A stretch of DNA of 54,603 nt, from contig CALKLO010000093.1 of the NCBI GenBank assembly GCA_937991945.1, positions 1 through 54,603 on the forward strand, read 5' to 3'. Shown piece by piece: positions 1-54,603 of this stretch (positions within the stretch are counted from its first letter, which is position 1; each line of letters begins with the position of its first letter). The stretch is from an uncultured Granulosicoccus sp. GTDB taxonomy: Bacteria > Pseudomonadota > Gammaproteobacteria > Granulosicoccales > Granulosicoccaceae. Under the pieces are notes generated by a model, which was not told where the DNA came from, made no database searches, and saw only the letters and a list, made by a program, of their open reading frames with translations. The position numbers and the translations under genes were made by a program.

Positions 1-62
1 AAGCGTTGAAGCTAACTTTGTTCTAGCTACGGCGTAATTGTCAAAGCCAAACGCCCGCGCAC

Positions 63-674
63 ATGGGTATGAACAATAGGCAGCTCATTCGACTTTGCTG
101 GTTTTTAGCGGGGTGCCTTATCGTGGTACCTGTCGTCATTGCGGCTCTCAATCCGTTACAGATGAGTCGCGGCACCAGCTATGTGGTGGGTGGTCTTGCT
201 GGGGTTGTGGCGTTAAGTCTTTTTCTTGTTCAGCCATTATTGGCGGCCGGATTTTTGCCAGGCATGACCTTGTCGCGTCAAAGACAGTGGCACCGTTGGG
301 TTGGTGCATCGATTATTACGTTAATCGCAATGCATGTTGTGGGCTTATACGTAACAAGCCCTGCCGACATACGAGATGCCTTACTCCTGCAAGCACCGAC
401 ATCATTTTCTGTCTATGGAGTGATCGCGTTGTGGGCATCTGCCCTGACCGTGTTGTTAGTTGTGCTGCGTGGCCGAATGATTCGCCGTGGCCAAGTGTGG
501 AAACTGTCGCACCAAATAGTGGCTGCCATAACCATTGCGGCAAGTGTTATACATGCACTGCAAATTCAAGGTGCAATGGGCAATTCGTCTAAATGGGTTA
601 TTAGTGTAGCGGTGCTGTGTGTGACGGCCTACGTTATATTAACCCCACTGATTAACGGTTGGCGCCGTAAATAA
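63..674 (+). CDS. Ferric reductase-like diheme transmembrane protein
   Basis: A 203-residue integral membrane protein with about six hydrophobic segments. Two pairs of histidines, each 14 residues apart (H77/H91 and H150/H164), lie in transmembrane helices. This is the diheme b pattern of the ferric reductase-like transmembrane family, which also includes MsrQ and YedZ. Such proteins move electrons across the inner membrane. No FAD or NADPH domain is attached, so a separate electron donor would be needed. No MsrP-type molybdoenzyme lies beside it, so calling it MsrQ would be unsafe. The start could be residue 1 or the Met at residue 3; no strong ribosome site separates them. The family is well supported, the substrate is unknown. 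Confidence 0.7.
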   Translation: MGMNNRQLIRLCWFLAGCLIVVPVVIAALNPLQMSRGTSYVVGGLAGVVALSLFLVQPLLAAGFLPGMTLSRQRQWHRWVGASIITLIAMHVVGLYVTSPADIRDALLLQAPTSFSVYGVIALWASALTVLLVVLRGRMIRRGQVWKLSHQIVAAITIAASVIHALQIQGAMGNSSKWVISVAVLCVTAYVILTPLINGWRRK

Positions 675-977
675 GGCTACCCCTAGCTGGTTGACGTGAT
701 ACGTCCTAGCTCTTAGTAGGGTTAAGCAGATGCGTTGGTCAAACTGTGTCTTTGTTGACACAACTCCTGCATTAGATATTAAAAATTGGGTATAAATTTT
801 GCTCCCGACAGGGTGCTGCGGTTATGCGTTTGTAGTTGTGTGGAATGGTATCGGAATCCATAGTTGTCCATTTTATCAAACAGCACCGAGATTTTTTCTA
901 ATCAGCAGCCACTTATTCAACAGGTTATTTCTGTTGGCAACCTTATAAACCGCAGAAGTCTGTAACGGAAGCAGAAT
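675..977 (+). promoter_or_regulatory. 303-base gap with a candidate sigma-70 promoter for the secreted protein gene
   Basis: No gene is visible in this gap. The best promoter-like match is TTGACA at 755-760, followed after 16 bases by TATTAA at 777-782. A second A/T-rich box, TATAAA, lies at 791-796. A GGAAGC ribosome site about 968-973 precedes the ATG at 978. This is consensus matching by eye only. Confidence 0.3.
755..782 (+). promoter_or_regulatory. Candidate -35/-10 pair upstream of the secreted protein gene
   Basis: TTGACA at 755-760 is a perfect -35 box. TATTAA at 777-782 after a 16-base spacer matches four of six bases of the -10 consensus. It would give a leader of about 190 bases before ATG 978. 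No experimental or comparative support. Confidence 0.3.
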
Positions 978-3248
978 ATGAATAAACGAAATTTCACGAG
1001 TCTAATAGCAGGTGGTGTGTTGCTATTAGGGTCTGGAGCCTTGCAGGCAGTAGTATCTGGTGATTTACTGACAGGTAATGCTGTAACTACAGAATGGCAA
1101 AATTGCGATGGATCGGATTTAATAGACGAAGGCAGTGATCAATTTGATCCTAGCCATCTTGAAGGCTCTGGTTGTGTGTACAGAGAAACGCCTGCACAGG
1201 CTGGCGATCAATATAAAATGACGTGTGGTGTTTCGTCGTTTAAGTATTCAAGTATTACCTTAGCATTTCAAAACGGCGTTGGTGAAACACTTGCGACCGA
1301 AACCACTGAGATTTTTGAAGATACCCAAGGCGGAGCATACTCAGTCACTCTCACAGCGCCTGCTGACACAACCGTTGCGGCTGTGGGTATTTATGGCCTA
1401 GAGGGCTCGGGCTTTCAAGATTGCACATTGCTTCTCGATAACCCAGAACCTACACCAGTTGATGGTTCTATCTCAGGTGTTGCATGGTTTGATGCCAACG
1501 ACGACACTCAACGAGATAACTCTGAGAGTTTGATTCCTTCAACCCCGGTATCAGTCTTTCTAGCTGATGTGTTGGTTGAGCAAACAGTCACTGATCTTGA
1601 TGGTAGTTACTATGTAGGCGGTCTTGATGTAGGCGCTTGTTACACCGTTCAATTCTCAGCTGCAGATCCAACGCTGACATTTGCCACAGCGGGTGGCGAC
1701 AACGCGGTGGTTAATGAGGGTTCTACGTTGGATGTCTGTCTGACAGATACCGATCCAAATATCACTGACATAGATGCAGGTTTTGTGACTGTTCCAACTG
1801 TCGTGCCACCACAGGACTATGCCGTATGTGGTGCTGCGTACCTTAATGCGTCTAATGCCAACACGGTTTTTTCAGATGTGTCAGTTGCATTGGTTGAGGT
1901 CGTTAGTAACGAGCGATATGAAACTCAGACAGCAGCAGATGGTAGTTATTCATTCGCTAACTTGCCTGAAGGTGATTATCAACTTGAATTCACTAGCCCG
2001 TCTGGGTTTGAGTTTATTGCAAGTGGAACAACTTTGAGCCTAGAAGGAAGCTATGCAGGAACTAATGGTCAGAGCCCACAATTTAATTTGCCAGCGGCTT
2101 CTAACACAGCAGCTGATGATGCTTGCACATTAGATAATGCTAATGCAGTGTTGACTCGTACAGTAGTAGCACTTGACCCTACAGTAGCTCACGATGACGA
2201 AGTCAGTGGTACGCTTGGTGACACGCTATCTATCTTGGTAATGGCTAACGACGATCCTTGTCTTGCAGCAACTGCTGAGGTGGATCTGATTGGACATAAC
2301 GTGCCTGGTGAAGTGACGTTAGATGCTGCTACCGGTGAATTTACGATTTCAAACACAACAGCGAGTGGAACCTACAGCATTGAGTATGGACTGCGTGGTG
2401 GTTGTGGTTCATACGACACAGCAATGGTGACAGTTACGTTGGCGGATATTCCACCAGTGTCTGTACCTGAAGCTCCAGATGCACCTCTAAACTGTTATGC
2501 CTCTATTGGTAGCCTAACGGGTTCGGAACCTGGTGTACATGTCGATTTGAAATATGTAGATGGTCAAACCATTGATGATTTCGCATCCAATTATAATTTT
2601 TATGATGAAGACATGAACCTTGTTTATGCCGGACTTAAAAGCGAAGCAGGTACGCGAAGCTGGGGCATATTCTGGAGAAAGTTTGAACATGGCCTAGAAG
2701 TATTGGACATTAAATATGTTGCTGCTGCAGAAAACGGCATTGAGTCTGCTCTAACTGAATGTGTCAGACAGACTGTTACACCTATTGCGCTGGACACTGA
2801 CAACAGTGGACGTGTTGAAAGTATCTCTGGTAATTTCCAGTTTGATATGGACGGCGATGGCATTGACGAGAACTTGATGCAATGGTTTAGCCCAACAGAT
2901 GGAATCTTGATTTACAAAGCTTTTGGCAGCGTGATATCGGGTGAGTCTTTGTTTGGTGATTTGGCAGGTCAGTACGCTGATGGTTTTGAAAAGTTAGCAT
3001 CAGAAGACGTCAATGGTGACGGCAAGCTTTCCGGTAAGGAGCTAGAAGCGCTGGCTGTTTGGACTGATAGCAATAGCAATACGATGGTAGATGATGGTGA
3101 AATATCGTCTATTGCTTCGCATTCAATCGAGACGCTTAGCGTGTCGCATTACAAGTACTTTGCTCGAGCAACATTGAGCACAGGTAAAACGATGTTAATG
3201 CGAGATGTCTTGTTTTCACTAAACCCGATACAACAAGCCGCTAAATAG
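978..3248 (+). CDS. Secreted multidomain protein with SdrD-B/Cna-B repeats and C-terminal calcium-binding module
   Basis: A 756-residue protein with a clear signal peptide (about residues 1-24, hydrophobic core followed by ALQA). An unclassified Cys-containing region covers about 30-155. A typical SdrD B-like domain follows at 162-268, starting GSISGVAWFDANDD. A second Cna-B or carboxypeptidase-regulatory-like fold lies at about 281-375, and an Ig/cadherin-like segment at 395-490. The C-terminal part (about 610-735) carries Asp-rich loops (DTDNSGR, DMDGDGID, DVNGDGK) and a SLFGD...DGFEKL...VWTDSNSN pattern, like the calcium-binding module found in large RTX and adhesin-type proteins. The family suggests a surface or extracellular adhesion or matrix role. 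No sorting signal or type I secretion tail was recognised. The FKBP-like lipoprotein gene follows 82 bases downstream. Confidence 0.7.
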   Translation: MNKRNFTSLIAGGVLLLGSGALQAVVSGDLLTGNAVTTEWQNCDGSDLIDEGSDQFDPSHLEGSGCVYRETPAQAGDQYKMTCGVSSFKYSSITLAFQNGVGETLATETTEIFEDTQGGAYSVTLTAPADTTVAAVGIYGLEGSGFQDCTLLLDNPEPTPVDGSISGVAWFDANDDTQRDNSESLIPSTPVSVFLADVLVEQTVTDLDGSYYVGGLDVGACYTVQFSAADPTLTFATAGGDNAVVNEGSTLDVCLTDTDPNITDIDAGFVTVPTVVPPQDYAVCGAAYLNASNANTVFSDVSVALVEVVSNERYETQTAADGSYSFANLPEGDYQLEFTSPSGFEFIASGTTLSLEGSYAGTNGQSPQFNLPAASNTAADDACTLDNANAVLTRTVVALDPTVAHDDEVSGTLGDTLSILVMANDDPCLAATAEVDLIGHNVPGEVTLDAATGEFTISNTTASGTYSIEYGLRGGCGSYDTAMVTVTLADIPPVSVPEAPDAPLNCYASIGSLTGSEPGVHVDLKYVDGQTIDDFASNYNFYDEDMNLVYAGLKSEAGTRSWGIFWRKFEHGLEVLDIKYVAAAENGIESALTECVRQTVTPIALDTDNSGRVESISGNFQFDMDGDGIDENLMQWFSPTDGILIYKAFGSVISGESLFGDLAGQYADGFEKLASEDVNGDGKLSGKELEALAVWTDSNSNTMVDDGEISSIASHSIETLSVSHYKYFARATLSTGKTMLMRDVLFSLNPIQQAAK

Positions 3249-3330
3249 CGCTCTTCGTTGATCTAGTTCAGTCTGCTTGGTAGTGGCTAATTGCTACTGC
3301 CAGTAGGCTGGTAACTTAAAAGGAAAAATC

Positions 3331-3969
3331 ATGTTAAGTAACAATAGATATACAACGCTGAACGCAAGTATGATTGCGCTATCAGTATTGCTAGCCAGTT
3401 GCGGCGGTGGTAGTAGTGGGGGGGTTAGTGTTGATGCATCAGGTGAACAAGCTCCGATCGTTGATAATACCGAGACCACTGATAATACTCAGAACGGACC
3501 AGCAACTATTGATGTGTCTGATGCAAGTCTTGTCACAGAGGCTTCGAAGGTCTCAAGTGGTGTCAATGCTAGATCCGGACAAGGATTTAGCTTTCCATCG
3601 GTAACGCTACAAGAGGGTGGCATGTCGATGGTCATTCCTGGCGGCGCACTACCGACATTTGCAGCACGTCGGACAGTGGTCAGTGGTTCAGGTCAAGTGA
3701 TTGAGTTTGGCGATGCTGTAACGCTCAAGTACGACATGTTTGCATGGAGCGATGGTTCGTTGGTCGAATCATCTAATTCGTTTGAAGAAGCTCATACTGT
3801 ACAAGGCGGTGTGTCTGATGAATTCCCAATACCGGAGTACTTGGCAAAGTCATTGTTAGGTCGAAAGCTTGGAGACACTATTCAAGTTGTTTTACCGGTA
3901 GGGACAGCAGACTTACCGGTGTATCTTGATGCTGAAGATGCCTACGTCATGTTAGTTGAACTGTTGTAA
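3331..3969 (+). CDS. FKBP-like lipoprotein (peptidyl-prolyl isomerase fold)
   Basis: A 212-residue protein with a lipoprotein signal: a hydrophobic stretch ending LLASC with Cys followed by Gly residues, so it is probably lipid-anchored. A low-complexity Ser/Gly/Thr linker follows. The C-terminal ~95 residues resemble the FKBP-type peptidyl-prolyl isomerase fold (GDAVTLKYDMFAWSDGSLVES, then LLGRKLGDTIQVVLP). Several aromatic active-site positions of classical FKBPs are not obvious, so catalysis is uncertain and it may be a chaperone-like or structural version. A purine-rich AAAAGGAAAAATC stretch just before ATG 3331 is a good ribosome site. It could form a unit with the secreted protein upstream and assist its folding; that is inference. 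Confidence 0.6.
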   Translation: MLSNNRYTTLNASMIALSVLLASCGGGSSGGVSVDASGEQAPIVDNTETTDNTQNGPATIDVSDASLVTEASKVSSGVNARSGQGFSFPSVTLQEGGMSMVIPGGALPTFAARRTVVSGSGQVIEFGDAVTLKYDMFAWSDGSLVESSNSFEEAHTVQGGVSDEFPIPEYLAKSLLGRKLGDTIQVVLPVGTADLPVYLDAEDAYVMLVELL

Positions 3970-3994
3970 AGCACAGCAGATAGTCTAACGATGC

Positions 3995-4056
3995 GTTAAC
4001 GCACTCTGCGCGTTAACAGACAGACTCAGGAGGCTTCCGAAAATGGGAGCCTCCTG
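3995..4056. terminator. Tandem hairpins between convergent genes
   Basis: Two inverted repeats lie in the 112-base gap between the + strand lipoprotein gene and the - strand dehydrogenase gene. The first has arms GTTAACGC (3995-4002) and GCGTTAAC (4010-4017). The second has 12-base arms, CAGGAGGCTTCC (4027-4038) and GGGAGCCTCCTG (4045-4056), with one G-T mismatch and a six-base loop. No strong T-run follows, so this fits a bidirectional or weakly intrinsic terminator. The hairpins are seen directly; the function is inferred. Confidence 0.6.
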
Positions 4057-4081
4057 ATTATAGATTGAAGCGTTATCGGTG

Positions 4082-5383
4082 CTAAGCCGCGCTCACTCGC
4101 CAAATAACATTTCCGACATCGTCTGCGACTAATAACGTCTTGTTAGGTCCTAGTGTTACACCGACGGGGCGTCCATAAGAGTGCTTCTCATCGTCTGCTA
4201 GGAAGCCTGCGAGTATGTCTTGTGGTTCGCCACAGGGTTTACCATTATCAAAGGGTACGAATACCACTTTGTAGCCGCTGAGTGTGCTGCGGTTCCAGGA
4301 GCCGTGTTGTCCAATCACCATGCCGTCTTTATCGAATCCTGGCAATGTGCCTGCTGGCATCCAGCAGAGTCCGAGTGATGCGGTGTGTCCGCCAAGCGCA
4401 TAGTCCGGGGCAATGGCCCTAGCGACCATGTCAGAATCTTGTGGTACGCGATCATCTACTGTCTGATGCCAGTAGCAATACGGCCAGCCGTAAAAACCGC
4501 CATCTTTTACTGATGTTAAATAGTCTGGTGGCACCTCGTCACCTAAGCCGTCGCGTTCGTTTACAACGGTCCACAGCTTATTGGTTATGGGTTCCCATGC
4601 TAGGCCTACGGGGTTTCTGAGCCCTGATGCGAAAATGCGCGAATCTCCCGTGTGTAAATCAATTTCATAGATGGCTGCACGCCCCATCTCTTCCTCTAAT
4701 CCGTTATCAGCAATGTTGGTATTAGAGCCGACACCGGCATATAATTTTGTACCGTCGTCGTTTGCTAATAAGCTGCGTGTCCAGTGGCCCTCTGGTTTAA
4801 ATTCTAGTATGCGTTGTCCTTCACCTTGTAGCTGTGTGTCGCCATGGGTGTACTTGAAAGCGACGACCCCATCGGTGTTGCCGACATAGAAGGTGTCATT
4901 AACCAATGCCATGCCAAACGGTTTGTTTTGGTTTTCTAAAAATTCTTCGCGCATGTCGTAGTGCCCATCGCCAGTGGTATCTCTAAACAGAGTGATGCGG
5001 TTAGCGGAGTGGCCTAATGCTGCAGCTCGCTTCATGGTGCTAAAAATAGCGTAGTCAAAAGGTGTTTTGACCAATCCCCAACTTTGAATGGCTTCTGCCA
5101 CTAGCACGTCATTGTTGGGTAGGACGTAGATCCAGCGCGGGTGGATTAGATCTGCGGCCAGTCTGTCTACTTGTAGACCAGGGGCGCACGTTGGTTTTTG
5201 GTCTGGATCCCAACCCCTAGCCGTGGGCATTTTTAATGTCGGAATGCTTTGCGCCTTAGCATCAGGAATAATGGGGTCTACTCCCATAACGGGTATGTCA
5301 GACTCTTTGCCCCATCGACGCATAAGAATGGCTGCGGCACCAATTTGCGCAACAACGCGGGAAAATAAATTGACGTGGTTCAT
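4082..5383 (-). CDS. PQQ-dependent sugar dehydrogenase-like protein (sorbosone dehydrogenase family)
   Basis: About 433 residues with a six-bladed beta-propeller pattern typical of soluble glucose/sorbosone dehydrogenases. Recognisable blocks are LVAEA, KPFGMAL, LYAGVGSN, SGLRNPVGLAWEP, NERDGLGDEVPPDY, GFYGWPYCYW, GQHGSWNRS and GRPVGVTLGP. The family oxidises aldoses or related sugars with PQQ and passes electrons to the respiratory chain. No clear signal peptide is seen, although family members act in the periplasm. GGAG at 5390-5393 (minus reading) is directly next to the ATG at 5389 but six bases before the ATG at 5383, so 5383 is the better start. The small membrane protein gene lies just upstream on the same strand. 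The protein ends in Ser-Ala-Ala. Confidence 0.75.
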   Translation of the reverse strand: MNHVNLFSRVVAQIGAAAILMRRWGKESDIPVMGVDPIIPDAKAQSIPTLKMPTARGWDPDQKPTCAPGLQVDRLAADLIHPRWIYVLPNNDVLVAEAIQSWGLVKTPFDYAIFSTMKRAAALGHSANRITLFRDTTGDGHYDMREEFLENQNKPFGMALVNDTFYVGNTDGVVAFKYTHGDTQLQGEGQRILEFKPEGHWTRSLLANDDGTKLYAGVGSNTNIADNGLEEEMGRAAIYEIDLHTGDSRIFASGLRNPVGLAWEPITNKLWTVVNERDGLGDEVPPDYLTSVKDGGFYGWPYCYWHQTVDDRVPQDSDMVARAIAPDYALGGHTASLGLCWMPAGTLPGFDKDGMVIGQHGSWNRSTLSGYKVVFVPFDNGKPCGEPQDILAGFLADDEKHSYGRPVGVTLGPNKTLLVADDVGNVIWRVSAA

Positions 5384-5417
5384 AGGCATCTCCGGTTGAT
5401 AGGACTGTTTTTATGAG

Positions 5418-5753
5418 TTACAGGAAATACCCATCAACGACATAGGACAGAGAAAATCCGACGGCAGCAATGATGGCAACGATAAGTGGTAATGGGCCCG
5501 GTGGTTTCTTTTTGAGACTACTGCTCAATAATAGTCCAGCTGCCAATAGGCAGTAAAACAATGAGACGAGTAACAGCCCAATCGCGGCCCCAAAACCGAA
5601 AGCGGAAATTTTCTCAGTTGAACCATCCTCTGAAGGTGCACTGAGTAAGAGTCCGTCAGGGTTCATGCTTTCAGCGCCTTTGCCAAAGGAAAAGGCGATG
5701 ATGAACATCAAAATGACGAGCACTGTGATGATGACTTTATTTCTCGAATTCAT
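5418..5753 (-). CDS. Small three-helix membrane protein of unknown function
   Basis: A 111-residue protein with three hydrophobic segments (about residues 7-25, 50-78 and 88-107), a soluble acidic loop between the first two and a Lys/Pro-rich turn before the third. I do not recognise a family. It sits about 30 bases upstream of the PQQ-type dehydrogenase gene on the same strand, so the two are probably co-transcribed. It might anchor or serve that enzyme, but nothing in the sequence shows this. Confidence 0.55.
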   Translation of the reverse strand: MNSRNKVIITVLVILMFIIAFSFGKGAESMNPDGLLLSAPSEDGSTEKISAFGFGAAIGLLLVSLFYCLLAAGLLLSSSLKKKPPGPLPLIVAIIAAVGFSLSYVVDGYFL

Positions 5754-5915
5754 GGATTCGCTGGGTTCGGGTAGCTGTTAGGGCATGTTAACGCAGTTGG
5801 GGTACACCTCTTATAAAGCTGCTGTGTAACTGTGCATAAATAGGTAGAATTTAAACCAATCACCTACCTTTTCACAATCCTGCCTGCACAGTATTGACAA
5901 CAAGGAATTTCTAAC

Positions 5916-6668
5916 ATGACTACTCGAGTAATTATCGTCACAGGTGCTGCACGAGGCATTGGGTTAGCGACCACGAGATTATTGTTGTCCGAGGGGGCGT
6001 GTGTGGTTATGGTGGACTATGACGCTGAAGAGCTTGGTAGCGCTGCGGCTGAGTTGGATAACGTGCTGGCCATTACCTGCGACGTATCAGACCCACAACA
6101 GGTTGAGTCAATGGTTGCTCAAACCGAGAAACAGTACAAACGCATTGACGGTTTGATTAATAATGCAGGCGTTGCAGATTTCGGCCCTATTGAGCAAACA
6201 AGCTTTGATAGATGGCGACGGGTGATGGCCACGAACCTTGATGGCGTGTTTCTTTGCTCGCAAGCGGTCATACCGGCTTTAAAAGAGAGTCAGGGCAGTA
6301 TCGTAAATATCGCCAGCATTTCAGGTTTACGAGCATCTACGTTACGTACCGCCTATGGAACCTCTAAAGCGGCAGTTATTCATCTAACAAAACAGCAAGC
6401 AGCTGAGCTAGGTGAGTTTGGAATACGCGCAAACTGTGTGGCGCCTGGCCCGGTGCGTACCAAGCTTGCCATGGCGGTCCATTCCCAAGACATCATTGAT
6501 GCTTACCACGATGCTATTCCTCTAAACCGTTATGGGACTGAACAAGAAATAGCAGAAGCGATTGTTTTCTTATGCTCCAGTAAAGCCAGCTTTATTACAG
6601 GACAGGTGTTAGCTGCGGATGGCGGATTCGACAGTACAGGTGTTGGCCTTCCATCATTGCGGGTCTAG
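5916..6668 (+). CDS. Short-chain dehydrogenase/reductase (SDR)
   Basis: A 250-residue classical SDR. The NAD(P)-binding glycine motif TGAARGIG is near the N terminus, an Asp follows beta-2 (VDYDAEE, which favours NAD over NADP), NNAGV is present, and the catalytic Ser-Tyr-Lys set is visible as SISG and YGTSK. The C-terminal block ending LAADGGF is normal for the family. Length is typical. The substrate cannot be inferred. It is divergent from the small membrane protein gene and is followed by 269 bases without a clear gene before the Amt fusion. An AAGGAA ribosome site precedes the ATG. Confidence 0.8.
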   Translation: MTTRVIIVTGAARGIGLATTRLLLSEGACVVMVDYDAEELGSAAAELDNVLAITCDVSDPQQVESMVAQTEKQYKRIDGLINNAGVADFGPIEQTSFDRWRRVMATNLDGVFLCSQAVIPALKESQGSIVNIASISGLRASTLRTAYGTSKAAVIHLTKQQAAELGEFGIRANCVAPGPVRTKLAMAVHSQDIIDAYHDAIPLNRYGTEQEIAEAIVFLCSSKASFITGQVLAADGGFDSTGVGLPSLRV

Positions 6669-6937
6669 GAAGCGAGGTGTTTTTTTAGGCTTGATCGCCT
6701 CAGAGCTTGATTACGAGTCTTAATTTGAATATCCGCACTCAATCGATTGCCTGTGCGGGCTAGCTTAAACGCGCTGGTAGATTCAGCTATCCGCCCGATA
6801 AGCGAGCTTAATAGCCATATAAAACAATAAGCTATAAGCTATTTCAAAAAACCTATGTGAGTGTGTCGTTGTTTAAGGAATTTGTAGACTAGCCGATAAC
6901 GCCAAAGGCAGCGGATGTCAGAACAGATCTCTTTACG

Positions 6938-9900
6938 ATGGATGAAATTAATAGTCTTTGGAAAATACTAGCGATATTCCTAGTTCTCTCCATGCAAGCA
7001 GGTTTCTTGTTATTAGAGGGAGGACGTGTTCGATCCAAAAACTCCATCAATGTGGCTCAAAAAAATGTCACTGACCTAGTAGTTACTTGGATTGGTTTCT
7101 TCGCTATCGGATTTACGTTGATGTATGGCGTAACGATCCCAGAGCTCCTGAGTGACAAGGCTGATGGAGCGACGAAACCTGATGTTTTGGATTTTGTTTT
7201 TCAATTCTGCTTTTGTTGCACAACAGCCACCATTTTGTCTGGGGCTGTCGCTGAACGTATCTCATTCAAAGCGTATTTGGTATTGGTCTTTGTTATAGGC
7301 GCTTTGGCTTACCCTTTAGTGGGTCGGCTTGCGTGGGGCAATAGTTTCGATACTGAGGGTTTTGCTCCACTAGCAGATATAGGTTTCATCGATTTTGCAG
7401 GATCCAGTGTCGTACACGGAGTAGGTGCATGGTTCGCTTTAGTTGCGTTGATAATGATAGGTCCGCGACTGGGTCGTTTTAATGAACGAGGTGAAGTACA
7501 AACATTTGCAGCACATAACTCTGTCATGGCGCTCTATGGAGTTTTTGTGTTGTTATTTGGTTGGTTAGGATTTAATGGCGGGGCCTTATCATTAGATAAC
7601 CCTGTGTTGAAGGCAGTCATTTTCAATACGATTTCTTCAGGTTTATTTGGTGCAGCTATCGGTATGTCCATTGGTGTCTGGCTGGACAAAGGTATTTTTA
7701 ACCCGGGTCGCACAGCGACAGGATTGCTGGGGGGATTGATTGCTTGTTCTGCCGGTGTTCACTTCATGGGGAGCATAGACGCGATTATTGTGGGAGCACT
7801 GGGTGGAGGTCTTGCAACCTATGGTTCGCACGTATTGTTACATCGCTTCAAGTTAGACGACCCAGTCGATGCTATAGCCACGCATGGTTTAGCCGGTGTA
7901 TTTGGCACACTTTCAGTGGCATTCACAGCACCTGAATCAGCATTGGTTGCAGGTAGTCGTTTTGCACAACTGCTTGCGCAAATGAGCGGTGTGGTCGTGA
8001 TATTTACGTTGTCCGCCTCAATTTGTTGGGTAGCTATAACGCTGTTGAGCAGGGTTTTAGAATTTAGGGTCTCAGAGCAGGCAGAGAACCTAGGATTGAA
8101 CTACACAGAACACGGCGAAAGTGTGGGATTGACACGCTTAAAGAACGCTTTGGAGCAGGAGTCTGCTAATGCTGGTACGTTTGGTAGCCAACAGCTAGAG
8201 AATGTCGATGATGAGCACTCTGAGATAGCCTCAGCGCTGAATAAAGTGATCAAGAAGTACGAGACTGCTAATCAAGAAATTATTCTGGCACACGCACGCT
8301 TTCAGCAGTTTGCAGAAACCGCATCAGATTGGCTTTGGGAGACGGACAGCACGCTTAGTTTGAAGTTCATTCACGCAAATTCTGAGCACGGTATTGCGTT
8401 AGATTTTTCAGAGATACTAGGGCAGAGCTTATTAGAGTTCTTATCTGTTGCTGATACTTGGGAAGCACAAGTTATTCAGCGCATAGAAACCCATCAGCCA
8501 TTGCCTGTATTTGAGGCTCAAACAAAAACAGATGCAATAACCTCCACAGGACTTCTGCTAGAAGTTAGAGGCGTTCCGTTTTTTGATGCTGATGGTGAAT
8601 ACCTGGGATATCGAGGCACCATCACTGATATCTCTGCACGTAAAGAGGCAGAAAACAAAGCGTTGTTCTTGTCGCTTCACGATGAACTCACCGGTTTAGC
8701 CAACCGTCGAGCATTGTCTGACCACTTGGGCATGTTCCTCAAAGTCGCTGAGGAAAGTGGGCGTGCCGTCGTTGTTGCAGGTGTTGATCTGGATGGCTTC
8801 AAGGGTGTCAACGATGCTTATGGGCATATCATGGGGGATCGTTTGCTTGAGCAGGTCGCCAATCGACTAGAAGATTTTTTACGCTCAACTGATTACGTCT
8901 ATAGAACAGGTGGTGATGAATTCGTTATAGTGCTTACAGAGCTTGAGCCTAAAAGTGCAGATCGAGTAGCGAGAGTTATTCTAAATCGAATGATTGAAGA
9001 TCTTAGCGCGCTATATTACGTTAAAACAGTCGATATACGCATTGGTGCCAGTGTAGGTATCGTGACATATCCTGAACAAGCAACCATGTCCGATGACTTA
9101 CTGCGTATGGCTGATCTTGCCTTGTACGAAGCAAAAGCTCGTGGAAAGGGGTGTGTGGTAAGTTTTGCATCCGAGCTCGATGTCGATGCTAAGCAGCAGT
9201 TGAAAATTCAGGAAGACTTACGCAAAGCACTGTCTGAAGATGAATTCTATTTGGTTTATCAACCTCAGGTAGATTCGCACAGCAACAAAATTACAGGCTT
9301 TGAGGCGTTGATACGGTGGGCACACCCAGAGCGCGGAGAGATTCCTCCGGGAGATTTCATAGCAGAAGCTGAAAAGTTAAATTTGATGGACCGGATTGGA
9401 GGTTTTGTATTGAACAAAGCCTGTGCGTTTGCCGCAAGCTGGCCGAAAGCTCCAGATGGGTCATCGTTTAAAATATCAGTCAATGTATCCCCTCAGCAAT
9501 TCAGAAATAGTGATTTTTGCCAGAGTGTTCGGGATGCACTTGAGAGGCATCAATTACCTCCAGAGGATCTCGAGTTAGAGATCACCGAGGATGTGCTTGT
9601 TCATGATTTTGATGAAGTATCAAAGCTACTAATAGAGCTGCGCGATATGAATGTATCGGTAGCGATTGATGACTTTGGTAGTGGCCAAACCAGCTTGCGA
9701 TACCTCAATCAATTTCCTATATCTACCATTAAAATTGATCGTAGCTTCATAAAACATTTGATGAGCGATCGTAAGGCTGCTGAAATTACGCAGACTATGG
9801 TTGGATTGGGTCGTCGTCTTGGCATGAAGGTGCTAGCCGAAGGTGTTGAAGATTCTGATCAGCTGTCATTGCTGCAAAGCTGGGACTGCGACCAGATCCA

Positions 9901-10015
9901 AGGTTTCCTCTTCTCAAGACCGTTGTCTGCTGAGAATACCCGTCTATCTATGGACAGTGGCAACTTAGAAGCCACTGAGTTTAAGAGTAGTCCACCGGGT
10001 CAGCGAGCTGCCTAG
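6938..10015 (+). CDS. Ammonium transporter-like sensor fused to PAS-GGDEF-EAL (c-di-GMP synthase/phosphodiesterase)
   Basis: A 1025-residue fusion. Residues 1-395 are an Amt/MEP/Rh channel domain that keeps key features of AmtB: the gate region around F88-F92 (FQFCF), the twin pore histidines at H160 (SSVVHG) and H316 (ATHGLAG), and an FGWLGFNGG helix. A short helical linker leads to a PAS domain at about 451-572 (ending DISARKEAE). A GGDEF domain (573-750) has an intact GGDEF at 658-662 and an RxxD inhibitory site at R649-D652. An EAL domain (760-1000) has intact EAL at 789-791, NVSPQQ, EITED, DDFGSG, AEGVED and QGF. The simplest reading is an inner-membrane ammonium sensor that adjusts c-di-GMP; transport may also remain. 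Amt domains fused to signalling outputs are known, for example an Amt-histidine kinase in Kuenenia. Both catalytic domains look active. It ends in Arg-Ala-Ala. Confidence 0.9.
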   Translation: MDEINSLWKILAIFLVLSMQAGFLLLEGGRVRSKNSINVAQKNVTDLVVTWIGFFAIGFTLMYGVTIPELLSDKADGATKPDVLDFVFQFCFCCTTATILSGAVAERISFKAYLVLVFVIGALAYPLVGRLAWGNSFDTEGFAPLADIGFIDFAGSSVVHGVGAWFALVALIMIGPRLGRFNERGEVQTFAAHNSVMALYGVFVLLFGWLGFNGGALSLDNPVLKAVIFNTISSGLFGAAIGMSIGVWLDKGIFNPGRTATGLLGGLIACSAGVHFMGSIDAIIVGALGGGLATYGSHVLLHRFKLDDPVDAIATHGLAGVFGTLSVAFTAPESALVAGSRFAQLLAQMSGVVVIFTLSASICWVAITLLSRVLEFRVSEQAENLGLNYTEHGESVGLTRLKNALEQESANAGTFGSQQLENVDDEHSEIASALNKVIKKYETANQEIILAHARFQQFAETASDWLWETDSTLSLKFIHANSEHGIALDFSEILGQSLLEFLSVADTWEAQVIQRIETHQPLPVFEAQTKTDAITSTGLLLEVRGVPFFDADGEYLGYRGTITDISARKEAENKALFLSLHDELTGLANRRALSDHLGMFLKVAEESGRAVVVAGVDLDGFKGVNDAYGHIMGDRLLEQVANRLEDFLRSTDYVYRTGGDEFVIVLTELEPKSADRVARVILNRMIEDLSALYYVKTVDIRIGASVGIVTYPEQATMSDDLLRMADLALYEAKARGKGCVVSFASELDVDAKQQLKIQEDLRKALSEDEFYLVYQPQVDSHSNKITGFEALIRWAHPERGEIPPGDFIAEAEKLNLMDRIGGFVLNKACAFAASWPKAPDGSSFKISVNVSPQQFRNSDFCQSVRDALERHQLPPEDLELEITEDVLVHDFDEVSKLLIELRDMNVSVAIDDFGSGQTSLRYLNQFPISTIKIDRSFIKHLMSDRKAAEITQTMVGLGRRLGMKVLAEGVEDSDQLSLLQSWDCDQIQGFLFSRPLSAENTRLSMDSGNLEATEFKSSPPGQRAA

Positions 10016-10044
10016 TCAGAGTTGACCAGGTGCTGAATCGTACG

Positions 10045-10743
10045 CTAGTGAATAGCTTCCTGAAGCTTTTCGTAAATCTGTAAAGCGGTCCTGGCGTTTT
10101 CTATTTTTTCAAGGTTAGGGTGTTCGCTTTGCTTTAACGATTTATCAAAAAATTCTAGACCCTCAGTGGACAAACCAAGCGTCTTTATAAGCTTCTCCAC
10201 TTGAGCTGTAAAGTGGCTACCGTCGTTCGAGAATTCTAGGAAGGGTATCGGACCTAATTCAGTTTGATGCCACAGCAAATGACGGTTGTAATGGCTCCAC
10301 AAGGCTAATGATTTTTCATAAGGCATCGCGCTACGGTTAAACAATGATTGCGCAACCGCAAATGGGTGCCTGAATATCCCTACAAGGGTGGCTGCGGGTA
10401 GGGCTGCTCTCCATGGACCAGCCATTAGCACGGTTCTAGGGTCTTTGAAGCCCCACAAAGCGTGATCCTTGTGAGTTTCGATAATGGCGTCTCTAAATGC
10501 ATGATGCACGGGAGACCAATTTGGGTGTGAAGGAGGGCGATCCCAGCTGCCTCCATTTCGTTGCAGTATGTCATCGTGTAAAAGCATGATGGCCCGTGAT
10601 TCACGGTTTCCTTTGGCATTGTCAGCAGCCTGCTCTATCACAGAGCCTAGCTGCAGTCCGGCCTTTTCGAGAGACCCTGTTAGCGCGCTAGTGCCGCTAC
10701 GATGCATGCCTAAAATAATGACAGATGAGTGGGCGGCAGTCAT
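10045..10743 (-). CDS. Sulfotransferase family protein
   Basis: A 232-residue protein with an N-terminal nucleotide-binding loop GMHRSGTSALT, the 5'-phosphosulfate-binding motif of PAPS-dependent sulfotransferases, and a later FRHPFAVAQSL block typical of the 3'-phosphate-binding region. It lacks a signal or membrane segment and probably acts in the cytoplasm on a glycan, lipid or other acceptor. Its start overlaps the stop of the GT61 gene by four bases (ATGA), so the two are translationally coupled and it is the last gene of the glycan cluster. Sulfation of the glycan is the natural inference, but the acceptor is not shown. Confidence 0.75.
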   Translation of the reverse strand: MTAAHSSVIILGMHRSGTSALTGSLEKAGLQLGSVIEQAADNAKGNRESRAIMLLHDDILQRNGGSWDRPPSHPNWSPVHHAFRDAIIETHKDHALWGFKDPRTVLMAGPWRAALPAATLVGIFRHPFAVAQSLFNRSAMPYEKSLALWSHYNRHLLWHQTELGPIPFLEFSNDGSHFTAQVEKLIKTLGLSTEGLEFFDKSLKQSEHPNLEKIENARTALQIYEKLQEAIH

Positions 10744-12236
10744 GGCAATCTTGCTAATAGACGTTGAAAGAAGCTTTGAATAAATGAAGGTTTTTTTCTA
10801 ATGGAATAACCGGGAAATACCTTCTCAAGGCATTGCCCTATTTTTTCCATGTCAACTTCCATGTCTTCGTATTGCAGGTTGGATAAACCAACACGTTGCT
10901 TTTCTTCCGGCGATAACAATGTATTTGTGCCAAGGATATGCTGGTATTCAAAGCCGAGTAATTTGGCAATGAGGTAGAATGTTGGGGTTCCGTAGTTTTG
11001 ATTAAATATTTCTATTAGCGTAACTTTTTTGCAAAAAATAGTGTTTGCTAAGCTTGCACCATGTGGCGCTACAATGACTTCGGCATTTCTAAATAAGGTA
11101 ATTTGCTGTTGTATTGAAAGTTCTTCGGGATAGACGGTATGAAAATCGTATCCGTAGAGTAATTCAAGCAAGTTTTCCTCATTCGATATTCGTCGCCCTT
11201 CGTATTTGTTTCTAGATAAATATACATGGCGCTTTGGAGCCTCTGTCTCAGCATCCTTAGACGAAAGAGACTGCTCTACGTAGTCAATTAGATCTCTATT
11301 GACATCCTGGCATGGGTGGTAAAAGTCTTTAGCCATACTAGATTCAATAGTCAAACGACCCACGCGAAGTACTGCTCTCTCGCCAAGCACGTGTACTCGC
11401 TCGGAATCAATACCCATCATTTCAAGCATGTTTTTCATAAAAGGAGCTAGCTTGTACATGATGATCTTGTGAGAGTCTTCAAGATGGCGTGTTCGAGGCA
11501 ACTGATCAAGTAACCAATGACAAAAATTAGGTTGGCGAATCAAATCCTGAATCATTATTGCGTCATCTAACGTTTCAGCAGGACCCCTGTTACTGGCATC
11601 CTGAGCATCGCTAAGATAATGATCTCGGAACATAGGTGTAAAATACACGTGCATATACTTGGCACTACAAAGATCAAGAATAGGCTTGCCTGAATAGTCG
11701 AGAACAGCAAACTCAGCGGTATCGTAGGCAATGGTGGCATTTTCTAACTGGTATAGTCGCCACAGTCGAGGTTTTTTCTCGAGTGGCATTTTGTCAACTT
11801 CATGGAAGGCATAGTCAGTCCATTCATCGCTCATCAACGTTTTTGCCAGATGTCTGGTTTCTTCGCTGCTTTTGAAAACCTCTGCGGCGCTTATAGTGCT
11901 GGGTTCAAATAGGTGGGTGAGGTCGTCAGAGCTTGTCCAATAGAATTCTAAATCTTGTTTTCTATATTGGCCTGTATGAACAATGTTTGCGCATTCTTCA
12001 TTGCCGAGTTCTTTAAAAAGCTCTGTGAATTTCTGTACAGCAGGGGAGCCTTTGGTCACCTTGCCGACTGCTAGCATGACGAAATACAGCAGTATTGATG
12101 AATCGTTTGTTTCCTGATGTAATTGCTTTGTATTAAGCAGGCAACTCTCTAGAAACTCATCTCTTGGTAGGTTGAAATCGATGCGCTCACTTAAGATTAC
12201 GGCCGAAAGCGGTTCTGTTTTTAGCATAACATTCAT
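10740..12236 (-). CDS. Glycosyltransferase family 61 protein
   Basis: A 498-residue protein. The C-terminal ~300 residues match the GT61 (DUF563) family: FCHWLLDQLPR, then VYLSRNKYEGRRISNE, and the hallmark VIVAPHGASLANTIF around residue 380. GT61 enzymes transfer sugars such as xylose or GlcNAc in plants and animals; bacterial members are found in polysaccharide clusters. The N-terminal ~170 residues have no family I recognise. The start is supported by a strong AAGGAG ribosome site a few bases before ATG 12236. It is coupled to the sulfotransferase gene by a four-base overlap. Confidence 0.75.
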   Translation of the reverse strand: MNVMLKTEPLSAVILSERIDFNLPRDEFLESCLLNTKQLHQETNDSSILLYFVMLAVGKVTKGSPAVQKFTELFKELGNEECANIVHTGQYRKQDLEFYWTSSDDLTHLFEPSTISAAEVFKSSEETRHLAKTLMSDEWTDYAFHEVDKMPLEKKPRLWRLYQLENATIAYDTAEFAVLDYSGKPILDLCSAKYMHVYFTPMFRDHYLSDAQDASNRGPAETLDDAIMIQDLIRQPNFCHWLLDQLPRTRHLEDSHKIIMYKLAPFMKNMLEMMGIDSERVHVLGERAVLRVGRLTIESSMAKDFYHPCQDVNRDLIDYVEQSLSSKDAETEAPKRHVYLSRNKYEGRRISNEENLLELLYGYDFHTVYPEELSIQQQITLFRNAEVIVAPHGASLANTIFCKKVTLIEIFNQNYGTPTFYLIAKLLGFEYQHILGTNTLLSPEEKQRVGLSNLQYEDMEVDMEKIGQCLEKVFPGYSIRKKPSFIQSFFQRLLARLP

Positions 12237-12277
12237 AATCTTCTCCTTTACAGGACGTTCACGTCTGTTTAGTAGTT

Positions 12278-13831
12278 TTACGCGACACGCTGTTCGCTTT
12301 GTTCTTCCATAACAATTGTATGAAGCGTCTTTATGCCATTGACTGTGTGTTCACCTAGTGATGCCAGTGCTGATTTATGGTGTGTATTAAGCACATAGAT
12401 CCATTTCAATAGGATGTTCATAGCAAAATACATATCTGTCATGTGTATTTCGCGTCCGTTGATATCGACCATTTCACTGTACAAGGATTGCACAGATTCT
12501 TTGGGGCTATTGTTATAAATAGCGCAGCAGATGAAATCAGAGTAGGCCGTGCCTGAACGCAAAATATCTAAATCCAAAATCCAGTCTTTGCCAGTGCTAT
12601 CTGTAATCATGTTGCCAAGCTGCAAATCATTATGGATAACTGCATCTTCTACCGTTCTGTCTGCAATAGCATTGGCTGTATACACATCATCGATAAACGT
12701 AGTTAGCCCGTGTGTGTCTATGAGATGATTAAAAAATATACCGAGATCTTCTCTTGCATTCAAAGTGATGGGTTGCGATGTGTCCTTAATTGCTTGAACT
12801 AGGTTCTCGGGAATGTGGCGAAGGTTACGCCTGCATTCCACTGCTAATCTCAATGGATCAGTTACGGGAGCATGATTGGTATGTTGTCCAAAATGATCTG
12901 CTAAATCTCCTACAAAAGGAGACAACATCAAGTGTTCGTTCAGCGCGTTCGTATATATATAGTTGCGATCTATTTTGTAGGCTGGTAGCAATGGCCCGTC
13001 CTGTGCCTCAAGCAACGAGAAAAACGCGTTGGCAGACTCTGTGTCTAGCCGTGGCAACATAGATTCGTGAGGCAGCTTTTTTAGAACTACCGGGCCACGA
13101 GTGCTGCTCATAAGCTGAATGGCATTGTGTCCACGTTTCAAGGAAATATTGAGTGGGTTTACATCAGTAAGGCCACGCATAGACTCAAAGTCTTCTCGTT
13201 TGCCGCTGGCCTTTATAAGAATTCGCTTAGAGTTCTCCATATCACCAAAGTACGTCATGAACCGCACGACTTGCACATTAGTGAAATATTTCTGCAGCTG
13301 TTTTAGGATCAATTCTATATTGTATTGTTCTTCTTGAATCACACCCTTTTTAGCGATAGAGGGTTCTTTCGTGTCCCAAGGAGTCTCCAGGTAGAGTGTT
13401 TCGCCTGTCAATGTCGCCAGCTTATAGATGGCATCTTCGACAGTTCCATTCTGATCCACAATCCAGTGAAGCACTTCCATGAACAAGACAACATCTGCTG
13501 CATGCGTCTCGGCTTTAAGTTCGTTGAAACCGATTTTTTCTACTTGTATCGGTAACTTATGCAGAGAGACAACTGATGATAAGAAGTCGATAAACGGCGT
13601 TTGAACATCGACAGCTTTAACAGACTTTGCACCCAGCTTATTCGCATACAGTGACAAAATACCCGAATTACAGCCTATGTCCAAAACACTTTTGTTGTGG
13701 AACAGATCAGCAGACCAATCGAGCTCATTGAGTCTTGTAACGGTGCTTTGGTTGAGTGGTGTCAGATGAGTTGGGTCGTACTCTTCGTAGGCACACGAAT
13801 TCTCGGGAACCTGTAAGTCTGTGAATGTCAT
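12278..13831 (-). CDS. Fusion of SAM-dependent methyltransferase and kinase-like phosphotransferase
   Basis: About 517 residues. The N-terminal ~220 are a class I methyltransferase with motif I DIGCNSG at 51-57, an acidic VDVQ strand end and a FMEVLHW block. They are a close paralogue of the free-standing methyltransferase encoded at 14975-15685, sharing PENSCAYEEYDP and LYLETPWD. The C-terminal ~290 residues resemble the aminoglycoside phosphotransferase/choline kinase-like fold, with a catalytic loop VIHNDLQLGNMI and an LDLD metal-binding motif. The pairing suggests methylation and phosphorylation of the same glycan or carrier, as in dual-domain O-antigen chain-terminating enzymes; that is inference. 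The start at ATG 13831 is preferred over GTG 13855 because it aligns with the paralogue. A pair of palindromes lies upstream. It ends in Val-Ala. Confidence 0.75.
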   Translation of the reverse strand: MTFTDLQVPENSCAYEEYDPTHLTPLNQSTVTRLNELDWSADLFHNKSVLDIGCNSGILSLYANKLGAKSVKAVDVQTPFIDFLSSVVSLHKLPIQVEKIGFNELKAETHAADVVLFMEVLHWIVDQNGTVEDAIYKLATLTGETLYLETPWDTKEPSIAKKGVIQEEQYNIELILKQLQKYFTNVQVVRFMTYFGDMENSKRILIKASGKREDFESMRGLTDVNPLNISLKRGHNAIQLMSSTRGPVVLKKLPHESMLPRLDTESANAFFSLLEAQDGPLLPAYKIDRNYIYTNALNEHLMLSPFVGDLADHFGQHTNHAPVTDPLRLAVECRRNLRHIPENLVQAIKDTSQPITLNAREDLGIFFNHLIDTHGLTTFIDDVYTANAIADRTVEDAVIHNDLQLGNMITDSTGKDWILDLDILRSGTAYSDFICCAIYNNSPKESVQSLYSEMVDINGREIHMTDMYFAMNILLKWIYVLNTHHKSALASLGEHTVNGIKTLHTIVMEEQSEQRVA

Positions 13832-13941
13832 AGCGTTACCGTTTCTAATTACCACGAAGTTATTGCAACAGTTGAATCCTGTGCAAGTAACATTCCATTG
13901 ATCCAGCCTATTTATGCATAATTTGTAGGTCGCTGCCTATC

Positions 13942-13985
13942 CATGTCACCTGACATGTACAAGGCAGTCACACCACAATATTGTG
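13942..13985. promoter_or_regulatory. Two perfect palindromes upstream of the methyltransferase-kinase gene
   Basis: CATGTCA (13942-13948) and TGACATG (13951-13957) form a perfect inverted repeat with a two-base centre, flanked by GCCT (13935-13938) and AGGC (13962-13965). A second, uninterrupted palindrome CACAATATTGTG lies at 13974-13985. Both are in the 166-base gap between the reductase-like gene and the methyltransferase-kinase gene. They could be operators or a structured RNA. Neither has a T-run that would make it a clear terminator. Confidence 0.45.
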
Positions 13986-13997
13986 AGTTTAAGCCGT

Positions 13998-14933
13998 TTA
14001 CGCTGCGCGCTTAAGCGAGTCAGGATTCTGCGCTTGATCGAGTGCACTGTTAACCAAAAATTCGATTGTTAAACTAAGATCAGTTGGGAAGACACCCAGT
14101 TCATTTTTCATTTTTTGATTGTCAAATGATGTATTCAATGGCCGTCGTGCTGCCGTTACAAATCCTGAAGAATCAGTTTCTGTGATTACCGATGTGCTAT
14201 TGGGTAAGTAGCGCTTGATTTTTGATACAAACTCGAAGCGGTTGACAATGTTATCCCCTGATATGTTGAACTCACCATAAATGCTATCGTCAATAGCTTT
14301 TTCGATGCAGCTCGTCAGAACATCAACATGCAACATGTTGACATAGACATCGTTAACCGCAACGATATCTTGGTTATTCATTAGCTTGTCGAAGAAAAAG
14401 GAAAATGGGTTGTGCCTCTGATCTCCCAGTAATTGGCCAAACATGGTTATAGGGCGAAGAAGAGTGCACCGTTCAGACTCATTTTTAAGGAATATGTCTG
14501 CGTCACTCTTGAGGCGTCCATAGGTGTTTATTGGATGGTGTTCGCTGGCTTCAGAGTAAAGCGGATTGTCACCGTCATAGACAGCATTAGATGAAAAATG
14601 AATGAGGTGAAAACCGGTCTCTTTTTGCATGTTGCACAATTGCTTTGGAAATTCCATATTCAATTGTGAAGAGGGAAGTGGATTAACCTCACAGCTATCC
14701 ACATCCCCATTCGAAAAGCAGTTTATAACGACATCGGCCCATTCAAAATCAGAGCGTAGCGCTGAAATACTGTCGTTATAAACGTCAAACACAATATCAA
14801 CGGAATCTGCATTACGACCAACTGTTCTAAATGAGTATTGGTCTTGTAAACTGTAAAGCGTATGGCTACCGGTAAAGCTTGTGCTACCTAACAGTAGAAT
14901 ATTCTTTGAGTTCATGGATGTTTGCTCATTCAT
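13998..14933 (-). CDS. NAD-dependent sugar reductase/epimerase, RmlD-like
   Basis: A 311-residue extended SDR. It starts with a Rossmann motif ILLLGSTSFTGSH, continues with a FSSNAVYDGD segment that resembles the STDYVFDG block of RmlD, and has the YxxxK pair in YGRLKSD. RmlD-type enzymes reduce dTDP-4-dehydro sugars to the final nucleotide sugar; related members epimerise or reduce other sugars. The glycine motif is GSTSFTG rather than the standard GxxGxxG, so the exact chemistry is uncertain. It sits between two methyltransferase genes in the glycan cluster and probably supplies a modified sugar. It ends in Lys-Arg-Ala-Ala. Confidence 0.7.
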   Translation of the reverse strand: MNEQTSMNSKNILLLGSTSFTGSHTLYSLQDQYSFRTVGRNADSVDIVFDVYNDSISALRSDFEWADVVINCFSNGDVDSCEVNPLPSSQLNMEFPKQLCNMQKETGFHLIHFSSNAVYDGDNPLYSEASEHHPINTYGRLKSDADIFLKNESERCTLLRPITMFGQLLGDQRHNPFSFFFDKLMNNQDIVAVNDVYVNMLHVDVLTSCIEKAIDDSIYGEFNISGDNIVNRFEFVSKIKRYLPNSTSVITETDSSGFVTAARRPLNTSFDNQKMKNELGVFPTDLSLTIEFLVNSALDQAQNPDSLKRAA

Positions 14934-14974
14934 AATAGTGCTGCTCTGACAATGGATTCCGCAATAAAGAGGTA

Positions 14975-15685
14975 CTAAGCTGCCACGGCAGGAGCTAGAG
15001 AATATTCTTCGCTCATTACCGTTTTATCTGCACCTGCGTTTGAGTTGTTCGTACGCTTTCCAGTTGCACGAATAAGAATGCGCTTAGAATCAGCCATGGC
15101 ACCGAAGTAGCTCATGAATCTAACCATCTCTACTGTTTCAAAGTGTGACTGTAGCTCGCGGATAATCAATTCGATGTTGTAGTCTTCTTCCATGACAATG
15201 CCTTTTGCAGCAATTGATGGCTCTTTAACATCCCAAGGTGTCTCAAGGTATAGCGTGTCGTTTGTTAAGTCGGTTAGTTTTTGTAGAGAATCGGCGACAT
15301 TGCCACCTTGGTCGACTAGCCAATGAAGTACTTCCATGCACAATACGATGTCTTTCTTGTCTGTTTTAGTGTCCAGCTCAAGGAAGCCTCTTCGTGCAAT
15401 GTCAATTGGTAGGTCATGTTCGCTAACGACTGATTGAAAGAATTCAACAAGTGGAACTTGAACGTCAACATACTGAATTTCTTTTGCACCTAGGTTATGT
15501 GCATACAAAGATAATATTCCAGAGTTACCACCGATATCTAGAACACTTTTTCCGTTGAATTCTTCTTTGCTCCAACCCAGCTCCATAAGACGAGTAAAAG
15601 TGCTGTTGTTAACAGGCTTAAGTGTCTTCGGGTCATATTCCTCGTATGCACAGGAATTTTCAGGTAGTGTTTTTAGTGTTGTCAT
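14975..15685 (-). CDS. Class I SAM-dependent methyltransferase
   Basis: A 236-residue methyltransferase with motif I DIGGNSG, an acidic VDVQ strand and CMEVLHWLVDQ. It is strongly similar over its whole length to the N-terminal half of the methyltransferase-kinase fusion two genes downstream, so the pair arose by duplication. The fusion has Cys where this copy has Gly in motif I. The acceptor is unknown; its place in the glycan cluster suggests a sugar. It ends in Ala-Val-Ala-Ala. Confidence 0.8.
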   Translation of the reverse strand: MTTLKTLPENSCAYEEYDPKTLKPVNNSTFTRLMELGWSKEEFNGKSVLDIGGNSGILSLYAHNLGAKEIQYVDVQVPLVEFFQSVVSEHDLPIDIARRGFLELDTKTDKKDIVLCMEVLHWLVDQGGNVADSLQKLTDLTNDTLYLETPWDVKEPSIAAKGIVMEEDYNIELIIRELQSHFETVEMVRFMSYFGAMADSKRILIRATGKRTNNSNAGADKTVMSEEYSLAPAVAA

Positions 15686-15747
15686 GATTATGCTCTGTTG
15701 TGATTTGTTCGATTATTGTGGTGGGAAAATATTGTATTTGACGAAGT

Positions 15748-18558
15748 TCAAGCAGCGTTGAACAAGCGTTCTCTTGTTGAACTAGGATCTAGTTCAAGGT
15801 GACTCATCATCTTGCTCATAGCCTCCATTCCGTGTTTGACGCTGTAACGTTCAGTGACAAGCTCGGCCGACTTTTGAGATAGTCGAGTCCACTCAGACTC
15901 GTCGTAATAGAGAGATATTATTGATTCAGCCCATTGCATAGGTGTTTCGGCAATTTTTGAATTTAGATCGTGAATCAAACCTGTTGACTCAGCAGCAATG
16001 GGTGAGAGAACGCAGGGTACCTGGTAAGAAATACTTTCAAGTACCTTGCCTTTTATGCCTGCGCCTGAAAGTAGTGGTGCTACAAATACACGACATTCGT
16101 CAAACACCGTGTCTAGTGATTCAACAAAACCTTTGATGTGAACATCGTCGGATGCCAGTGCTTCAATTTCTTCGGTGATACCACTGCCGTATACATTGAA
16201 TATAATTTCTGGAGATTTTTGTCTAATAAGCGGCATAACTTCATTAACAAAGTAAAGTACTGCTTCTCTGTTGGGTAGGTGATTAAATCCACCCAAAAAT
16301 GCAATGTCTTTTCGTTCACCAAACGGTACGCGTAGTTTTTTCTCACTCAATACCCAAGGGCATTTGAAAATCTTATTTGCCTCGAATGTATGGGAGGAGA
16401 TAACAGAATGTTCAGTGTCGTTGTAAGACAAAATTGCGTCTACGTCTTCCATGACTGCAAGCTCACGATGCCTTGTATTCATGGCAGAGGCAATTTCATA
16501 TTCCTCAGCCTGGTCGGCGGCTCGCATCTCTCGAAGGAAATGTAAATCAGCGTTGTTGAGTACTACCTTTGCCTTAGTGTATTGTCTAACATACTGGAGT
16601 ATGTCTTCGGCAACGTTGTATCGTGTGATATATACCAGATCAAATTCGTTGCCTCGGTCTCTCAATACTTCCCCGATATTTTTAAAGAAAGGTGCGTATA
16701 GACACTCGACGCCTTCATTTTGTAAGGCAGTTGTGTATTTTCCCATGTGCGCCATGTTGCTAGGCACGAATGTAATTTTGCAGCCAAGCTCTTGTAAGAG
16801 ACGCATCTCTTGCACGGCAGCGAAACTTCCAGCATCTTGGTCAGGTTTCGGAGTGGAGTGATCAAGCATCAACACCCTGAAATCTTTATCGCGGTCGAAT
16901 TCGAAGTTTATGTCTTTTCCATACACGCCATGTTGTCTATACGCGTGACGCCATTTCTGGCGAAACAGAGGAGCATTTACTGTTTGGTAGCGCTTATACC
17001 CGCTGTCCAGATCACGCCCGTTACTCATGCCCTCGTAGTGAACAACAACTGAGGAGGGAACATATAAAGTTCTGTATCCAGCTTGGCGAACCTTGAAGGC
17101 TAAGTCGGTATCTTCGTAATAGGCCGGAATGAATTCTTTGCTGAAGCCACCAACGGTCTCCCAAACAGATCTCCTTATCATCATGGCAGCACCGGAGACA
17201 TAATCTGCTTGGCGTACGTAGTTATAGTTTGGGTCTTCTGCATTACAGCCATTGCCCACATTCCATGGCTTTCCATTTCCCCAAACAAGTCCACCGGCTT
17301 CCTGTAAATCGCCATTTGGGTAAATGAGTTTTGATCCTGCCATGCCCACGTTTTCAAAACGTTCAAACACGTCAACTAAGCTGTCTATCCAGCCCGTAGT
17401 GACTTCCGTATCGTTATTTAGGAATACAACAAAATCGCTGTTCGACTCATTCGCACCTTTTTCAGCGGTTCGTAGGAAGCCAAGGTTTGTTTCGTTTTTG
17501 ACGACAGTTAAATTTTCAACGTAGTCTGATATATCAACTGTGTAGTCACTGGATTCATCGTCTACAAGAATAACTTCAAAGGAATATTTGTTGTAAGACA
17601 AAATAAGTGAGGCAATGCAGTTATAGGTATATTCAAATGCATTGTGCACTGGCAAAACGACAGTGACCTTAGGGTTCACTACAGGTGGAAGTGTTAGTAG
17701 GGGAAACTTCTTCCTGTTGATAATGCCTTCAGTAACGATATCGTGTGCAAGCTGAACGTGTTTCAGTGCGTAGACGTCTTGGGTGTCCGAATCAAAATTA
17801 CGTATATGTGATTGAAGTGCGCGGTACCTATAGGCGGAAACTTTGGGAATAGCACTGAAGTTCATTGCGGCAAAACTGCCACCAATGTGCTCCCATGGCG
17901 TTGAGATTGAGTCTAGTCGAACATAAGTAGGTGCAGATCGAGTGCCCTTTCCCTTAACACGCAGTTGATAGGAGTGGTAGTTGTCATCGAAGAGGTTTGA
18001 CGGTAGCTCGACCTCCACAGTATGTTCGTTGAGAGTATTGTTAGCAGAGCTGAAGCACTCTAGAATAACGTTATTATCGGCCAGCACTTCAACGACGAAG
18101 GTTTCTGCGTTAGCGTCTGCGGTAAATTCTATAAGCCCGTGAATGATACCTTTATGAATATTCTTGATGGATGCGGTAGCGAAAATGGGCACATCACAAT
18201 CGATGCTGCCAATTTCAGCTTCTGATTCCATTTCGACCGCTGTTAATGCGTGGCTCAATCCATCGAAAGTGTCGTCTGGTAGCAACATGCTGAATGCACA
18301 GCATCCATCACCAACTCCCGCTTCCTCTAAATCTGGACGATGCTGGTTAGCAAGTGTTTCTCCCAACAAGATACCGTTTTCGTAAACGCCAATCTTCAGA
18401 ATTTCGCTTGGATTGTTTTCGTTGTTAAGCCATCCGAAAACAGAACCGTCTCTTACGCCCTCAAGATTTCCGCGAAGAGACTTCGGCGCAGCTATGCCAG
18501 TAGTTGGGTCGTTAGACGCCTGCTCATCGGCCGACGCTATTGATTTTTTATCAAACAT
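15748..18558 (-). CDS. Bifunctional glycosyltransferase, GT2 plus GT4-type domains with N-terminal beta domain
   Basis: About 936 residues. Residues 25-110 form a small beta-rich module (SVFGWLNNENNP...NQHRPDLEEAGVGDG) that I know from bacterial multidomain glycosyltransferases, followed by a second beta-rich region to about 220. A GT2 domain at 298-540 has VTVVLPVHNAFEYT, LVDDESSD, an NND metal-binding motif at 381-383 and a YYEDTD acceptor-base block at 480-485. A GT4/GT1-type domain fills 560-930, with FLGGFNHLPNREAV and an APLLSGAGIKGKVLE donor-binding block. It should add two sugars to a surface glycan in the cytoplasm. The start is ambiguous: ATG 18558 is chosen over TTG 18606, and neither has a strong ribosome site. 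It is the first gene of the minus-strand cluster. It ends in Asn-Ala-Ala. Confidence 0.8.
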   Translation of the reverse strand: MFDKKSIASADEQASNDPTTGIAAPKSLRGNLEGVRDGSVFGWLNNENNPSEILKIGVYENGILLGETLANQHRPDLEEAGVGDGCCAFSMLLPDDTFDGLSHALTAVEMESEAEIGSIDCDVPIFATASIKNIHKGIIHGLIEFTADANAETFVVEVLADNNVILECFSSANNTLNEHTVEVELPSNLFDDNYHSYQLRVKGKGTRSAPTYVRLDSISTPWEHIGGSFAAMNFSAIPKVSAYRYRALQSHIRNFDSDTQDVYALKHVQLAHDIVTEGIINRKKFPLLTLPPVVNPKVTVVLPVHNAFEYTYNCIASLILSYNKYSFEVILVDDESSDYTVDISDYVENLTVVKNETNLGFLRTAEKGANESNSDFVVFLNNDTEVTTGWIDSLVDVFERFENVGMAGSKLIYPNGDLQEAGGLVWGNGKPWNVGNGCNAEDPNYNYVRQADYVSGAAMMIRRSVWETVGGFSKEFIPAYYEDTDLAFKVRQAGYRTLYVPSSVVVHYEGMSNGRDLDSGYKRYQTVNAPLFRQKWRHAYRQHGVYGKDINFEFDRDKDFRVLMLDHSTPKPDQDAGSFAAVQEMRLLQELGCKITFVPSNMAHMGKYTTALQNEGVECLYAPFFKNIGEVLRDRGNEFDLVYITRYNVAEDILQYVRQYTKAKVVLNNADLHFLREMRAADQAEEYEIASAMNTRHRELAVMEDVDAILSYNDTEHSVISSHTFEANKIFKCPWVLSEKKLRVPFGERKDIAFLGGFNHLPNREAVLYFVNEVMPLIRQKSPEIIFNVYGSGITEEIEALASDDVHIKGFVESLDTVFDECRVFVAPLLSGAGIKGKVLESISYQVPCVLSPIAAESTGLIHDLNSKIAETPMQWAESIISLYYDESEWTRLSQKSAELVTERYSVKHGMEAMSKMMSHLELDPSSTRERLFNAA

Positions 18559-18787
18559 AGTTTCGAGAACGTTAGATGGAATATCGTAGAGTTCACAGAA
18601 ATGCAAAATTTACGCCATGCAGCTAACGTGCGGCTCGAATGTTTGATTATTCGCCTTAGTGGGCTGGGAAGCCCTATTTTTATTGGCTTTGGTTGCTCAA
18701 ATTGGTCGTTTTTTGGGCGTATTACGGGCCCTTAAACGTGTGATTACAAGAGAGGTGGGCCGCATGAATGCTCATGCGAGCAGCATG

Positions 18788-20281
18788 TTACTTGAGCTGA
18801 CTGAGGTAGCGTTCAGCGACTGCTAAATGATTATCGCGTTTCTCAGGCGCCATCTTGTCGGCATTTTTGCACATCATGGCCCATCTGAAATTGCCAGCCA
18901 GCTTGTCCTTGTTTTTAAATATCCAACGCCAGAACAAGGCATCCCATATTTCAGACCATTCACCTTTCTTGTAATGACTCATCTTAATGACGTAGTTAGA
19001 ACCGGAGAAATAAGGCTTGGTGGTAATCAATCCACCATCAGCGTGTTGGCTCATGGCATAGACGTTGGGAACCATTACCCAGTCATAGCTATCGACAAAC
19101 ATTTCCATGAACCATTTATAGACGGCATCTGGCTTGATCTCACACAGAAACATGAATCCGCCTAAGACCATCAGTCGTTCAATATGATGGCAGTAGCCCG
19201 TGTCCAATAGGCGATCGATGGCATTGTCTACCGGCAAAATGCCTGTGCTTCCATCGTAGAAAGCCAATGGCATTTCGCGATGGTGCTCCCAATGGTTACC
19301 GGTTCGCATCTGCACGCCTAAATCTACATAGGTGGCGCGCATGAACTCCCGCCAGCCTAGAATCTGCCGCACGAAGCCTTCAATACTATTCAGAGGGATG
19401 TTCTGCGATTCGCACGTTTTCAACGCGGCGGTGAGAATCTGTTGAGGTGTTAGCAGACCCACATTGAGCATAGGCGTCAACACGCTGTGGTAGAGCCAGT
19501 TTTGATCTTCTTCTATGGCGTCCTCATAAGCGCCAAAATTTTCTAGGCGTTCTCGACAAAATACGTCCAACCATTCAGACGCTTGTTCGTGAGTAATTGG
19601 GAAATGTATTGCAGCTAAGTTGCCTGGGTTGTCCTTAAACTGATCAGAGATACTGGCTATAGCTGACTCTATTAACGGGGTTGTTGAAATAACTGGTAAG
19701 GCGGGCAGATTGGGTAGGGCCTTAATTGGGAGTTTTTTGCGATTATCCTCGTCATAACTCCACTGGCCGCCCTCAGGCTTTCCCTCTTGCATGAGGATGT
19801 CCTTGCGGGTTCTTTGCCATTGATAAAAATCCGCCATAGCCCAACGCTTGCGATCGGCCCGCCACGCTTGGTTCTCATCGTCTGTGTTCAAAAAACCAGG
19901 CGTACGAAGCTCAGTACATGCTATGCCGGCTACCGTTGTCGCTTGAGTCAATCGCCGCTCTAGTGAAAAATCTGCGAGTTCGCAATACACGATGTTTTGG
20001 AAGCCGTCTGCTGACAACTCTTTGAGAATATTCTGCATTGCCGAGTCAGAACTTGACCATCGTACAATGGAAACTGGCACGGAATTACTCTGAAGTCTGG
20101 CTTCGAAAGCCTGAATAGTTGCCCGGTGATAGGCTAGTTTTTGCTTGTGATACTTCGCCGGGTATTGGCTGTCGCTAAAAAATAGCGAGTCCTCAATCAG
20201 TAGGATGCAGTCCGGTTTTGCTTCCAAAACAGGATGATCGGCGAAGAGCTGATGAGGGAATATAAGGCCTGCAGTTTTCAT
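18788..20281 (-). CDS. Cryptochrome/photolyase-related protein (FeS-BCP/PhrB-like family) apparently without Fe-S ligands
   Basis: A 497-residue member of the deoxyribodipyrimidine photolyase-related family: an N-terminal Rossmann domain (LIFPHQLF, LIEDSLFF) and a C-terminal FAD domain with GYCHHIERLMVLGGF, MSQHADGG and KPYFSGSNYVIKMS. The FeS bacterial cryptochromes and photolyases of this family (PhrB, CryB) bind a 4Fe-4S cluster through four cysteines, including a CxxC after the MSDYC block. Here that block reads KMSHYKKGEW and no CxxC occurs in the C-terminal third. It therefore probably belongs to a cluster-less branch. Expected role: light-dependent repair of (6-4) photoproducts or photoreception. 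It is divergent from the DUF2256-photolyase pair. Confidence 0.8.
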   Translation of the reverse strand: MKTAGLIFPHQLFADHPVLEAKPDCILLIEDSLFFSDSQYPAKYHKQKLAYHRATIQAFEARLQSNSVPVSIVRWSSSDSAMQNILKELSADGFQNIVYCELADFSLERRLTQATTVAGIACTELRTPGFLNTDDENQAWRADRKRWAMADFYQWQRTRKDILMQEGKPEGGQWSYDEDNRKKLPIKALPNLPALPVISTTPLIESAIASISDQFKDNPGNLAAIHFPITHEQASEWLDVFCRERLENFGAYEDAIEEDQNWLYHSVLTPMLNVGLLTPQQILTAALKTCESQNIPLNSIEGFVRQILGWREFMRATYVDLGVQMRTGNHWEHHREMPLAFYDGSTGILPVDNAIDRLLDTGYCHHIERLMVLGGFMFLCEIKPDAVYKWFMEMFVDSYDWVMVPNVYAMSQHADGGLITTKPYFSGSNYVIKMSHYKKGEWSEIWDALFWRWIFKNKDKLAGNFRWAMMCKNADKMAPEKRDNHLAVAERYLSQLK

Positions 20282-20326
20282 GGTGGCTTGTACGGTGTGC
20301 GGGCTGTATTTGATCAGTTCACAGCG

Positions 20327-20340
20327 GGTAATTTTTTACC
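20327..20340. promoter_or_regulatory. Inverted repeat in the divergent photolyase promoter region
   Basis: GGTAA (20327-20331), TTTT, TTACC (20336-20340) is a perfect inverted repeat in the 203-base gap between the two divergent photolyase-family transcription units. It lies 46 bases upstream of the minus-strand start and could be an operator shared by both. It is a short match and the regulator is unknown. Confidence 0.25.
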
Positions 20341-20484
20341 TAATTGAGGTTTGAGGGTAATACACTTTGGCCTGTGTCCCGTACAAATGGCTCTCAAATG
20401 ACAATCTTGTCTACATTGTGTCGTCACACAGATCTGAACCACTCACTAAATTGACAACATAGGTCATGGAAATCGGTGTAGCTG

Positions 20485-20655
20485 ATGGCTCGCAATAGGA
20501 AATCGGAAGCTGTAGAGGACTCTAAGTTGTGCCCTGTGTGCAACCGCTGGTTTGACAACCGAAAGAAGTGGCGGGCTAGAGGGCTTTGGGACTCCATTAA
20601 ATATTGCTCCGAGCGTTGTCGGCGTGAAGCACCTAAGGCGGTTGTACCTGAATGA
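20485..20655 (+). CDS. DUF2256 zinc-finger-like small protein
   Basis: A 56-residue basic protein with two cysteine pairs, CPVCNRWF and YCSERCR, and a KKWRAR stretch. This matches the DUF2256 family, whose consensus is CPxCgRpF...WRKKW...KYCSerCR. Members are small and are commonly encoded next to, or fused with, photolyase/cryptochrome genes, as here. The four cysteines probably bind zinc. Its stop codon overlaps the start of the photolyase gene (ATGA), so the two are translationally coupled. The ATG at 20485 is the first start after an in-frame stop at 20479-20481. Function is unknown; a partner or nucleic-acid-binding accessory of the photolyase is plausible. Confidence 0.8.
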   Translation: MARNRKSEAVEDSKLCPVCNRWFDNRKKWRARGLWDSIKYCSERCRREAPKAVVPE

Positions 20656-22196
20656 GTCGTCGACACGATCGCGTCATTTGGTGGATCAAGCGTGATATGC
20701 GATTGGCTGATAACGATGCGTTAAGCGCAGCTTTGGCTCAAGGCGAGCAAGTTATGCCTCTGTACATATTCGAGCCCTCACTCTTTTGTGCTGAAGACGC
20801 CTCATACCTTCATTTGAATGCGCAGTGGCAAGCGTTGTCTGCTCTGTCCGAGTCGATTCGACAGATAGGGGGAACTTTGCAATTTGCAGTGGGGGAGGTT
20901 GTTGATGTTCTAGAGCAATTGCGATGTGAAGAGGGCTTTGATGCCATTTATAGCCATCAGGAGACGGGTGCTGATATTACTTACCAAAGAGATCTACACG
21001 TAGGCTCTTGGTGCGCAACTCATACTATCCCATGGCATGAATCAACCCAAAACGGTGTAATTCGAAAACTACACAGCCGTGACGACAGGCAGAAAACGGT
21101 TAAGGAGCGTCTGTTTGATACACCGCCGAAAGCGGCACCAACTCAGATGCACAGCTGGCAAGCCTTGAGCCTACAATCCGATATTCCGGCCATAGATTCG
21201 ATACCGGTCAATGGCTCGCACTGTAAGCGTGATGTATCTCTGTTTCAGACGGTAACTGAACAGCAAGCTGTTAGAGAGTGCCAGCGGTTTTTAACGGTGC
21301 GAGGCTTGGGCTATTCAGGGGGCATCTCCTCACCCAACAGCTCGTTTAAGGTGGGGTCACGCCTGTCACCTCATTTGGCGTGGGGAACCATTAGCCTGCG
21401 TACAGTTTTCCATGAAAGTTCGCAACGGCTGCGCGAGCTGGACAGCCACCAAGAGCGACGTGCTGCGCAGTGGGTCAAGAGTATTCGCGCCTTCCAATCC
21501 AGGTTGCACTGGCATGATCATTTTATACAGCGTCTAGAGTCTGCGCCCCGGATGGAGTTCGAGGCGTTGAATCCAGCCTATCGAGCTGTAGAATATCGTG
21601 ATGACCCCGATATTCTTCGGGCTTGGAGCCATGGCGAGACGGGTATTCCCTTGCTTGATGCCTGTATGCGCTGCCTGATGCATACTGGTTTTCTGAATTT
21701 CAGAATGAGAGCCATGGCCGTGACAACGGCTTGCTTTGGGTTGGGGCAATCTTGGCGCTCTATTCACAATCCTCTAGCCCAAGTTTTCTTGGACTATGAG
21801 CCCGGCATTCATATGTCTCAGATCCAAATGCAGGCTGGAATTGTTGGCATTAATACGTTGCGAGTCTATAGCCCGCACAAACAACTCATTGATCAAGACC
21901 CCAACTGTACGTTTATCAAGCAATGGGTGCCTGAGTTACGTGAGTTTGATGCGAGCACTATCAGCAACTACGAGAAAACCAAGCTTGCAGGTTACCCTTC
22001 CCCCATTGTGGATATCAAAGAAAGAGGGAAGTTTATTAAGGATCAGGTTTACGCCATTCGTAAAAGTTGTGAAGGTAAAGATGCATCGGCTATCGTGCTG
22101 CAAAATCATGGATCACGCCGTCCCAGTCGAAATCGGAAAGCCAAGGCTGCTAAAAAAGCCGTTGTTGAAAGCCCGCAAATGAAACTCGATTTCTAA
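20652..22196 (+). CDS. Deoxyribodipyrimidine photolyase/cryptochrome family protein
   Basis: A 514-residue photolyase with an N-terminal antenna Rossmann domain (VIWWIKRDMRLADNDAL) and a C-terminal FAD domain with RAFQSRLHWHDHFIQ, LDACMRCLMHTGFLNFRMR, NPLAQVFLDYEPGIH and YSPHKQLIDQDPNCTFI. It is expected to bind FAD and repair pyrimidine dimers with blue light, or act as a photoreceptor. The C-terminal ~35 residues are a Lys/Arg-rich tail (RRPSRNRKAKAAKK), probably flexible and DNA- or partner-binding. It overlaps the DUF2256 gene by four bases. A second photolyase-family gene is divergent, so the two may serve different lesions or light signals. Confidence 0.85.
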   Translation: MSRRHDRVIWWIKRDMRLADNDALSAALAQGEQVMPLYIFEPSLFCAEDASYLHLNAQWQALSALSESIRQIGGTLQFAVGEVVDVLEQLRCEEGFDAIYSHQETGADITYQRDLHVGSWCATHTIPWHESTQNGVIRKLHSRDDRQKTVKERLFDTPPKAAPTQMHSWQALSLQSDIPAIDSIPVNGSHCKRDVSLFQTVTEQQAVRECQRFLTVRGLGYSGGISSPNSSFKVGSRLSPHLAWGTISLRTVFHESSQRLRELDSHQERRAAQWVKSIRAFQSRLHWHDHFIQRLESAPRMEFEALNPAYRAVEYRDDPDILRAWSHGETGIPLLDACMRCLMHTGFLNFRMRAMAVTTACFGLGQSWRSIHNPLAQVFLDYEPGIHMSQIQMQAGIVGINTLRVYSPHKQLIDQDPNCTFIKQWVPELREFDASTISNYEKTKLAGYPSPIVDIKERGKFIKDQVYAIRKSCEGKDASAIVLQNHGSRRPSRNRKAKAAKKAVVESPQMKLDF

Positions 22197-22273
22197 AGAC
22201 ACGTTAAGTCGTTAAGCGTATTGGGTGTTTTCGTTAAGAATTTAGTTCGTGTGTATGGTGTACGCTTAGCGCC

Positions 22274-23026
22274 ATGGACGGATTTATACTAAAAAAATTA
22301 CTCAGCAATGTTGTGCACCTTGTGCCAGCTGCGTTCTTGTTATTGCTAGTAGCCTTAATTTTTATGCGCTGGGCTCCAAGGCTATCGCGCATCGTTTTGT
22401 TTGCAGTGACCTGTTCATTGTTAGCTCTGTCTTCAGCCCCTGTCAGTAATGCCATAGTTGCCACTCTTGAAGACAGGTATGCAGTCGTTCAAGAATTGCC
22501 TGGCGATACAGCTCTAATTTTGGTGCTAGGTTCTGGCCATCATTATTTGCCAGAGCGTCCCGCTAATAGCGTGTTAATGCCAGTCGCTTTAGCGCGGTTG
22601 TCTGAAGGTGTTCGTCTGTGGAAGACGAGGCCTGGTGTGTATCTTATGCTCAGTGGTGCTAAATTTAGGAGCGAAATTTCCCACGCGCAAGCGATGGCAA
22701 ACATGGCTCATACTTTAGATGTCAGTACTAGCCAGATTATATTGGCTGATGAAACGCGCGACACCGCAGAAGAGATTGCTACTGCGCGTGAATGGATGAT
22801 AAACAACGCCGGTGCGAACAAGCGACTCATTGTTGTTAGTAGCGCAATGCATTTATCTAGAGCTGCACTAATGCTTAATGATGAACGGTTCGCCTATACG
22901 ATGGCGCCGACAGACTTTCGTACGCTGGATGCCCCTTGGTATCGATTTAGTTCTCAACATTTAATGGATGTAGACGCAGCTGTGCATGAATACGTGGGAA
23001 AGTTGTGGCATCGACTCAGTCAATAA
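22274..23026 (+). CDS. YdcF/ElyC/SanA-type DUF218 envelope protein
   Basis: A 250-residue protein with two N-terminal transmembrane segments (about residues 12-30 and 35-60) and a DUF218 domain: ALILVLGSGHH, LSEGVRLWK, LMLSGAK, DETRDTAEEIATAREW and VVSSAMHLSRA. ElyC, the closest known type, supports peptidoglycan and enterobacterial common antigen assembly at low temperature; other members are of unknown function. Length and topology fit ElyC. Its neighbours do not narrow the role. The ATG at 22274 starts the first hydrophobic helix. Confidence 0.75.
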   Translation: MDGFILKKLLSNVVHLVPAAFLLLLVALIFMRWAPRLSRIVLFAVTCSLLALSSAPVSNAIVATLEDRYAVVQELPGDTALILVLGSGHHYLPERPANSVLMPVALARLSEGVRLWKTRPGVYLMLSGAKFRSEISHAQAMANMAHTLDVSTSQIILADETRDTAEEIATAREWMINNAGANKRLIVVSSAMHLSRAALMLNDERFAYTMAPTDFRTLDAPWYRFSSQHLMDVDAAVHEYVGKLWHRLSQ

Positions 23027-23083
23027 GAGACATACGCGTCGCTAAATCCTAGCGTTAGGTGTTATTACCGCTTTTCAAAATCT

Positions 23084-23129
23084 CGTGATACAAATCACAC
23101 AACCGACTGTGCGCATTGATATATATCAA
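23084..23129 (+). promoter_or_regulatory. CRP-like and FNR-like palindromes in a 405-base gap upstream of the DUF535 gene
   Basis: The gap 23027-23431 holds no gene. It carries CGTGA-N6-TCACA at 23084-23099, one base from the CRP/Vfr consensus, and TTGAT-ATAT-ATCAA at 23116-23129, an exact FNR/Anr consensus. Their centres are 31 bases apart, close to three helical turns. A TATAAA box at 23157-23162 may be the -10 element, although its spacing from the FNR-like site is about five bases longer than in a standard class II promoter. The only gene that could be driven is the DUF535 gene starting at 23432. A weak CGCTA/TAGCG hairpin lies at 23039-23053, just after the YdcF-like gene. Confidence 0.5.
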
Positions 23130-23431
23130 TGGTTTATCTGCAAGCAATTTTACATGTATAAATTTTGTGGCGTTGCAAATACATGAACCCTTACTCAATA
23201 CCTTCTATCGTACGACCAGTTACAAGATAAACCCGTTATTGTTTAGACAGAATTACTTCAGATGAGTCCGAACCTGCCGTTTGTTCTAATTGGGTCGTTT
23301 GAGTGTGCTTAGCGTTAGCCGTTCCTGACTAAGCAGCTCGTAGCGTTGTGTATTCACAAACACAGGCACATGGCTATCAAGCCTCTCATCTCACGTAGCC
23401 TGAACTAGAACACTGAATCTCGAGGTGACGC

Positions 23432-24442
23432 TTGTCTTATATATCTGAAGACGTTCATGGATCGAAGCAAGCCTTGAGTGAGCAATGGGCTTTCGTACGT
23501 ACATTGCCCGAAATTGCGCATCAAATTCATAAGAACGAAACGCGCTCGACCTTTGCTAAGCGCTCTGTTAAGTTCTGCTTCAATGGCATGCGTTACCGCC
23601 AAGAGCTTCAAAGTCTACAAGACATATTTGCGTGCTCTGAGCTTTCATCAGTGCTAGAGAATTTTCCTGCGGTATTAGAAAAGCCCTTTTACCCTTATGT
23701 TTGCGCGGATTGGACGCTCGCAAAACGATTGCAAGAAGTGAAGAATCATTTTCTATGCGTAAAAAATGTATTGGGAGCTATGTCAGAGGAGATCTATAAG
23801 CCAGAAGGGTATCGGCTCTTTGACTTTGAGACGAACGATGGAGAGATATTCTCGGTTGATTTGTTTTCGGGATATAAAAACGAAGGCTCTATGGGTATAC
23901 GTCTTTGTGATTCTCAAGGCAACGAGTTTTACTCGTTAACGTTTCACTTGTCAGATGTGTCGAGTCGCACTCTACAGATCGGAGCCTTGCAAGGTCCTAA
24001 CGACAGAATTCCAGAGCGGCAAAGCAAGATAGTGATGTTGACTAAAAGCATATTTGGGTTGCGACCAAAATCATTGATGATCGAAGTTTTGTATAGGGTC
24101 GCTGAAGGATTAAACGTTAGCCATATTTACGGTATATCAAATAATTACCATATCTATCAGTCAGACTTCTATCCTGACGAGAAGCGTTTAAATATGGCGT
24201 TCGATGGTGATAGCTTTTGGGCTGAATACCAAGCAGAAAAAGATACCGAAGCTTTTGTAAAATTCCCGAAAAATATTGTCCGTAAAGATATTGCATCTCT
24301 AAAATCTAGCAAGCGAAGTTTATATCGTAAGCGCTATGCTTGGTTGGAAGAAGCATCAGTATTTACAGAGGAGGCTATGAAGTATCTGATAGTCCCCAGT
24401 GAAGTAGAGATTGTGCCAGAGAAATTGATTCGGGCGGCCTGA
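23432..24442 (+). CDS. VirK/YbjX family (DUF535) protein
   Basis: A 336-residue protein of the DUF535 family. Visible family blocks are FCFNGMRYRQELQSL-like, GMGIRL-like (MGIRLCDSQGNEFYSLTF), LQGPND, FGLRPKSLMIEVLYRVAEG and an ISNNYHIYQ motif. VirK and YbjX of enterobacteria are linked to virulence, antimicrobial-peptide resistance and envelope stress; the chemistry is unknown. The start is a TTG at 23432 with GAGGTG directly upstream. CRP/FNR-type palindromes about 300 bases upstream suggest control by redox or carbon status. It ends in Ile-Arg-Ala-Ala and converges on glgC. Confidence 0.75.
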   Translation: MSYISEDVHGSKQALSEQWAFVRTLPEIAHQIHKNETRSTFAKRSVKFCFNGMRYRQELQSLQDIFACSELSSVLENFPAVLEKPFYPYVCADWTLAKRLQEVKNHFLCVKNVLGAMSEEIYKPEGYRLFDFETNDGEIFSVDLFSGYKNEGSMGIRLCDSQGNEFYSLTFHLSDVSSRTLQIGALQGPNDRIPERQSKIVMLTKSIFGLRPKSLMIEVLYRVAEGLNVSHIYGISNNYHIYQSDFYPDEKRLNMAFDGDSFWAEYQAEKDTEAFVKFPKNIVRKDIASLKSSKRSLYRKRYAWLEEASVFTEEAMKYLIVPSEVEIVPEKLIRAA

Positions 24443-24455
24443 CAGGCTAGGCCGC
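24434..24455. terminator. Hairpin spanning the stops of two convergent genes
   Basis: GCGGCCT (24434-24440), an eight-base loop, and AGGCCGC (24449-24455) form a perfect seven-base G/C-rich stem. The arms include the last codons of the DUF535 gene (stop at 24440-24442) and of glgC (stop at 24447-24449), so the terminator would be built into both coding ends. A short T-run (CTTTG) follows on the + strand. Hairpin seen directly; bidirectional termination inferred. Confidence 0.45.
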
Positions 24456-25724
24456 TTTGAAAAACTGTTTACGTGTCATAGCATCTAACATCTTCTGCGT
24501 TACCAAGACCACGCCTTCCTCCGATATGTGAAAGTAGTTTTCGTCTTGAGTTTTACTATAGCCGATCATCATGCCGGATGGGACGACGCAACCGCGATCT
24601 AAAATGACCCGCTTGAGCTTGCAGTGTTCTCCAATGATGCAGTCTGGTAGCACGACACTTTCACTGATTGTTGTGCACTCATTGGCTACTACGTTTGTAT
24701 GAAGCAACGAGTTACTGATGTGTGCGCCCGATATTATGCAACCATCGCATATCATTGAATTAACTGCTGCACCGCATCGTTCTGCCGAATCAAATACAAA
24801 TTTAGCAGGCGGGGATTGCGAGCTAAATGATCTAATAGGCCAAGACTTATCATATAAGTTAAGTTCTGGTACCACACCAATGAGTTCTAAATTCGCTTTC
24901 CAGAAAGCATCCAATGTACCGACGTCTCGCCAGTATGCAGGCCTGTCCAGTTTATGATCGTAAAATTGGTGTGCCATTACATTCTGATTGAGAATCAGGT
25001 TGGGAATTATGTTCCGCCCAAAATCATTCTGGGTATTAAGGCTGTCATGGTCTTGGATTAACTGACCATAGAGAAACTGACTGTTGAATATATAAATTCC
25101 CATTGAGGCTAATGCCTTGTCCGGCTTGCCGGGCATGTGTGCCGGACATTCAGGCTTTTCATCAAATTTTGTAACTCGATTGTCTGAATCAACGGCAAGT
25201 ACGCCAAATTGTTTTGCTTCTTCCAGGTCCGTTTCTATCGCACCTATGGTTAGATCCGCATTAGATGCAATGTGAGCATTAAGCATTTCACGATAATCCA
25301 TTTTATAGATATGATCTCCTGCGAGTATTAGTACATATTCCGGATTATGATTTCGGATGATATCTATATTTTGATAAATGGCATCGGCGGTACCTGAATA
25401 CCAGGAATGCTCAGAGGTTCTTTGTTGGGCCGGCAGTAACTCGATCATAGGCGAGCCATCTGATGCAGTTAACCGCCAACCTTGCTGAATATGCTGATTG
25501 AGTGAATGGGACATGTATTGAGTAAGTACACCAATACGGGAAATTCCTGAGTTAAGGCAGTTCGATAGCGCGAAATCTATTAGGCGATACTTTCCACCGA
25601 AATGTACTGCAGGCTTCGCTCTCCAGTCCGTGAGTCCGTGTAGTCGAGAGCCTCGTCCACCTGCTAGAACCAACGCTAATGTTCCTGACTGTGGGCTGGG
25701 GGAAAAATTTTGTTGAGCCTGCAT
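24447..25724 (-). CDS. glgC: Glucose-1-phosphate adenylyltransferase (ADP-glucose pyrophosphorylase)
   Basis: About 425 residues. It makes ADP-glucose from glucose-1-phosphate and ATP for glycogen synthesis. Family blocks are intact: LALVLAGGRGSRL, RAKPAVHFGGKYRLIDFALSN, WYSGTADAIYQN, LILAGDHIYKMDY, FDEKPE, LASMGIYIFN, YWRDVGTLDAFW and the left-handed beta-helix C terminus. ATG 25724 is the better start by comparison with known GlgC N termini; ATG 25769 would add 15 residues and has no clear ribosome site. No glgA, glgB or glgP lies nearby. The protein ends in Phe-Lys-Ala-Ala. Confidence 0.93.
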   Translation of the reverse strand: MQAQQNFSPSPQSGTLALVLAGGRGSRLHGLTDWRAKPAVHFGGKYRLIDFALSNCLNSGISRIGVLTQYMSHSLNQHIQQGWRLTASDGSPMIELLPAQQRTSEHSWYSGTADAIYQNIDIIRNHNPEYVLILAGDHIYKMDYREMLNAHIASNADLTIGAIETDLEEAKQFGVLAVDSDNRVTKFDEKPECPAHMPGKPDKALASMGIYIFNSQFLYGQLIQDHDSLNTQNDFGRNIIPNLILNQNVMAHQFYDHKLDRPAYWRDVGTLDAFWKANLELIGVVPELNLYDKSWPIRSFSSQSPPAKFVFDSAERCGAAVNSMICDGCIISGAHISNSLLHTNVVANECTTISESVVLPDCIIGEHCKLKRVILDRGCVVPSGMMIGYSKTQDENYFHISEEGVVLVTQKMLDAMTRKQFFKAA

Positions 25725-26329
25725 AACTCGGGTCTTTCGATATCCATTCAGTGCAACGACTAAACACATATCAGGCCATTAGAGAATTGTTTCGAGCTAG
25801 CTGTGTTTTGATGCTTTAGTCCTATTCACTTGTTAATTGAACAATTCACAGCGGGGACACACTTGGAGGGTTACTTGAGCCAACTTGCGGCTTGTTACTG
25901 CAAGAACGTAGACAGGAACTAACTGGAAAACCGAAAATTTGTTCCATCTATGTACAAATATAAAAAACTGTTATCTGTGACAAAAAGTGCTTCTAGGGTA
26001 ATGCATTGGGTATGCATGCCCGTTCAACGCAGCTAATTCTTAGGCTCGAATTGTGTGCGCCGGTAACCAAGCACACGTGGTATGCGTTGAGAGAGTCTGT
26101 TAAGGGGGCGACTTTACAAGGGTTTTTATGATGTTCACGATGCGGCCATTTCGCACCAAAAGTGGGCTAAAAAAATATCGATTGCTTCATTGTGGACCGA
26201 GCTGAAACGTCATGTACGAGTTGGCGTATCGGTAAGTGCATGAAAAACAACATAAATAGTTTGGTGGAATCTCTGGCACGTTATTCGGAATAGATAGGTT
26301 ACGTCGTTTACTATTCTGGAGAGATATAC
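25725..26329 (+). promoter_or_regulatory. Divergent glgC-urtA region with candidate NtrC and sigma-54 sites
   Basis: This 605-base region holds no gene I can support. GCACCAAAAGTGGGC at 26153-26167 matches 12 of 15 bases of the enterobacterial NtrC consensus GCACCAAAATGGTGC. A weaker half-site pair lies at 26071-26085 (GCAC...ATGC). TGGCAC at 26274-26279 followed by TCGG at 26285-26288 resembles a sigma-54 -24/-12 promoter but lacks the invariant C at -12. A GGAGAG ribosome site at 26318-26323 precedes the GTG start of urtA. Nitrogen-controlled expression of the urea operon is known in many bacteria, so the prediction is reasonable but not proven. Confidence 0.35.
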
Positions 26330-27631
26330 GTGTGTAGCAATAAGTTAAGTTGGAAGGTTGGTGCAGGTTGTATTGCACTTACAACAGCTGCGTTAAGTCT
26401 GCCTATGTCAGCCGTTGCCGCAGATACTATTAAAGTGGGTGTTCTGCATTCTTTGTCCGGCACTATGGCAATCAGTGAGACCACGCTTAAAGACACCATG
26501 CTCATGCTGATCGAAGAGCAAAATAAAAAAGGTGGTCTCTTGGGTAAGCAGCTTGAGGCCGTAGTGGTCGATCCTGCTTCTGATTGGCCCTTATTTGCTG
26601 AAAAAGCGCGAGAGCTGATTGAGAAAGAAGAGGTGTCGGTAACGTTTGGAGCGTGGACGTCTGTTTCTCGCAAGTCAGTACTGCCAGTACTTGAAGAACT
26701 CAACAGCCCCATGTTCTACCCGGTACAGTATGAGGGTGAAGAGTCATCTAAAAACGTTTACTACACAGGTGCAGCGCCTAACCAGCAGGCTATTCCGGCT
26801 GTTGATTATCTGATGAACGATATAGGCGCTGAGCGTTGGGTGTTGGCAGGAACAGACTATGTGTACCCCAGGACAACCAATAAAATTCTAGAAGCCTATC
26901 TAATGGACAAAGGCGTTGCAGCGGATGACATACTCATCAATTACACGCCATTTGGGCACAGTGATTGGCAAAGTATTGTTTCTGAAATAAAGACGTTCGG
27001 TAGCGCTGGTAAGAAAACAGCTGTTGTATCTACCGTAAACGGCGATGCAAATGTACCTTTCTACAAAGAGTTGGCAAACCAAGGGGTCTCGGCTGAAGAT
27101 ATACCTGTCATTGCCTTCTCGGTTGGTGAAGAAGAACTATCAGGCTTTGATACCTCACCTCTGGTAGGGCATTTAGCCGCATGGAATTACTTCATGAGTG
27201 TTGAAGCTGACGTAAATGATGATTTTATAGACGCTTGGCAGGAATACTTGGATGACGATGAACGCGTCACCAATGATCCTATGGAAGCTCACTACATTGG
27301 GTTCAATATGTGGGTAAAAGCTGTTGAGAAAGCGGGTACTACCGATGCGGATGCCGTTCAGGAAGCCATTATAGGTGTCTCAGTGCCGAACCTTTCCGGT
27401 GGGTACTCGACCATGATGCCTAACCATCACATAACGAAGCCTGTATTGATTGGTGAAATACAAGACGATGGTCAGTTCGATATTGTTTGGCAGACAAATG
27501 GTCTCGTTGCGGGTGATGCTTGGTCTGATTACCTTCCGGATTCGAAAGATTTGATCTCGGATTGGCGTGCGCCTTTGTCTTGCGGTAATTACAACGTAAA
27601 GACGGCCACTTGCTCTGGGCAAAATCTGTAA
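26330..27631 (+). CDS. urtA: Urea ABC transporter, substrate-binding protein
   Basis: A 433-residue periplasmic binding protein of the branched-chain amino acid/amide family. It has a signal peptide (about 1-30, cleavage after AVA) and the UrtA-typical blocks IKVGVLHSLSGTMAISE, ARELIEKEEVSVTFGAWTS, YPVQYEGEESSKNVYYTGA, GTDYVYPRTTN and MEAHYIGFNMW. It delivers urea to UrtBC. The start is GTG 26330 with GGAGAG seven bases upstream. It is the first gene of the urea operon and is followed by a hairpin that probably reduces read-through. Confidence 0.95.
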   Translation: MCSNKLSWKVGAGCIALTTAALSLPMSAVAADTIKVGVLHSLSGTMAISETTLKDTMLMLIEEQNKKGGLLGKQLEAVVVDPASDWPLFAEKARELIEKEEVSVTFGAWTSVSRKSVLPVLEELNSPMFYPVQYEGEESSKNVYYTGAAPNQQAIPAVDYLMNDIGAERWVLAGTDYVYPRTTNKILEAYLMDKGVAADDILINYTPFGHSDWQSIVSEIKTFGSAGKKTAVVSTVNGDANVPFYKELANQGVSAEDIPVIAFSVGEEELSGFDTSPLVGHLAAWNYFMSVEADVNDDFIDAWQEYLDDDERVTNDPMEAHYIGFNMWVKAVEKAGTTDADAVQEAIIGVSVPNLSGGYSTMMPNHHITKPVLIGEIQDDGQFDIVWQTNGLVAGDAWSDYLPDSKDLISDWRAPLSCGNYNVKTATCSGQNL

Positions 27632-27649
27632 ACACAGCAAAGTAGAGAC

Positions 27650-27676
27650 AGGCGCCACAGGTAGTGGCGCTTGTTT
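27650..27676 (+). terminator. Attenuating hairpin between urtA and urtB
   Basis: GCGCCAC (27652-27658), loop AGGTA, GTGGCGC (27664-27670) forms a perfect seven-base stem, extendable by two pairs, followed by TTGTTT. This is a good intrinsic terminator in the urtA-urtB gap. Partial read-through would give more UrtA than membrane components, as is usual for binding-protein operons. Confidence 0.7.
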
Positions 27677-27748
27677 AACTACGGCACGCATATCTAAGTG
27701 CTGCCTATTTCAGTTATTTCTGATTGCCTAGGTTTAGAAAATCAAACA

Positions 27749-29398
27749 ATGGTTATAGATTCCATATGTCGTCGTTCGCTCAGGCGTTCTGTGCTGACAC
27801 TTATTCTGTCGCTCTTTGGGTTCTTCAATCTGATGTGGGCATCGACCACATACGCTGACTCTGGTGATGAATTAGTTCAAACATTGTCAGGTGAGTTGAG
27901 CGGTAAGAGCAAGGCAGATAAAATCCAGGCGATCCAAGCCATTGTTAATTCCGATTCTTCCCAAAAAGGCGTATGGCTACAAGCCATTCTAGATGGGGAT
28001 TTGTTCGTTGAGAAAAAAAGCGGCATTGTTGTTTTTGCCGTTAAAAACGATAAGCAATATGACTTGATCTCGGCGGTGGATGGTTCGGAAGTGGGAGTCG
28101 TAAAGAAGCGAGCATTGAGGAAAATATCTATTGATAACTCAATTCGACGTTATCTTAAGTCGCAGATTGGTTTGTTAGCCATTGAGAATAAGGATAGTGC
28201 TGTACGTTTGGCGGCAATCAATATGCTGTCTGATGATGTAGACGTTGAATCGTTAGAGCGTATCCGAGTAGTACGGGTCAAAGAGGCTGATGAAAACGTT
28301 CAGCACGCAATGGACCTTTTATTATTTACACATGATTTGAAGAATGGTTCAGCTAAGCAAAAAGAGGCGGCGTTGAACTTTGCTGATGGAAAGCTCGATA
28401 GTGAGTTGCTCAATGCGCTAAAGGTCGTTGCCGAGGATGACAGCGTTCCTTTGTTGAGTGAAAAAGCGACCAATATGTTATTGGATGCGCAAAGTAAGCG
28501 TCAGTGGTATTCCAGAGTTGAGCAGGTGTTTTTCGGTGTCAGCTTGGGTTCTGTCTTAGTTATAGCGGCAATAGGTTTAGCTATTACGTTTGGTGTTATG
28601 GGTGTTATCAATATGGCGCACGGCGAGCTAATCATGCTTGGAGCCTACACCACATGGTTCATTCAGCAAATGTTTCCGGCCGCGGTCAATTATTCCCTCA
28701 TTATTGCGGTGCCTGCGGCATTTATGGTGTCGGGACTTGTGGGCATACTCATAGAGAGGACTGTCATCAGGCACTTGTACGGTAGGCCGTTAGAAACCCT
28801 GCTAGCAACGTTTGGTATTAGTTTGATGCTGCAGCAGTTCGTACGCACGGTTGTGTCTCCCCAAAATGTAGCGGTCATTAACCCTGTATGGATGTCAGGT
28901 TCCTGGGCTGTGAATCCGGCTTTATCGTTGTCGTTAAATAGGCTAGTTATTATTGGGTTTTGCTTGTTGGTGTTCGCCTCTCTGGTGTTTGTGTTTACGC
29001 GAACTGGCTACGGTTTGCAGATGCGTGCAGTTTCCCAAAATCGGCAAATGGCAAAGGCCATGGGAATTCGTTCGGCTCGGGTCGATGCATTGTCGTTTGG
29101 ATTGGGTTCTGGGGTGGCAGGTATTGCCGGTGTGGCACTAAGCCAATTGGGCAACGTTGGGCCTAACTTAGGGCAAAGCTATATTATCGACTCATTCATG
29201 GTTGTTGTATTTGGTGGTGTTGGTAACTTATGGGGCACCCTAGTGGCTGGTATGTCATTAGGTATAGCTAACAAATTTCTCGAACCTTGGGCTGGTGCGG
29301 TACTAGCCAAGGTTATAGTGCTGATTGGTTTAATCGTATTTATTCAAAACAGACCCCGTGGATTGTTTCCGCAGCGTGGCCGGGCTGTGGAGGATTAG
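27749..29398 (+). CDS. urtB: Urea ABC transporter, permease subunit UrtB
   Basis: About 549 residues. A signal-peptide-like N terminus ending STTYA is followed by a ~220-residue periplasmic region of helical repeats, typical of UrtB. A LivH-type permease domain with eight or so helices starts at about residue 255 (GVMGVINMAHGELIMLGAYTT, LYGRPLETLLATFG, GSGVAGIAGVALS). It forms the membrane channel with UrtC. ATG 27749 places the signal peptide at the N terminus; GTG 27698 would add 17 residues. It ends three bases before urtC. Confidence 0.93.
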   Translation: MVIDSICRRSLRRSVLTLILSLFGFFNLMWASTTYADSGDELVQTLSGELSGKSKADKIQAIQAIVNSDSSQKGVWLQAILDGDLFVEKKSGIVVFAVKNDKQYDLISAVDGSEVGVVKKRALRKISIDNSIRRYLKSQIGLLAIENKDSAVRLAAINMLSDDVDVESLERIRVVRVKEADENVQHAMDLLLFTHDLKNGSAKQKEAALNFADGKLDSELLNALKVVAEDDSVPLLSEKATNMLLDAQSKRQWYSRVEQVFFGVSLGSVLVIAAIGLAITFGVMGVINMAHGELIMLGAYTTWFIQQMFPAAVNYSLIIAVPAAFMVSGLVGILIERTVIRHLYGRPLETLLATFGISLMLQQFVRTVVSPQNVAVINPVWMSGSWAVNPALSLSLNRLVIIGFCLLVFASLVFVFTRTGYGLQMRAVSQNRQMAKAMGIRSARVDALSFGLGSGVAGIAGVALSQLGNVGPNLGQSYIIDSFMVVVFGGVGNLWGTLVAGMSLGIANKFLEPWAGAVLAKVIVLIGLIVFIQNRPRGLFPQRGRAVED

Positions 29399-29401
29399 AC
29401 A

Positions 29402-30481
29402 ATGGAACTCTACAGCGATAAACCGGATTTACTGGATAAAGCCATTGTGCTGTGTCTGCTTGCATCCGTTATTTTGGTTCCCTGGTCGAGCCTGTGGCTA
29501 CCTGATACCCATGCGTTGTATTTGGATACGTTTAACGTAACCCAGCTTGGCAAGTTCCTATGTTTGGCATTGCTGGCTTTGTCTGTCGATTTGGTGTGGG
29601 GATACCTTGGCATACTGAGCTTAGGGCACGGGGCCTTTTTTGCGTTAGGTGGGTATGCGATGGGCATGTACCTTATGCGGCAAATTGGTGATAGAGGCGT
29701 CTACGCAAATCCAGACCTGCCTGATTTTATGGTGTTCTTAAACTGGGAGGAACTACCGTGGTTCTGGACTGGTATGGATCAGTTTCCTATAGCGCTTGTT
29801 GCTGTCGTGTTAGCACCGGGTCTGCTTGCCTTTGTGTTTGGTTGGTTTACGTTCCGCAGTCGGGTAAACGGTGTCTACCTGTCGATCATTACACAAGCCA
29901 TGACGTTTGCACTTATGTTGGCGTTTTATCGAAATGAAATGGGCTTTGGTGGTAACAACGGACTAACAGACTTCAAAGATATTCTGGGTTTTTCACTGCG
30001 TGAAAAAAGTACGCGTGTGGGTTTGTTTATGGCTTCAGCAACCCTGCTTCTAGTGGCATATTTGGTTTGCCAGCGCATCGTACGTTCTCGGGCGGGCAGG
30101 ATCGCTCAAGCCATCAGAGACTCTGAGTCCAGAGTGCGTTTTTTAGGTTTTAACGTTGAGCATTACAAGGTTTTCCTATTCACAACATCGGCAGTGCTTG
30201 CCGGTATTGCCGGGGCTTTGTATGTGCCCCAAGCAGGCATCATTAACCCGAGAGAAATGGCGCCGTTGGGCTCTATTGAGGTTGTTGTGTGGGTCGCACT
30301 AGGAGGACGCGGCACGTTGTACGGACCTGTTATCGGAGCCTTAATTGTGAATTATGCGAAAAGCTGGTTTACGGTTGCGCTGCCTGAATACTGGATTTTT
30401 GCTTTGGGTGCATTGTTCGTGTTTGCCACCTTATATTTGCCACAAGGTGTTACTGGGTTGTTTAGAAGGACTAAAACATGA
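29402..30481 (+). CDS. urtC: Urea ABC transporter, permease subunit UrtC
   Basis: A 359-residue LivM-type permease with multiple membrane helices. Blocks are VDLVWGYLGILSLGHGAFFALGGY, NGVYLSIITQAMTFAL, GGNNGLTDF and PVIGALIVNYAKSWF. It pairs with UrtB. It starts three bases after urtB and overlaps urtD by four bases (ATGA), showing translational coupling. Length is normal. Confidence 0.94.
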   Translation: MELYSDKPDLLDKAIVLCLLASVILVPWSSLWLPDTHALYLDTFNVTQLGKFLCLALLALSVDLVWGYLGILSLGHGAFFALGGYAMGMYLMRQIGDRGVYANPDLPDFMVFLNWEELPWFWTGMDQFPIALVAVVLAPGLLAFVFGWFTFRSRVNGVYLSIITQAMTFALMLAFYRNEMGFGGNNGLTDFKDILGFSLREKSTRVGLFMASATLLLVAYLVCQRIVRSRAGRIAQAIRDSESRVRFLGFNVEHYKVFLFTTSAVLAGIAGALYVPQAGIINPREMAPLGSIEVVVWVALGGRGTLYGPVIGALIVNYAKSWFTVALPEYWIFALGALFVFATLYLPQGVTGLFRRTKT

Positions 30482-31305
30482 GTGATAGCATAGGCACGAG
30501 GCTGATCCGTCGCGATAGGGTATTCGATATGCTCGCGCCAACAGCATTGGAAAGGCTTGATACGACTTGTAGCACCATGCTGTACATGGAAAATGTGAGC
30601 GTATCTTTTGATGGGTTCAAAGCCATTAACGATTTGAATTTCTTTGTCGACACGGGAGAGCTGCGGTGCGTCATCGGTGCTAATGGCGCTGGCAAGACCA
30701 CTATGATGGATATCATCACGGGTAAAACCAGACCTGATACAGGCAGGGTCGTTTTTGGTCGCCATGTTGATTTATTGTCTTTAGATGTTGCACAAATAGC
30801 GCTGGCAGGTATTGGAAGAAAATTCCAAAAGCCAACGGTCTTTGAGCAACTAAACGTCTTTGAAAATCTCGAACTCGCACTCGCTGATGACAAGCGGGTT
30901 TTCGCAACCTTGCGTGCCCGAATCAGTGACGAACAGAAAGGTCAGATTGAAGACGTTGCCGCCACTGTGGGTTTGGATGAGCATATGCGCAAGCGCGCGG
31001 GGTCGCTTTCGCATGGTCAAAAACAGTGGTTAGAAATCGGTATGTTGCTAATGCAACGACCCTTGCTACTGCTTGTTGATGAGCCTGTCGCCGGCATGAC
31101 TCATCAAGAGATGGAAAAAACGGGCCAACTGCTAAGCGATTTGGCCGGGCAGCACACCGTAATTGTTGTTGAACATGATATGGAATTCATACGATCAATT
31201 GCTAATCGCGTGACTGTCTTGAACCAAGGCAGTGTTTTGGCTGAGGGCAGCATGGATGATATTCAAAACAATGATGCCGTTAGGCGCGTATACCTAGGTG
31301 AGTAG
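30478..31305 (+). CDS. urtD: Urea ABC transporter, ATP-binding subunit UrtD
   Basis: A 275-residue ABC ATPase with Walker A GANGAGKTT, the LSHGQKQWLEIG signature that is usual for UrtD/LivG, Walker B LLLLVDEP and the H-loop VVEHDMEF. An N-terminal extension of about 35 residues precedes the ATPase core. It energises urea uptake with UrtE. It overlaps urtC by four bases and is three bases from urtE. Confidence 0.94.
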   Translation: MSDSIGTRLIRRDRVFDMLAPTALERLDTTCSTMLYMENVSVSFDGFKAINDLNFFVDTGELRCVIGANGAGKTTMMDIITGKTRPDTGRVVFGRHVDLLSLDVAQIALAGIGRKFQKPTVFEQLNVFENLELALADDKRVFATLRARISDEQKGQIEDVAATVGLDEHMRKRAGSLSHGQKQWLEIGMLLMQRPLLLLVDEPVAGMTHQEMEKTGQLLSDLAGQHTVIVVEHDMEFIRSIANRVTVLNQGSVLAEGSMDDIQNNDAVRRVYLGE

Positions 31306-31308
31306 CCC

Positions 31309-32004
31309 ATGCTGAACGTTAATAAACTGAATCAGTTCTATGGGCAAAGTCATACGCTGTGGGATTTATCTTTCGACGTGCCTAAGAACGCCTGCCTGTG
31401 TGTGCTTGGACGCAATGGCGTGGGTAAGACGACTCTCATGCAAAGTATAATGGGGTTAACAGCATCGGTAACCGGAGATATCCTGTTTAACGGCGACAAC
31501 CTTGTGGCTCAACCGGCCGAGAGTCGGGCTCTATCGGGTATTGGCTATATACCGCAGGGGCGTCAGATATTTTCTCAGCTATCGGTGCAAGAAAATATCC
31601 GCACTGGGTGTTTTGCTAAAGGCAATTTTAATAGTGAAATGTGGGATAGGGTGTACTCGTTGTTTCCTGTGTTAGCAACGATGAAAAATCGTCGAGGCGG
31701 AGATCTCTCAGGTGGGCAGCAACAACAACTTGCTATCGCTCGTGCTCTGATGCTGGAGCCTCAATTGATCCTGATGGATGAACCCACTGAGGGTATACAA
31801 CCAACCATAGTTCAACAAATTGGTGAAATTATTAAACAGCTTTGCGATGAGGATAATATGACCGTCGTGATCGTTGAACAGAAGTTGGCATTCGCTCGTC
31901 AAGTCGGCACTCACTTTATAATCTTGGACCGAGGAAGACTCATGGCTAGTGGTGAAATGAATTTATTAAGCGATGAGCTTGTGCAGAAATATTTGACTGT
32001 TTAG
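31309..32004 (+). CDS. urtE: Urea ABC transporter, ATP-binding subunit UrtE
   Basis: A 231-residue LivF-type ABC ATPase. Walker A GRNGVGKTT, signature LSGGQQQQLAIARAL, Walker B LILMDEPTEG and the IVEQKLAFA H-loop region (Gln-Lys where many families have His) are typical of UrtE. It is the second ATPase of the urea importer. The small membrane protein gene follows after 30 bases. Confidence 0.94.
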   Translation: MLNVNKLNQFYGQSHTLWDLSFDVPKNACLCVLGRNGVGKTTLMQSIMGLTASVTGDILFNGDNLVAQPAESRALSGIGYIPQGRQIFSQLSVQENIRTGCFAKGNFNSEMWDRVYSLFPVLATMKNRRGGDLSGGQQQQLAIARALMLEPQLILMDEPTEGIQPTIVQQIGEIIKQLCDEDNMTVVIVEQKLAFARQVGTHFIILDRGRLMASGEMNLLSDELVQKYLTV

Positions 32005-32034
32005 AGTATGGCTATCAACAACAAAGGAGCGAAT

Positions 32035-32220
32035 ATGTTTCGTCGAGTCACCCTAGGTACACTTCCTTTTCTCAGTGTGTATTCAAGCTCATCAATAGCG
32101 CATGGGTATGATGTTCCGCATTTTCACCAAGGAGAGCTTCTATTCGCAGGGGCTATTGCGGTAGTGGCCGTTTGTGTCGTGTTAGCAGCGTTGCGTGTCA
32201 GGTCTGCTGACAGTCAGTGA
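32035..32220 (+). CDS. Small secreted/membrane protein of unknown function inside the urea operon
   Basis: A 61-residue protein starting at ATG 32035, which has AAGGAG seven bases upstream; ATG 32008 would add nine residues but lacks a ribosome site. A signal-like hydrophobic N terminus ends in SSIA, then a short histidine-bearing segment HGYDVPHFHQGE, then one transmembrane helix and a short basic tail. It sits between urtE and ureD and its stop overlaps the GTG start of ureD (GTGA), so it is translationally coupled to the urease genes. I do not recognise a family. The three histidines on the outer side could bind a metal such as nickel; that is inference. Confidence 0.6.
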   Translation: MFRRVTLGTLPFLSVYSSSSIAHGYDVPHFHQGELLFAGAIAVVAVCVVLAALRVRSADSQ

Positions 32221-33053
32221 CACCGGATACTGCGCTTGTTGATACGCCAAACACCGACGATGGTTGGCGTGCACACTTATGGTGCAATTTCGAGACAGGC
32301 CCACAACGGACCATTGTTCGACGCAGCCACGTAGGACCATTGAGCATGCAGCGTCCCTTTTATCCTGAGGGAGCTACAGCGCATGTTTATATGCTGCATC
32401 CACCCGGTGGCGTGGTGGCTGGCGATGCCCTACACGTTGATATGCGAGTAGATGAGGGTGCTGCCGGATTAGTCACAACGCCAGGTGCAACCAAGTTTTA
32501 TCGATCAGAAGGTTTGACGGCGCGTTTGCAACAGCGCCTTGCAGCCAGTGGTCACCTGGAATGGTTTCCGCAAGAGAATATATTTTTCAACGACAGCCAT
32601 GTAGCCCTTGAAACACAAGTGCATATAGATAGCGCTGCCACGTTAGCGTTCTGGGAAATCAATTGTTTTGGTCGTCTTGCTGGAAAGCAACCTTTCGTTA
32701 AGGGTGATATTGCTACGAAGCTTACGCTCTATAAGAATAATCATTTAATCTTGCACGATCGTTTTGTCGTAAACAGTGGGCAAGCACTGCAACGTACGAC
32801 GGGGCTAAGAGGGCATAGTGTGAGCGCAATACTGTTGCTTACGCCGTTACCTACTGAAAGCGTTGAGCCTACTATCGCGCTGTTGGATGGCAAAGCTGGG
32901 TTTTCTGTCACTTGTATCGATAATGTTTTAATCGTTCGTTACATCGGTGACAGCGCCGAACAAGCGAAAGAAGGCTTCACGATGCTGTGGTCGCATCACA
33001 GAATGGCGCTAAGTAAGAGAGACGCCTGCGTTCCTAGAATTTGGGCTACCTGA
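32217..33053 (+). CDS. ureD: Urease accessory protein UreD
   Basis: A 278-residue UreD/UreH family protein. Blocks GPLSMQRPFYPEG, VYMLHPPGGVVAGD, TTPGATKFYRS, LEWFPQENIFF and FWEINCFGR are characteristic. UreD forms the scaffold with UreF and UreG that loads nickel and CO2 into the urease active site. The start is GTG 32217, overlapping the upstream small gene by four bases. Confidence 0.93.
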   Translation: MTPDTALVDTPNTDDGWRAHLWCNFETGPQRTIVRRSHVGPLSMQRPFYPEGATAHVYMLHPPGGVVAGDALHVDMRVDEGAAGLVTTPGATKFYRSEGLTARLQQRLAASGHLEWFPQENIFFNDSHVALETQVHIDSAATLAFWEINCFGRLAGKQPFVKGDIATKLTLYKNNHLILHDRFVVNSGQALQRTTGLRGHSVSAILLLTPLPTESVEPTIALLDGKAGFSVTCIDNVLIVRYIGDSAEQAKEGFTMLWSHHRMALSKRDACVPRIWAT

Positions 33054-33096
33054 TGGCTTATTCGTCAATACGTACTATGAAATATAGAGAACAGTT

Positions 33097-33732
33097 ATGG
33101 AATTAACACCACGGGAAAAAGACAAACTCCTTCTGTTTACCGCGGCAATGCTTGCAGAGCGAAGGTTAGAGCGAGGTGTAAAGCTTAACTACCCAGAAAC
33201 TATTGCGTATATCAGCATGCACATCATGGAAGGTGCACGCGACGGAGAAACGGTCGCACATTTAATGGGTAAAGGTCGAACATTACTCTCATCTGATCAA
33301 GTCATGGATGGCGTAGCTGAACTAATACATGATGTGCAAGTAGAGGCAACCTTTCCTGACGGCACTAAGCTCGTTACCGTTCACGAGCCTATTCAACCAG
33401 TAGGCAGTGGTTCTGCTGCAACACAGATTGTGCCGGGCGAGATACGCACAGCGGAAGGTGACATAGAGCTGAATGTAGGGCGTGAGACTGTTTCAGTTGA
33501 CGTGGCTAATGAAGGTGATCGACCTATTCAAATAGGCTCTCACTATCACTTCTTTGAAGCGAATCCAGCCTTGGTGTTTGAGCGTGACCAAACGCGTGGT
33601 TTTCGTTTGAACATAGCGGCAGGCACCGCGGTGCGTTTTGAACCAGGACAGAGCCGAAAAGTCGAGCTAGTCGCGTTGTCAGGGAACCGACGTGTCTTTG
33701 GGTTTAATCAAGCCGTTATGGGCGAGCTGTAG
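33097..33732 (+). CDS. ureAB: Fused urease gamma and beta subunits
   Basis: A 211-residue fusion. Residues 1-100 are the gamma subunit ([31 protein letters not shown]) and residues 109-211 the beta subunit ([47 protein letters not shown]), joined by a short GSGSAATQ linker. Most proteobacteria encode these separately; a fusion is well known from Helicobacter and occurs elsewhere. No stop or frameshift is seen at the junction. It forms the urease with UreC, which starts 10 bases downstream. Confidence 0.93.
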
Positions 33733-33742
33733 GAGAAGCAAG

Positions 33743-35446
33743 ATGGCAACGATTACACGGGCAGCTTATGCCGAAATGTTTGGTCCAACGACTGGCGATA
33801 GAGTCCGTCTGGCAGATACCTCACTGTGGATAAAAGTAGAAGACGATAAAACAACCTACGGAGAGGAAGTTAAATTTGGTGGTGGCAAGGTCATTCGTGA
33901 TGGCATGGGACAGTGTCAACTGGAATCTGCCGACATCGTGGATACGGTTATCACCAATGCGCTCATAGTCGATCATTGGGGCATCGTTAAAGCAGACGTG
34001 GGTCTTAAAGGTGGCCGAATACACGCCATTGGTAAAGCAGGCAACCCTGATATACAGCCTGCGGTTACCATCGCGGTAGGTCCGGGTACGGAGGTTATCG
34101 CGGGTGAGGGCATGATCCTGACTGCGGGTGGCATTGACGCGCACATCCACTTTATATGTCCACAGCAAATCGAAGAAGCGCTGTGCTCGGGTATAACAAC
34201 GATGTTGGGTGGTGGGACGGGGCCTGCAACAGGCACCAACGCGACAACGTGTACTCCGGGTCCTTGGCATATCCACCGTATGTTGCAAGCATCGGATGCC
34301 TTCACCATGAACTTAGGTTTTTTGGGTAAAGGCAATGCCAGCCTTCCTGGCCCATTGCGCGAGCAGATAACCGCAGGCGCCATTGGCCTTAAGCTGCACG
34401 AAGATTGGGGCACAACGCCTGCAGCTATTGACTGCTGCTTAGGCGTTGCAGACGAAATGGATATACAAGTGGCGATACACACCGATACGCTGAATGAATC
34501 GGGTTTTGTTGAGCATTCACTGGCGGCCATGAAAGGGAGAACGATTCACACCTATCACACTGAAGGTGCGGGTGGCGGCCATGCTCCTGACATTATCAAG
34601 GCTTGTGGGCAACCGAATGTTCTTCCGTCGTCAACCAATCCAACACGTCCCTACACGATCAACACTATCGACGAGCATTTGGATATGCTGATGGTCTGCC
34701 ATCATCTAGACCCCTCTATCGCAGAAGACGTGGCTTTTGCAGAGTCTCGTATTCGCCGTGAAACCATTGCTGCTGAAGACATATTGCAAGATCTAGGTGC
34801 CTTCTCCATGATCGCGTCCGATTCTCAAGCGATGGGGCGAGTGGGCGAAGTGGTTTGCCGTACCTGGCAGACGGCTCATAAAATGCGCGAGCAGCGAGGG
34901 TCTTTAGCAGGCGACCCGCGCGATTCAGACAACGAGCGTGTTAAACGATACATCAGTAAGTACACAATCAATCCGGCTATTAGCCATGGTATCGCCCACG
35001 AAGTAGGCTCAGTTGAAGTGGGTAAGCTTGCCGATCTTGTTTTATGGAAGCCAGCATTTTTTGGTAGTAAGCCGACAATGATTATCAAAGGTGGAATGAT
35101 AGCAACGGCTGCCATGGGTGATCCTAATGCTTCAATTCCAACACCTCAACCGGTTCATTACCGGCCAATGTTTGCAGCGTTTGGTGGGGCGCGATCATCT
35201 ACGTCATTAACGTTTCTTTCAGAGGCCGCCTTACAAGCTGATGTTGCAGGTCAGCTGGATTTAAAACACAACGTTGCAGCTGTTAAGAATTGCCGAGAAA
35301 TTGGTAAAGCTGACATGATCAGAAACGATTGGCAGCCAGATATAAGCGTTGATTCACAAACGTATCAAGTCAGAGCAGACGGAGAGCTCTTGGAATGTGA
35401 GCCTGCGACATCCTTACCGTTAGCCCAGCTATATCAATTGTTTTAA
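33743..35446 (+). CDS. ureC: Urease alpha (catalytic) subunit
   Basis: A 567-residue urease catalytic subunit from ATG 33743, which has AGGAGAAG upstream; ATG 33692 lies inside ureAB and is not the real start. Nickel ligands and active-site residues fall at the canonical Klebsiella positions: H134 and H136 (DAHIHF), the carbamylated K217 (GLKLHEDWG), H246 (AIHTD), H272 ([10 protein letters not shown]) and the flap H320 (MVCHHLD). It hydrolyses urea to ammonia and carbamate. All key residues are present, so it should be active. Confidence 0.97.
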
Positions 35447-35448
35447 TC

Positions 35449-35922
35449 ATGTTAATTTTCTCTGAACTCGTTGATACCCTAGATACCCCGAAGCATCAGG
35501 TAGCGTTGTCTTTTCATGAACGCACAAAAGGGCGCATACGAATAACCACCCTAGCGGGGCTCGATGCAGGCATTCATATAGAGCGTGGTCAGATTTTGAA
35601 CAATGGCCAAAAGCTATTAAGTGACACAGGTGAGGTATTGGAAGTTCTCGCCATGGCTGAAAGCGTTAGTCTTGCCACAACGGACTCATCATTGTTATTT
35701 GCCAAGGCGTGTTATCACGTAGGCAATAGGCACGCTGAGGTACAGATTGGTGATCAAGAGCTCGTATATCTACATGACCATGTCATGGATGACATGCTTC
35801 GTCAGTTAGGGCTTGACGTCAGTGCGCAACAACTGCCTTTTCAACCTGAGAATGGTGCGTACGCAGCTGGTTCGCATTCGCATGGGCATTCACACGATCA
35901 CTCAGAGCCTCATGAGCACTGA
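35449..35922 (+). CDS. ureE: Urease nickel metallochaperone UreE
   Basis: A 157-residue UreE with the family pattern RTKGRIRITTLAG, GNRHAEVQI and VYLHDHVMDDMLRQLG, and a histidine-rich C terminus (HSHGHSHDHSEPHEH) that should bind several nickel ions. It delivers nickel to the UreDFG complex. It starts two bases after ureC and its end overlaps ureF by 11 bases. Confidence 0.94.
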   Translation: MLIFSELVDTLDTPKHQVALSFHERTKGRIRITTLAGLDAGIHIERGQILNNGQKLLSDTGEVLEVLAMAESVSLATTDSSLLFAKACYHVGNRHAEVQIGDQELVYLHDHVMDDMLRQLGLDVSAQQLPFQPENGAYAAGSHSHGHSHDHSEPHEH

Positions 35923-36595
35923 TCTTTCTCCTTTAGCGCATTTGCGATTACTGCAACTATTGAGTCCAGTTCTGCCGGTCGGTAGCTTTAGTTACTCGCA
36001 AGGTCTTGAATGGGCGGTGCATGCACAGTGGGTGACAAATGTAGACGATTTTCGGCGTTGGATACTTGAGTGGGTTGATGGTCCCTTAGCGCAGCAAGAT
36101 CTACCGCTACTTCAAAGGCTCTACGGCGTGAGTCAAGCGAATGATAGCGATGCGTTGATACAGTGGAGTCAGTTTGTGTTGGCAACTCGTGACACTCGTG
36201 AGCTACGAGACGAGGAAGTGACGAGAGCGAATGCGTATCTTAGAGTGCTGAAGGGGCTTTGCTCTGACTCAGATAATGTGCCGCAAGAGGCTCTAAAAAT
36301 TACCCCGCTAGCCAGCATTGCATGGGCAGCAGCGCAGTGGGAAATTCCGCTTGCGTCGTTGCAACTGGCCTATGCACACAATTGGTTGGAAAATGTCGTA
36401 GCCAATGGCATAAAGTTAATTCCATTGGGGCAGTCGCTTGGCCAGCAGCTTATACATGAGGTGTCACCTCAACTAATTAATGCCATTAACTACAGCGAAA
36501 CCGTTAATGATGACGATATCGGTTTTAGTATGCCTGCCGTTAGTATGGCCAGCAGCTCGCACGAAACTCAATACTCTCGTTTGTACCGATCTTAG
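35912..36595 (+). CDS. ureF: Urease accessory protein UreF
   Basis: A 227-residue UreF starting at ATG 35912 inside the histidine tail of ureE. The LLSPVLPVGSFSYSQGLEWAV block near the N terminus is diagnostic, with TRDTRELRDEE later. It bridges UreD and UreG. ATG 35912 gives the usual UreF N terminus; starts further upstream in the same frame run through ureE. Confidence 0.92.
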   Translation: MSTDLSPLAHLRLLQLLSPVLPVGSFSYSQGLEWAVHAQWVTNVDDFRRWILEWVDGPLAQQDLPLLQRLYGVSQANDSDALIQWSQFVLATRDTRELRDEEVTRANAYLRVLKGLCSDSDNVPQEALKITPLASIAWAAAQWEIPLASLQLAYAHNWLENVVANGIKLIPLGQSLGQQLIHEVSPQLINAINYSETVNDDDIGFSMPAVSMASSSHETQYSRLYRS

Positions 36596-36601
36596 AAAAC
36601 C

Positions 36602-37219
36602 ATGAAAAAGAAAAACCCCTTAAGAGTTGGCTTGGGCGGACCTGTTGGTACAGGTAAGACCTCAACACTGGATGCTTTGTGTAAACACATGAGTCGCGAT
36701 TACAGCATTGCTGTGGTTACCAACGACATCTATACCCGTGAAGACGCGGACTTTCTCGTAAGAAGCCAAGCACTACCTTCTGAGCGAATCATAGGCGTGG
36801 AAACCGGCGGGTGTCCTCATACTGCTATCCGTGAAGATGCTTCTATGAATCTTGCTGCCATAGATCAATTGCAAGAGAAATTCGATGATCTGGATATCGT
36901 GTTTATAGAGAGTGGTGGCGACAACCTAGCTGCTACCTTCAGTCCAGAGCTGGCTGATTTGACCTTGTACATCATCGATGTTGCACAAGGTGAGGAGATT
37001 CCGCGTAAAGGGGGTCCTGGAATTACCCGGTCCGACTTGTTGATCATCAATAAAACTGACTTGGCCCCATACGTTGATGTATCGCTAGATGTGATGCGAA
37101 GCGACACCGCGCGTATGAGAGGGGATAAACCTTTCGTGTTTACCAGTATTAAGCACGGTGATGGACTGGAAGAAATTAGCCAATTCATCGTTCATGAAGG
37201 CATGTTGTCAAAGGCCTAA
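36602..37219 (+). CDS. ureG: Urease accessory GTPase UreG
   Basis: A 205-residue SIMIBI GTPase with P-loop GPVGTGKTS, the [17 protein letters not shown] block including the CPH nickel-binding motif, [17 protein letters not shown] and the NKTDL guanine-specificity motif. GTP hydrolysis drives nickel insertion into urease. It is the last gene of the operon; the 93-base gap after it shows no clear terminator. Confidence 0.95.
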
Positions 37220-37312
37220 CCCTGGTTCCATATGAGTTTTGCTTGTAAGCCCCTTATTGTGCGATTAGAGCCGGTATGATTCTAAGCACACGGTAAATGC
37301 GGGATAATCGCG

Positions 37313-37942
37313 ATGAGCATCACCCTTTATACGTCGGAGACCAGTATCGGCATGGTGTCCCATATTGCGTTGGAAGAATCTGGGCTCGAATACGAGCTTA
37401 TTGCTATGGACTTCTCTAGCCAGCAGCAATCTAGTCAAGAATACCTACGTATAAACCCGAAAGCGCGGGTTCCTTCGCTGGTAGCGCCACAAGGCGTCAT
37501 CACTGAGACGCCAGCAATTTTGACTTATCTGGCTCAGCTATCGCCAGAATCGGCTATTGGTTTGCCTAGTGATCTATTTATTCAGGCACAAATTCAGTCG
37601 TTTAACGCCTACCTGTGCTCTACCGTCCATGTGGCGCACGCACACAAGCAGCGCGGTAAACGTTGGGTAGACAATGAGGTGGCCTTAAAAGCGATGACTG
37701 AGAACGTCCCAATAACTATGGCCTTGTGTTTCGACATGATCGAACACAGTATGTTGCAGGGTCCTTGGGTTCATGGAGACATGTTTTCAATCAGTGATCC
37801 GTACTTGTATCGAATATCCAGTTGGGCGGCGGCTGATGGGGTGAACATTGACGACTACCCCACTATTAAGGCACATCGATCAGCAATGGCTGCAAGATCA
37901 TCAGTCCAGACAGTAGAAGCATTCTTTCGGTCAGTATCTTAA
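37313..37942 (+). CDS. Glutathione S-transferase family protein
   Basis: A 209-residue protein with an N-terminal thioredoxin-like domain (ITLYTSETSIGMVSHIALEESG, INPKARVPSLV with the cis-Pro, ITETPAILTYLAQ) and an all-helical C-terminal GST domain ending in a WAAADGVNIDDYPTI block. Family members conjugate glutathione or act in redox balance. Substrate unknown. It is 15 bases upstream of msrB, so it probably belongs to the same oxidative-defence unit. Confidence 0.8.
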   Translation: MSITLYTSETSIGMVSHIALEESGLEYELIAMDFSSQQQSSQEYLRINPKARVPSLVAPQGVITETPAILTYLAQLSPESAIGLPSDLFIQAQIQSFNAYLCSTVHVAHAHKQRGKRWVDNEVALKAMTENVPITMALCFDMIEHSMLQGPWVHGDMFSISDPYLYRISSWAAADGVNIDDYPTIKAHRSAMAARSSVQTVEAFFRSVS

Positions 37943-37957
37943 ACAGGTTCTTATCCT

Positions 37958-38407
37958 ATGAACAAATATGAAAAATCAGAGGCAGCTATTGCTGCACTGA
38001 CACCTGAGCAATTCAGAGTGACCCAGCAAGATGGTACTGAAAGGCCTGGTACCGGACAGTACTTAGCTAACAAGGAGCCGGGTGTCTATGTCGACATCGT
38101 ATCGGGTGAGCCGCTATTTGCCTCTTCCGACAAATTTGACTCAGGTTGTGGGTGGCCCAGCTTTACCAAGCCGATTACACCCGTGTATGTGCAAGAGTTA
38201 GTAGACGATTCTCTGGGGATGCGGCGAACCGAAGTACGTTCTGCTAGCGGCGACTCGCACCTGGGGCATGTATTTAACGATGGTCCGCAAGAGCGAGGAG
38301 GGTTGCGCTATTGCATTAATTCAGCATCACTTAAGTTTATTCACCGTAACGATATGGAAAGTGAAGGCTACGGTGAGTATCTTGATCAAGTTGAGGAGAT
38401 TGGATAA
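37958..38407 (+). CDS. msrB: Peptide methionine (R)-S-oxide reductase
   Basis: A 149-residue MsrB with [19 protein letters not shown] and the catalytic Cys in RYCINSASL. It reduces methionine-R-sulfoxide in proteins. The two CxxC pairs that bind structural zinc in many MsrB proteins are missing ([13 protein letters not shown] at the first site), so this is a zinc-free type. Its stop overlaps the msrA start by one base (TAATG). Confidence 0.92.
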
Positions 38408-38916
38408 TGAGTCATGAGAGAACAGTGTTGGCTGGTGGCTGCTTTTGGGGTATGCAGGAGCTTATAAGGAAACTACCTGGGGTTGTTTCTACACGCGTTG
38501 GATACACTGGAGGTGATGTGCCTAATGCGACTTACCCGAACCATGGAACACATGCTGAAGCTATTGAGATTGTGTTCGATAACGAACTGACTAGCTATCG
38601 AACCATGCTGGAGTTCTTTTTTCAAATCCATGACCCTTCTACTAAAAATCAGCAAGGCAATGATCGGGGTACTTCCTACCGATCCGCTATTTACACTGAG
38701 AATCAAGAGCAGAACCAAATTGCCTTAGATACCATTGCCGATGTAGACGCATCAGGATTGTGGCCCGGACCGGTAGTGACTGAGATTGAAGCTGTGGGAG
38801 ATTTCTGGGAAGCTGAACCTGAACACCAAGATTACCTAGAACGACTGCCACACGGGTATACCTGCCATTTTGTTCGACCGGGTTGGGTGCTGCCTAAGCG
38901 ATCAGCGACAGCTTGA
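38407..38916 (+). CDS. msrA: Peptide methionine (S)-S-oxide reductase
   Basis: A 169-residue MsrA with the catalytic GGCFWGMQ motif, [12 protein letters not shown] and [10 protein letters not shown]. It reduces methionine-S-sulfoxide and complements MsrB. It is coupled to msrB by a one-base overlap. It converges on the SDR gene with only two bases between the stop codons and no obvious terminator. Confidence 0.93.
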
Positions 38917-38918
38917 TA

Positions 38919-39689
38919 TCACTGGGCCGCCGGCAATCCAACCGCTGCGCGGCCTTGCGGTGTTTTGATTGAAAAATCGCCGCCGTCATATGTTCGAGCG
39001 TCGTCAGTGCAAAGCCACACTATTGCCTCGGCTGCAGTCTCTGGCGATATGTGAGTAGACCAGTCTAGTTGGCTAACTGGATTAATATTTGAATCAGCAA
39101 TACTTCTCTGCATTTGTGTTGCCACCGTTCCTGGGGACAAGCCGACGCAGTGAATACCATCGGCTTCATTTTCTTTATGAACACATTGGGTCAATGATAA
39201 AACAGCGGCTTTGGTCGAGCAGTAGTGTGACCAACCCTCCAGCGCATTAGAAGCGGCCCCAGAAGAGATATTAACGATTATTCCACCGTTACGTTTCATG
39301 AGTGGAATGGCAGCGCGTATGCCGTGAAATACACCTTTGACATTGACGTCGACAACGTCCCCCCAAGCCAGCGGGTCAGCATCTTCAATACGCGCAACAG
39401 GATCAATGGTCCCAGCATTGTTAACCAAGATATCTAACGAACCGAATTTCTCGATGGCTTGATTAAATGCGTCGCTAACGTTCTGCCAGTTTGAGACATC
39501 GCACGGTAATGCCAAAGCCGACTCGCCGATATCTTGCGCAATTCTAGAAATATCGCTTTGACTACGTGCTAATAGAACAACGTTGGCTCCCGCTTTTGCA
39601 AGGCGTCGTATTGCAGCCTCACCAATTCCTCGGCTTGCCCCTGTGACTATTGCGGTTTTTCCTGAGAGGTTAATATGGTCATTAATCAT
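38919..39689 (-). CDS. Short-chain dehydrogenase/reductase (SDR)
   Basis: About 256 residues, with TGASRGIGEAA, an LLARS segment that may favour NADP, NNAGTIDP, the catalytic SSGAAS Ser and YCSTK Tyr-Lys pair, and SPGTVATQM. A C-terminal GGDFSIKTPQGR block is present. Starting at ATG 39689 is better than TTG 39761, which would overlap the MATE gene. It is the last gene of a cupin-MATE-SDR minus-strand group. Substrate unknown. Confidence 0.8.
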   Translation of the reverse strand: MINDHINLSGKTAIVTGASRGIGEAAIRRLAKAGANVVLLARSQSDISRIAQDIGESALALPCDVSNWQNVSDAFNQAIEKFGSLDILVNNAGTIDPVARIEDADPLAWGDVVDVNVKGVFHGIRAAIPLMKRNGGIIVNISSGAASNALEGWSHYCSTKAAVLSLTQCVHKENEADGIHCVGLSPGTVATQMQRSIADSNINPVSQLDWSTHISPETAAEAIVWLCTDDARTYDGGDFSIKTPQGRAAVGLPAAQ

Positions 39690-39733
39690 AGATAGTGCCG
39701 ATGCAGAAAGTGAGGTAAATGTGAATAGCGCAG

Positions 39734-41080
39734 TTAGCTCTGTATGAGTCTGTTTTTCCAAGTTCCGCTGCGCATACGCAGGTGAAACGGTATCGCTTTT
39801 AGAAGCTCTTCAAAGAGAACCAAGGAGAATACCCAGAACACAGAGACATCCAATACTAAGACGCACAATAAAGAGGCTGGAACGGTAAATAACCACTGAG
39901 TGGAGACATGCACCTTAAAGGCATAAGCGGCCTGTCCCCCGGCGCGCAGGACGTTTCCACAGATCGTGTTAGACGCCTTAGTGAAGGGTAGTAGTATTAA
40001 TAACGGTAGCAGTGTCCAAACAACATCGATGGTCTGCTGTTGAAGCTCAGGATAAATGATGCTGAATAGAAAGGGGATGGCGCTGTAAATCAGTGCAACA
40101 AGAACGGCAAGATATAAGGCAACGCGCCAGGACCTACCAACGAAACTGTCTAACATTTCGAATCTGTTTTGGCCCAATAACTGACCCACTAATATGCCTG
40201 TTGCTTGAGCCCATGCAGTGATCATCATGCCTCCAATCCGTATCCAAAGATACAGTATGGTTAAGGCGGCAAATTCGTGAGTGCTTAATTGGCTGTATAT
40301 CATCAAGCAAACAGACATGGCCATACTCATGCTGATAAAGGTGCCCGCAATAGGTAGCGCGTTTTCTAAATGTTGTTTAACAGAATCGACGATGTTGTCG
40401 TGCAGCCAGCCTGAACTCAATAAATATTGGTATTTAAAGTAGGCTAAGCAAGCTATCAGAAATAGCGTTCTGAACGTGACGGCTGCTGCGCTTCCGATAG
40501 CGGCTCCCGCTAAGCCGTATTCTGGAAATCCTGCCTTACCGTATATGAGTAGGTAACTTATTACGGCATTGAAGGGTAGTTCTATCATCTTGCTGAAGAA
40601 CGGAAGTTTGGGTCTTCCTGTGGCATTAAAGAAGACACTCATGTTCTGGCACAGAGCAACGCCGAAAATAACAATTGTGAAAATGGTGAGGTAGCTACTG
40701 GCAAGTGTTGCCACTTCAGGGGCTTTTGCCAAAAAACCAACAATGGCTTTGTGTTGGGTCAGAATAAGCAACGTGCCGGTTGTTGCAATGACAACGGCGA
40801 TGATTGAACCTGACCAAAAGCTAGATTTTAATGCAAGCTTATTATCGGCACCAAATGCCTGTGCAACAAGAATTTGGGTGCCGTTAGATAGCGCAAATAG
40901 CACCCCAAGAATAAGTCCACCAATGCTCGTGGCAATGCCCATTGCGGCCAAAGCCTGCTCTCCGAGAGCGCCCACTAAAATAGTGTCAACGATCAGAGTG
41001 GCCTGCAGGAGAATCGCATTCATGGCCATAGGCCATGCTAGTGAGTAAACGGTACTATTGGTAGGATTTTCTAAGATCAT
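39734..41080 (-). CDS. MATE family multidrug efflux transporter
   Basis: A 448-residue membrane protein with about twelve hydrophobic helices. It has the MATE pattern in both halves: QATLIVDTILVGALGEQALAAMGIA near the N terminus and ATGILVGQLLGQNRFE in the second half. MATE proteins export cationic compounds in exchange for H+ or Na+. It lies 36 bases downstream of the cupin gene on the same strand and is probably co-transcribed with it and with the SDR gene. Confidence 0.88.
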   Translation of the reverse strand: MILENPTNSTVYSLAWPMAMNAILLQATLIVDTILVGALGEQALAAMGIATSIGGLILGVLFALSNGTQILVAQAFGADNKLALKSSFWSGSIIAVVIATTGTLLILTQHKAIVGFLAKAPEVATLASSYLTIFTIVIFGVALCQNMSVFFNATGRPKLPFFSKMIELPFNAVISYLLIYGKAGFPEYGLAGAAIGSAAAVTFRTLFLIACLAYFKYQYLLSSGWLHDNIVDSVKQHLENALPIAGTFISMSMAMSVCLMIYSQLSTHEFAALTILYLWIRIGGMMITAWAQATGILVGQLLGQNRFEMLDSFVGRSWRVALYLAVLVALIYSAIPFLFSIIYPELQQQTIDVVWTLLPLLILLPFTKASNTICGNVLRAGGQAAYAFKVHVSTQWLFTVPASLLCVLVLDVSVFWVFSLVLFEELLKAIPFHLRMRSGTWKNRLIQS

Positions 41081-41116
41081 CTCAGTGTGGATGATCGCAC
41101 TACTTGCACGTGATGC

Positions 41117-41461
41117 CTATGCAAGAAAATCCTCTCTCATTGGTGTGAATACATCAATGAGTATGCCTTCAGTTATTGCCACGGCTCCGTGTAATTGGTT
41201 GGATGGCACAAGAAAGCTGTCTCCCGTTCGGAGTATTTTAACGACGCCATTAATAGTGAGTTCGAATTCACCACTTTCCACATAGCTACATTGGATGTGT
41301 GGGTGAGAGTGAGCAACACCAATGGCACCGGCTTGGAATTCAATTTTAGCCATCATGACCTGATTTTCATAGGTGAGTAGCTTGCGTCTTATGCCATCAC
41401 CGAGGTCTTCCCACTCAACATCGGAATCGTGAACATAGCTACCTGTTGTTGTCTGATCCAT
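41117..41461 (-). CDS. Small cupin-domain protein
   Basis: About 114 residues with one cupin barrel: metal-binding motif 1 HSHPHIQCSYVESGEFEL and motif 2 GDSFLVPSNQLHGA. Single cupins of this kind are sugar or small-molecule binding proteins or isomerases. ATG 41461 is chosen; upstream in-frame codons would add about 30 residues of unlikely sequence. It leads the cupin-MATE-SDR group, so its ligand may be the exported or modified compound, but this is speculation. Confidence 0.75.
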   Translation of the reverse strand: MDQTTTGSYVHDSDVEWEDLGDGIRRKLLTYENQVMMAKIEFQAGAIGVAHSHPHIQCSYVESGEFELTINGVVKILRTGDSFLVPSNQLHGAVAITEGILIDVFTPMREDFLA

Positions 41462-41596
41462 GCTGGCGTTAGTTCCTAAGATGGGTGTTGTACTTGGATG
41501 AAATCCAACGAAGCTAACTACAATACTAGTATCTGAAAATATCGTCAACAAGCCATCAAATCCGACTTACGAACTCCGATGCAAAGGTGTCATTGA

Positions 41597-44500
41597 CTAG
41601 TCAATGACTGTGCTTGCGACGCTGTTAAATATGGCGTCGAACCGCTCTGGTTCATGTAGATAGAACCCTTGAGCGTATTGAATGCCCATATCGCTAACGA
41701 GATCGAGCGTCTCCTGAGAGTGAACGTGTGCAGCCAGAGTGGATATGTTCATAATTTGAGCGACATCAATAATAGATCTAACGGCTGATGCATCTATGGG
41801 GTTGTGCCTCATGCCTTTTATGAATTCGCCGTCAATTTTAATAAAATCAACTACCAGGCTATTCAAGTATTTGTAGGTTGGGGCATTTGCGCCGAAATGA
41901 TCAAGAGCGACTCTGACGCTGAGTGATCTAACTTGGCGGATGAAATTAGCAACATCAGTAAAATTTGTGACTACGGCAGTTTCAGTAATATCAAAACACA
42001 GACGGCTACAGACCTCAGGACCCACTTGAGCCAGTAATGTTAACGTTTTTTCTTGGAAAGCTAGGTCTCCTACAGACTGTGCTGACAGGTTGATGCACAG
42101 GGTATCAACCTTTGATAATTCAACACTGTTAGATAATTCGTTTGTCACTTGCGTTAACACCCATGAGTCTATGCGTGTTGCGATACTGAAGCGCTCGGCT
42201 GCAGGTAAAAACGAATTGGGGGGGATGAGGCTGCCATCTTCATCGTCCATTCGAATAAGCACCTCGGCATACACGCCCGCATGCGCCGCCGACAAATCGG
42301 TGATCTTTTGGGCATGAAGCACGAACCCGTCGTTACTTATTGCTTGGGCTAATTTGTTCGCCCATTGGGTATCTTCCTGCCTGGCCCGCACAAGTTTGTC
42401 AGTATCAAACCAAACGTGAACTCGGTTTCGACCTGCATCTTTGGCAGCGTAGCAAGCACTATCTGCCGCTTGGGTAGCCGCTTCGATATTTGTCCATCGA
42501 GTGTCCAGTGGGACGAGACCTATACTTGTGCCTATACGAAAGCGACGCTCCTCATGGACAAAACTATATTCGTCCATGCGCTGGCAAATACGTTGAGCCA
42601 CAGCTTGAGCATTGGCGGTATCAACGTTATCTAGAATGATACCGAACTCATCGCCACCAAGACGAGCAACGACATCTTTGCTCGTGACATTGTTACTTAA
42701 TAGTTTGGCGATTTGTTGTAGCAGTAAATCACCTTCTGCATGACCGCACGCATCGTTGACCAACTTGAATTGATCAAGGTCGATATACATAAGCGAGTGC
42801 GTACGAGTACTCTTGTGGGCATCGTCAAGCGCTAGTTGTAGGCGAGACTCAAACTCGATTCGGTTGACCAACCCCGTGAGAGAATCGTGAGTAGCGCGAT
42901 AATTCATCTCGTTAGTGCGTCGCCGCTGCTCAGTGACATCTTTAAAGATAAGAATAGCGCCTAGCAAATCGCCCGACTTGTTAAAGATGGGGGCAGCTGA
43001 TTCCTCAATACCTAGTTCATGGCCATCCTTAGCAATAAGAATGGTTTGATCGGTGGGTGTTATGACTTGTTCTTGAAGTAGACACGCATCAATCGGGCTT
43101 GAAAGCTCACAACGATTGCTTTGAGCGATAATATTAAATACGTGAGCAACGGGTTTATGTATGGCATCGTTTGATAGCCAGCCTGTCATTTGTTCTGCAG
43201 CGGGGTTCAACCAAGTAATTTTCCCCTTGTTGTCCGCGGTTATGACTGCATCTCCAATGGATTGAAGCGTCACTTGCAACAACTCGTGTTTTTTAATGAT
43301 CTCTGAACGTAACGTGTGCAGTGGCGTTACGTCCCAGTTGACACCCAGAAATCGCAGTGCATTTCCTTGTGCGTCACGGGTAATTTGAGCAGTGGCTCGA
43401 ATGATGTGTATTGAAGAGTCTGGCCACAGGATACGGAACTCCGAATCAAATACTTTGGCCTGTTTGTCGTTAACAGCGTTCGTTAACGAGTTGATTGCTG
43501 ATAGGCGGTCCTCAGGGTGAACACACTGAGACCATAGATCGTAAGTGGCTTTGTTATTTTCGGAGTTAAGCCCAAACAATGCGAACATTTTTGGTGTCCA
43601 TACTAAAACGTTTGTGCCTGGATTCCAGTCCCAAACACCTATGTTCCCACTCTCTGTAGCCGTTGTTATTTGCTCGTGTGCATATTCGATAGCTTGTTGT
43701 TGTATAACTCTATCGGTAACATTTTGAAATGCGCCGACAATTCGTGCAGGGGAGCCATCGTTGACTTCAACTTGCCCGACAACTCGTACCCATATCGAAG
43801 TGCCATCGGCCTTGATCAGTGGTAGTTCTAGGTCCCAACCGCGACCGTCTCGCCTTGCACGGCTCACAGCCTCTTGAATGACGGGTCTGGCTTCAGGTGC
43901 AAAAAAGTTGAGTGTTGTTTCCAAATGTGGAGCGTAATCAACGGTTAGACCATGTATGCGGCATGTTTGATCCGACCAGATAAGGGAGTCATCTCTTAAG
44001 TCTAGTTCCCAGCCTCCGACGTCTGCTAGGGTTCCTGTTTGTTGTAACAGTGTGTTGATTTTGCGTAAGGCTTCCTGCTGAATTTTGTGGCTGGTCACGT
44101 CTTCTAGAGATCCAACAAAGCCAACGGGTTGCCCAGATTCCCCTGTTACGGCGTTTGATATGGCCCTTACATGTCTGATGACACCATTTTTGTGTTTTAT
44201 ACGAAACTCTTTGTCAAATGCTGTGTGGCTACCCACTGCTAAAGACCATTCTGTATAGACTGATTTTTTGTCATCTGGATGAATGGCATTAGCCCATCCA
44301 AAACCCATGGCTTCAGACTCAGACATATCACAGATGGTTTGCCATGTTGAATTCACGTAGTCACAACTGCCAGTTATGTCAGACTTGCAAATACCGAGAG
44401 GGGCCGATTCGCTAAGTGCCGACAGCTGGGATTCGCGCTCTTTGAGCGTGCGCGTAACATAGCGCGCTTCCAGCATTTTCACAGCAACATTTGACAGGTT

Positions 44501-44941
44501 TTCGAGTGTGTGTTTTTGCTGTGTTGTAAGTAGGCGTGGTTGCTGATCTAACACACACAGTGTGCCTACGTGCTTACCATTGCTCAAGCGTAGTGTTGAG
44601 CTTGCATAGAATTTAATGAATGGCCCACTGGTGACGAGTGGGTTGTTACAACAACGAGGATCTTTACTCGCATCGACAACTTCCGTGAACCCATTAGGCT
44701 CGTCAGTATGAGTAAAGAATGAAAAATCTGAATGAGTCTGGGTTAGGTGCCCTAAGCCGATGTCTGATTTAAGCCATAGGCGATCATCGTCTACCAGTGT
44801 TAGCAAAGCGATTGGAACGTTGCACACCGTAGAGGCAATATTTACTAACTCATCGAAAACTGCCTCTGGTTCGGAGTCTAGGTTGTTCGAAGTCCTTGGC
44901 GAAGATAGTTGATTGAATTCTTCAGTGTCGACAATAGGCAT
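41597..44941 (-). CDS. GAF-PAS(x4)-GGDEF-degenerate EAL signalling protein
   Basis: An 1114-residue soluble protein. A GAF domain (25-160) is followed by four PAS/PAC units (about 170-285, 290-412, 420-540 and 550-672), a GGDEF domain (680-845) with an intact GGDEF at 762-766, and an EAL-like domain (855-1105). No RxxD inhibitory site precedes GGDEF (the R position is Thr753). The EAL domain reads EVL at 893-895, DHFG instead of DDFG at 1014-1017, and HVH where a catalytic Glu is expected at about 1072, although NLS, DITET and QGF remain. It is therefore probably a diguanylate cyclase with an inactive or binding-only EAL domain. No membrane segment is seen; signals are likely cytosolic. Confidence 0.88.
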   Translation of the reverse strand: MPIVDTEEFNQLSSPRTSNNLDSEPEAVFDELVNIASTVCNVPIALLTLVDDDRLWLKSDIGLGHLTQTHSDFSFFTHTDEPNGFTEVVDASKDPRCCNNPLVTSGPFIKFYASSTLRLSNGKHVGTLCVLDQQPRLLTTQQKHTLENLSNVAVKMLEARYVTRTLKERESQLSALSESAPLGICKSDITGSCDYVNSTWQTICDMSESEAMGFGWANAIHPDDKKSVYTEWSLAVGSHTAFDKEFRIKHKNGVIRHVRAISNAVTGESGQPVGFVGSLEDVTSHKIQQEALRKINTLLQQTGTLADVGGWELDLRDDSLIWSDQTCRIHGLTVDYAPHLETTLNFFAPEARPVIQEAVSRARRDGRGWDLELPLIKADGTSIWVRVVGQVEVNDGSPARIVGAFQNVTDRVIQQQAIEYAHEQITTATESGNIGVWDWNPGTNVLVWTPKMFALFGLNSENNKATYDLWSQCVHPEDRLSAINSLTNAVNDKQAKVFDSEFRILWPDSSIHIIRATAQITRDAQGNALRFLGVNWDVTPLHTLRSEIIKKHELLQVTLQSIGDAVITADNKGKITWLNPAAEQMTGWLSNDAIHKPVAHVFNIIAQSNRCELSSPIDACLLQEQVITPTDQTILIAKDGHELGIEESAAPIFNKSGDLLGAILIFKDVTEQRRRTNEMNYRATHDSLTGLVNRIEFESRLQLALDDAHKSTRTHSLMYIDLDQFKLVNDACGHAEGDLLLQQIAKLLSNNVTSKDVVARLGGDEFGIILDNVDTANAQAVAQRICQRMDEYSFVHEERRFRIGTSIGLVPLDTRWTNIEAATQAADSACYAAKDAGRNRVHVWFDTDKLVRARQEDTQWANKLAQAISNDGFVLHAQKITDLSAAHAGVYAEVLIRMDDEDGSLIPPNSFLPAAERFSIATRIDSWVLTQVTNELSNSVELSKVDTLCINLSAQSVGDLAFQEKTLTLLAQVGPEVCSRLCFDITETAVVTNFTDVANFIRQVRSLSVRVALDHFGANAPTYKYLNSLVVDFIKIDGEFIKGMRHNPIDASAVRSIIDVAQIMNISTLAAHVHSQETLDLVSDMGIQYAQGFYLHEPERFDAIFNSVASTVID

Positions 44942-45188
44942 TGGTAATCCCTCAGAAGAGCTTTGTTTGACTCGGACAGGCTAAATAGGTTACGTCTGGT
45001 TGCCGATGCAATATTTTCGAAAAAAACAATAAAACTCAACGATACAATTTGCTGAGGTCTATATTTAATAGGACACAATAATACAAGTCTTGCACTTGTT
45101 TCGGCCGTTAAGTTCAAATATAAAGTACACGGTATTTATGACAAGTCTGGAGTGTTACATGTTCAGGGCATGAACACGCTAAGTTGGT

Positions 45189-45725
45189 TTATTGAGATTG
45201 CTTGTGCTCAACCCAAATGAGCTCCTCTACTGGGAAGCCTAGTTCTGATGCGCGGACTTTAAATAAGTCGATCACTTTTGGGTCTGGTTTTGAAGACCTA
45301 GCCAGTAGCCATAGATATTTTTTGTTAAACCCTGATACAAAAGCATACTCGTAGTCATCATCAAGTTCGAATACAACGTAGCTACCGTAGAAGGGGCCGA
45401 AAAACGATACTTTCAAATGGCCAGTGGACGAACTTTCTACAAACTTAGCCGTTCCTTCTGCAGTGTTTGATTCTTGCTTGCTTTGTGAGTACCCGCTATT
45501 GAGAACGCGCACGTCGCCGTTATCCAGTAAGCTGTATTCAGCACTTACCTCTGATAGTCCTCGTTCAAAACGGTGATCTAGCCGTGCAATTTCGTACCAC
45601 TTTCCTAAATATTGGTCTAAGTCGAAGTTTTCAACAGGTGTTACACCCTTAGGTAATGATGTGCAGCTTGTTAGTGCAATGGTGATTAATAAGAGCACGC
45701 CTGTTTTTACGATATTGCTTAACAT
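45189..45725 (-). CDS. blc: Outer-membrane lipocalin (Blc-like lipoprotein)
   Basis: A 178-residue lipocalin with a lipoprotein signal ending LTSC, then the family GKWYEIARLDHRFERG block, SVKV-like strands, a KVSFFGPFYGSYVVFELDDDYEYAFV stretch that is typical of Blc, and YLWLLARS. Blc binds lysophospholipids and fatty acids at the outer membrane during envelope stress. ATG 45725 gives the lipoprotein signal at the N terminus. It is divergent from the hydrolase gene, with a 102-base shared upstream region. Confidence 0.88.
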   Translation of the reverse strand: MLSNIVKTGVLLLITIALTSCTSLPKGVTPVENFDLDQYLGKWYEIARLDHRFERGLSEVSAEYSLLDNGDVRVLNSGYSQSKQESNTAEGTAKFVESSSTGHLKVSFFGPFYGSYVVFELDDDYEYAFVSGFNKKYLWLLARSSKPDPKVIDLFKVRASELGFPVEELIWVEHKQSQ

Positions 45726-45827
45726 TGCGGTAACACCTAGTAGTTCGGAGTCAAACAGTTTATCGGCAAATAAAGTGTTGCTGGTGCGTTTAGAATAAAC
45801 TATTGATAAATATTGTAAGTTTTGATC

Positions 45828-46634
45828 ATGACGAATTTCATACAGACACACCGCTGGTTTCCTGACTCATACCCTGTGTCAGCTAAGGGCTGCCTATATA
45901 TACTGCACGGTACGGGTGAGCATGCGGCTCGTTACGCGCCATTAGCGTCTAGGCTGACGTCTATGGGGTGGGTTGTAGGTGCACATGATCACCCTGGACA
46001 CGGTTTGTCTGAGGGCAAGCGAGGGCTCATTAGCCCTGCGGGAAGTCTAGCTACTCAAGCAGCTATCCAGATACAAGCTTTCGCCAATGAGACCGGCACC
46101 ACACCTATCGTATTCGGTCATAGTTTGGGTGGTGTTTTAGCAACTGAGCTTGTGCTACATCATGGCCTAAAGGTAGCTGGTCTTATATTGTCGGCACCCG
46201 CGTATGTGCCTATAACAAGCGTTTTGGATAGGTTGAAAATACAGTTGTTGACTTGGTTGGCTCCTGAACTTTGCCTAGACTTAGGCTACGACGCCAGCAG
46301 GCTTACACACGACGAAACTATTAAAGGGTTGGCTCACGCTGATCCGTTAATACATGGTTTTAAATCAGCCACTCTTATTAATTGGTTAATACGATCGGGC
46401 AGTCGCTGTGTAGCAGATGCACAGAAGCTAAATGTGCCAACGCTTTTGCTTATAGCGGGAGCAGATTTAATTATTGATTCCGACAAAACGCAGGAATTTG
46501 CTGACCGTGTTGCTTCAAAGGAAATTACAGTGCGAAATTATGAGGATAGTTTTCACGAGCTTCTTAATGAGACACCTGAACGCCGTGAAGCGGTGCTGAT
46601 AGATATTGAAGCTTGGCTGGCAACTCAAGCTTGA
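45828..46634 (+). CDS. Alpha/beta hydrolase, lysophospholipase/monoacylglycerol lipase type
   Basis: A 268-residue hydrolase of the PldB/Hydrolase_4 group with LHGTGEHAARYA, DHPGHGLSEG, the nucleophile elbow GHSLGG (Ser99), a catalytic Asp in IAGADLIID and a catalytic His in DSFHELLNE. The family releases fatty acids from lysophospholipids or monoacylglycerols. The divergent lipocalin gene fits a shared role in lipid turnover. ATG 45828 is used rather than TTG 45822. Confidence 0.82.
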   Translation: MTNFIQTHRWFPDSYPVSAKGCLYILHGTGEHAARYAPLASRLTSMGWVVGAHDHPGHGLSEGKRGLISPAGSLATQAAIQIQAFANETGTTPIVFGHSLGGVLATELVLHHGLKVAGLILSAPAYVPITSVLDRLKIQLLTWLAPELCLDLGYDASRLTHDETIKGLAHADPLIHGFKSATLINWLIRSGSRCVADAQKLNVPTLLLIAGADLIIDSDKTQEFADRVASKEITVRNYEDSFHELLNETPERREAVLIDIEAWLATQA

Positions 46635-46733
46635 ATATTGTCAATAGTGTGTAGGATTGCGCTCTAACATTACTTCTTGGCTGAGGACAAAGAATTCATG
46701 GAATAGTTCCTTGGACCTGCGTGTTATTGATGT

Positions 46734-47279
46734 ATGAGCCCGGCAAGAATCACCTTTGAAAAACAATTCAACCAAGAGTTAGACGCTTTGTGGCGATTTG
46801 GTTTTCGTCTTACCTTGGGTTCTGATGCGGCCTCGCGCTTAGTTGAAAAAACACTCGTAAGAGCTTTGGAGCAACGCCACACCAGTGCTTCCAGTAGTCA
46901 AGTTCGCAGTTGGTTGTTTCGATTAGCGCATCGTATCTGGCAGAATGAAATCAGAGTAAGGCATCTTCGATTGTTGCCCTCTTTAGGTGCAGATAGCCCA
47001 ATGCTAGCCTTGCAAAGCTCTACGCACGACTCAGGCTCTTTGCCCCAAACTTATTCGTTGATGGATCAATTGCCGGAAGCTCAGCGGCTCGTTGTTTTAT
47101 TAGTTTATGGTGAAAGATTTTCCTATAGTGAAGTAGGTGAAATACTCGATATATCGGTTGCAACTGTTAAAAGTCGTTTAGTTTGTTCACTGCTTGTCAT
47201 CGGACGTTCACAAAAGCAGGCATCGCTAACAAGCCATTCACACCAGGAGATTCACGCAACAAGGGTCAAAGCTCCTTGA
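46734..47279 (+). CDS. ECF-type RNA polymerase sigma factor-like protein, copy 1 (degenerate)
   Basis: A 181-residue protein with sigma-2 (about 10-80) and sigma-4 (about 110-165) regions, homologous to the two following genes: LDALWRFGFRLT, VRALEQ, RSWLFRLAHRIW, NEIR and LPEAQRLVVLL. Conserved polymerase- and DNA-contact residues are altered. The DLVQ motif of region 2 is RLVE here, and the basic end of the region 4 recognition helix (SRLARAR in copy 3) is SRLVCSL. It may be a decoy, a regulator of its paralogues, or decaying. A palindrome GGAATAGTTCC lies at 46700-46710 just upstream. Confidence 0.75.
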   Translation: MSPARITFEKQFNQELDALWRFGFRLTLGSDAASRLVEKTLVRALEQRHTSASSSQVRSWLFRLAHRIWQNEIRVRHLRLLPSLGADSPMLALQSSTHDSGSLPQTYSLMDQLPEAQRLVVLLVYGERFSYSEVGEILDISVATVKSRLVCSLLVIGRSQKQASLTSHSHQEIHATRVKAP

Positions 47280-47465
47280 GGGCTAGCGCAGTCTATGTAA
47301 TCGACTCTATGAACGACGATATAAATACTAACTTCAATAAGAGGCTTGTTAGTGACTGCAATATCTTGGGTGGGTATGTGCAGACGTAAAAATGTTACAA
47401 AAAAGTGATATTTTGAGTCGCACCTCTAATGTGCTAACTAGTCATACTGACTTAGCAATCAGTGA

Positions 47466-48029
47466 ATGACGCAGACAATGCCAATCCAAGAAAATGATTT
47501 CGCGGAAAATATGAAGCAAGAGCTGACTGCATTGTGGAGATTCTCCCTGAGGTTGACCGCTAACACGGATGACGCTTCGGATCTTGTTCAAAGAACCTGT
47601 GTCAGGGCGCTTGAGCAACAGGAGAGCTATCTCGCCAACGAGGAGTTTCGTAGCTGGATTTTTCGGATTCAACACCGGATTTGGCTCAATGAAATGCGGT
47701 CTAGAAAAATTCGTAGCCATTGTGTCACTGATACGCTCACAGCAAATATCGAAGCATCAGATGAGCTTCTCGCATCTTGGGTTTGCGGTTGTTCGGGTCT
47801 TGTATTGGAGGCAGACTACTGTCTAACTCAAGTCAGTGCCGCTGTTGAGCAACTACCTGAGGCTCAACGTCTCATTACCTTGTTGGTAGTTGTTGAGGGG
47901 TTAAGCTATGCGCAAGCTGCAAAGGTGCTTGATGTTCCAGTGAAAACCATAATGAGTAGATTAGCCAGAGCCAAAGTTACCATCGGGCGTAAGCGGATTG
48001 TAAAAGAGCCTTCGGACGTCGCACAGTGA
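47466..48029 (+). CDS. ECF-type RNA polymerase sigma factor, copy 2
   Basis: A 187-residue ECF sigma factor. Region 2 has DDASDLVQRTCVRALEQ and FRSWIFRIQHRIWLNEMR; region 4 has LPEAQRLITLLV and VLDVPVKTIMSRLARAKVTIGR. It is closest to copy 3, and the two share an identical 16-base stretch (47700-47715 and 48802-48817), so they are a fairly recent duplication. The linker between the two regions contains an unusual Cys-bearing ASWVCGCSG segment absent from copy 3. No anti-sigma gene follows directly. Confidence 0.83.
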   Translation: MTQTMPIQENDFAENMKQELTALWRFSLRLTANTDDASDLVQRTCVRALEQQESYLANEEFRSWIFRIQHRIWLNEMRSRKIRSHCVTDTLTANIEASDELLASWVCGCSGLVLEADYCLTQVSAAVEQLPEAQRLITLLVVVEGLSYAQAAKVLDVPVKTIMSRLARAKVTIGRKRIVKEPSDVAQ

Positions 48030-48573
48030 AGGATCAAGTAATGGGTTTGGTGCTTCTTGCTGGACGATGCATGTACAAGGAGATAGCGGGGCTGCTTCAG
48101 TTCCTCCATTTGATGGTGTCGAAAGAGTTTGCTCGGTAGATACATTGACGAGATTGCGTGCGAGTAAACATAGTTGTCTCCAATGTGGTGATAAAAGTAT
48201 CGGCAGCATGTCAGTGCGCTAATACAAGTACTGTTTGCTCAGTCTTGCAAATCATGTGAAAAGGCGTGGAATAAAATCACTAGCTAAGGTGTTTTGAGAG
48301 CGAGACCCAAGTATTGACCGATTTTGGGATGCCGCTAAGGGATACACTGTCGTCACAGAACTCATGTATGCGTAACCCAATTTAGGGGTGCGAACTTATG
48401 CCTCCGAGGGGGTTGTCTCTGAGTTAGTGGTGGTGGCGCAACTGACCATAGGTGTGGAGTAGTTGTCAGTGTGGGTAACACGTTTTCGGGAAGTAATATG
48501 TACGGTAAGCAAGTATTGAAATTCACCGAGTTTGCCATTGTGCTGGCAAGCTTCAAGATCAGAAGATAATTAC
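48030..48573 (+). other. 544-base gap between sigma copies 2 and 3
   Basis: No convincing gene is seen. Two tiny open frames start here: GTG 48026 to TAG 48139 (37 residues, its GTG overlapping the copy 2 stop as GTGA) and ATG 48067 to TAA 48222 (51 residues, with one CxxC, CLQC). Neither resembles a known family or an anti-sigma factor. The remainder probably contains the promoter of copy 3, but I see no clear -35/-10 pair. Confidence 0.3.
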
Positions 48574-49146
48574 ATGGACGCATTAGGCGATGATGTTGCG
48601 AGTTTGCTTGAATCTGAGCTGAATGCGCTGTGGCGATTCGCCCTTAGGCTGACGGCTGATAGTGACGATGCTGCTGACTTAGTCCAGCGAACTTGTCTGA
48701 GAGCCCTTGAGCAGCAGCATAATTACCATCACAATCCTGCTGGGAAATTTAGAAGTTGGCTTTTTCGAATTGAGCATCGTATTTGGCTTAATGAGCTTCG
48801 CTCTAGAAAAATTCGTAATCACAGTTCCTTAAATGCCTCAAATTCAGCGGTTGAGTTCGAATCAGGACGTCTTTCTCCGCTTGGTCACGATGGTCCCGTT
48901 GATGCAATGGAAACCACGCACTATCTTTCTCAGGTCTGCGAGTTTGTTGAGCGCCTGCCGGAGGCGCAAAGGTTGGTCCTACAACTTGTCAGTGTGGAAG
49001 GGTTTAGTTATGGCGAAGCAGCAGAGGTATTAGACGTTCCAATTGGTACCATTATGAGTCGACTTGCTAGAGCGCGAGTCACTATTGGGCGATTCCGACT
49101 TGAGAGTGCTCTGCCAATGGTTTCCCAAAAAACGAACCTTATCTAA
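48574..49146 (+). CDS. ECF-type RNA polymerase sigma factor, copy 3
   Basis: A 190-residue ECF sigma factor from ATG 48574 (TTG 48532 would add 14 residues). Region 2 has DDAADLVQRTCLRALEQ and FRSWLFRIEHRIWLNELR; region 4 has LPEAQRLVLQLV, GFSYGEAAEVLDVPIGT and IMSRLARARVTIGR. All usual core-contact and DNA-contact features look intact. It is followed after 70 bases by the anti-sigma-like membrane protein, which is probably its partner. It directs a stress or envelope regulon that I cannot define. Confidence 0.87.
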   Translation: MDALGDDVASLLESELNALWRFALRLTADSDDAADLVQRTCLRALEQQHNYHHNPAGKFRSWLFRIEHRIWLNELRSRKIRNHSSLNASNSAVEFESGRLSPLGHDGPVDAMETTHYLSQVCEFVERLPEAQRLVLQLVSVEGFSYGEAAEVLDVPIGTIMSRLARARVTIGRFRLESALPMVSQKTNLI

Positions 49147-49216
49147 TTGTGAGTATGAGCGCGTTAAACCTACCGATTGTTAACAATCGCTGTCTTCAAG
49201 ATGTGAGTAAAAACGT

Positions 49217-50065
49217 ATGAATCCAACAGATGACGACTTAGTGCTCTATGCAGAAGGTGTTCTAAGTCAAGAACGTAGACAACAATTGATTGATGCGTCG
49301 AAAAACAACCCTGATTTGGCAGAAACATTGGCAGCCTTGGATGCGTCACGATTACCGTTCAAGCAAGCGTTTGACCAACAGGCTGTGCCGGCTGTGCCAG
49401 ATGCGCTAAAGAATTCGGTTCGCGATCTGATAAAAGAAAACGCTGAAAACAATCTCATTTCGGTGAGGGATAAGTCTACGTTTTCTCAATGGCCGTTGCG
49501 GTTTGCACAGGCTGCTTGTCTTGCGCTTTGCATTGGTGCTGGATACGTAACGGGGATAACCCAAGGTGACAATTTGAGTTTGGTTGCAGGTGGCGACACA
49601 GACACCGCAGGCCAGGGCGCAAACGCTGATTTACAAGTTGCCTGGGTTCAACGAGTGGTGGATTATCAGTCGCTCTATGTGGCTAATACTGTTGGAAATG
49701 TTGAGGTCGATCTCAACGCAAGTCTTCGCCAGCTGGAAAAACTGAGTGAGTCCTCAGGGATGCGGACTGCAATACCTGATTTAAGTGAGGCAGGGTACAC
49801 GTTTACCCGTGCCCAAGAGTTGGGTTTTGATGGCACGCCTTTAGTGCAGCTGGTTTACACAAAGGAAGGCCATACGCCTTTGGCCTTATGCTTTATGCCT
49901 GCTGATGGCGACAGCGATCAAGCCGCTAACATCGCGCAACAGCGCGGATTAGGTGCGGTCGATTGGATTGTTGATGACCAACGCTTTGTAATAGTGGCTG
50001 ATGAGAGTGTCGAAGCAATGGAAAGATTGTACAAAGCCACACAGGGTGTTTTTTCTGACGTCTAA
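49217..50065 (+). CDS. Membrane-anchored anti-sigma factor-like protein
   Basis: A 282-residue protein. The N-terminal ~90 residues are soluble and acidic, beginning DDDLVLYAEGVLSQERRQQL, like cytoplasmic anti-sigma domains. One transmembrane helix lies at about 93-112 (FAQAACLALCIGAGYVTG), and a periplasmic domain of ~160 residues follows. The HxxxCxxC zinc motif of ZAS anti-sigma factors is missing. It stands alone behind three sigma paralogues and could hold one or more of them inactive until a periplasmic signal arrives. A small GCCTG/CAGGC hairpin at 50074-50086 follows the gene. Confidence 0.75.
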   Translation: MNPTDDDLVLYAEGVLSQERRQQLIDASKNNPDLAETLAALDASRLPFKQAFDQQAVPAVPDALKNSVRDLIKENAENNLISVRDKSTFSQWPLRFAQAACLALCIGAGYVTGITQGDNLSLVAGGDTDTAGQGANADLQVAWVQRVVDYQSLYVANTVGNVEVDLNASLRQLEKLSESSGMRTAIPDLSEAGYTFTRAQELGFDGTPLVQLVYTKEGHTPLALCFMPADGDSDQAANIAQQRGLGAVDWIVDDQRFVIVADESVEAMERLYKATQGVFSDV

Positions 50066-50209
50066 ACAGTACCGCCTGCTTCAGGCTCACTATTTAGAAT
50101 GTGTAACTATTGAGTAAACTGGTTTGGCCTACTTGCACATAGCGCTTTGTGTTCCTACTCTGTTGTGATGCGTGATACGCAAAGACGGTACTTGAAATCC
50201 GTCTTAATC

Positions 50210-50233
50210 GCCTCAAGATTCAGGTGTTGAGGC
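50210..50233 (+). promoter_or_regulatory. Hairpin in the leader of the DUF533 gene
   Basis: GCCTCAA (50210-50216), a ten-base loop, and TTGAGGC (50227-50233) form a perfect inverted repeat 28 bases upstream of the ATG at 50261. It could be a leader hairpin or an operator. No T-run follows. Function unknown. Confidence 0.3.
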
Positions 50234-50260
50234 TAAACGTAGTCAACTTACAGGAACACA

Positions 50261-51019
50261 TTGATGGATGCTAAAGCAATACTAGACGGGTTGTTGGAAA
50301 AGTCGCAGCGTGCCACAACGGCAGGCATGCAGATGGCAGAGGAAAGAAACATTATTCCACCTGCTGGCGATGAAAGAACCGCTATGCTGAAAGGTGCTGG
50401 GGCAGGTGCGTTAGCCGCTGGAGCAATCGCACTTCTATTTGGAAGTAAAGGTACACGAAAATTCGCGGGTAAAGCTGCAAAGTTGGGTGGCACTGCTGCC
50501 ATCGGCGGACTAGCCTACAAAGCCTATACAGATTGGCAGGCACAACAAGCCCAGGCCGCGCAGTCAGCAGCGCCAGCGCAACTAGACACGAACACTATAC
50601 AGCCAGCATCATTGAATCTTAGTCAATTTGATATAGGCACTCCCATTAACGATTTGGCGGAGCAGGCGGCAGCCAAGCGTAGCGAAGCGTTAATGCAAGC
50701 TATGATTACAGCTGCACGTGCAGACGGGCATGTTGACGATGATGAGATGAGCATGATCACTCAACAAATCAATAACCTAGGTCTTGAGCAGGATGTGACC
50801 CGTTTTTTACTATCTGAAATGGGAAAGCCTGTTGATGTCGAACGTATTGCAGCATTAGCTGACACGCCTGAGACTGCGGCAGAATTGTATATAGCTTCAG
50901 CCATGGTAATTGACATGAACGATGCGGAAGAACGTCAGTATCTTGATAAGCTGGCAGCGGCGCTTAACCTCGATGCGGCACTAGTGGTTCAGTTGGAAGC
51001 ACCATTGCGTGCTAGTTAA
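50261..51019 (+). CDS. DUF533/TerB-like inner-membrane-associated protein (YebE type)
   Basis: A 252-residue protein. The N-terminal part has a glycine/alanine-rich hydrophobic stretch (about 44-66, GAGAGALAAGAIALLFGS) and KLGGTAAIGGLAYKAY, typical of DUF533. The C-terminal ~110 residues are a TerB-like helical domain with AMITAARADGHVDDDEMSMI and acidic metal-binding-like residues. YebE of E. coli is envelope-stress regulated; its function is unknown. An Ala/Gln-rich linker joins the parts. Confidence 0.8.
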   Translation: MMDAKAILDGLLEKSQRATTAGMQMAEERNIIPPAGDERTAMLKGAGAGALAAGAIALLFGSKGTRKFAGKAAKLGGTAAIGGLAYKAYTDWQAQQAQAAQSAAPAQLDTNTIQPASLNLSQFDIGTPINDLAEQAAAKRSEALMQAMITAARADGHVDDDEMSMITQQINNLGLEQDVTRFLLSEMGKPVDVERIAALADTPETAAELYIASAMVIDMNDAEERQYLDKLAAALNLDAALVVQLEAPLRAS

Positions 51020-51068
51020 CGGCATAAGGTATGGCAGAATGACTGCCCAGTAACCGTCTGATGCTCCA

Positions 51069-51407
51069 ATGACTGACCTACCTGCTTGCCCCCAATGCCA
51101 GTCCGTCTATACCTATAAGGATGGCACTATGCTCACATGTCCTGAATGCGCGAATGAGTGGTCACCTGCGGAGGATGCAGCCAATGAGAGCGCCTCAGCG
51201 ATCAAAGACGCGGTTGGCAATGTGCTGACCGATGGTGACACCGTTACGGTTATAAAGGATCTGAAAGTACGGGGAACCTCATCGGTAGTGAAGGTTGGAA
51301 CTCGCGTAAAGAACATTCGCTTAGTCGAGGGGGATCACGACATCGACTGCAAAATAGATGGCATTGGCCCTATGAAGCTCAAGTCTCAATTTGTCAGAAA
51401 AGCTTGA
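51069..51407 (+). CDS. yjdM: YjdM (PhnA-like) zinc-ribbon protein
   Basis: A 112-residue protein of the YjdM/PhnA family. The N terminus is a zinc ribbon with CPQC and CPEC pairs, followed by NEWSP, the [20 protein letters not shown] block and [14 protein letters not shown] at the C terminus, all diagnostic. Despite the old PhnA name, no phosphonate genes lie nearby and the role is not settled. Confidence 0.9.
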
Positions 51408-51425
51408 ATTTACCCATCAATACCT

Positions 51426-51471
51426 ACGTCTTCATTAGAGCATGGAGACGTGGTTCAACCTGTTACAGGTT
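51426..51471 (+). terminator. Two hairpins after yjdM
   Basis: ACGTCTTC (51426-51433) pairs with GGAGACGT (51444-51451), with one G-T pair and a ten-base loop. A second perfect hairpin AACCTG/CAGGTT lies at 51457-51471 with a three-base loop, followed by ACAGACTTT. They probably end the yjdM transcript before the H-NOX operon. Confidence 0.4.
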
Positions 51472-51630
51472 ACAGACTTTAGCCATTGGGTGAGGATTGC
51501 TGAGCGAAAGTCTAGTGTTTGCGAATGTAAGTCCAGATTCGAGACACAAAAACGCTAATCTGTCGTTTATATTTGTTTGCCAGTTGCCGATATCAGGAGT
51601 GTGTAGTTCAGATCAGGTTAGGGCATTCCT

Positions 51631-52188
51631 ATGTACGGACTGGTAAATAAAGCGGTCGAGCAGTTGGTTAAAGTCAACTTCGGCGACGAGAGGTGGCAGG
51701 AAATTGCGAAGAAGGCTGGCGTTGACCAAACGTTTATCATGATGAAGCCTTACCCGGATCAAGTAACCTTTGATTTGGTTGCCGCAGCGAGCGAAGTGCT
51801 GGAAACACCTGCAGAGGATATCTTAGAAGCATTTGGTGAGCATTGGATCCAATTCACTGTCGATGAAGGCTATGGCAAGACCATGTCTTTATACGGTGAT
51901 TCTGTACTTGAGTTCCTGCAGAATATGGACAGCTTGCATGCTCAGATCCGATTGACTTTCCCTGAACTACGTCCACCTAAAATTTCCTGTGAGCAGAAAC
52001 CAAACGGCCAATTAGTAGTCAGCTACCAGTCGGAACGTGCAGGCTTAGCCCCGATGCTTGTGGGGTTGGTCAGAGGGCTAGGTAAGCGCTTTTCTACTCC
52101 GGTAGAGGTTGAATACTTGCCATGCACTGACACCGATTCAACGAGTGAAAATTTCCTTGTGACGTTCGCGCAGCAGCAGGTTGCTTAG
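51631..52188 (+). CDS. H-NOX heme nitric-oxide sensor protein
   Basis: A 185-residue stand-alone H-NOX domain. The proximal heme ligand is His103 (MDSLHAQI), the YxSxR heme-propionate motif is Y132-S134-R136, and the conserved Pro115 is present. The distal-pocket Tyr near residue 140 that supports O2 binding in some H-NOX proteins is not seen (Gly-Leu-Ala-Pro there), so it should be a selective NO sensor. It lies seven bases before its sensor kinase gene, and H-NOX proteins are known to control the adjacent kinase. It ends in Val-Ala. Confidence 0.93.
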   Translation: MYGLVNKAVEQLVKVNFGDERWQEIAKKAGVDQTFIMMKPYPDQVTFDLVAAASEVLETPAEDILEAFGEHWIQFTVDEGYGKTMSLYGDSVLEFLQNMDSLHAQIRLTFPELRPPKISCEQKPNGQLVVSYQSERAGLAPMLVGLVRGLGKRFSTPVEVEYLPCTDTDSTSENFLVTFAQQQVA

Positions 52189-52195
52189 ATAATCT

Positions 52196-53656
52196 ATGAG
52201 CGCTTATTTCCACAATGATGAACTTAGTGATGCGATGCTGTCGCAAGCATTTCCCTTTCATTTGGTTATCAACGAATCGGGTGAAATTGTAAGTTGTGGG
52301 CAATCTCTAGCTCGTAAGCTCCAATTTAGCGACACTGAGGCTGTTCAACTATTTGATCATTTCACAGTGCAGCACCCATCTGAAATTTATGCTGTAGGCC
52401 AGTTGATTAATGTTAAAGATAAGTTGTTTCTACTTAACTCCACGTTTTATAAAGATCTGGTATTGAGAGGCCAACTCGTTGTTAGCAATGACGAAACGCA
52501 TTTTGTGTTTTTGGTATCTCCCTGGATAACAGATGTTGATGTGTTAGATAAATTGGGATTCACTCTAAACGACTTCCCCGTGCATAGCCCAATGTCAGAT
52601 TTTCTCATCTTGGTCCAAGCACAACGAGTTTCATTGAACGACAGTATGCGTTTGTCTGAAGAGTTAACTGTTTTGAACAAGGAATTGGAGGATAGAGTTT
52701 CAAGGCGAACTCAGGCGCTAGAGCTACAAGCGAATGAAATCCAAGAGTCAAAAGCTGTGCTCGAGCGAGAGATGAAGGAGCGTGAACGCGTTGAAGTTGA
52801 ACTTAGGCACGCGCAAAAATTGGAATCAGTGGGCCAGCTGGCAGCGGGTATTGCTCACGAAATAAACACGCCTATGCAATACATTGGCAGCAGTCTTGAA
52901 TTCCTTAAAGGTTCGTTTTCTGATCTTGAGTCACTCAATGCGATGATGAGCGACTACTTAGCGCAGGATGCCCTAGCGCAAGATTTTAAAAGCATTGAGC
53001 TGCAACGCTTTCTAAACGAAATTGATCTTGACTACCTTTGTGAGCGTGGTCCCAAAGCACTTACGCGCTCCTTGGATGGAATTGCCCGTGTCACTGAAAT
53101 AGTGGGTGCAATGAATGAATTTACGCACCCAGATAGAAAAGAGATGAATAGCGCTGATATTAATCGTGCGCTTGGCACTGTTATGACTGTTGCAAGCAAC
53201 GAATATAAGTATGTTGCAACCATAGAAACTGATTTTCAAGATCTGCCACTAGTTGACTGTTTTCTAGGGGATTTAAACCAAGTGTTCCTAAACTTAATTG
53301 TGAACGCGGCTCATGCTATCTCAGAAAATAACGTAGAAAATGGCGTTATAAAAGTGAGTACGCGAGTTCGGGAAGGCTTTGTTGTCGTCAGCGTTGCTGA
53401 CAATGGCACCGGTATTCCAAAACATATTCAACATAGAATATTTGACCCGTTTTTTACGACTAAAGAAGTTGGGCGTGGCACTGGTCAAGGGCTGTCAATT
53501 TCGCACAGCATCATTACGGAAAAACACAGAGGGCAGCTGAGTTTTGAAACAGTTCCAAATGAGGGAACTACGTTTTCTATAGCACTGCCAATAACGGATA
53601 GTTCCACACAAGGCCTATCAACTAAGCCCGAGGATGGGAGAGATATAGCAGCATGA
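52196..53656 (+). CDS. H-NOX-associated sensor histidine kinase
   Basis: A 486-residue kinase without membrane segments. Residues 1-150 match the HNOBA (heme-NO-binding-associated) type of sensor domain (FPFHLVINESGEIVSCGQ). A coiled coil spans about 150-205. The HisKA domain has the phosphoacceptor H221 in GIAHEINTPMQYIG, and the HATPase domain has an N-box (LNLIVNAAHAI), DNGTGIP and GTGQGLSISH. NO-bound H-NOX is expected to change its autophosphorylation. It overlaps the response regulator gene by four bases (ATGA). It ends in Ile-Ala-Ala. Confidence 0.92.
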   Translation: MSAYFHNDELSDAMLSQAFPFHLVINESGEIVSCGQSLARKLQFSDTEAVQLFDHFTVQHPSEIYAVGQLINVKDKLFLLNSTFYKDLVLRGQLVVSNDETHFVFLVSPWITDVDVLDKLGFTLNDFPVHSPMSDFLILVQAQRVSLNDSMRLSEELTVLNKELEDRVSRRTQALELQANEIQESKAVLEREMKERERVEVELRHAQKLESVGQLAAGIAHEINTPMQYIGSSLEFLKGSFSDLESLNAMMSDYLAQDALAQDFKSIELQRFLNEIDLDYLCERGPKALTRSLDGIARVTEIVGAMNEFTHPDRKEMNSADINRALGTVMTVASNEYKYVATIETDFQDLPLVDCFLGDLNQVFLNLIVNAAHAISENNVENGVIKVSTRVREGFVVVSVADNGTGIPKHIQHRIFDPFFTTKEVGRGTGQGLSISHSIITEKHRGQLSFETVPNEGTTFSIALPITDSSTQGLSTKPEDGRDIAA

Positions 53657-54603
53657 AGAAAATATTATTCGTTGATGACGAGCCGGCAATCCTAGATGGC
53701 TTGCAGGACTCACTACGTAAACATAGAAGACGTTGGGATATGACGTTTGCTTGTGGTGGTGATGCTGCAATAACTGAGCTGTCGTCAAAGCAGTATGACG
53801 TTGTTGTCTCCGACGTGCGTATGCCTGGAGTCGGTGGTATAGATGTTCTTACTTACGCTAAAGATCACCATCCTGAGGCTATTCGTATAGCGCTAACGGG
53901 TTTTGCTGATGAAGATAGCACTATCAAATTGACAGAGTTAGCACAACGATATTTAACCAAGCCTTGCTCTGTTGAGGACTTGGACGAGGCAATATCTCGC
54001 GATAGTGGTCTTATTGAAGCCTTCGATAATCCTATTGTTCAAGAGCTGGCTGGGTCGGCAGGTCGGCTTCCCGCTAGCGAAAATGTTCAGTTAAAAATAT
54101 TGGATAGCTTGAATTCAGGTGAAGGTTCTATCGATGATATTGCCTCTATCATTGAAGCTGATGTCGCTTTAACTGCGAAGATTCTTCAATTGGCTAATTC
54201 GTCGTTCTTCAGGCGCCAGACTTCCGTTGTCTCTGCAAGGCACGCAGTTACACATTTGGGTGTGGATGTTATTCGTTCTTTGGTACTGGCAGACCAATTG
54301 TTTGAACGTTCGAAAGATATTCCGCCAATGGATTATTTCGATGTTGGTGCGATGCGTAAGCATAGTTTTTTGTGTTCGTCTATTGCTAAAGAGATCGCAC
54401 CAGATCCCGAAACCGCTTCAGTGGCGATGACTGCTGGATTGCTACACGATGTAGGGAAAATTATCATTGCACTAGAAAAACCGGAGAGCATTGCAAGTTT
54501 GCTTAATGTGAGTGAGGGAGCGCCTTTTGTATGGGCCTCACCAGACGTCGAGCGGGAAATACTCGGCTGTACTCACGCCGAGGTGGGTGGGTATTTTCTA
54601 AAC
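53653..54603 (+). CDS. Response regulator with HDOD output domain (partial at window end)
   Basis: The reading frame is open from ATG 53653 to the window edge (317 codons, no stop), so the C terminus is missing. A receiver domain (1-120) has DDE near the start, phosphoacceptor Asp54 (VVSDVRMPG), the conserved Thr in ALTGFAD and Lys in LTKPC. An HDOD domain follows from about 145: DIASIIEADVALTAKILQLAN, ARHAVTHLG and GLLHDVGKI. HDOD outputs occur in signalling and c-di-GMP-linked regulators. It is translationally coupled to the H-NOX kinase and should be its phosphorylation target. Further output domains beyond the edge cannot be excluded. Confidence 0.88.
   Translation, partial: MKKILFVDDEPAILDGLQDSLRKHRRRWDMTFACGGDAAITELSSKQYDVVVSDVRMPGVGGIDVLTYAKDHHPEAIRIALTGFADEDSTIKLTELAQRYLTKPCSVEDLDEAISRDSGLIEAFDNPIVQELAGSAGRLPASENVQLKILDSLNSGEGSIDDIASIIEADVALTAKILQLANSSFFRRQTSVVSARHAVTHLGVDVIRSLVLADQLFERSKDIPPMDYFDVGAMRKHSFLCSSIAKEIAPDPETASVAMTAGLLHDVGKIIIALEKPESIASLLNVSEGAPFVWASPDVEREILGCTHAEVGGYFLN

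Follow-up and report, generated by a model that had tools for sequence, protein, structure and literature searches.

Genes for ECF sigma factors and their anti-sigma factors are usually paired. The window analyzed here, a stretch of 54,603 nucleotides from an uncultured Granulosicoccus sp., contains three homologous ECF sigma genes (c1, c2 and c3) followed by one anti-sigma-like gene (AS), all of which were recovered as open reading frames where the first-pass annotation had placed them (Table 1). This arrangement raises the question of which of the sigma factors are served by AS, and of how the array arose.

Table 1. Features of the ECF array, with the basis of their assignment (positions in the window)
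Feature	Position	Strand	Description and basis
c1, ECF sigma gene	46734..47279	+	181 aa; divergent E1-type paralogue (Pfam, alignment and trees)
c1 residues 32-38, AASRLVE (c3: DAADLVQ)	46827..46847	+	DxxD and Q serve core-polymerase docking (alignment)
c2, ECF sigma gene	47466..48029	+	E2-type; region 2.2 like that of c3; K instead of R168
c3, ECF sigma gene	48574..49146	+	E2-type; retains 41/41 columns that are conserved in the 27 comparison ECFs
AS, putative anti-sigma factor gene	49217..50065	+	282 aa (domain match below cut-off, family of ECF-paired homologues, structure model)
Predicted ECF promoter of c1, GGAATA-N15-GTGTTA	46700..46726	+	exact motif
Predicted ECF promoter of c3-AS, GGAATA-N15-GTGTTT	48268..48294	+	exact motif

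The most likely start of c3 is the ATG at 48574 rather than the TTG at 48532 listed by the ORF finder, and the gene is separated from AS by 70 bases, without overlap. The identity of c1 to c2 and c3 is 42% and 43%, respectively, in a three-way alignment, while local matches of c3 give 59% with c2 and 46% with c1. In the genome of origin (97% complete) the three proteins are closest to each other, the weaker of the c1 and c2 matches having an E value of 2.3e-31 vs 4.4e-14 for the next ECF. The stretch of 16 identical bases common to c2 and c3, from which growth by duplication had been argued, is real, but it constitutes weak evidence of duplication because 23 of 500 synonymous-codon permutations of c3 share at least 16 bases with c2.

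As previously noted, AS lacks the ZAS zinc motif: HxxxCxxC is absent, and the cysteines lie at positions 101, 105 and 225. The NCBIfam model NF052375 matched the protein at E 4.6e-5 (23.5 bits, below the cut-off of 100). The structure model contains N-terminal helices at residues 5-12, 18-30, 32-54 and 62-78, and residues 1-72 superpose on ChrR with a Z score of only 4.1. One transmembrane helix was placed by eye at about residues 96-113, in a low-confidence stretch of the model. The periplasmic part (residues 172-282) resembles the RseB C-terminal domain in fold (Foldseek E 2.6e-4 with probability 1.00; superposition with Z 9.5, rmsd 2.4, 95 aligned residues and 10% identity). As modeled, AS would be composed of a putative zinc-free N-terminal anti-sigma domain, a transmembrane helix and an RseB-like C-terminal periplasmic domain; our literature search retrieved nothing on an RseB-like domain within an anti-sigma factor. 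The possibility that each sigma factor has its own distant anti-sigma factor was addressed by a search of the same genome, in which AS itself was the sole match to AS at E<=1, with no second homologue; an anti-sigma factor unrelated to AS may nevertheless exist.

Outside the window we identified 28 adjacent ECF-AS pairs, 27 of them in 24 genomes of the family and one in a betaproteobacterial MAG. The genes overlap by 1-13 bases in 26 of these pairs (with ORF starts assigned mechanically), and are separated by 2 and 85 bases in the other two. One ECF gene to one AS gene is the rule in related genomes. The synteny comparison proposed earlier returned mostly one AS per ECF, together with one relative (L122) that carries two tandem pairs, E1-A1-E2-A2; in another (L003) the order is E1-A1-E2 as far as the contig end.

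In two trees, c1 grouped with the two other E1 genes (87/97 and 86/96), the E1 branches being long and flagged as possibly attracting one another, and c2 was sister to c3 (92/82 and 91/82, below the starred level). As far as the trees show, the three genes do not fall into unrelated groups, and a single clade of c1, c2 and c3 was not rejected (p-AU 0.225). AS was placed with the A1 set at 71/76, and its grouping with A2 was likewise not rejected (p-AU 0.133); the AU tests, considered as proof of descent, are not decisive. The trees thus lean without deciding, but the better reading of the array seems to be that of two older sigma/anti-sigma pairs in which one anti-sigma was lost and one sigma was doubled, because L122 still has E1-A1-E2-A2. 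In this reading, c1 looks E1-like, c2 and c3 look like a doubled E2, and one anti-sigma is missing. Growth by duplication is supported for c2 and c3 by their placement as sisters. The gaps were searched for traces of a lost sigma or anti-sigma gene, and all signals stayed at noise level: tblastn gave at best E 0.003 (35 residues, 29%, on the opposite strand), an HMM run on six-frame translations gave at best E 1.2, and the c3 leader showed no local similarity beyond that of shuffled controls (200 each) to c1, AS or the region of the c1 promoter.

The three sigma factors differ in region 2. The PF04542 model (cut-off 24) scored c2 and c3 at 40.3 and 53.5 bits, and c1 at 18.8; the other two E1 proteins gave 19.2 bits and no listed match, vs 41.3-57.6 in 7 of the 27 comparison ECFs. 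Region 4 (PF08281) scored 46.6, 50.7 and 50.0 bits in c1, c2 and c3, with a range of 46.6-51.0 in the E1 proteins vs 47.3-58.2 in the same 7 comparison ECFs; c2 and c3 exceed the curated scores of both region models. The general sigma model TIGR02937 was passed by c1 (44.6 vs a cut-off of 42.9), and the nearest NCBIfam model for c2 and c3 was PRK12511 (108.0 and 115.5 bits, below the cut-off of 185).

In region 2.2 of c1, AASR replaces DAAD and E replaces Q38, which abolishes the DxxD motif, described in passages of PMC8999054 and PMC13147305 as docking on the beta-prime subunit of core polymerase. D32, D35 and Q38 are absent from all three E1-type proteins; among the 27 comparison ECFs, D32 and Q38 are invariant, with D (24 proteins) or E (3 proteins) at position 35. 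Moreover, c1 lacks R166 and R168 in region 4. At the position aligned to R178 of E. coli RpoE, an arginine that pairs with an acidic residue of the anti-sigma, c1 has L, and the other two E1 proteins retain arginine; contact with the anti-sigma is expected at this position. In c2, DxxD and Q38 are intact, and K stands where RpoE has R178. Of 17 conserved region 2 columns, 5 are broken in c1, as are 5 in L047, a paired ECF of the family. By eye, L056, another ECF of the same genome, has neither an acidic residue at 35 nor Q at 38; a sigma factor is therefore not necessarily inactive for want of these residues alone.

These residues bear on the proposal, made in the first-pass annotation, that one anti-sigma serves all three copies. 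Service of c1 by AS is doubtful because c1 lacks both the DxxD/Q of region 2.2 and the R178-aligned residue, whereas AS may plausibly be common to c2 and c3. Competition of three working sigma factors for one AS, resulting in graded signaling, would fit three homologous open frames, a single AS homologue in the genome, and the DxxD, Q38 and positively charged K of c2. The losses in c1 (D32, D35, Q38, R166 and R168), together with the statement in part of PMC7406223 that ECF anti-sigmas are mostly partner-specific, make this rather unlikely.

The lost motif of c1 recalls ECF43 (EcfP and EcfK), likewise ECFs without the DxxD of region 2.2, and Ser34 of c1 occupies the third motif position, that of the threonine phosphorylated in EcfP and EcfK (passages of PMC8999054 and PMC13147305). 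Three PF00069 matches are present in the genome, so that activation of c1 by phosphorylation can be envisaged. However, ECF43 proteins are activated by a nearby Ser/Thr kinase, and their genes are reported near it in the part of PMC8999054 that concerns them, whereas none of the three PF00069 matches lies on the contig of c1; the other two E1 proteins carry E and R at the Ser34 position, and both are paired with an anti-sigma, unlike the kinase-activated ECF43. We consider this mode of activation extremely improbable.

The sequence GGAATA-N15-GTGTT is likely to be the promoter of a common regulon. Exact sites numbered 15 in 31 loci (368,725 bases in total), whereas 20 Markov controls yielded 0-1 each; many of these loci, however, had also served to derive the motif. 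The preferred spacer is 15. Genome-wide counts were discarded as evidence, since the genome of origin contains 7 exact sites vs 5 in the reversed control, which is not above chance. Four of these 7 sites lie outside genes, and the genes that follow them are c1, c3, a CHRD gene and a YceI-like gene. Counting these last two, the motif stands before genes for secreted CHRD, YceI-like and DUF4399 proteins. The -10 element of the predicted c1 promoter ends 7 nt before the ATG, in a leaderless-like arrangement, and the E1 genes of L122 (spacer 15) and of L003 (spacer 14) show the same distance. The predicted c3-AS promoter ends 279 bases before the c3 ATG. No exact regulon promoter was found for c2 itself, which is perhaps co-transcribed with c1. 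Literature searches on ECF sigma factors with YceI and CHRD, and on Granulosicoccus sigma factors, returned nothing to the point.

The exact motif before c1 also bears on whether the array is in decay, with c1, and perhaps c2, losing function. Broken or orphan parts occur at related loci in four genomes (G017, G028, G030 and G033), and the branches of c1 (2.22) and c2 (1.21) are longer than that of c3 (0.39). However, when c3 was subjected to neutral drift to 46% identity, 1/1000 and 0/1000 sequences (two counting ways) stayed free of stops; c1 has thus remained open through far more change than such drift permits, and is therefore no long-dead gene. With its regulon motif also in place, decay appears very unlikely.

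Alternatively, c1 could be a sigma mimic that makes no use of core polymerase and titrates the anti-sigma, its induction acting as positive feedback on c3. The regulon motif before c1, the loss of DxxD and Q38 in all three E1 proteins with region 4 scores near the canonical range, and the R178-aligned arginine of the other two are consistent with this, but c1 has L at that position, and the surface that ASDI anti-sigmas contact with their helix 4 coincides in part with regions 2.1 and 2.2 (a passage of PMC7406223). A PhyR-like identity of c1 is not supported by Pfam scores, which are not E1-specific (6/7 comparison ECFs score at least as high as the best E1). Nor does the fold discriminate, because the c1 model (mean pLDDT 84.6) matches both ECF sigmas (best 5uxx, with NepR, E 1.3e-8) and PhyR. 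Titration by c1 is, in our estimation, quite unlikely. A broader proposal also seems unlikely, namely that the whole E1 lineage, with c1, became a stand-alone mimic: derived from a real ECF, it would have lost core docking but stayed under the promoter of the regulon, exerting feedback on the anti-sigma or through promoter occupancy. If true, this would be a partner switch that arose within a tandem array of sigma genes and outside the PhyR system of alphaproteobacteria.

The explanation that we favor, at roughly even chances, is that AS controls c3 and probably c2, that c1 is a degenerate accessory induced by the regulon, and that the array stems from E1-A1-E2-A2. It builds on features established by computation, namely the gene content, the promoter motif, the residue losses and the pairing rule. 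The locus would be an ECF sigma/anti-sigma module of the envelope type in Granulosicoccaceae, with a sigma half that outgrew the anti-sigma half: (i) AS would bind c3, and probably c2, and keep them inactive at the membrane, (ii) a periplasmic signal may remove AS and free c3 (and c2), (iii) the freed factors would transcribe from GGAATA-N15-GTGTT promoters the CHRD lipoprotein gene and the YceI-like gene, and (iv) they would also transcribe the c3-AS operon and c1 (probably with c2), with feedback in a direction that we can only infer. From the ancestral E1-A1-E2-A2, one anti-sigma may have been lost and E2 doubled to c2 and c3, the order of events being conjectural. The E1 descendant, c1, would have been retained by selection under a regulon promoter, probably as a weak or non-transcribing accessory beyond AS control, because it lacks residues used to dock on core polymerase and to contact the anti-sigma. 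One family shows doubling of pairs, member loss and perhaps role change in several genomes, and the promoter motif with its candidate targets makes two questions testable: what fate awaits a sigma factor that has lost its anti-sigma, and whether a paralogue can turn from sigma factor into regulator of sigma.

Like RpoE-RseA-RseB of E. coli and AlgU-MucA-MucB of Pseudomonas, the module described here would combine a putative zinc-free membrane anti-sigma with a periplasmic RseB-type C-terminal domain (by fold match), but in those systems the RseB-type domain belongs to a separate protein, whereas here the RseB-like domain would lie within the anti-sigma, with three sigma genes ahead. To our knowledge, PvdS and FpvI of Pseudomonas aeruginosa do not form a tandem array of close paralogues, and they function in siderophore cell-surface signaling, unlike the array of the window. 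Their case, two ECF sigmas under one anti-sigma, is called unusual in a passage of PMC4598750. In the EcfG/NepR systems of Methylobacterium extorquens and Rhizobium etli, sigma paralogues outnumber anti-sigmas, as they do here, and some EcfG paralogues are not bound by NepR, according to passages of PMC4814048 and PMC3892343. In those systems NepR is soluble and PhyR provides a partner switch, whereas the Granulosicoccus locus combines a tandem array with a predicted membrane anti-sigma.

The window, contig C93 of a 3.83 Mb assembly (158 contigs, 97% complete), carries on its plus strand three consecutive open reading frames (ORFs) for ECF sigma factors (c1, c2 and c3), followed by one for an anti-sigma-like protein (AS). 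Sigma regions 2 and 4 are both supported in c2 and c3 by Pfam and NCBIfam, and c1 has clear support for region 4 only; the tandem row described in the first-pass annotation is real, and AS, as stated there, contains no ZAS zinc motif. This gene row is unusual among its relatives.

Coordinates of the features described
Feature	Location	Positions	Strand	Description
c1	window	46734-47279	+	ECF sigma factor
c2	window	47466-48029	+	ECF sigma factor
c3	window	48574-49146	+	ECF sigma factor
AS	window	49217-50065	+	anti-sigma-like membrane protein, 282 aa
5′ ureB small RNA	window	33892-34178	-	Rfam RF02514, full-length match, 103.7 bits
HNOB genes	window	51631-53656		haem-NO-binding (HNOB) protein, then histidine kinase with HNOB-associated domain
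Anti-sigma	L034 (G021)	7312-8070		most of N-terminal anti-sigma domain missing (alignment A3)
Anti-sigma	L040 (G002)	6796-7527		as for L034
Two anti-sigmas	L046 (G017)	6528-8063		one in two fragments; the other (124 aa) keeps anti-sigma domain, lacks membrane part
Anti-sigma	L030 (G028)	12030-13083		regulon-type promoter, then A1-type anti-sigma without E1 gene

A profile built from 18 anti-sigmas matched in 26 of the 48 family genomes (own genome counted), and the named records matching the kin loci were mostly Granulosicoccaceae MAGs, which suggests that the host belongs to the same family. The inventory of ECF and AS ORFs comprised 31 loci, 30 (including the window) from the 26 AS-bearing family genomes and one from a betaproteobacterial MAG. 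The synteny comparison proposed earlier revealed that one ECF per adjacent AS is the rule, with 28 such pairs outside the window, in 24 family genomes and the betaproteobacterial MAG. The two genes overlap in 26 pairs and are separated by 2 bases in G065 and 85 bases in G058; one paired AS (G017) is shortened to 124 aa. The unpaired genes outside the window were (i) a second AS in G028, (ii) in G030, two short AS genes and a sigma gene (E2) that stops close to the contig edge, (iii) two AS fragments in G017, (iv) one AS fragment of 69 aa in G033, and (v) a weak ECF match at L136. The two unpaired ECFs of the window represent the largest sigma-side imbalance among the inventoried loci.

Two related loci carry tandem sigma/anti-sigma arrays, ordered E1-A1-E2-A2 in L122 (contig C152 of G063) and E1-A1-E2, then the contig end, in L003 (G030); relative to two pairs, the window appears to be short of one anti-sigma. 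Growth of the array by duplication, as first proposed, agrees with the grouping of c2 with c3 in maximum-likelihood trees (support 92/82 with 26 rows, 91/82 with 25), but c1 is placed beside the two E1 genes (87/97 and 86/96, respectively). Neither grouping attains the starred support level, the tree program cautions against possible long-branch attraction within the E1 group, and a single clade of c1, c2 and c3 is compatible with the data (p-AU 0.225). In the anti-sigma tree AS joins the A1 set (71/76); a clade with the L003 A1 alone was rejected (p-AU 0.002), and a position with the A2 set is compatible (p-AU 0.133). AS may correspond to either A1 or A2; its location behind an E2-type sigma favours A2.

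Several anti-sigmas of relatives are reduced or lack a neighbor. The ECF partners of the N-terminally reduced proteins of G021 and G002 are intact and overlap them, a soluble anti-sigma could be the outcome in G017, and the missing member in G028 seems to be a sigma copy, not an anti-sigma.

A comparison set of 27 ECFs, 26 of them from family genomes and one betaproteobacterial, has 41 columns with at least 85% conservation. Of these, c3 breaks none, c2 six and c1 15; the other two E1 proteins break 14 and 13, and the comparison ECFs themselves 0 to 8. A caution here is that within region 2 c1 breaks 5 of 17, equalled by L047 (5), a paired ECF of the family. Residues D32, D35 and Q38 (region 2.2) are gone in all three E1 proteins, c1 included; D32 and Q38 are retained in 27/27 comparison ECFs, with D (24) or E (three) at position 35. 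As a second caution, of seven other ECFs of the same genome, read by eye, six have Q at position 38, but L056 carries G at position 35 and H at position 38. Two papers describe DxxD as docking ECF sigmas onto the beta-prime subunit, and ECF43 members without it as phosphorylation-dependent (PMC8999054; PMC13147305). R166 and R168 (region 4) are lost in c1 alone. R168 aligns with R178 of E. coli RpoE, assuming a 3-residue tag on the chain, an offset that gives arginine at each of the two sites specified by PMC7406223; that source reports that R178 contacts D11 of RseA, in place of which AS has, by eye, an acidic residue (E13). The open frame of c1 has nevertheless been kept: simulated neutral drift of c3 to the same level of identity left 1/1000 and 0/1000 sequences stop-free (two counting ways), and divergence between the copies is highest at third codon positions and lowest at second ones.

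A search for two-part words ahead of 26 ECF genes of relatives found AACA-N17-ATTC (GGAATA-N15-GTGTT on the opposite strand) in 11, versus 4 or 5 for the best of any word in five shuffles. Exact GGAATA-N15-GTGTT occurs at 15 sites in the 31 loci (368,725 bases), whereas none of 20 Markov controls had more than 1; among the other spacers tried (10 to 21), length 14 gave four sites and the remainder 0 or 1 each. Two exact sites lie in the window, ahead of c1 and c3, though 10 of 100 shuffles likewise reached at least two sites when up to one mismatch was allowed. In c1 and both other E1 genes, 7 nt separate the end of the −10 element from the ATG (for L003, with spacer 14, measured from an ATG internal to the longest ORF), which suggests that these messages are leaderless.

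The whole genome holds seven exact sites (five in the reversed control), three within ORFs and four ahead of c1, c3 and genes for a CHRD lipoprotein and a YceI-like protein; the site at the YceI-like gene overlaps the longest-ORF start, yet is upstream of the start indicated by the L035 relative. A stricter form was present in 13/26 family genomes with AS versus 2/22 without (Fisher p 0.004), a test that is partly circular because the motif had been derived from several of these sites; its control gave four sites across 48 genomes, and both sites of the AS-less genomes are inside ORFs. Near ECF pairs, the motif precedes genes for YceI (L031, L035), CHRD (L032, L046, L122) and DUF4399 proteins (L168 and L169 by Pfam; L034, L040 and L041 through similarity to L033, itself tested against Pfam). 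Five sites had no part in motif discovery: the site in L185 is followed by a DUF4399-like gene and that in L188 by a gene for a secreted protein, which we take to be spondin-like, and no gene of these kinds accompanies the sites in L181, L187 and L193.

AS matches no Pfam family above the cut-off, has a weak NCBIfam anti-sigma match and contains one likely transmembrane segment (by model and by eye). Its structure, predicted from an 18-row alignment (mean pLDDT 80.6), comprises helices at the N-terminus, another helix that lies in a stretch of low confidence and is interpreted as transmembrane, and a C-terminal domain modelled with confidence. This last domain resembles residues 218-315 of RseB (Foldseek E 2.6e-4; structural alignment with Z 9.5, rmsd 2.4, 95 residues, 10% identity), and the N-terminal part weakly matches ChrR (Z 4.1, rmsd 9.0). 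RseA and RseB are two proteins; judging from the fold, AS, a putative anti-sigma that itself carries an RseB-like domain, would unite both roles.

These sequences are best read as an envelope regulon of Granulosicoccaceae, with AS predicted to control c3 and probably c2. The graded or competitive signalling proposed for the whole array could still apply to c2 and c3, which may compete for AS; the losses in region 2.2 and at R166/R168 would place c1, a putatively degenerate, regulon-induced relative, outside AS control or at its edge. A less probable reading is that c1 is a sigma mimic.

Elsewhere in the window, a 5′ ureB small RNA was matched, and the HNOB protein and histidine kinase are likely to form an NO-sensing pair.
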